From contig CAMVRW010000002.1 in the NCBI GenBank assembly GCA_947169985.1, positions 1 to 26,510 of the forward strand: DNA of 26,510 nt, written 5' to 3'. The position numbers and the translations under genes were made by a program. Below are positions 1 through 26,510 of the stretch, piece by piece; position 1 is the first letter of the stretch, and the number at the start of each line of letters is the position of its first letter. The notes beneath the pieces were generated by a model. The model saw nothing but the letters and a program-made list of their open reading frames with translations, made no database searches and was not told where the DNA came from. This stretch comes from an uncultured Butyrivibrio sp. GTDB lineage: Bacteria; Bacillota; Clostridia; Lachnospirales; Lachnospiraceae.

Positions 1-77
1 ATGCTAAGATCACTGAGATCTACGAGGGTACATCTGAAGTTCAGAGAATGGTTATCTCTGGAGCACTGCTGAAGTAA
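1..77 (+). CDS. bcd: Acyl-CoA dehydrogenase (butyryl-CoA dehydrogenase-like), 3' end only
   Basis: Only the last 24 codons lie in the window, read from base 3 and ending at TAA 75-77. They encode a tail with the pattern KITEIYEGTSEVQRMVISG, which is the conserved C-terminal helix of the acyl-CoA dehydrogenase family, including the YEGT motif near the FAD/CoA site. By family, the enzyme oxidises or reduces a short-chain acyl-CoA with FAD and passes electrons to the electron-transfer flavoprotein. The genes directly downstream are etfB and etfA, the arrangement typical of the butyryl-CoA dehydrogenase/Etf complex of butyrate-forming clostridia, so Bcd is the best guess. Substrate specificity cannot be judged from this fragment. 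Confidence 0.85.
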   Translation, partial: AKITEIYEGTSEVQRMVISGALLK

Positions 78-84
78 AAGTAAT

Positions 85-114
85 CACCTGACGAGGTATT
101 TCACGAGTCTGGTG
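85..114 (+). repeat. GA-hairpin element, copy 1 (bcd-etfB gap)
   Basis: Seen directly: CACC (85-88), T, GAC (90-92), GA, loop GGTATTTCAC (95-104), GA, GTC (107-109), T, GGTG (111-114). The arms pair as 4 bp, a T-T mismatch, 3 bp, then tandem G-A/A-G mismatches closing the loop. A 27-nt block (87-113) recurs at 26340-26366 with 25 of 27 bases identical. The two differences fall on bases that pair with each other (C92/G107 here, T/A there), and the outer C85/G114 pair is A/T there. That pattern suggests selection on an RNA fold. I do not recognise a named family. Role unknown; its position in an operon gap suggests mRNA processing or stability. Confidence 0.7.
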
Positions 115-123
115 TACTACTTT

Positions 124-156
124 GTTCGGGCGAGTGCGTTTGCACGAGAGCCGAAC
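124..156 (+). other. Hairpin upstream of etfB
   Basis: GTTCGG (124-129) pairs with CCGAAC (151-156), and an inner stem GTGC (134-137)/GCAC (142-145) is capped by a GTTT loop. The inner stem is flanked by GA on both sides (132-133 and 146-147), again giving tandem G-A mismatches as in the neighbouring hairpin. There is no T-run, so it is not an intrinsic terminator. It sits about 20 nt before the etfB Shine-Dalgarno AAAGGAG (177-183) and would be part of the bcd-etfB mRNA. Confidence 0.6.
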
Positions 157-191
157 TTCCTTATGAAAACATAGACAAAGGAGAAAATAAA

Positions 192-983
192 ATGAAAGTT
201 GTAGTTTGCATTAAGCAGGTCCCTGATACAAAGGGCGGCGTTAAGTTCAAACCCGATGGAACATTGGATAGAGGTGCAATGCTTGCAATCATGAATCCTG
301 ATGACAAAGCAGGACTTGAGGCAGCACTTAAATTAAAAGATGAGTACGGCGCAGAGGTTACAGTTCTTACAATGGGACTTCCTAAGGCTGAGGCAGTTCT
401 TCGTGAGGCTATGGCTATGGGCGCTGACAAGGCAGTTCTTGTAACAGACAGAGTTCTGGGCGGCGCTGATACATGGGCAACATCTTCAACAATTGCCGGT
501 GCACTCAGAAACCTTGATTATGATCTCATTATCACAGGCCGTCAGGCTATTGATGGAGATACAGCTCAGGTTGGTCCTCAGATTTCTGAGCACCTTGGAC
601 TTCCTGTAATCTCTTACGCTGAAGAGATCAAGGTAGACGAGAAGGCTAAGAAGGTTGTTGTTAAGCGTCAGTTCGAGGATCGTTATCACATGGTTGAGGC
701 TAAGATGCCTTGCCTTATCACAGCTCTTGCTGAGCTCGGCGAGCCTAGATACATGACACCAGGCGGAATCTTCGATGCATTTGAAAAGGACGTTACTGTT
801 TGGGGAAGACCTGATCTTAAGGACGTTGACGATTCAAATCTTGGACTTAAGGGTTCACCTACACAGATCGCTAAGGCTTCTGACAAGGTTAAGAAGGGCC
901 AGGGCGAGAAGGTTGCTCCTGATTCAGCAGATGAAGCAGTTGAGTACCTTGTAGGCAAGCTTACAGAGAAGCACGTTATCTGA
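192..983 (+). CDS. etfB: Electron transfer flavoprotein subunit beta
   Basis: The 263-residue product begins MKVVVCIKQVPDT, the classic EtfB start, and matches the family's usual length of about 260. It carries NPDDKAGLEAALKLK and the flavin-site motif GRQAIDGDTAQVGP (about residues 115-128). EtfB pairs with EtfA in the cytoplasm and moves electrons between NADH, ferredoxin and the acyl-CoA dehydrogenase; in butyrate-forming clostridia this complex bifurcates electrons during crotonyl-CoA reduction. The ATG at 192 is set by AAAGGAG at 177-183, 8 nt upstream. It lies 114 nt after the dehydrogenase gene and 188 nt before etfA; both gaps are long for an operon and are filled with hairpins. Bifurcation is inferred from gene order, not shown. 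Confidence 0.96.
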   Translation: MKVVVCIKQVPDTKGGVKFKPDGTLDRGAMLAIMNPDDKAGLEAALKLKDEYGAEVTVLTMGLPKAEAVLREAMAMGADKAVLVTDRVLGGADTWATSSTIAGALRNLDYDLIITGRQAIDGDTAQVGPQISEHLGLPVISYAEEIKVDEKAKKVVVKRQFEDRYHMVEAKMPCLITALAELGEPRYMTPGGIFDAFEKDVTVWGRPDLKDVDDSNLGLKGSPTQIAKASDKVKKGQGEKVAPDSADEAVEYLVGKLTEKHVI

Positions 984-1135
984 GTGATATAGCAGACAGA
1001 AGTCAAAAAGGCATGTGCTTGCACAAATGACTTTTTGACCTCAGGATGCGAACATACATGAGGAAGTAGCACTATGGTGCGGATTCCGAGTGGATGTAGC
1101 ATGACGAGAGTGAAGCGAAGTCATGCGTATATCAC
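984..1135 (+). other. Multi-stem RNA domain between etfB and etfA
   Basis: The first seven bases after the etfB stop, GTGATAT (984-990), pair perfectly with ATATCAC (1129-1135). Inside this closing helix lie GTCAAAAAG (1002-1010)/CTTTTTGAC (1031-1039), itself capped by TGTG/CACA with a CTTG loop; a short CTC (1040-1042)/GAG (1060-1062) stem; GCAC (1069-1072)/GTGC (1077-1080) with a TATG loop; and GCATGAC (1099-1105)/GTCATGC (1120-1126), whose loop again starts GAG and ends CGA(A). No credible small ORF or promoter was found here. The layout resembles a multi-branched structured RNA in the operon mRNA, ending 36 nt before the etfA start codon. I cannot assign it to a known class. Confidence 0.6.
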
Positions 1136-1171
1136 GGAGTAAAATATTTAATAGAACAAAGGAGAAGAGTC

Positions 1172-2221
1172 ATGTCTTTAGAAGAATATAAAGGTGTATT
1201 TATATTTGCTCAGCAGGTAGATAATGAGCTTTCAAGTATCGCTCTTGAGCTTCTGGGCAAAGCAAAAGATCTTGCAAATGATCTTGATGAGAAAAAAGTA
1301 ACAGCAGTTCTGCTTGGCGACAATGTTGGCGGCCTTGTAGATACACTTGCTGAGTACGGTGCAGACCGTGTAATCGTTGTTGATGATCCTGAGCTTAAGG
1401 ATTACAGAACAGAGCCTTATACACATGCACTTGCATCTGTAATCAATGAGTACAAGCCTGAAATCCTTCTGGTTGGTGCTACAGCAATTGGCCGTGACCT
1501 TGGACCAAGAGTATCATCAAGAGTACACACAGGACTTACAGCTGACTGTACACAGCTGGATATCGGAGACTTCCCTCTTGAGCCTAAGGAAGGCGTAGAG
1601 CAGAAGCACAAACAGCTCCTTATGACACGTCCTGCATTTGGTGGTAACACTATTGCTACAATCGCTTGTCCTGACTTCCGTCCTCAGATGGCTACAGTTC
1701 GTCCGGGCGTTATGCAGAAGATTGCACCTGTTAAGGGCGCTAAGGCAGAGGTTGTAAATTACAATCCTGGTTTTGCTGAGAATGACTGCTACACAAAGAT
1801 CCTTGAGATCGTTAAGGCTGTTTCAGAGGTTGAGGATATCCAGGAAGCTAAGATCCTTGTATCTGGCGGTCGTGGAGTTGGAAGCCCTGAGAACTTCAAG
1901 ATCCTTGAGGACCTTGCTAAGGTTCTTCACGGAACAGTATCCTGCTCACGTGCAGTTGTTGATTCTGGCTGGAAGCCAAAGGATCTTCAGGTTGGTCAGA
2001 CCGGTAAGACAGTAAGACCTAAGGTTTACTTTGCTATCGGTATTTCCGGAGCAATCCAGCACGTTGCTGGTATGGAAGAGTCAGATCTCATCATCGCTAT
2101 TAACAAGGATGAGAACGCTCCTATCTTCGATGTAGCTGATTACGGCGTAGTAGGCGACCTCAACAAGATCGTTCCTGCACTTACAAAGAAGATTGAAGAG
2201 GCTCTTGCAGCTAAAGGTTGA
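1172..2221 (+). CDS. etfA: Electron transfer flavoprotein subunit alpha
   Basis: The 349-residue product is a full-length EtfA. The N-terminal half is the Rossmann-like domain that packs on EtfB. The C-terminal FAD domain shows SGGRGVGSPENF (about residues 230-241), SRAVVDSGW, QTGKTVRPKVYFAIGISG and the IAINKDENAPIFDVADYG signature. It binds FAD and shuttles electrons to or from the acyl-CoA dehydrogenase encoded just upstream. The ATG at 1172 follows AAAGGAG (1158-1164) with a 7-nt spacer. A strong terminator sits about 25 nt after the stop, so this is the last gene of the bcd-etfB-etfA transcript. Codon use looks like that of etfB (many CTT, GTT and AAG codons), fitting a highly expressed pair. 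Confidence 0.96.
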   Translation: MSLEEYKGVFIFAQQVDNELSSIALELLGKAKDLANDLDEKKVTAVLLGDNVGGLVDTLAEYGADRVIVVDDPELKDYRTEPYTHALASVINEYKPEILLVGATAIGRDLGPRVSSRVHTGLTADCTQLDIGDFPLEPKEGVEQKHKQLLMTRPAFGGNTIATIACPDFRPQMATVRPGVMQKIAPVKGAKAEVVNYNPGFAENDCYTKILEIVKAVSEVEDIQEAKILVSGGRGVGSPENFKILEDLAKVLHGTVSCSRAVVDSGWKPKDLQVGQTGKTVRPKVYFAIGISGAIQHVAGMEESDLIIAINKDENAPIFDVADYGVVGDLNKIVPALTKKIEEALAAKG

Positions 2222-2246
2222 GATAGAAATTAAATAAGATTTTCAG

Positions 2247-2280
2247 AGAGACACCGGTCCTTTGGCTGGTGTCTCTTTTC
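2247..2280 (+). terminator. Intrinsic terminator of the etf operon
   Basis: AGAGACACC (2247-2255) pairs with GGTGTCTCT (2268-2276), a 9-bp stem followed directly by T residues (2276-2279). The loop can extend the stem through G-T pairs around CTTT. It lies just after etfA. The likely -35 box of the next promoter sits inside this terminator. Confidence 0.9.
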
Positions 2281-2290
2281 CTGTTATAAT
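2262..2290 (+). promoter_or_regulatory. Promoter for the mtnA-like gene
   Basis: TTGGCT (2262-2267, 4 of 6 matches to TTGACA), a 17-nt spacer, and a perfect TATAAT (2285-2290). The -35 box lies in the loop and 3' arm of the preceding terminator, so the two elements overlap. Expected transcription start is near 2297, about 28 nt before the start codon. Confidence 0.7.
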
Positions 2291-2324
2291 AGTCTGGTGG
2301 AAATAAACTAGATTGGAGAAAACG

Positions 2325-3428
2325 ATGAACAGCATACTTGATTATGAGACCGTTTCACTTATAGACGAGGACGACGCTCTGGAGATTATCGACCAGACTC
2401 TTCTTCCCGGCAGAATAGAGATCATTAGACTTCACACGGCAAAAGAAATATGGGACGCAATTTACCTTCTTCAGGTAAGAGGCGCTCCGGCCATTGGAGT
2501 AAGTGCAGGAATGGGACTTTATCTTTTGATGAAGCATTCCCAGGCAGGATCCTACGAAGAGTTTATGAAGGAGCTGGATGAAAAGAGCGAGTTCCTGAAT
2601 TCCTCAAGACCTACAGCGGTTAATCTTTCCTGGGCCCTTAAGCGCATGAAGGCCCATGTGGAGAAGGTATACGCAGAACTTTGCGACGGCAATGGGGAAA
2701 AGAACTTTGAGCAGATCCGAAGCGCTATCATCGGAGAAATGCGGGATGAATGCCAGCGCATCAAGGAAGAAGACATTGATGTGTGCAGAAGAATTGGAGA
2801 GTATGGCGTGACACTCATAAAGGATGGCGACGGCCTTCTGACACATTGCAACGCAGGACAGCTGTGTGCCTGCAAGTACGGAACAGCCACAGCACCTATG
2901 TATCTGGCTCATGAAAAGGGAATGAACATCAGAGTTTACTGCGATGAGACGAGACCTCTTTTACAGGGAGCAAGACTTACAGCCTTTGAGCTTCATTCAG
3001 CAGGAATAGATACAACACTTTTGTGTGACAATATGTCTGCAAGCCTTATGAAGACAGGGGCAGTAAATGCCATATTTGTTGGCTGTGACAGAGTTGCAGC
3101 CAACGGTGATGCAGCAAATAAGATTGGAACCAGCATGGTTGCTACTGTTGCTAAGCGCTACAATGTACCGTTCTATGTATGTGCTCCAACATCAACCATT
3201 GATATTAATACGCCCACAGGAAATGACATAACCATAGAGCAGAGAAAGTCTGAGGAAGTAACTGAGATGTGGTACAAGGAGCGCATGGCTCCTGAAGGTG
3301 TTAAGGTCTACAATCCTGCCTTTGATGTGACGGACAATGAGCTGATCTCAGGAATCGTAACTGAGTATGGAATTCTCAGACCTCCTTACGACAAGGCAAT
3401 AAAAGAACTGTTTGAGAAGAATAAATGA
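2325..3428 (+). CDS. mtnA: MtnA-type aldose-phosphate isomerase (S-methyl-5-thioribose-1-phosphate isomerase family)
   Basis: The 367-residue protein belongs to the MtnA/eIF2B-like isomerase family. Diagnostic blocks are RGAPAIGVSAGMGLYL, NLSWALKRM, THCNAGQLC with the family's catalytic cysteine at C175, DETRPLLQGARLTAFEL, and GCDRVAANGDAANKIGTSM with the catalytic aspartate at D255. The two catalytic residues are 80 apart, the same spacing I recall for the Bacillus enzyme (160/240). The family converts 5-methylthioribose-1-phosphate to the ribulose form in methionine salvage; relatives act on ribose-1,5-bisphosphate or 5-deoxyribose-1-phosphate. No other salvage gene is nearby, so the exact substrate is open. 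An upstream TTG at 2313 is in frame, but GGAG (2315-2318) places the start at ATG 2325. It overlaps the rhamnosidase gene by 4 bp (ATGA), implying translational coupling. Confidence 0.85.
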   Translation: MNSILDYETVSLIDEDDALEIIDQTLLPGRIEIIRLHTAKEIWDAIYLLQVRGAPAIGVSAGMGLYLLMKHSQAGSYEEFMKELDEKSEFLNSSRPTAVNLSWALKRMKAHVEKVYAELCDGNGEKNFEQIRSAIIGEMRDECQRIKEEDIDVCRRIGEYGVTLIKDGDGLLTHCNAGQLCACKYGTATAPMYLAHEKGMNIRVYCDETRPLLQGARLTAFELHSAGIDTTLLCDNMSASLMKTGAVNAIFVGCDRVAANGDAANKIGTSMVATVAKRYNVPFYVCAPTSTIDINTPTGNDITIEQRKSEEVTEMWYKERMAPEGVKVYNPAFDVTDNELISGIVTEYGILRPPYDKAIKELFEKNK

Positions 3429-6400
3429 AGAAAAAAGTAGTATCATTGATCCTTGCAGCTGCCATGATCCTTGGGGGCTGTGGGATCGGATCTGAAAACA
3501 CCCCTGAAGTAAAAAACTCTGAAACCAGGCAGAACAATCTGATCGAGGCTGAGACTGACATGTCCCAGGCTCATTTCATTAGTGCGCCTGTAAGGAAGAA
3601 AGAAGACAAAGGCCCTTCAGAATATGAAGCTTCTTACGTGATGGAAGTCACAGGCACAGCAGCCAGTTTTGTTCTAGGGGACGAGACTGGAGAGTATGGA
3701 GAGCTGATCCTTTGCGAGATCTCAGACTGGCAGGAAGGTGCAGAGTTCAGAGTAAAGCATATGAGCTATGGAAAACCCACCTCCGGCTATGAGGAGCAGA
3801 TGGCCCAGCTTCCAGCAGCGGAAGATCATCTTTACAATGTGGAGCTCAAGGTCTTAGATGATGAGATGGAGGTTAGAGTAAACGGAAGGGAACTGGCGCC
3901 TGAAGTGCCTGAAAAAGCTGACGAGGGAGAACAGACCTCTGGCGCAGCCGATAGCTCTTTTCATGTGCCGGAGCACAGCCTGGGGACTGTGGGAGTCTAC
4001 AAATACAGGGATGTAACCTATGCTTTTATTGATGACATAAAAGTGACATCCCAGGACGGCATTCTTTTTGAAGATGATTTTGATGGGAATTTCGCCAACA
4101 ACCTTTATGCCTATGACTACAATACCAAGGCCACAAGCATGTTTTCGCCATACGTGATCCACATCGAAGAAAAGGATGGGAACAGTCGCATGCGGATATC
4201 CTCAGGATGTCACATGACTGAGAACTATCCGGAGTCTGCGCCACTGTTCAGAAGGGAATTCGCCTTGGAGGATAAGGAGTTGGAATCTGCAAAGCTCTTT
4301 ATTACTGCCCTTGGAAGTGTGGATGTTATGCTCAACGGCAGCAAGGCTTTCAGGGACTATTTTGCTCCGGGAAAGATGGCCTTTGACAGGCGAATGAACT
4401 ACGTGGCTTACGATGTAACTGACCAGCTTCAAAAGGATAACGTGCTGGATGTATATCTTTTCCATGGATTCTATGACAGGGGGCTTGGATATCCTGAGGC
4501 TGCCAGCTTCTGGGGACACAGGCTGGCGGTGAAAGGCCTCATTGAGCTGACCTACAAAGATGGTCAAAAACAGATAATTGCAACAGACGATAACTTCAAG
4601 GTCTGTACTGATACCAGGTACAGGGCGGATGATATCTATCAGGGAGAATTCATTGATGACAGGCACGGCAAGGACATGACCTTTGAGGATGTGCTGGTGG
4701 ATGATGTGGATGATCTCTACATTGATGCTTCTTATCAGAGAAAACTTAATGAGCCTATTGCCAAGGTGGCAGAGCTTAAGGCAACGTTCCTTGGGGAAAC
4801 AGATGATGGAAGATTTGTTTATGATTTTGGTCAGAACTTCGCGGGAACAATTGAGATCCAGCAGGATGCCATGGCAAAGGCAGGCTATGAAAGCGGAGAC
4901 ATACTGGCTTTCAGATATGGTGAGCTTATAAATGATGACTGTCTGGAGAACCAGGATGACGCTACGGGAACTGTCTGGACAGAGAATCTCCTTTCCGCCA
5001 AGGCTACGGACTACTATGTTTTTGGAGATGATGCTGATGTTAAGATCAGCTTTGACCATACTTATCACGGCTTCAGATACCTGGAGATAAGCGGGGCAAA
5101 AGAACCTTTGCCGGAGGACAAGATATTTGGAATAGTTCTTTCTTCTGTGAGCGAAGAGGATGGACGATTTGAGTGTTCAGATGAAGTGCTCAATAAGTTT
5201 TATGAGAATTCAGTTTGGAGCATGAGGGCCAACATGCTGGATGTGCCTACGGACTGCCCTCAGAGGGATGAGAGACTGGGCTGGAGCGGAGATGCCCAGG
5301 TGACTGCAGGTTTTGCCATGTACCAGTTTGGGGCGGAGAACTTTTATCGCCACTATCTGGAAGAACTTTTGGCACAGCAGTATGAGGACGGGGCTATGCC
5401 GGATATGGTTCCCAAGTGCGATGCCATCGGTGGACACAGCTGCTGGGGTGATGCTCCAATAGTGATATTGTGGGACCTTTACCTGGAGTATGGTGATAAA
5501 GAGCTGGTGGAAAGGCACCTGGATGGGCTCTGCCACTGGATAGAGTATCTGGTGGAAAATTCTGAGGATTATCTTATGACATCAGGGGGATATGGTGACC
5601 ACCTGTCCCTTCAGTATACACCTGAGGCTTTGACGGATACCGCCTGGTGCGCATATTCTGCGGGACTTGTGTCAAAGATGGCACAGATAGCAGGGAGAAA
5701 AGAGCTGTCGGAGAAATATGCGGAAGATTCTGATAGATTTGCTGGTGCCTGGAGAGCAGAATTTTTGAGGGATGACCCTTCCCTGGAGATGGGGCTTTTT
5801 GTGGACGGAGCAGAGTCAGAAACTGCATACGTTTTGGGGCTTTACTTTGGACTATTTCCACAGGAGCAGACAGAGACAGCTGCAGAAAGGCTTAAACTCC
5901 TTACAGAGTATGGAGGCTATGGTTTCTTCCCGGGCTATGCGGGGATGAGGTATTACCTCCCTGCGCTGTTTGATAACGGATTTGCAGACACGGCCATTAT
6001 GGTTATGAAAAATACAGAAAATGGCGGTCTTTGCAATGGAATACCAAAGGGCATGACTACCAATACAGAGAGTCTGAACTGCCTCAGTGTAAGAGACAGG
6101 GAGGAAAATGAGCTCCCTACAGGACGCTATTTGGTGGAAGGATCCCTTAACCATGCAGCATATTCTTCAGTGGCCTGGAGTTTTTACAGGGATATCCTGG
6201 GAATAAGACCGGATGAAAATGCCCCGGGCTACAGACATTTCTTTTTACAGCCCTGTGTCAGTGAGCAGCTCCAATACGCTTCCGGATCTCATGAGTGCAA
6301 GTACGGACTTATAGAAGTTGAATGGAATAGCACTGAAAGGCATCTTTCCTGCGCTGTACCGGAGGGGACAAGTGCAACCCTTACGCTTCCAAATGGGGAA

Positions 6401-6442
6401 GTGAAGGAACTGTCTTCCGGAGAATATGAATTTAACTGGTAA
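3425..6442 (+). CDS. Alpha-L-rhamnosidase-like lipoprotein (GH78)
   Basis: A 1005-residue secreted lipoprotein. Residues 1-19 form a lipoprotein signal (KKK, hydrophobic core, LGGC with C19 as the lipidated residue). About 50-265 looks like a concanavalin/laminin-G type domain. About 270-420 matches the GH78 N-terminal sandwich (VMLNGSKAFRDYFAPG, LFHGFYDRGLGY). About 460-560 is a second sandwich (FVYDFGQNFAGTIEI, YHGFRYLEISG). The (alpha/alpha)6 barrel begins near 590 and carries DCPQRDERLGWSGD at 610-623, where E616 should be the general acid. The barrel ends at SLNHAAYSSVAW and is followed by a C-terminal sandwich. The general base could not be placed with certainty. By family it releases L-rhamnose from pectin (rhamnogalacturonan) or plant glycosides at the cell surface, which fits the pectinase gene further along. 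Linkage specificity cannot be read from sequence. Confidence 0.88.
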   Translation: MKKKVVSLILAAAMILGGCGIGSENTPEVKNSETRQNNLIEAETDMSQAHFISAPVRKKEDKGPSEYEASYVMEVTGTAASFVLGDETGEYGELILCEISDWQEGAEFRVKHMSYGKPTSGYEEQMAQLPAAEDHLYNVELKVLDDEMEVRVNGRELAPEVPEKADEGEQTSGAADSSFHVPEHSLGTVGVYKYRDVTYAFIDDIKVTSQDGILFEDDFDGNFANNLYAYDYNTKATSMFSPYVIHIEEKDGNSRMRISSGCHMTENYPESAPLFRREFALEDKELESAKLFITALGSVDVMLNGSKAFRDYFAPGKMAFDRRMNYVAYDVTDQLQKDNVLDVYLFHGFYDRGLGYPEAASFWGHRLAVKGLIELTYKDGQKQIIATDDNFKVCTDTRYRADDIYQGEFIDDRHGKDMTFEDVLVDDVDDLYIDASYQRKLNEPIAKVAELKATFLGETDDGRFVYDFGQNFAGTIEIQQDAMAKAGYESGDILAFRYGELINDDCLENQDDATGTVWTENLLSAKATDYYVFGDDADVKISFDHTYHGFRYLEISGAKEPLPEDKIFGIVLSSVSEEDGRFECSDEVLNKFYENSVWSMRANMLDVPTDCPQRDERLGWSGDAQVTAGFAMYQFGAENFYRHYLEELLAQQYEDGAMPDMVPKCDAIGGHSCWGDAPIVILWDLYLEYGDKELVERHLDGLCHWIEYLVENSEDYLMTSGGYGDHLSLQYTPEALTDTAWCAYSAGLVSKMAQIAGRKELSEKYAEDSDRFAGAWRAEFLRDDPSLEMGLFVDGAESETAYVLGLYFGLFPQEQTETAAERLKLLTEYGGYGFFPGYAGMRYYLPALFDNGFADTAIMVMKNTENGGLCNGIPKGMTTNTESLNCLSVRDREENELPTGRYLVEGSLNHAAYSSVAWSFYRDILGIRPDENAPGYRHFFLQPCVSEQLQYASGSHECKYGLIEVEWNSTERHLSCAVPEGTSATLTLPNGEVKELSSGEYEFNW

Positions 6443-6457
6443 ATATGAAAAAAAGAA

Positions 6458-6469
6458 CCCCCCGGGGGG
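6458..6469. other. C6G6 perfect palindrome
   Basis: CCCCCCGGGGGG follows an A-rich run (AAAAAAAGAA) and lies 16 nt after the rhamnosidase stop. Read on the - strand it is followed by TTCTTTTTTTT, which looks like an intrinsic terminator, yet no - strand gene was found to use it. On the + strand there is no T-run, so it is at best a weak terminator. It directly abuts the proposed cbiM -35 box. Confidence 0.5.
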
Positions 6470-6470
6470 C

Positions 6471-6499
6471 TTGTGAGCATAATTACTCACCCGTATACT
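6471..6499 (+). promoter_or_regulatory. Putative cbiM promoter with dyad operator in the spacer
   Basis: TTGTGA (6471-6476), 17 nt, TATACT (6494-6499): 4 of 6 and 5 of 6 consensus matches. The spacer holds the inverted repeat GTGAG (6473-6477)/CTCAC (6486-6490) with an 8-nt gap, a likely site for a regulator, perhaps metal-responsive. A competing reading is an RNA leader: CCGTATAC (6491-6498) can pair with GTGTATGG (6532-6539) around a GCGG/CCGC hairpin (6510-6513/6519-6522), covering part of the Shine-Dalgarno GGGAGAG (6538-6544). Both cannot hold in full, because the 5' arm overlaps the -10 box. I see no cobalamin or NiCo riboswitch signature. Confidence 0.45.
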
Positions 6500-6551
6500 G
6501 AATAAAGTGGCGGGAAAACCGCAAGAATAATGTGTATGGGAGAGAATTATT

Positions 6552-7562
6552 ATGCATATGGCAGACGCCCTCGTGGCACCGGCAGTAGCTGGAACAATGT
6601 ACGTTTTATCCGCATCAGCAGCGGGTGTATCAGTTAAAAAAGTCAGGGAAGAAAATGATCCTAAGAAGATCCCTGTAATGGGAGTAATGGGAGCTTTCGT
6701 ATTTGCAACACAGATGCTCAACTTTACAATTCCCGGAACAGGTTCATCAGGACACCTTTGTGGTGGAATGATGCTTTCTGCAATCCTTGGACCTTACGCA
6801 GGATTCCTTACTATGATCGGAGTTTTGCTGGTTCAGTGTTTACTCTTTGCAGACGGAGGACTTCTGGCCCTGGGCTGTAATATATGGAATATGGCCTTTT
6901 ATGGGTGCTTCGTGGGAGCACTACTTATATGGAGACCAATAATGAAGAAAGGAGCCACAAGAGGTAAGATTATTCTTGCATCCATCCTGGGATGTATCCT
7001 TACTCTTCAGATGGGAGCTTTCTCAGTTACCATTGAGACCCTGCTCTCAGGTGTGACAGAGCTTCCTTTCTCAGTATTTGTAGCAACAATGCAGCCTATT
7101 CATCTGGCAATCGGCCTTGTTGAAGGCCTTATAACAGCAGCTGTTCTTGTATTCATTCACGAGGCAAGACCTGAACTTCTTTGGGGTGTTGGCGAGAGCG
7201 CAGAGGTTAAGGAAGGCAAGCTCAGCCTTAAGGGAACGGTTATCGCCCTTGCGGTTGCAGCAGCAATCTGTGGCGGAGCAATATCTCTTTTCGCCTCCTC
7301 ATTCCCTGATGGCCTTGAGTGGTCAATGGAGCAGGTTGCAGGAACAACAGAGCTTGAGGCAGACGGTGGCGTTTATGACACAGCAGCAGGCATTCAGGAG
7401 AGCACATCTCTTTTACCTGATTATGCATTTAAGAACAGCGAGTCTGCTGTAGGAACCAGCTTTTCCGGTATCGTTGGAGCACTTGTTGTGGTCGGAGTTA
7501 TGGTTGGTGCCAGCTACGCATTCAAGTTCTTCAAGAACAAGGATTCAGCGAACGCAGCGTAA
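6552..7562 (+). CDS. cbiM: Cobalt/nickel ECF transporter S component, CbiM with fused PDGLE domain
   Basis: A 336-residue membrane protein. The N-terminus MHMADAL supplies the His-2 amino-terminal metal site typical of CbiM/NikM. HLCGGMM and FADGGLLALGCNIWNMA (about residues 97-113) are family hallmarks. Residues 1 to about 215 make the CbiM helical bundle. The last 110 residues begin with a membrane helix, carry FPDGLEW (a PDGLE motif) and end in a second helix, so a CbiN/NikL-like PDGLE partner is fused to the C-terminus instead of being a separate gene. It captures Co2+ or Ni2+ for import powered by CbiQ and CbiO; sequence alone does not settle which metal. The start is supported by GGGAGAG at 6538-6544. 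Confidence 0.92.
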   Translation: MHMADALVAPAVAGTMYVLSASAAGVSVKKVREENDPKKIPVMGVMGAFVFATQMLNFTIPGTGSSGHLCGGMMLSAILGPYAGFLTMIGVLLVQCLLFADGGLLALGCNIWNMAFYGCFVGALLIWRPIMKKGATRGKIILASILGCILTLQMGAFSVTIETLLSGVTELPFSVFVATMQPIHLAIGLVEGLITAAVLVFIHEARPELLWGVGESAEVKEGKLSLKGTVIALAVAAAICGGAISLFASSFPDGLEWSMEQVAGTTELEADGGVYDTAAGIQESTSLLPDYAFKNSESAVGTSFSGIVGALVVVGVMVGASYAFKFFKNKDSANAA

Positions 7563-7574
7563 AAGCTGTCAGTT

Positions 7575-7583
7575 TGGTATAAT
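7575..7583 (+). promoter_or_regulatory. Extended -10 promoter at cbiQ, possibly leaderless
   Basis: TGG-TATAAT is a consensus extended -10 element (TGn plus TATAAT at 7578-7583). Only six bases separate it from the GTG start of cbiQ, so RNA would begin at or next to the start codon. No convincing -35 is seen. It may simply be chance in an AT-rich junction; cbiQ can also be read from the cbiM transcript. Confidence 0.4.
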
Positions 7584-7589
7584 AATTAA

Positions 7590-8411
7590 GTGAAAGCAAT
7601 CGAAGATAATCTGCATGAACTAAATAAGCTTCAGAATCTTCAGCAGCGTTCCCATTGGATGAACCTTATTCATCCTCTGGGGAAGCTGCTTGTTTGCGTT
7701 TTGTACATACTTGTGGTGGCTTCCTTCAATAAATATGACCTCCAGGGAATGATCCTCATGGCGGTTTTTCCGGTGTTTGGATTTGTGGCAGGAGAACTGT
7801 CCTTTAAAGAGGGAGTATACAGGATGAGGCTGATCCTTCCTCTGGTGCTGTTTGTTGGTATATTCAATCCATTCTTTGACAGGGAAATACTCTTTTACAT
7901 AGCAGGCACGGCAAAAGAGTTGTCGGCCGGGGCAGAGGCAACAGGAGGAATTCCGGTTACCGGAGGCTTAGTGTCTATGCTGACGTTGATGCTAAAGGGC
8001 TTCTACTGCGTACTTTCGGCCTACATCCTTATTGCGACTACCTCTATAGAGGAGATCTGCTATGCCCTGCGAAAGCTCCACATTCCCAAGGTGATTGTCA
8101 TGGTCATTCTTTTGATCTACAGGTACTTTGGTCTTATGGGGAATGAGGCAGACAGGATCGCAACTGCCTACGCCTTAAGAGCGCCATCCCAGAAGGGTAT
8201 CAATTATAAGGCCTGGGGACCACTGGTGGGACAGTGGCTTCTTCGTAGCATGGACAGAGCGGGAGTTGTGTATGAAAGCATGGTGCTGAGGGGCTTTAGG
8301 GGTGAGTTCTGGAGCAAGGCCCGTGGATTTAAGCCAAGTGATATGGTTTACGCAATAGCGTGGACTGTCATTTTTCTTGCGATACGTTTCGGCTCGGGAT
8401 ATTTCTTTTGA
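7590..8411 (+). CDS. cbiQ: Energy-coupling factor transmembrane protein CbiQ (EcfT)
   Basis: A 273-residue membrane protein with several hydrophobic helices (for example LGKLLVCVLYILVVA and KVIVMVILLIYRYF) and the two EcfT coupling motifs: ATAYALRA near residue 190 and YESMVLRGFRG near 230, whose alanine/arginine/glycine helices grip the ATPase. It is the scaffold that joins CbiM to CbiO. GTG 7590 follows an in-frame TAA, so no longer form exists; no Shine-Dalgarno is visible before it. The next in-frame start is ATG 7659 (M24), which lacks one too and would leave a very short head before the first helix. GTG is preferred because of the extended -10 just upstream. Gap to cbiM 27 nt. Confidence 0.9.
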   Translation: MKAIEDNLHELNKLQNLQQRSHWMNLIHPLGKLLVCVLYILVVASFNKYDLQGMILMAVFPVFGFVAGELSFKEGVYRMRLILPLVLFVGIFNPFFDREILFYIAGTAKELSAGAEATGGIPVTGGLVSMLTLMLKGFYCVLSAYILIATTSIEEICYALRKLHIPKVIVMVILLIYRYFGLMGNEADRIATAYALRAPSQKGINYKAWGPLVGQWLLRSMDRAGVVYESMVLRGFRGEFWSKARGFKPSDMVYAIAWTVIFLAIRFGSGYFF

Positions 8412-8438
8412 CATGTATTATGGAAAGGCATTTCATTT

Positions 8439-9194
8439 ATGAAAACAGGAATTAACGGAGAGGCCCTCCGCATAAAGAATCTAAGCTTCTCCTATGAGAA
8501 GGGGCAAAAGGTCCTGGATGGTGTGAATCTTGTGGCTCAAGAAGGGGAGAGCATCGGGATAATCGGTGCCAATGGAATTGGTAAGTCCACCCTTATGAAG
8601 CTTCTGGTGGGGCTTTATCTTGATTATGAGGGTGAGCTTGAGGTGGCTGGTCACCCGGTAACGAGAAAAAATCTCAATCACATCAGGGAGCATATTGGAT
8701 ATGTCTTCCAGGACTCCGACAGTCAGCTGTTTTTGTCTACAGTTGAGGAAGATGTTGCCTTTGGCCCCCGCAACTACGGTCTTTCTGACGAGGAGGTTGA
8801 CCGCAGGGTAAAAGAGGCTTTGGAGAAGGTCCACATTCCTCATCTGGCAAAGAAGCATAATTACAAGCTTTCCGGGGGAGAGAAGAAGCTGGCGGCTATA
8901 GCGACAATTCTTTCCATGGAGCCTGACATAATCATAATGGATGAGCCTTCGATCGCCCTTGATCCCAGGAACAGACGGTATCTTATCGGGATCCTGAATG
9001 AGATAAAAGCCCTCAAGATAGTAACTTCCCATGACTTGGATTTTGTGCTGGATACCTGCAATAGAGTGGTGCTTTTGGATGAAGGAAGGATCATTGCTGA
9101 TGGTGAGGCAGGTACTATTTTGCAGGATAAAAAGCTTTTGGAAGATCATGGATTGGAACTGCCATTAAGCCTGATGCGCAGAGATAAATTTTAA
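8439..9194 (+). CDS. cbiO: Cobalt/nickel ECF transporter ATP-binding protein CbiO
   Basis: A 251-residue ABC ATPase. Walker A is GANGIGKST (43-51), the Q-loop lies in VFQDSDSQLF, the signature is LSGGE (144-148), Walker B is IIIMDEP (164-170), and the switch histidine is H198 in TSHDLD. FQDSDSQLF is typical of CbiO/EcfA. It hydrolyses ATP on the cytoplasmic face to drive metal import through CbiQ and CbiM. As in most CbiMQO systems there is a single ATPase, which presumably acts as a homodimer. GGAAAGG (8422-8428) precedes ATG 8439. It is the last gene of the cbi cluster, followed by a terminator. Confidence 0.93.
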   Translation: MKTGINGEALRIKNLSFSYEKGQKVLDGVNLVAQEGESIGIIGANGIGKSTLMKLLVGLYLDYEGELEVAGHPVTRKNLNHIREHIGYVFQDSDSQLFLSTVEEDVAFGPRNYGLSDEEVDRRVKEALEKVHIPHLAKKHNYKLSGGEKKLAAIATILSMEPDIIIMDEPSIALDPRNRRYLIGILNEIKALKIVTSHDLDFVLDTCNRVVLLDEGRIIADGEAGTILQDKKLLEDHGLELPLSLMRRDKF

Positions 9195-9199
9195 CATAG

Positions 9200-9229
9200 A
9201 ACGTTTGTTAAAAGAATCTAAAAAACGTT
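9200..9229. promoter_or_regulatory. Inverted repeat upstream of thiolase, possible operator
   Basis: AACGTTT (9200-9206) and AAACGTT (9223-9229) are perfect inverted repeats 16 nt apart, with no T-run after them. The right arm ends in the proposed -35 box of the thiolase promoter, so a bound dimer could block it. The sequence also contains TTGTTAA (9205-9211), one half of a Rex-type site, but the second half is poor. Confidence 0.35.
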
Positions 9230-9256
9230 GAGGGGCGTACATTTAGATGATAAAAT
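9228..9256 (+). promoter_or_regulatory. Putative thiolase promoter
   Basis: TTGAGG (9228-9233), 17 nt, TAAAAT (9251-9256): 4 of 6 and 5 of 6 consensus matches. Transcription would start near 9263, inside the first arm of the terminator at 9258-9303, so the leader would be a trimmed version of that hairpin. No better promoter was seen between the terminator and the gene. Confidence 0.5.
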
Positions 9257-9257
9257 A

Positions 9258-9303
9258 GAAGTGGTGTAGCCTCGAAAAAAACAGGGGTTGCCACTTCTTT
9301 TTT
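9258..9303 (+). terminator. Intrinsic terminator of the cbi operon
   Basis: GAAGTGG (9258-9264) pairs with CCACTTC (9291-9297), followed by TTTTTT (9298-9303). An inner AGCC/GGTT stem lengthens it. It ends transcription from cbiMQO but also lies downstream of the only clear thiolase promoter, so it may attenuate thiolase transcription. Confidence 0.85.
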
Positions 9304-9353
9304 AGTATCAATGCGAATGACTTTTAAAACTTAAACACGGAGGAAAAAGAGCT

Positions 9354-10535
9354 ATGGCAAGAAAAGTGGTTTTGGCAGGAGCATGTAGAACAGCAATCGG
9401 TACCATGGGGGGAACACTTAGCACAACACCTGCACCAGTACTTGGCACAATAGTTATTAAAGAGGCTTTGAAGAGAGCCGGGGTAAAGCCAGAGCAGGTA
9501 GATGAAGTATACATGGGATGTGTTATCCAGGCGGGTCTTGGACAGAATCCCGCAAGACAGTCAGCGATCAATGCAGGTATTCCCGTTGAGGTTCCTGCAA
9601 CTACTATTAATGTTCTTTGTGGATCAGGCCTTCACTGCGTAAACCTTGCAGCCAAGCTCATCGGAATGGGCGATGCAGATATAATCGTCGCAGGTGGTAT
9701 GGAAAACATGTCAATGGCTCCTTACCTTATGCAGCAGGGACGTTACGGATATCGTATGGGATCAGGTGAATTGCAGGATGCGATGATAAAGGATGCTCTG
9801 ACAGATGCTTTTGGCGGATATCACATGGGTATCACGGCTGAGAATATTGCTGAGCAGTGGAATCTCACAAGGCAGCAGCTGGATGAATTCGCAGCATGGT
9901 CACAGAATAAGGCTGAAAAAGCTATTGCAGAAGGAAAGTTCAAGGACGAGATAGTCCCTGTAGAGATAAAGAAAAAGAAAGAGACAATTATTTTTGATAC
10001 AGATGAAGGCCCTCGTAAGGGCGTTACTGTAGAAGGTATTTCAGGACTCAAGCCAGCGTTCAAGAAGGATGGCGGAGTTGTTACAGCAGCTAACTCATCA
10101 GGAATCAATGACGCAGCATCAGCAATAATTGTCATGAGTGAAGAAAAGGCAAAAGAGCTTGGAGTTAAGCCTATGGCTACCTGGATAGCAGGTGAACTTG
10201 CAGGTGTAGAACCAAGCATCATGGGAATAGGTCCTGTAGCTGCTACACAGAAGGTTATGAAAAAGGCTGGATATTCAATAGGTGATTTTGATCTTATTGA
10301 GGCAAACGAGGCTTTTGCAGCTCAGTCGGTGGCTGTTCAGCATGATCTTGGATTCAGTAATGACGTCCTCAACGTAAATGGTGGCGCTATAGCTCTTGGA
10401 CATCCTGTAGGCTGCTCCGGAAACAGAATTCTTGTTACTCTGCTTCATGAGATGGAAAAGCGCGATGTTCACAAGGGCCTTGCGACTCTTTGCGTTGGTG
10501 GCGGAATGGGATGCGCAGCTATAGTAGAAAGGTGA
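9354..10535 (+). CDS. thlA: Acetyl-CoA acetyltransferase (thiolase)
   Basis: A 393-residue biosynthetic-type thiolase of normal length. The nucleophile is C89 in NVLCGSG, the histidine is H350 in GHPVGCSG, and the second catalytic cysteine is C380 in CVGGGMG; NEAFAAQ and GGMENMS are further family motifs. It condenses two acetyl-CoA to acetoacetyl-CoA, the first step of butyrate synthesis, and so feeds the pathway whose last steps use the dehydrogenase/Etf genes at the start of the window. Here it stands apart from them rather than in one bcs operon. The start is set by GGAGG just before ATG 9354. The response-regulator gene begins 49 nt downstream with no terminator between, so the two may be co-transcribed. 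Confidence 0.95.
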
Positions 10536-10540
10536 GATAG

Positions 10541-10556
10541 GAAATCCCCCGATTTC
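10541..10556 (+). other. Intercistronic hairpin
   Basis: GAAATC-CCCC-GATTTC is a perfect 6-bp hairpin with a CCCC loop, in the 49-nt gap between thiolase and the response regulator. No T-run follows, so it is not a terminator. It could set transcript stability or the ratio between the two genes. Confidence 0.5.
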
Positions 10557-10584
10557 TGTGATCGAACCTTATCCTGGAGGTTGT

Positions 10585-11706
10585 ATGGCAAATCGTTCAA
10601 TTCTCGTAGTTGATGACAATGAGATCAACAGAGGTATTCTTGGAGAGATCTTCAAGGATAAGTATAATATCCTGGAAGCCGGAGACGGTTTAGAGGCTAT
10701 TAAGATAATGGAGGCGGAGGGCACCAAACTGGCGGCGATCCTTCTCGATATTGTCATGCCTGAGATGGATGGCTATGCTGTTCTTGAGGAAATGGCAAAG
10801 AGGGACAACCTTAATGAAACCATCCCGGTTCTGATGATCACTGCTGATACCTCTACGGAAGCAGAGCGTACCAGTTATCAAAAAGGCGCTGCGGATGTTA
10901 TCCATAAGCCCTTTGATCCCGTCATTGTAGACAGGCGTGTTTCGAGAACTATTGAGCTCTATGATCACAAGAATAAGCTGGAGAATCAGGTTGATGACCA
11001 GACCAGAGTCCTGAAAAAGCAGTTTGTATATCTTAAAAAACAGGAAGAAAAGCTTAAGAACAGCAACGAGAAGGTTATTGATACTATAGCCACCATCGTT
11101 GAGTTCAGGAGTATGGAATCCAGTTATCATTTAAAGAGGATCAAGGGGTTCGTTAGGATCCTTGCTCTGACTGCCATGAATAACTACCCTGAGATGGGGC
11201 TTACGCCTCACCTTGTAGATGTTATTACCCAGGCCTCAGCCATGCATGATATTGGAAAGATCTCTGTTCCGGATTCGATTTTGCTTAAACCGGGACGTTT
11301 GTCCAATGAAGAATTTGAAGTTATGAAATCTCACACCACCAGAGGTAGTGAGATCATAGAGATGATCAAGGATGTTCAGGATAAAGAGTATTACGAGATG
11401 TGTCTGGATATCTGCAGGCATCACCATGAAAGATACGATGGAAAAGGATATCCCGACGGCCTTAAAGGTGAACAGAACTCTATAGGAGCACAGTTCACTG
11501 CTTTGGCTGATGTATATGATGCTTTGGTCAGCGACAGAGTATATAAGGCAGCTTATCCTATGGATAAGGCCTACGAGATGATCAAGAACGGTGAGTGCGG
11601 AGTATTTTCTGAAAAGCTTCTGGCTTGCTTCGAGTTTGCCCGTCCTGACATGGAAAAACTTGTTACGGAAACCAAGGCATTAGAGCAGGCTGAAAAGGAT
11701 ACATAA
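10585..11706 (+). CDS. Response regulator with HD-GYP output domain
   Basis: A 373-residue cytoplasmic protein. Residues 4 to about 125 are a receiver domain with the acidic pair in VVDDNE, the phosphorylated aspartate D55 in LLDIVMPEMDG, the ITAD threonine and the conserved lysine in HKPFDP. A charged coiled-coil linker (about 130-165) follows. Residues about 170-360 are an HD-GYP domain: H221-D222 in MHDIGK, HHERYDGKGYPDG with GYP at 288-290, and the ALADVYDAL motif. HD-GYP domains hydrolyse cyclic-di-GMP, so phosphorylation probably controls its level. The partner kinase is not in the window. GGAGG (10576-10580) chooses ATG 10585 over an upstream in-frame GTG at 10558. No terminator separates it from the tRNA-Arg gene. 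Confidence 0.93.
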   Translation: MANRSILVVDDNEINRGILGEIFKDKYNILEAGDGLEAIKIMEAEGTKLAAILLDIVMPEMDGYAVLEEMAKRDNLNETIPVLMITADTSTEAERTSYQKGAADVIHKPFDPVIVDRRVSRTIELYDHKNKLENQVDDQTRVLKKQFVYLKKQEEKLKNSNEKVIDTIATIVEFRSMESSYHLKRIKGFVRILALTAMNNYPEMGLTPHLVDVITQASAMHDIGKISVPDSILLKPGRLSNEEFEVMKSHTTRGSEIIEMIKDVQDKEYYEMCLDICRHHHERYDGKGYPDGLKGEQNSIGAQFTALADVYDALVSDRVYKAAYPMDKAYEMIKNGECGVFSEKLLACFEFARPDMEKLVTETKALEQAEKDT

Positions 11707-11712
11707 TTTTTC

Positions 11713-11741
11713 TTGACAAAGCCATGAGGCATGAATATAAT
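11713..11741 (+). promoter_or_regulatory. Consensus promoter of tRNA-Arg(ACG)
   Basis: TTGACA (11713-11718), exactly 17 nt, TATAAT (11736-11741): a perfect sigma-70/SigA promoter. It starts only seven bases after the response-regulator stop codon and fires about 20 nt before the tRNA. Confidence 0.92.
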
Positions 11742-11767
11742 ATTATTTGTTGCCGATATTGGCTTGA

Positions 11768-11841
11768 GTGCGTGTAGCTCAGCTGGATAGAGCGTCTGGC
11801 TACGGACCAGAAGGTCGTGGGTTCGAATCCTGTCACGCACA
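11768..11841 (+). tRNA. tRNA-Arg, anticodon ACG
   Basis: The acceptor arm GTGCGTG pairs fully with CACGCAC (11834-11840), discriminator A11841. The D arm is GCTC/GAGC, the anticodon stem TCTGG/CCAGA encloses loop CTACGGA (anticodon ACG, wobble A presumably edited to inosine), and the T loop is TTCGAAT on a G-U rich stem. CCA is not encoded. It reads CGU/CGC/CGA arginine codons. Confidence 0.95.
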
Positions 11842-11850
11842 CTCAACACA

Positions 11851-11887
11851 AACAGCGATTGCATTATATGTGTGATCGCTGTTTTTT
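11851..11887 (+). terminator. Terminator after tRNA-Arg
   Basis: AACAGCGAT (11851-11859) pairs with ATCGCTGTT (11875-11883), and the T-run extends to 11887. It ends the tRNA transcript and any read-through from the response-regulator gene. Confidence 0.92.
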
Positions 11888-11933
11888 ATTTGCTTTGTGT
11901 AATCGATATAACGATAATTAATATAATTTTAAC

Positions 11934-11962
11934 TTGAAAATAATAGCCTGATTTAAGATAAT
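11934..11962 (+). promoter_or_regulatory. Promoter of the FIST/chemoreceptor operon
   Basis: TTGAAA (11934-11939), 17 nt, GATAAT (11957-11962), each 5 of 6 to consensus. The expected start, near 11969, coincides with the first base of a strong terminator-like hairpin. Confidence 0.65.
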
Positions 11963-11968
11963 TGTAAT

Positions 11969-12007
11969 AGGGGATTGGAAGAATTGTATTCTTCTATGCC
12001 CCTTTTT
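11969..12007 (+). terminator. Terminator-like hairpin at the 5' end of the FIST mRNA
   Basis: AGGGG (11969-11973) pairs with CCCCT (11999-12003), enclosing a second stem GAAGAAT (11978-11984)/ATTCTTC (11988-11994) with loop TGT; TTTTT follows at 12003-12007. It has every mark of an intrinsic terminator but lies between the proposed promoter and the Shine-Dalgarno of the FIST gene. It may attenuate the operon, act as a backup for the tRNA terminator, or protect the mRNA 5' end. Confidence 0.7.
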
Positions 12008-12040
12008 GTTGAGTGCAAATTAAAAAGGGAGACATGTCAA

Positions 12041-12322
12041 ATGAAAATGTTTTACGGAAAGGACCCATCATGCAACGTGAGTGCAGCTGTAAGCGGACTT
12101 TCAGCTCCTAAGCTCATTGTATTTACCTGCAGTGAAGAGGGATTTGACAAGGCAGTTGCAGACATTGAGCAGCGATATCCCGGTGTTCCCAGCATTGGAT
12201 GCGTGGGTATGGGCTACGACTCAGCGATTTTGGAAAAGGGTGTATCGGTCATGGCTTTTTCAGAAGGCGTGACTGTAGCAAGGGGAATTCTGGAGGATGT
12301 CTCCAAGATGCCGGCAAGATAG
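12041..12322 (+). CDS. FIST-domain sensor protein, N-terminal part, ends at an in-frame TAG
   Basis: A 93-residue product that looks like the start of a FIST_N domain: PKLIVFTCSEEGFDKAVADI, then PSIGCVGMGYDSAIL and VSVMAFSEG, matching the family's strand-helix-strand and GC-containing loop. It stops at TAG 12320-12322. The same frame then runs on as IGRRKKD into ATG 12344 and the remaining FIST sequence, so this is the front part of one interrupted gene. FIST proteins sense small ligands, probably amino acids, and feed chemotaxis or two-component systems. AGGGAG (12026-12031) selects ATG 12041 over an upstream TTG at 11975 that lies inside the hairpin. Alternatives: nonsense mutation, stop-codon read-through, genuine split subunits, or a sequencing error. 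Confidence 0.75.
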   Translation: MKMFYGKDPSCNVSAAVSGLSAPKLIVFTCSEEGFDKAVADIEQRYPGVPSIGCVGMGYDSAILEKGVSVMAFSEGVTVARGILEDVSKMPAR

Positions 12323-12343
12323 ATCGGCAGGCGTAAAAAAGAT

Positions 12344-13099
12344 ATGGAAAAGGTGGCTCCCGGAAAGGAAAATACAGCCATCATCGATTTTTGTACTGGA
12401 AATGATGCAGCGGTTCTGACAACCCTTCGAGGACTTGTGGACAGATACAATCTGCAGGTTATGGGTGCTACCGGAGATGCCGGAAAAGTTTCCTGTAATG
12501 GTAAGATCTACACCGATGGCATGGCTTATGCTGTTGTTCGAAATGAAGGTGGCAGAGTTAAGACCTACAAAGAGAACATCTATGTTCCAAAGGATAACAG
12601 GCAGCTGGTTGCTTCTAGAACTGACAGGACAAAATATTATCTGGGAGAGCTAAATGGTCGTCCTGCAAAACAGGTATACATGGAGCTTACCGGAGCGACT
12701 ACAGATAAGGATATCATCAATCAGACCTTTAAGAATCCTCTGGGTAAGATGGTTGGAAATGATGTTTGCATTATGTCTATTAAGGATGTTTCCGGTACCG
12801 GTCTTATCCTATATCGTCAGGCCAATGACTCGGATATTTTAACACTTCTTGAGATGCGTGATCCTATGGAAGTTGCAGCTTCTACCGTGAGCCGCATCAA
12901 GTCAGATTTTAACAGGATTTCAGGAATTTATTCCGTTAACTGCATTTTCCGTTATCTGGTTTTGAAGGAACGAGGCGAGCTTAATACTTATCTTGGCAAG
13001 ATTGCCTCCTTGGGAACCTCCTGTGGACTTATCGGATTCGGAGAGCACTATAATTCCCAGTTCGTTAACCAGACTATGACCTGTGTCGTATTTGAATAA
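12344..13099 (+). CDS. FIST-domain sensor protein, C-terminal part
   Basis: A 251-residue product continuing the FIST fold: [26 protein letters not shown] and [14 protein letters not shown] complete FIST_N; from about residue 80 onward it resembles FIST_C ([29 protein letters not shown], the paired-serine region [16 protein letters not shown], and a final [24 protein letters not shown]). It begins 21 nt after the TAG and in the same frame. Only a weak AGG (12329-12331), 12 nt upstream, could start it, so reinitiation after the TAG is possible but not obvious. The chemoreceptor gene follows 14 nt later with a good Shine-Dalgarno. Joined, the two parts give 352 residues, a normal FIST length. 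Confidence 0.78.
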
Positions 13100-13113
13100 A
13101 AGGAGAGACCAAT

Positions 13114-14076
13114 ATGATTACAGATTTGTTTAAGAAAAAAGATGTAGTAGAAGTTCAGAAGGTGCAGGTAGTAAGCGCTCCTGATGATGGTGAGCGCCTT
13201 GAGTCTCTCGTTTATATAGCTGACTCTATTGAGAAATTTCAAAAAGATCTGGTACAGAATGAGCTTAATTCACTGATGGAAATCCATGACATGGGTGAAG
13301 CTATCAATTCTGTTATGGAGAGTAATGCAAGACTCAGAGAGCAGATGGATGCCTTCAACGAGATGTTTGAGGCAGTTAATACCAGTGCTTCGAAGTTTGA
13401 GGATGTTAAGGTCAACATTATAAAGAGTGTAGACAATGCCCAGAACAAGGTGGAAGAGCTAAAGACCAGCTCCAACGAGGTGAGGGCTAGCTTTGATGAG
13501 ATGACACAGGGCTTTGAAAACTTCAAGAGTGCTGTTGACCAGATATCAGATTACATGAAACAGATCATTGGTATAGCAACACAGACCAACTTGCTTGCGC
13601 TTAATGCTTCTATTGAGGCTGCAAGAGCCGGTGCAGCAGGTAAAGGATTTGCGGTTGTAGCAACTGAGGTCAGGGAGCTGGCAGATGAGATCAAGGTTTT
13701 GATCAGCCAGGTAAATGCAAGCATTGAGGCAGCAGGCCAGGAGAGTGAGAAGCTCTCTTCAAGCATGGAGAATTCCATAGCTGCCATGGACAGAAGTCTT
13801 AGAGAGGTGGATGAGACCAAGGATACCTTCAAAGAGATCATTGAAAGTGCCAATGGCGCCAATGCAGTTCAACAGGAAATCAATGATACAGCTGATGCAG
13901 CTTCCGATGAGCTTTCAAGTATCGGAAATAGCTTTGCAGATATCAATAACAAGTATGATGCACTGACTGATCAGCTTGCCAGGGTCAATGCGCTTGGAAC
14001 CACAAAGAGCAGTGTGTTTGAACATATCGATAATCTTGTTTCTCAGATTCCACCAATTGTTAAGGATAGAAAATAA
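13114..14076 (+). CDS. Soluble methyl-accepting chemotaxis protein
   Basis: A 320-residue all-helical protein with no signal peptide or membrane segment. The receptor hairpin tip lies at about 152-195 ([22 protein letters not shown], then [19 protein letters not shown]), the part that contacts CheA and CheW. Long heptad-rich arms flank it, and E/Q-rich stretches could be methylation sites. There is no recognisable sensor domain; the first 60 residues are charged and unassigned. The lack of a sensor plus the tight link to the FIST gene (14-nt gap) suggests that FIST is the ligand sensor and this protein passes the signal to the chemotaxis array; that pairing is an inference. AGGAGAG just before ATG 13114 supports the start. 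A strong terminator follows. Confidence 0.92.
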
Positions 14077-14092
14077 AAGATTAAAGCTTATG

Positions 14093-14128
14093 GGGCTGTT
14101 GCAATTATAGTTGCAACAGTCCTTTTTT
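14093..14128 (+). terminator. Terminator of the FIST/chemoreceptor operon
   Basis: GGGCTGTTGCAA (14093-14104) pairs with TTGCAACAGTCC (14111-14122) as 12 bp with one G-T, loop TTATAG, then TTTTTT (14123-14128). Confidence 0.95.
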
Positions 14129-14221
14129 ATTGACTTTTGGAAACTGTATCACAGAATAAAGTTTTGGATTATAAACAAAATATAAACTAAATTTAGAATC
14201 CTAGAAGATTTGTTTAATATG

Positions 14222-14235
14222 TGAAAACGCTATCA
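14222..14235. promoter_or_regulatory. cre-like site 1
   Basis: TGAAAACGCTATCA matches the core cre pattern TGNAANCGNWNNCA at every fixed position. It lies about 100 nt upstream of the proposed pectinase promoter. CcpA is the usual binder of such sites in Firmicutes, but other LacI-family regulators have similar sites. Confidence 0.55.
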
Positions 14236-14372
14236 TTTAGGTTGATGTTAAAAGTGCATAAATAACGCCCTGAAAGTTTGTTGATTATTTAGGCATAATT
14301 ATGAAAAATACTTTCGTTTTCCTATTGTTTTCGTCAAAGTTCCTATGTTAAGATAAAAACACGTTTTAAAAT

Positions 14373-14390
14373 AATGTAAGCGTTTACATT
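14373..14390. promoter_or_regulatory. cre-like / LacI-family operator 2
   Basis: AATGTAAGCGTTTACATT is nearly a perfect palindrome and matches the cre consensus WTGNAANCGNWNNCAW. It lies about 20 nt downstream of the proposed -10 box, a roadblock position, so bound CcpA or a LacI-type pectin regulator should repress. Confidence 0.75.
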
Positions 14391-14432
14391 ATTAAAAAAG
14401 TATAAACTATGTTACGGATTGGGAGGAGCAAC

Positions 14433-17400
14433 ATGGTAAAAAGGACGAAAAGGGGAAAAACGGGGGCAAAGGTTTTTGCTGCCATCATGTCTGTAGTACT
14501 GGGACTGTCTAACGTTCCGGGAGCTATGTCAGGTGCTATGGCTTATGCAGAGACCGGAGAAGCTAATGACGCACAGGTGACAGAAGGTGCAGGGGAACAG
14601 GCAAGCAGCGTTGCAAGTACTGATGGTGCTGGTTCTGAAGGCAGCTCTGTAAGCGCCGAAGGCGAAGAGCAAAAGAAATCTTCTGGTGCCGAAGAGAAAC
14701 AGGAAACACCAGGGGAGGATTCTTCAAGCACAGGATCAGGAAGCGAAGATTCTGCAAAGGGAGAAGAGTCTGGCGATGCTAATGAGAAAAGCACCGGAAC
14801 AGGATCTTCTGATAAGGATGAAAAATCAAACTCTTCAGATGAAGCATCCTCAGAAAAGACTGAAACTGTAGAGAAGTCTGATGAGAAAGATGCTGAAGCA
14901 ACAGGCAAGAAGTCATCCGAGAAAACAGCTGATGCTGCGTCAGAATATTCAACATATGATCCTTCTTCATCTTCCAGAGATTTTGATTACAACAAGACAG
15001 ATGTGTGGGATTTCGGCGCAGAGGATCTTGGAGAAAATTACAACAACAGGCTTGATGTTGATACCATCAATGGATTCTATGATGGTGTTGAACCAGGCAG
15101 TACTGGAAAAACTATTGCTTCATTTTCTGTAGATGACGGAGACTTTGTGTTCGAGGATGGCGGATATTCTACTACACATAAACTTAGAACTACAAATACG
15201 TCCTTAACACATGCTGACGAAAAGTCTCTTAAAGACTCTGATGGAAATGTTTATAGTGGATATTTATATTCCAATAAAAGCTCTAATGAGTCTGTGTATC
15301 TTGCATTGGAGTGCCAGGCGGACGACATAATCACTGCTTACGTTTCACGTAACAATGGTGACAGCGAAATTCATTTTGTGAATATGTCTGATTCTAGTGA
15401 TGATACATCCTATACCCATACTTTGGGCAGCTCAATGGTAAGCAAGTTTGTATGCTATCCATCTCAGACAGCCAAGTACAAGTTCTATTCAGCGAATGAG
15501 AAACTGGTTGTAGCAAGAGTTATCCGTGAGCATGCTTCTTATGCGAACCTTTCCGGTTCGGTAAGTGGATTTACAGGAACAGACTCATTTGACGTAGTAT
15601 TTACTAATACAAAGAACGGCAATGAAGTAAAGGCTACTGTTGTTGATGGCAAGTACACAGCTGAGCTTGCTTGCGGCTTTGACTACGAGCTTTCACTTGA
15701 GGGTGCTGATGAATATGTCATCACAACAGACAAGACTGTTAATATTTCAGGTGACGCAGAAATGAATATTGAGGTAAGCTCAGTTGACCTTGTTGAAGTA
15801 TCCGGAACTGTAAAAGGTATTGCTGGGGATGCTGTAGATAAGTTCATTGATGGCGCTGAGTTCACATTCAAAGCACAGGATGAGAATTCTGTATTCGTTC
15901 CTGTCATCAACCTGAAAAAAGTGGGATCAGATATCAAGTTTGAGACCAGGCTTCAGAAGGATATGATCTACGATGTATCTGTTGCAGATAAAGCGCAGGT
16001 TGCAGTGGTTGAAGACTATGATCTTTTGACAACTGAGTTTAAGGCAGATGATGCTGCTATAGAGTTTGAAGCAAAGCCTGTATATAAGGTGACAATTGTT
16101 CCGGAAGGAGCTAGCAAGGAAGACCTTGCAGAGGCTGTATTCACATTCACAAGACTTGATGTGGAAAAAGAGTTCGTACCTGACGGATATGTTTACGAGT
16201 TCACAGGACTTGAAGACATCGCTTTAAGGGATGGTCAGTACGTTGTAAAAGTTACAAATTCAGGAGCTTTTGTACAGAAACTGACTAGCAACCTTATTGT
16301 TAAGGGAGCTAATGTTTCAAAGATCATTAACTTCTCTTCTGATATAACAGAGTGGGATTTCTCTGATGCAGCATTTGCAGCTAAGTTTGCGAACGCAACA
16401 GAAGGCAATTACAACGGACTTTCATGGACAAACGGAAGATCCCATAACGGTGTTTATCTCTATTCCGGAGCTGGCAAGATTTCAGTTCCTGTAAAGGGAG
16501 CATGCCAGATCCAGGTAACAGGAAATTATCAGTATTCATACTACTTTGAGAATGAGTCTGAGGCTACAGTCGGAGTGCAGACCGGTTCCACAAGCCAGAA
16601 TGACACATTCACATATAACTACAAGGGCGGAGCAGGAACTTTTGACATAACAGTTCTTGGCACATCCTATATTACAAAGATTGCGACAGTTTATCAGACA
16701 GAGTACAGGTCAGAGCTTTTGGTTGGCTCTTCAGATAAAGTAGATTTTGCTACAGTAGGCGAAGCTCTTGAAGCAGTTCGTCTAATGGACAGGAAGGACG
16801 GAGAGAGAGTTACAATCAACATCGAGCCAGGCAACTACGAAGAGATGCTTGTTGTTGATGTTCCAGATGTAACACTTGCAAATGCAAGCTCAGCTCCAAC
16901 AAATACACTTACAGATTCAGGTGTTGGTATCGATTCAAATGCTGTTCGTATCACATGGTACTACGGACATGGTTACAGCTACTACAGCATGGGCAGCGAT
17001 TACAAGTATGATGCAGAAGTTCTTGCTGCAAACAAGGCAAATGGCTATGCATCAGTTGCTAACCCTGGCTCAGGAACAGGCACATACTGGAATGCATCAG
17101 TAGTAGTAAATGCATCCGGATTTGAAGCTAAGAATATTATTTTTGAGAACTCATTTAACCAGTATCAGTCACAGAAGGCTGCAGAGGATGTTATCGTTCC
17201 TAATAGCGGAGCTAAAGAAGGAACAGTAGCAAGAGCTTCCATGGCAGCAGGTGACACAACTGTTCAGGAAAAGAAATATGTAGAAAGAGCTGCAGCACTT
17301 GCTCTTACAGCATCAGCTAAGGAGGCATATTTCGAGGGATGTCGCATTGTTGGACGTCAGGATACACTTTACGGTGCAGTAGGAACAACAGCAGCATTCT

Positions 17401-20400
17401 ACAACTGTGCGGTTTACGGCGGTACAGATTATATCTTTGGTGGAATGACAGCGGTATTTGCTAAGTGCGACCTAGTTCTTAACACAAGTGAGGACAAGAA
17501 TGATGTGGCATACATCACAGCAGCTCAGCAGCAGTCAGCATCAAGCCGTGGATATCTGATGTACAACTGTACAGTAAAGAGCACAACTCCTGGTATTGAT
17601 ACAGCATCCCAGTACACATCAAAGCCTGGTCAGTTCGGAAGACCATGGCAGGCAAACACTTCAGAGGCAGTATTCTTTGATACAGTTGTTGAAGCTACCA
17701 ACTGGACTCTTGGAGATGATGGTAAGTATACATACGACGAGAAGTCAGTTGTTTCTCTCATTCAGCCAGAAGGCTGGAATACATCTCTTGGCGGAGAGTC
17801 AGCAAGAAACGTTGAGTATGGCACATTTGAAGTAGCCAAGGTAGATAACAGCTCATCTCGTGTTTCATGGGTACAGCAGCCAAAGGATGCGGTCCTTGCA
17901 GATGGAACAGCTATTTCTGTAGCAGCATTCCTTGGAGAATGGGATCCATTTACAGCAAATGGCGATGACATGACAATCACATTCCCTGACGGAACAAGCC
18001 AGGATGCACCTAAGGCACCTGCAGGAGAGTCACCAAGTCAATCTGGAGTTTATACTCTTTTAGCCGATGATCTTAATGGTTTTGATAAAGGAGATAAAAA
18101 GAACGGAGAAACTGAGGCTGCTGGAACTGATAAATTCTTTACACTTCAGTATGGCGAGAAATCTGCTGTAAACACTAATTATAATAAGGATTGGGAAGAT
18201 GGATTCTCATCTACCAACAGGATAAACCTGGGAGGAAGTGCTACCACTGCACTTAATTCGATCAAGTTTACGACTACTACTGATAATGCCGAATTAAAGG
18301 TATGGTGGGGAAGCAATACTAAGCCATTAGTTCTTCTTGGTTCAGACGGCGCTTCTGTTCAGATTGCAGAGGCAGGAACAAAAGATGCTCTCTATATCAC
18401 AAAATATGTTATTGAGAAAGCCGGAACTTATTTCCTGGGGAGCAGCGGCGGAACAGATTATATTTGCAAGGTCGTTGTAACTGAGAAGACAGAGGAACCA
18501 GCTAAAGTATATACATTCGAGGGTGCTGGTATAGATGCTTTTGCTCAGGGGGCTAAAGAAGATGGCGCTAAAGAAGAAACTGGTACTGATAAATACTTTA
18601 CATTGCTCTACAGTTCCAAGACAAAAGTAGAAGATAAAGAAAAAACATTTGAAGATGAGTACCACGGAACCAGAAGAGTTAACTTTGGTGGTGGAGTAAA
18701 AACAGAAAAGAACTCTGTTAAATTCACTACATCTTCTGATAAAGCCAAGGTAAAGCTTTGGTGGGCAGCTGGCGCTAACGACAGACAGATGGCTATCCTC
18801 GATGCAGAGGGAAAAGTTGTAGTATCTACCAGTGGAACAACCGTAAAGGATGCTGCCTATATTTCAGAGTTCACTCTTGAAAAGGCAGGAACATATTTCC
18901 TTGGTGGCCATGAGAATAATAATTACATTTTCAAGGTTGAAGTAACAGAAGGGGGCTCGGAGGAAGTTGTAAGGGCTAACTGGACAGATGTTGCGGCTCC
19001 TGTGATCAGTTCTGTAGCACTTGATGAGAATGATTCTTCAAAAGTTGTAGTTAAAGTAAAATCTGAGATTGGTACTAACGGTGGAGATGCTCTTGCGGTA
19101 ACTATGTACGATGAGCAGGGCATGGAAAAAGGCTCTTCCAGATCTTTGAAAGAGGGCACAGAGTTTGAGTTTACCTTTACTCCTACCAGAACAGGTAAGT
19201 ACTACTTCACAGCAACTCTTTCAAGGGATGACGTAGAGGAAGTTAAGACAAGTGACAAGTCAAAGGAAATTTCTTTTACCTATGAACTGAAAGCACCTGC
19301 CTTCAAGAATGCAACAAACAAGGGAAATGGAAGCGTTACTGTTAAGTTCTACTCTGTATCAGAGGCTGATGATTATGTACTGACTTATATTGATACAGAA
19401 AATGAGAAATCTTCAAAGAGCGCACGCATAACCCCTAAAGAGGTGGTTTATAACACATCTACAGAGTATGCTTATACTTTTGACGGACTTACAGTTGGAC
19501 ACAAGTATAACTTTGAACTTGTGGCGAAGCGTGGGCAGGAGACATCAGAAGTATCAGTACTTCAGGGACTTGTTGTGACTAAGGAAAGCGGTATTGAATG
19601 GACATTTGCTGCTTTTGGATCAGGCGTTTCAACAAGCTCCACTAACTGTGGCTACAAGACCAATGACAATGGATCTGTAACTGTTTGGAATACAGGAAAT
19701 AAGGGTAAGATCGTTCCTGCCAGCACAGATGGACTTTCATTCTTCTATGCTACACTTCCTGCTGATAAGAACTTCACCTTTACAGCTACAGCAACTATTG
19801 ATACCTGGGCATTCACAAACGGTCAGGAAGGCTTCGGTCTTATGGCTTGTGACAGAGTTGGTGTAAACGGAGATGCCTCAGTTTTCTGGAACAACTCCTA
19901 CATGGCATCAGGTACTAAGGTTGAGTACTACTATGACAAAGAAAAGGGTGAATCAACCTTTGATGAGACTGATTCCAAGATCACTATGAAGCTTGGTCTT
20001 GGTGCTCAGCAGAAGATAGGAGTAACACAAGAGAATCTTGACCTGCTTGAGGCAAATGACACAGAAACAATAAAGAACGATTTCTCAAGTAAGATGTATC
20101 CTCTTGAGATATCCTGTGGAACAAAGGGAACAGGTACATACAACCTCTTTGGAAAAGAGTCTTCAGGAACTGTTCAGGGTACTGTAGACAACACTCTTAC
20201 AAAGGTAAGACTTAGAATCCAGAAGAACAACACAGGATACTTTGTAAGCTACCTTGATGAAAATGACAACGAGCTTTGCACAAGAAAGTTCTATGATACA
20301 GAGGCTCTTTCAAAGCTTGATCCAGACCATGTATATGTTGGATTCTATGCTTCAAGAACCTTTAAGGCTACCTTCTCAGATATCGAGATTGTAAGGACAA

Positions 20401-22676
20401 ATCCTGAGGATGATGCTCCTGCAGAAGATAGAGATATTACATACGTAGCACCAAATTATAAGATTGTTTCTGCAACCTACTCTAATACAGCAAAGTATGA
20501 TCTTTCATACTCAGGTAATGCAGATGGAACCCTTACTATTTCAGATGAGAAGGGAAATGTTTTAGTAAATGCCCAGGAAGTTACAGCTAATGAGACAGTA
20601 ACTGTAACTACTAAGCTGGCAAGGGGCGACAACAAGTTTAATGTTAAGTTTATCCCAAGTGAGTTCTTCTTCCCTGAGGGAGATCAGTACAAGAGACTTT
20701 CTTCCTATGAGATGAGCGAGTTTACTCACACAGTTAAGTTTGAGACCATCAATGATAGCGACAGCGTTTACGTTTCAGCAGATGGTAAGGCTGACGCAGA
20801 TGGTTCAAAAGAAAGTCCTGTTGATATCTACACAGCTGTTAAGTATGTACAGCCTGGTCAGACCATCAGACTTGCAGCCGGTACCTACAGCTTAAGAAGC
20901 ACTGTTAAGGTAGAAAGAGGAATTGACGGAACTCCTTCAAAGCCTATAAAGATGGTGGCTGAAGACGGAAGAGCAATCTTCGACTTTAACAAGTCCTGCG
21001 CAGGATTTATCTTTGCAGGTGATTACTGGTATGTGAATGGAATCGACTGCACAAAGTCAGGTAATTCACTTAAGGGTATCCAGGTATCAGGAAGCCATAT
21101 CACTCTTGAGGATGTTCGTACTTATGAGAATGGTAACACCGGTATCCAGGTAAGCAGATATCTTGGAAGTGATGACAGAGATGAATGGCCAAGCTATGAC
21201 CTTATCCTTAACTGCACATCCTACAGCAATGCGGATGCAGGTTACGAGGATGCTGACGGATTTGCTGCAAAGCTTACAGTTGGCGAAGGCGTAGTATTTG
21301 ACGGATGTATTGCATACAACAACGCTGATGATGGATGGGATCTCTTTGCAAAGGTAGAGACCGGATCCATCGGACAGGTTACTATCAGAAACTGCGTTGC
21401 ATTTGCAAACGGTTATGGCGTTGATGGAACAAACGAAGGTAACGGTAATGGCTTTAAGATGGGTGGATCAAGTATCAATGGTCCTCACAAGCTCATCAAC
21501 TCTGTTGCATGGGGCAATAAGGCTAAGGGTATCGATTCCAACTCGGGTCCTGATATCCAGGTTTACAACAGCATGTCCTTCAACAACGGAAGCAACAACG
21601 TAGCTCTTTATACAAACGATACTGCTAACACTGATTATCTGGTTGATGGAGTTATCTCCTTCAGAACAACCGGTGAAAGCACAAATGAAAATATCAAGGC
21701 TAAGGGCACACAGGATAAGTCCAAGATCTATGGCAAGAAGAACTTCTTCTGGCAGGATGGAAAGTCAGCAAATAGCGAAGGACTTGCAGTGACAAGCGAC
21801 TGGTTTGTATCACTTGATGCTCCGTACGCTAACTCATCAGATCCTTACGCAGTGGCAGCTTCCCTTAGAACCTCCAACGGATCAATTGATCTTGGAGACT
21901 TCATGAAGCTCACCGACAAGGCCATAGAGGCTATGTCTGCAGCTGGTTTAAGTGCTTCAGAAGTGGCAGCTAACATTGGCGGAAACTACGAAGCAGTTAC
22001 AGATGAAAGAAATATCGCAGGCTCTGCAGATGATGCTAAGAATGATGAAGAGACTGAGGAAGAGAACGGCGGATCTGGAGAAGCTGGTTCAGGTTCTTCA
22101 ACATCAGGAAGCACATCCGGAAGTTCATCTTCAGGAAGTGGATCAGGAAGCGGATCCGGTAGCTCAGAAAGCTCAGACAGCACAGGAAGCGAATCCGGCA
22201 GCAGCTCTGAGAGCACATCAGCAGCTTCAAGCGCTTCGAGCTCAAGCACTACAGGGACTACAATTCCTACCGGAGAAGTGGCTCAGACAGGTACAACAGT
22301 TACCGGTCAGACAAATACTCCTGTAGTAGCCGGTGCAACCCGTGAGAATGGTACTTCATCAGATAATGGAACCGGATCATCTGAAGGCACACAGTCAGAT
22401 AATGGTTCTTCAAACGAGGCTGCTCAGGCAGACAGCAGTGCAACTCAGGAAAATGTTCAGCAGGATAACAGCGCTGCAACTGAGAACGCTGCAGTAGACA
22501 ATGGCTCAGATAAGACCATCGTTGATGAGCAGGCTCCAAAGAGCGATAAGCCAGAGAGAAAGGTTCCTGTAGCTCCTATTGCAGGAGGAACAGTAGTAGT
22601 GGTTGCAGCAGCTGCAATCGCAGTTAAGACAGGACTTATGGCTAAGCTCCTTGCATTTTTGCACATCATAAAGTGA
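14433..22676 (+). CDS. Giant surface pectinase: CE8 pectin methylesterase plus PL9 pectate lyase
   Basis: A 2747-residue secreted enzyme. Signal peptide 1-39; acidic Ser/Glu linker 40-170; unassigned beta domain about 189-375; three short sandwiches about 375-630; beta domain 632-765; CE8 methylesterase about 766-1120 with GRQDTLYG (D977, acid/base), TDYIFGG (D999, nucleophile) and GRPW (1069-1072); two tandem copies of a roughly 150-residue domain (1206-1356, 1358-1507); FN3-like region 1520-1720; jelly-roll-like domain 1720-1990; PL9 lyase about 2109-2516 with D2275, D2299, D2300 and D2303, spaced as the Ca2+ ligands I recall for Dickeya PelL, and GNGFKMGG with K2342 as probable base; Ser/Gly linker 2542-2709; hydrophobic helix 2711-2735 with a short tail but no LPXTG. 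De-esterification then lets the lyase cut. GGGAGGAG selects ATG 14433 over ATG 14409. Confidence 0.93.
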   Translation: MVKRTKRGKTGAKVFAAIMSVVLGLSNVPGAMSGAMAYAETGEANDAQVTEGAGEQASSVASTDGAGSEGSSVSAEGEEQKKSSGAEEKQETPGEDSSSTGSGSEDSAKGEESGDANEKSTGTGSSDKDEKSNSSDEASSEKTETVEKSDEKDAEATGKKSSEKTADAASEYSTYDPSSSSRDFDYNKTDVWDFGAEDLGENYNNRLDVDTINGFYDGVEPGSTGKTIASFSVDDGDFVFEDGGYSTTHKLRTTNTSLTHADEKSLKDSDGNVYSGYLYSNKSSNESVYLALECQADDIITAYVSRNNGDSEIHFVNMSDSSDDTSYTHTLGSSMVSKFVCYPSQTAKYKFYSANEKLVVARVIREHASYANLSGSVSGFTGTDSFDVVFTNTKNGNEVKATVVDGKYTAELACGFDYELSLEGADEYVITTDKTVNISGDAEMNIEVSSVDLVEVSGTVKGIAGDAVDKFIDGAEFTFKAQDENSVFVPVINLKKVGSDIKFETRLQKDMIYDVSVADKAQVAVVEDYDLLTTEFKADDAAIEFEAKPVYKVTIVPEGASKEDLAEAVFTFTRLDVEKEFVPDGYVYEFTGLEDIALRDGQYVVKVTNSGAFVQKLTSNLIVKGANVSKIINFSSDITEWDFSDAAFAAKFANATEGNYNGLSWTNGRSHNGVYLYSGAGKISVPVKGACQIQVTGNYQYSYYFENESEATVGVQTGSTSQNDTFTYNYKGGAGTFDITVLGTSYITKIATVYQTEYRSELLVGSSDKVDFATVGEALEAVRLMDRKDGERVTINIEPGNYEEMLVVDVPDVTLANASSAPTNTLTDSGVGIDSNAVRITWYYGHGYSYYSMGSDYKYDAEVLAANKANGYASVANPGSGTGTYWNASVVVNASGFEAKNIIFENSFNQYQSQKAAEDVIVPNSGAKEGTVARASMAAGDTTVQEKKYVERAAALALTASAKEAYFEGCRIVGRQDTLYGAVGTTAAFYNCAVYGGTDYIFGGMTAVFAKCDLVLNTSEDKNDVAYITAAQQQSASSRGYLMYNCTVKSTTPGIDTASQYTSKPGQFGRPWQANTSEAVFFDTVVEATNWTLGDDGKYTYDEKSVVSLIQPEGWNTSLGGESARNVEYGTFEVAKVDNSSSRVSWVQQPKDAVLADGTAISVAAFLGEWDPFTANGDDMTITFPDGTSQDAPKAPAGESPSQSGVYTLLADDLNGFDKGDKKNGETEAAGTDKFFTLQYGEKSAVNTNYNKDWEDGFSSTNRINLGGSATTALNSIKFTTTTDNAELKVWWGSNTKPLVLLGSDGASVQIAEAGTKDALYITKYVIEKAGTYFLGSSGGTDYICKVVVTEKTEEPAKVYTFEGAGIDAFAQGAKEDGAKEETGTDKYFTLLYSSKTKVEDKEKTFEDEYHGTRRVNFGGGVKTEKNSVKFTTSSDKAKVKLWWAAGANDRQMAILDAEGKVVVSTSGTTVKDAAYISEFTLEKAGTYFLGGHENNNYIFKVEVTEGGSEEVVRANWTDVAAPVISSVALDENDSSKVVVKVKSEIGTNGGDALAVTMYDEQGMEKGSSRSLKEGTEFEFTFTPTRTGKYYFTATLSRDDVEEVKTSDKSKEISFTYELKAPAFKNATNKGNGSVTVKFYSVSEADDYVLTYIDTENEKSSKSARITPKEVVYNTSTEYAYTFDGLTVGHKYNFELVAKRGQETSEVSVLQGLVVTKESGIEWTFAAFGSGVSTSSTNCGYKTNDNGSVTVWNTGNKGKIVPASTDGLSFFYATLPADKNFTFTATATIDTWAFTNGQEGFGLMACDRVGVNGDASVFWNNSYMASGTKVEYYYDKEKGESTFDETDSKITMKLGLGAQQKIGVTQENLDLLEANDTETIKNDFSSKMYPLEISCGTKGTGTYNLFGKESSGTVQGTVDNTLTKVRLRIQKNNTGYFVSYLDENDNELCTRKFYDTEALSKLDPDHVYVGFYASRTFKATFSDIEIVRTNPEDDAPAEDRDITYVAPNYKIVSATYSNTAKYDLSYSGNADGTLTISDEKGNVLVNAQEVTANETVTVTTKLARGDNKFNVKFIPSEFFFPEGDQYKRLSSYEMSEFTHTVKFETINDSDSVYVSADGKADADGSKESPVDIYTAVKYVQPGQTIRLAAGTYSLRSTVKVERGIDGTPSKPIKMVAEDGRAIFDFNKSCAGFIFAGDYWYVNGIDCTKSGNSLKGIQVSGSHITLEDVRTYENGNTGIQVSRYLGSDDRDEWPSYDLILNCTSYSNADAGYEDADGFAAKLTVGEGVVFDGCIAYNNADDGWDLFAKVETGSIGQVTIRNCVAFANGYGVDGTNEGNGNGFKMGGSSINGPHKLINSVAWGNKAKGIDSNSGPDIQVYNSMSFNNGSNNVALYTNDTANTDYLVDGVISFRTTGESTNENIKAKGTQDKSKIYGKKNFFWQDGKSANSEGLAVTSDWFVSLDAPYANSSDPYAVAASLRTSNGSIDLGDFMKLTDKAIEAMSAAGLSASEVAANIGGNYEAVTDERNIAGSADDAKNDEETEEENGGSGEAGSGSSTSGSTSGSSSSGSGSGSGSGSSESSDSTGSESGSSSESTSAASSASSSSTTGTTIPTGEVAQTGTTVTGQTNTPVVAGATRENGTSSDNGTGSSEGTQSDNGSSNEAAQADSSATQENVQQDNSAATENAAVDNGSDKTIVDEQAPKSDKPERKVPVAPIAGGTVVVVAAAAIAVKTGLMAKLLAFLHIIK
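18048..18952 (+). repeat. Tandem duplicated domain inside the pectinase
   Basis: Two copies of about 150 residues: 18048-18500 and 18506-18952. Shared landmarks in order are VYT, GTDK(F/Y)FTL, R(I/V)N(L/F)GG, NS(I/V)KFTT, a (V/L)WW pair, DA(L/A)YI, EKAGTYFLG and a closing K(V)VTE-type strand. Placement between CE8 and FN3-like domains suggests paired carbohydrate-binding modules, but I do not recognise the family. Confidence 0.75.
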
Positions 22677-22724
22677 TGTGACAACTATTTTAGTTGCTCC
22701 CTTTCGTAAATACATTAAGGAACG

Positions 22725-22751
22725 ACCCGGATGATTATCATCCGGGTTTTT
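22725..22751 (+). terminator. Terminator of the pectinase gene
   Basis: ACCCGGATGA (22725-22734) and TCATCCGGGT (22738-22747) form a perfect 10-bp stem with a TTA loop, followed by T residues to 22751. Confidence 0.96.
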
Positions 22752-22767
22752 CCATAGCGTAAATCTG

Positions 22768-22776
22768 TGGTACAAT
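22768..22776 (+). promoter_or_regulatory. Extended -10 promoter of the methyltransferase cluster, probably leaderless
   Basis: TGG-TACAAT is an extended -10 (hexamer 22771-22776). The start codon ATG 22784 lies seven bases after it, where RNA synthesis should begin. No Shine-Dalgarno is present before the gene, in contrast to most genes here. Confidence 0.6.
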
Positions 22777-22783
22777 CTTGGGT

Positions 22784-23941
22784 ATGATGAAGTTTGAACT
22801 AATAGCTCCATGCCATTTTGGCCTGGAAGCAGTACTTAAAAAAGAAATAATAGATCTCGGCTACGACATTACCGAGGTGGCAGACGGACGAGTTACCTTT
22901 GCTGGTGATCCGGACGCTGTTTGTCGTGCCAATATTGGCCTTAGAACTGCTGAAAGGATCCTTATCAAGGTGGGAAGCTTCCACGCTGAGAGCTTTGAGG
23001 ACCTTTTCCAGGGCACCAAGAGCCTTCCCTGGGAGGAATTCATTCCGGAGAATGGAAAGTTCTGGGTCAAGAAAGCAAGTAGTGTGAAGAGTAAGCTCTT
23101 TTCCCCATCAGATATCCAGTCCATCATGAAGAAAGCTATGGTGGAGAGGATGAAGACCAGCTACCACACTGACTGGTTTAAGGAGGATGGACAGGATTTC
23201 CCTGTGAGAGTATTCCTTATGAAGGATGAGGTCACTGTGGCCCTTGATACCACCGGAGATTCCCTTCACAAGAGAGGTTACAGGAAGCTGGAATCCAAGG
23301 CTCCTATAGCTGAGAATCTTGCTGCCGCACTTATCATGCTTACTCCATGGCATGCTGACAGGATACTTATTGATCCTTTCTGCGGAAGTGGAACTATTCC
23401 AATTGAGGCGGCCATGATGGCAGCACATATTGCGCCGGGCATGACAAGGCACTTTACGGCTGAGAGCTGGACCCACATCATCACTCCCCAGAACTGGCAG
23501 GATGTGAGAGATGAGGCCAGGGACGAGATCATAACAGATGTAGAGACAGACATTCAGGGCTATGACCTTGACCCAGAGATGATCGAGATAGCCAGGATTA
23601 ACGCCAGAAAGGCCGGAGTGGAGAACATGATCCACTTCCAGGCAAGAGATATAGCGGATCTTAGCCACAGGAAGAAATATGGCTTTTTGATCACCAATCC
23701 GCCTTACGGTGAGAGAATCGGTGACCAGAAGGAACTTCCGCAGCTCTATCGCACCATCGGAGAGAGATACAAGGCACTGGATGACTGGTCCATGTATCTT
23801 ATCACAGGCTTTGATCAGGCAGAGAAATATATAGGAAGAAAGGCTGATAAGAACAGGAAGATTTACAACGGTATGATCAAGACCTACTTCTATCAGTTTA
23901 TGGGGCCTAAACCGCCCAGGAGAAACGAGAGAAACACATGA
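22784..23941 (+). CDS. THUMP-domain class I SAM-dependent RNA methyltransferase (RlmL/YpsC type)
   Basis: A 385-residue protein. The N-terminal FELIAPCHFGLEAVLKKEI and the region to about residue 155 form the ferredoxin-like/THUMP RNA-binding part. The methyltransferase domain carries DPFCGSGTIPIEA (from D197), the SAM loop GYDLDPEMIEIARINARKAG, and the catalytic NPPYGER (305-311) typical of N2-guanine methylation. Relatives methylate 23S rRNA (E. coli RlmL N-terminal half; Bacillus YpsC). The start is ATG 22784 or ATG 22787; neither has a Shine-Dalgarno, and a TTG at 22778 overlaps the promoter region. It heads a cluster of four close or overlapping genes; its stop overlaps the next start by 4 bp (ATGA). 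Confidence 0.92.
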   Translation: MMKFELIAPCHFGLEAVLKKEIIDLGYDITEVADGRVTFAGDPDAVCRANIGLRTAERILIKVGSFHAESFEDLFQGTKSLPWEEFIPENGKFWVKKASSVKSKLFSPSDIQSIMKKAMVERMKTSYHTDWFKEDGQDFPVRVFLMKDEVTVALDTTGDSLHKRGYRKLESKAPIAENLAAALIMLTPWHADRILIDPFCGSGTIPIEAAMMAAHIAPGMTRHFTAESWTHIITPQNWQDVRDEARDEIITDVETDIQGYDLDPEMIEIARINARKAGVENMIHFQARDIADLSHRKKYGFLITNPPYGERIGDQKELPQLYRTIGERYKALDDWSMYLITGFDQAEKYIGRKADKNRKIYNGMIKTYFYQFMGPKPPRRNERNT

Positions 23942-24924
23942 CTAATGAACAGATGAAAAAGGTGGCCATTGGAGCCTCGGTGTTTGCTCTTGTTTCCATA
24001 ACTTTGATGCTGCACAGGTCAGCTACTAAGCACATCCTAATCACAGATGCAGCCGGAGCGCCTGTAGACAGAGGCCTTTCGGATAACTCCTACACACTTT
24101 TGATCGACAAGAATGTGCCCCAGGGAAAAGAGAATACACTGATAATCCCATTGCCCGGCAGTGTCAGTTCAGACAACATCCTCTTAGAGGACGGGTATCT
24201 TGACCACGAGCTTCGTATTTATATAGATAGCAGGGAAGAGGGCTTTTATAAGGACAATCCCATAGTTACAGACCTGGACATTTTGGAGAAGGCTGTGTGC
24301 GTTTCCCGGAACGATTCGGGGAGTGTGTGTCTGGATTTTCAGACGGATCAGCTGTATGTAAATGAGAGCTCTTTGACGGAGTCCAGTACCATTGAGGTGA
24401 AGTTTTCAAGACCCGCAGAGAAATATGATCACATAGTGGTAGTGGATCCGGAGGATGGAAATGCACCACTGGATACAGCTCTTTTCCTAAAAGGCGTAGC
24501 TGATGCGGATCAGGAGAATGATATCAAGATATACTTTACCAGGCAGACCCAGGAGCCTGTGGATAGGGAAAAGAGACTTTCCCTGATTAAGGATTCCCAG
24601 GCGGATCTTTTGGTGGAGCTGTCTGCTGAAGATGCAGATGCTCAGGGAAAAAACGGTCTTACAGCTTACTACAATGACAAGTACTTTGTCAGGCGCATGG
24701 ATAATGCCAGGTTTGGAGATATAATGCTAAGAAATTGTGCCCTTAAGTCGGGAACTGATGGACTTGGAGTATTACCTGAACGCCCGGAGAACGAGGTGCT
24801 TGGCACGTCAAAGATTCCTTCAACCAGGATTAATTTAGAGGGCGACTTTGGGGAGAAGGATATCGAAAGGCTTGCACAGGGCATTTACAGCGGCATTTTA
24901 GAGACTTTTGAGGTGATGGAATGA
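23938..24924 (+). CDS. Membrane-anchored amidase_3-like protein lacking zinc histidines
   Basis: A 328-residue protein with one N-terminal membrane anchor (about 7-24) and an extracellular part. About 30-160 is an unassigned beta-rich region. About 163-325 follows the layout of N-acetylmuramoyl-L-alanine amidases: HIVVVDPEDGN (residues 165-175) where active enzymes have DPGHGG, IYFTRQTQEPVDREKRLSLI, ADLLVELSAED (V226-E231) where active enzymes have SIHAN, GLTAYY, and a closing LAQGIYSGI helix. Both zinc histidines are absent, so it is probably not hydrolytic and may bind peptidoglycan or regulate another amidase. It overlaps both neighbours by 4 bp. The amidase link is my reading of a motif pattern; a fully unrelated family is possible. 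Confidence 0.65.
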   Translation: MTNEQMKKVAIGASVFALVSITLMLHRSATKHILITDAAGAPVDRGLSDNSYTLLIDKNVPQGKENTLIIPLPGSVSSDNILLEDGYLDHELRIYIDSREEGFYKDNPIVTDLDILEKAVCVSRNDSGSVCLDFQTDQLYVNESSLTESSTIEVKFSRPAEKYDHIVVVDPEDGNAPLDTALFLKGVADADQENDIKIYFTRQTQEPVDREKRLSLIKDSQADLLVELSAEDADAQGKNGLTAYYNDKYFVRRMDNARFGDIMLRNCALKSGTDGLGVLPERPENEVLGTSKIPSTRINLEGDFGEKDIERLAQGIYSGILETFEVME

Positions 24925-25547
24925 GAATAGTTTTTGCAACGGGAAATAAGGACAAAATGAGGGAGATCAGGCAGATCCTTGGAGGCCTTGATGCAGAGAT
25001 TTTGTCCATGAAGGAAGCGGGAGTTGATGTGGACGTGGAGGAAAATGGCAGCACCTTTTCTGAGAATGCCAGGATAAAGGCCGATGCCATCTTCAACATC
25101 CTTAAGGAAAAAGAACCTGAGGAAGCGGGAAACACAGTGGTTCTGGCAGACGATTCCGGCCTTGAGGTGGACTACCTTGGAGGAGAGCCTGGAATCTATT
25201 CAGCAAGATACCTTGGTAAGGATACTCCCTACAGCGAGAAGAATCAGATCATAATCGACCGCCTTGCAGATGCTAAGGATGAGGAGCGAAGCGCCAGGTT
25301 CGTATGCGCCATCGCAGCATGTCTTCCCGGGGGAAAGAGCCTTAACACAGTTGGCAAAATGGAAGGAAGGATTGGCTACGAGATCGCCGGAAGTAATGGT
25401 TTTGGCTATGATCCAATTTTCTTTTTGCCTGAGTATGGCAAGACTTCAGCAGAGCTATCTGGGGATGAGAAAAATGCCATAAGCCACAGGGGCAAGGCAC
25501 TGAGGGAGATGGAAAAGCTTTTATCTGAGGAGCTTTCCAAGCTGTAA
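24921..25547 (+). CDS. rdgB: XTP/dITP diphosphatase (RdgB/HAM1 family)
   Basis: A 208-residue enzyme of normal length. Motifs in order: FATGNKDKMREI (substrate loop), ENGSTFSENARIKA, LADDSGLEVDYLGGEPGIYSARY (catalytic acidic pair and base-recognition loop), GSNGFGYDPIFFLPE, and ISHRGKAL near the end. It removes deaminated purine nucleotides such as dITP and XTP from the pool by releasing pyrophosphate, keeping them out of DNA and RNA. The start ATG 24921 overlaps the previous stop (ATGA), implying translational coupling. The phosphodiesterase gene follows 29 nt later; RdgB and a YfcE-like gene side by side is a common Firmicute arrangement. Confidence 0.95.
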   Translation: MRIVFATGNKDKMREIRQILGGLDAEILSMKEAGVDVDVEENGSTFSENARIKADAIFNILKEKEPEEAGNTVVLADDSGLEVDYLGGEPGIYSARYLGKDTPYSEKNQIIIDRLADAKDEERSARFVCAIAACLPGGKSLNTVGKMEGRIGYEIAGSNGFGYDPIFFLPEYGKTSAELSGDEKNAISHRGKALREMEKLLSEELSKL

Positions 25548-25576
25548 TTTGGATTAGTTATGGTGGTTGGGAGATA

Positions 25577-26059
25577 ATGAAGAAGATTTTAGTAGTCAGT
25601 GATACCCACGGGCATGATGACAATTTTTATAGAGTCCTTGACCTGGAGGAACCACTGGATGGGATAATCCATTGTGGGGACTTTGAAGGTTCGGAAGGAA
25701 GGTTTGCGCTTGCTGCAGATTGTCCTGTTTATTTTGTGGCAGGTAACAATGATTTCTTTTCTGATCTGAACAGGGAGTTGGAGTTTGAAATAGCAGGGCA
25801 CAATTGCTTTGCTACCCACGGACATCACTATCTGGTGTCAATGGACCTGGAGAATATCAAGGCAGAGGGAATAGCCAGAGGTGCAGAGTTGATCTTTTTT
25901 GGGCATTCTCATAAGCCTGTGGCCAGGAATTCCGATGGGATTTATCTATTTAATCCGGGAAGCCTTTCCTATCCAAGACAGGAAGGAAGAAGACCAAGTT
26001 ATCTTATTTTAAATCTTGAAGATTCAGGTGAAATAACCTGGGAAATCAAGTATTTATGA
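25577..26059 (+). CDS. YfcE-type metallophosphoesterase
   Basis: A 160-residue calcineurin-like phosphoesterase of the short MJ0936/YfcE/YsnB group. All metal-binding motifs are present: VVSDTHGH at the start, IIHCGDFEG, VAGNNDFF, THGHHY and FGHSHKP. Members are Mn2+-dependent phosphodiesterases with a poorly defined natural substrate. GGGAG about 8 nt before ATG 25577 supports the start. It is the last gene of the cluster; no GC-rich terminator follows, only a T/A-rich stretch, and a tRNA promoter begins 38 nt after the stop. Confidence 0.93.
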   Translation: MKKILVVSDTHGHDDNFYRVLDLEEPLDGIIHCGDFEGSEGRFALAADCPVYFVAGNNDFFSDLNRELEFEIAGHNCFATHGHHYLVSMDLENIKAEGIARGAELIFFGHSHKPVARNSDGIYLFNPGSLSYPRQEGRRPSYLILNLEDSGEITWEIKYL

Positions 26060-26096
26060 GGTTTTGAGAAGTTTTTAAAAAAGTTTTAAAATCATG

Positions 26097-26126
26097 TTGA
26101 CAACACTCTGAGAACTATTATATAAT
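26097..26126 (+). promoter_or_regulatory. Promoter of the tRNA cluster
   Basis: TTGACA (26097-26102), 18 nt, TATAAT (26121-26126): consensus hexamers, driving tRNA-Pro and probably tRNA-Gly. Confidence 0.9.
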
Positions 26127-26131
26127 ATCTC

Positions 26132-26250
26132 TTGCGTTACGGCTTTAGCCTATAAACGTCTCGGGGTGTGGCTCAGCTTGGCTAGAGCACCTGCTTTGGG
26201 AGCAGGGGGTCGCAGGTTCGAATCCTGTCACCCCGACTAGCGTAACGCAA
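26132..26250 (+). repeat. Inverted repeat enclosing tRNA-Pro
   Basis: TTGCGTTACG (26132-26141) and CGTAACGCAA (26241-26250) are perfectly complementary over 10 bp and bracket tRNA-Pro. In the precursor RNA, leader and trailer could zip up below the tRNA, with a small GGC/GCC hairpin (26141-26150) in the leader. This may guide processing. Confidence 0.7.
26162..26236 (+). tRNA. tRNA-Pro, anticodon TGG
   Basis: Acceptor CGGGGTG/CACCCCG (26229-26235), discriminator A26236, D arm GCTC/GAGC, anticodon stem CCTGC/GCAGG with loop TTTGGGA (anticodon TGG), T loop TTCGAAT. CCA is not encoded. Confidence 0.96.
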
Positions 26251-26256
26251 CACCTT

Positions 26257-26327
26257 GCGGGTGTAGTTCAATGGTAGAACACCAGCCTTCCAAGCTGGAT
26301 ACGTGGGTTCGATTCCCATCACCCGCT
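26257..26327 (+). tRNA. tRNA-Gly, anticodon TCC
   Basis: Acceptor GCGGGTG/CACCCGC (26320-26326), discriminator T26327, D arm GTTC/GAAC, anticodon stem CCAGC/GCTGG with loop CTTCCAA (anticodon TCC), T loop TTCGATT. CCA is not encoded. It lies 20 nt after tRNA-Pro and is probably cut from the same transcript. Confidence 0.96.
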
Positions 26328-26336
26328 TTGAGTAGA

Positions 26337-26368
26337 GAACCTGATGAGGTATTTCACGAATCTGGTTC
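26337..26368 (+). repeat. GA-hairpin element, copy 2 (tRNA cluster)
   Basis: GAACC (26337-26341), T, GAT, GA, loop GGTATTTCAC (26348-26357), GA, ATC, T, GGTTC (26364-26368). The arms give 5 bp, a T-T mismatch, 3 bp and tandem G-A mismatches. The loop is identical to copy 1 (95-104), while the base differences in the arms keep pairing. It begins nine bases after tRNA-Gly. Its 3' arm runs into the palindrome TGGTTCGAACCA (26363-26374). Confidence 0.7.
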
Positions 26369-26381
26369 GAACCATGGGTGG

Positions 26382-26412
26382 CCACTTAGCGAGGTTTTAT
26401 CGAGCTTAGTGG
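26382..26412 (+). repeat. GA-hairpin element, copy 3 (divergent sequence, same architecture)
   Basis: CCACT (26382-26386), T, AGC, GA, loop GGTTTTATC (26393-26401), GA, GCT, T, AGTGG (26408-26412). It shows 5 bp, a T-T mismatch, 3 bp, tandem G-A mismatches and a loop that starts GGT and ends C. The arm sequences are unrelated to copies 1 and 2, yet every structural landmark is kept. Flanking GGG (26376-26378) and CCC (26418-26420) may extend it. Confidence 0.6.
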
Positions 26413-26427
26413 AGCATCCCAAAGCAG

Positions 26428-26453
26428 AAAATGAATACATCTACTCATTTTTT
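26428..26453 (+). terminator. Weak terminator-like hairpin before tRNA-Arg(TCT)
   Basis: AAAATGA (26428-26434) can pair with TCATTTT (26445-26451), followed by two more T residues. The stem is AT-rich, so activity is doubtful. Confidence 0.35.
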
Positions 26454-26458
26454 ACCGT

Positions 26459-26510
<52 letters not shown>

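Follow-up and report, generated by a model that had tools for sequence, protein, structure and literature searches.

Two-hairpin repeats anchored at gene and transcript 3′ ends in Butyrivibrio, probably a new family of small nonautonomous mobile elements

Several families of short repeats offer points of comparison for the sequences described here. REPs are short, dispersed extragenic palindromes of gene 3′ regions, for which recognition of a folded single strand has been suggested (excerpts of PMC3116915 and PMC1590033), and REPINs have been linked to RAYT (excerpt of PMC3116915). The 50-bp region that follows a stop codon is a preferred place for stem-loops, and REPs are concentrated at the 3′ ends of coding regions (the same excerpt of PMC1590033). 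CIR, ERIC, RUP, and Correia are repeats of ca. 100 to 200 bp with highly paired transcripts; among these, CIR is a two-arm repeat without a terminal inverted repeat, and ERIC copies are cotranscribed with their neighbors and have been tied to mRNA stability (excerpt of PMC2229807). Finally, the Clostridiales-1 sequence was scored as a probable RNA that is probably not cis-regulatory (excerpt of PMC2864571).

We analyzed a stretch of 26,510 nucleotides from an uncultured Butyrivibrio sp. (here called the window), in which all of the features given below lie on the forward strand. A sequence-only reading had pointed to a hairpin at 85..114 that recurs at 26337..26368, and this proved accurate. 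The first copy reads CACC-T-GAC-GA-GGTATTTCAC-GA-GTC-T-GGTG and the second GAACC-T-GAT-GA-GGTATTTCAC-GA-ATC-T-GGTTC, so that the two agree fully in the loop, the GA/GA pairs, and the T-T mismatch. The compensatory changes it had claimed are likewise correct, the second copy having T-A for C92-G107 and A-T for C85-G114. The 14-mer core occurs without mismatch exactly twice in the window, twice in the whole of its own assembly, and zero times in the control reading; chance is ruled out as the source of the recurrence. Both places folded better than dinucleotide shuffles, but modestly so (z scores of −2.13 and −2.15).

Each of these hairpins is one half of a larger two-hairpin element. The first element, type A, spans 77..166 (ca. 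90 nt; 102.5 bits and E of 1.1e-23 with covariance model R1 in its own genome). The stop codon of the upstream gene lies at 75..77 (…VQRMVISGALLK*, from the translation of 3-77); its final base, at 77, opens the basal stem of type A and is also where the R1 match begins. The left arm of this stem, AAAGTA (77..82), pairs with its right arm, TACTTT (118..123), as indicated by alignment A5, in which pairs 1-48 to 6-43 covary; in the predicted fold of 80-165 the left arm is partly paired. Within the stem lies the first hairpin, with its T-T mismatch and tandem G-A pairs (85..114), which sequence, fold, and covariation all support. A second hairpin (GTTCGGGCGAGTGC..GCACGAGAGCCGAAC) follows at 124..156; it was delineated from the fold and from helices 3 and 4 of A5, in which 9/11 pairs show double changes. 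The element closes with an unpaired tail, TTCCTTATGA (157..166), that is fairly conserved by column counts.

The second element, type B, occupies 26328..26421 (ca. 95 nt), with an R2 match at 26328-26427 (112.1 bits and E of 1.2e-28 in its own genome). As the sequence-only reading had stated, this copy follows a tRNA: tRNA-Gly(tcc), identified by ARAGORN and Rfam at 26257..26327, lies directly 5′ of it. Sequence, fold, and covariation again support both of its hairpins, at 26337..26368 and 26382..26412. The latter, CCACT-T-AGC-GA-GGTTTTATC-GA-GCT-T-AGTGG, is the third copy of the sequence-only reading; it has the same build, with the T-T mismatch three pairs below the tandem G-A, and is enclosed by a stem, TGGGTG/CATCCCA, that differs among copies.

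Type A lies between a gene that we take to be bcd, from its protein tail (VQRMVISGALLK) and the operon order, and etfB-etfA, which match Pfam ETF and ETF_alpha above the cut-off and NCBIfam models below theirs. Because bcd-etfB-etfA presumably serves butyrate synthesis, we would not retain the earlier description of this operon as catabolic. The same operon holds a Clostridiales-1 RNA (RF01699; 984..1135; Rfam, 95.4 bits), which stands directly behind the etfB stop codon (etfB ends at 983) and fills the etfB-etfA spacer. The sequences at its two ends, GTGATATA and TATATCAC, are complementary, and some relatives have short remnants in which one end or both have been kept. Its position behind a stop codon, together with its presence or absence in relatives, suggests that Clostridiales-1 is a further element that lives as types A and B do. 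Farther along the window, 14409-22676 is a single 2755-codon open reading frame.

Searches with covariance models, R1 built from 17 type A copies and R2 from 18 type B copies, recovered many further copies in this genome and in relatives, with pairing kept, much as the sequence-only reading had anticipated. In its own genome R1 gives 6 matches at E of ≤1e-8, and R2 gives 7 with E below 1e-22 among the matches listed; at E of ≤0.001 there are at least 15 R1 and at least 18 R2 matches, sets that overlap and mix the two types because the models cross-match through the shared hairpin. At this latter threshold R1 matched 35/37 and R2 33/37 genomes of the same genus, and neither matched any of 24 genomes of other genera. 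Type A (R1, E of ≤1e-8) is present in 61/79 genomes of Butyrivibrio, with up to 32 copies in one; the genomes that lack it at this threshold include G008, G041, G053, and G059. BLAST of each unit against 99 genomes agreed with this distribution, one unit matching its own genus only and the other its own genus plus six weak matches (E of 5e-5 to 0.01). The hairpin itself is more widespread and is found in several other scaffolds in Lachnospiraceae. A strict hairpin-only pattern occurs in at least 117 stretches of the species-genome collection, and the matches listed include Butyrivibrio, Acetatifactor, Mediterraneibacter, Faecalicatena, Enterocloster, Hungatella, and other Lachnospiraceae, the remaining titles among them carrying broader labels (Clostridium sp., Clostridiaceae, Ruminococcus, and Eubacteriales).

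In several Lachnospiraceae (L316, L343, L354, L371, L373, L393, and others) the same hairpin is embedded in a long, imperfect palindrome; the outer stem of this palindrome is not the same from copy to copy but looks complementary. In another scaffold (L298, L325, L347, L360, and L366) it lies directly 3′ of a TATAAT-like word, e.g., GGTATAATATGAACACTT, which in some copies is repeated at the far end; to judge by its letters, this word is possibly a promoter carried by the repeat.

The sequence-only reading recognized no named RNA family here, and Rfam bears this out: no family covers type A or type B (E of up to 5 on stretches with elements), and none overlaps the hairpins at 18 other loci in other scaffolds. 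Nor did the open-licence full texts that we searched contain a description of these elements. Plasmid and phage collections (the latter searched with type B) gave no match at the sensitivity used, and hits of the 14-mer in viral contigs were taken for chance, the word being short.

That the repeats are held together by a fold, rather than by a DNA word, is borne out by the covariation counts, which may reflect either selection on the fold or its joint copying. Two alignments, A5 with 52 type A copies (48 distinct) and A6 with 62 type B copies (59 distinct), come from a fit to the model structure and so lean towards it. In A5, 21/25 pairs change on both sides, with 169 double against 10 one-sided cells and 99.5% paired; in A6, 18/22 pairs do so, with 217 double against 8 one-sided cells and 97.1% paired, rows from different species at one site not being independent in these counts. 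The covariation scores of both alignments were reached by 0/500 shuffles, and when the partner was slid by one to three columns, pairing fell to 15 to 39%. Smaller unfitted alignments concur (double changes in 10/25 and 13/22 pairs). One measure of the five, "further standard pair types," exceeded the shuffles in A5 (0/500) and was not above them in A6 or in A1 and A2, which are plain MAFFT alignments under a structure written from the fold (499, 481, and 382 of 500 shuffles as high for A1, A2, and A6, respectively).

Within A5 and A6 the T-T mismatch is retained in 51/52, 62/62, and 61/62 hairpins and the tandem G-A pairs in 46/52, 62/62, and 62/62, and both are strand-specific features. The loop and GA pairs, described as constant in the sequence-only reading, proved not to be essential in a further set of 20 type A copies at 19 sites (two of them orthologous), hand-picked rather than random, from genomes G025, G023, and G035. 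Fifteen of these 20 have a paired first hairpin with neither tandem GA nor T-T; the constant motif is thus one version of the first hairpin and not the heart of the element.

What the copies share most clearly is their place. Among type A copies (51 with distinct flanks), 43/50 begin at the stop codon of an open reading frame on the same strand; the window's own copy, whose flank is too short, is excluded from this count and had its stop codon read directly, and one of the 43 was script-labeled a terminator, with an ORF stop at −7. The further type A copies fall 10 directly behind terminators, 10 at stops, and 0 elsewhere. For type B (n = 57), 25 copies immediately follow an intrinsic terminator, 14 start at a stop codon, 6 come after a tRNA, 1 is within 13 to 60 nt of a stop, and 11 are elsewhere. 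The stop anchoring is partly built in, since the first bases of the element themselves contain stop codons: placed at random on the same strand, they produce what looks like a stop in 40% of cases for type A and 25% for type B. The type B stop count (15/56) is therefore not above expectation, whereas type A stop anchoring (43/47) exceeds its built-in rate; the same caveat applies to the further type A stop cases, in 6/10 of which the stop lies inside the element. Built-in stops explain neither the terminator class (strict terminators 5′ of type B in 21/56 copies versus 0.5% of random places) nor the unaltered C terminus of bcd. The protein end SGALLK* is the same with and without an element, which indicates that the element there begins at the true end of the gene.

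The element content of these sites is also far from stable. Seven copies in one genome (G025, L445-L451) are 91 to 97% alike, and the upstream flanks of their best pairs are just 54 to 62% alike; near identity of the copies within unrelated flanks implies that they spread recently. At the bcd-etfB spacer, 58 rows (57 loci of the genus and one from another member of the Lachnospiraceae), with states assigned by sequence patterns, comprise 7 full elements, 31 with none, 4 composite variants, 4 remnants with the element's 3′ end, and 12 with only its 5′ end. The full state requires 7 changes on the EtfB tree and is as scattered as shuffled labels. One remnant fuses the first ten and the last ten bases of type A. 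At the same spacer in another genome (L232, G055), a unit of ca. 100 nt is tandemly repeated in about three copies, and every copy has a hairpin and a ribosome-binding-site-like AAGGAG of its own.

A comparison of three close species (G016, G045, and G034), in which we take the gene names hbd and bcd as read, found several spacers with different elements, remnants, or nothing. Before hbd, two of the three carry type A and the third (G034), at the corresponding point, a Clostridiales-1-like sequence, identified by reading against the site in G016 and G045. The hbd-bcd spacer exists in three different versions within almost identical flanks, and two type B copies are each present in just one of the species, the G034 copy directly behind a terminator. 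One of the 12 hairpins compared (G045:344586) has no anchor in the other two genomes. A plain terminator hairpin around position 22288 of G034 (L441) differs from its G016 and G045 counterparts in both arms. Since the sequence around it is nearly the same in all three, it looks as though hairpins in general are rewritten as units.

We consider it probable, by a modest measure, that types A and B constitute a new REP/CIR-like family of nonautonomous mobile elements of the Lachnospiraceae, ca. 85 to 100 nt long and targeted to 3′ ends. One strand of each element would fold into two hairpins, and the fold may have been kept because the mobilizing machinery recognizes the folded strand, be it RNA or single-stranded DNA; alternatively, copying or recombination may replace both arms at once. 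New copies would land with their 5′ end against the 3′ terminus of a gene or transcript (a stop codon, the T-run of a terminator, or the 3′ end of a tRNA), in the orientation of the upstream gene. Once landed they presumably do little harm and serve no strong host function, becoming intercistronic or 3′-untranslated-region hairpins, and the spacers would then turn over through exchange and through deletions that spare the element ends. The sequence-only reading had held that a match to a known DNA repeat would tell against a selected RNA fold. That expectation came out half and half: no known family was matched, yet the elements behave as a dispersed mobile repeat.

Several observations sit uneasily with a mobile element. 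The copies outside the 3′-end classes or further off number 11/57 for type B and 7/50 for type A. No terminal inverted repeats are visible, and the aligned unit ends are not complementary by eye; T-runs flank some terminator insertions on both sides, with no clean duplication seen in the three close species. Plasmids and phages gave no match, as noted above, and our search of the genomes yielded no mobilizing enzyme. Y1 transposase (PF01797) had no match in the element-carrying genomes G000, G020, and G023 (assembly completeness of 67%, 83%, and 99%, respectively) and did match in G008 and G017, both of which are without elements. RVT_1 had no match in G023, G025, G034, and G045, several of them rich in copies. 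Neither family tracks the elements, and we accordingly rejected both RAYT/Y1 and an RVT_1 reverse transcriptase as requirements.

A Shine-Dalgarno (SD) sequence and start codon lie within 200 nt 3′ of the element in 30/50 type A copies (12% at random) and in 18/58 type B copies (9% at random), and the intercistronic placement of type A could also be explained by a host function. This brings in the main rival to a mobile origin, namely, that these are mRNA hairpins behind stop codons that serve as intercistronic signals for stability, processing, or insulation, with position and strand under selection. We regard it as unlikely for the family as a whole, although some type A copies may have a host role. 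Much of the placement is what such a signal would predict. The upstream neighbor is on the same strand in 36/38 type A and 34/39 type B copies (genes being called by a simple longest-ORF rule), and in 15/50 type A copies a start codon 20 to 31 nt behind the element leaves it filling the gap between stop and SD. The T-T and G-A features are strand specific and, in A5 and A6, nearly invariant, and a preference of stem-loops and REPs for the region behind stops has been published (excerpt of PMC1590033).

Against this stand the many copies directly behind terminators. The sequence-only reading had thought a processing or stability signal plausible, and such a role is possible for the hairpins; as originally worded, however, the idea finds no support, and 25/57 type B and 10/20 further type A copies lie at places that most upstream transcripts should no longer reach. 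Close species also differ at a shared operon site, where elements have been lost or exchanged for others, and the GA/T-T build is missing from 15/20 further copies. Orientation, too, is biased but not strict in Lachnospiraceae contigs. By the same ORF rule, 115/138 hairpins among the matches listed there lie outside called ORFs, and these comprise 56 in sense orientation beside 16 antisense, 13 divergent, and 12 convergent, with 18 lacking a neighbor on one side. Nor is pairing of the tail with the next SD general. In the window, the tail TTCCTTATGA is complementary to the next SD, and pairing is predicted at a probability of >0.6 in 5/19 scored type A copies (0.73 for the window's copy), with a mean of 0.264 versus 0.106 for shuffled tails; the scored set comprised copies with a nearby start codon, one further copy without a recognizable tail being dropped. 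As a general anti-Shine-Dalgarno, the tail was rejected (mean unpaired SD, 0.485 versus 0.543 with shuffled tails).

A second possibility, which we think quite improbable, is a mobile RNA cassette that spreads via RNA 3′ ends, the folded RNA being attached to such an end, or copied beside it, before it is fixed in the chromosome. What suggests it is that cellular RNAs end, or can be cut, at each of the three landing places: the terminator U-run, the mature 3′ end of a tRNA, and the stop codon. The various scaffolds (A, B, others, and Clostridiales-1) would then be interchangeable at one site. If true, this would amount to transposition without terminal repeats, a known transposase, or a required RVT_1 reverse transcriptase.

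More doubtful again, and in our estimation very unlikely, is that the pairing is a mutational by-product of palindromic DNA, generated by template switching without selection on the fold. It would account for the near absence of G-U intermediates (the 10 and 8 one-sided cells of A5 and A6), for the joint change of both arms at hbd-bcd in the three close species within nearly identical flanks, and for the neighboring plain terminator hairpin that also differs in both arms. The scarcity of G-U steps is, in our judgment, unusual for slow compensatory evolution and suggests that both arms were replaced together, through exchange between copies or through copying. The retention of the T-T mismatch, however, speaks against simple palindrome correction, which would erase it. 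The tandem G-A is likewise kept in A5 and A6, though absent from 15/20 further copies. Least credible of all is a gene-specific cis-regulator (a riboswitch or protein-binding leader) or a small RNA gene, for although the conserved loops, the noncanonical pairs, and the recurrence of one hairpin in many Lachnospiraceae would suit it, the neighbors are functionally mixed (Etf genes, tRNAs, and unrelated ORFs), the elements are anchored to the end of the upstream gene rather than to the downstream gene, and copies are freely lost and match no Rfam family.

On the reading we favor, that of a family of 3′-end-targeted mobile elements, an isolated hairpin becomes part of a defined and searchable group of sequences whose landing rule is unusually precise and whose hosts are a major group of butyrate producers. 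How a sequence locates a terminator, a tRNA end, or a stop codon when no known transposase is involved thus has a natural test case here. The reading also places the Rfam orphan Clostridiales-1, which behaves similarly in these spacers, in a common frame. It also carries a warning, namely, that even very strong covariation is not by itself proof of a cis-regulatory RNA.

Two structural resemblances are soon set aside. The type A second hairpin is not an intrinsic terminator; it is followed by TTCCTTATGA, which has no U-run, and the terminators lie upstream of the elements. A hammerhead ribozyme was considered on account of the word CTGATGA...GAA; there was no match to a hammerhead model, and in A6 the position following CTGA shows covariation with a partner (pair 18-33), which a hammerhead core would not require. 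The hairpin shares tandem G-A pairs with the kink-turn but lacks its three-nucleotide bulge.

The closer comparisons are with dispersed elements. Group IIC introns insert behind intrinsic terminators, oriented with the transcript, and many type A and B copies lie in just this position; at ca. 90 nt, however, the latter have no intron domains, and several copy-rich genomes have no RVT_1 match. Types A and B differ from ERIC, RUP, and Correia, with which they were compared by description only, in their host group and in having no visible terminal inverted repeats. CIR, likewise compared by description, is nearer in build, since types A and B also consist of two arms joined by a linker and have no terminal inverted repeat. 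With the REP/REPIN-RAYT system they share the character of short palindromic repeats present in many copies, mostly outside genes. Unlike that system, types A and B need no Y1 gene to be present, they carry two different hairpins one after the other on the same strand rather than forming inverted doublets, they have the T-T and tandem G-A build, and their 5′ end is set at a stop codon, terminator, or tRNA end. Clostridiales-1 differs from them in sequence and fold, and RF01699 matches neither type. In its behavior, however, it is their counterpart: it occurs in the same window and in relatives, lies behind a stop codon, is present in some genomes and absent from others, and seems in one case to swap with type A.
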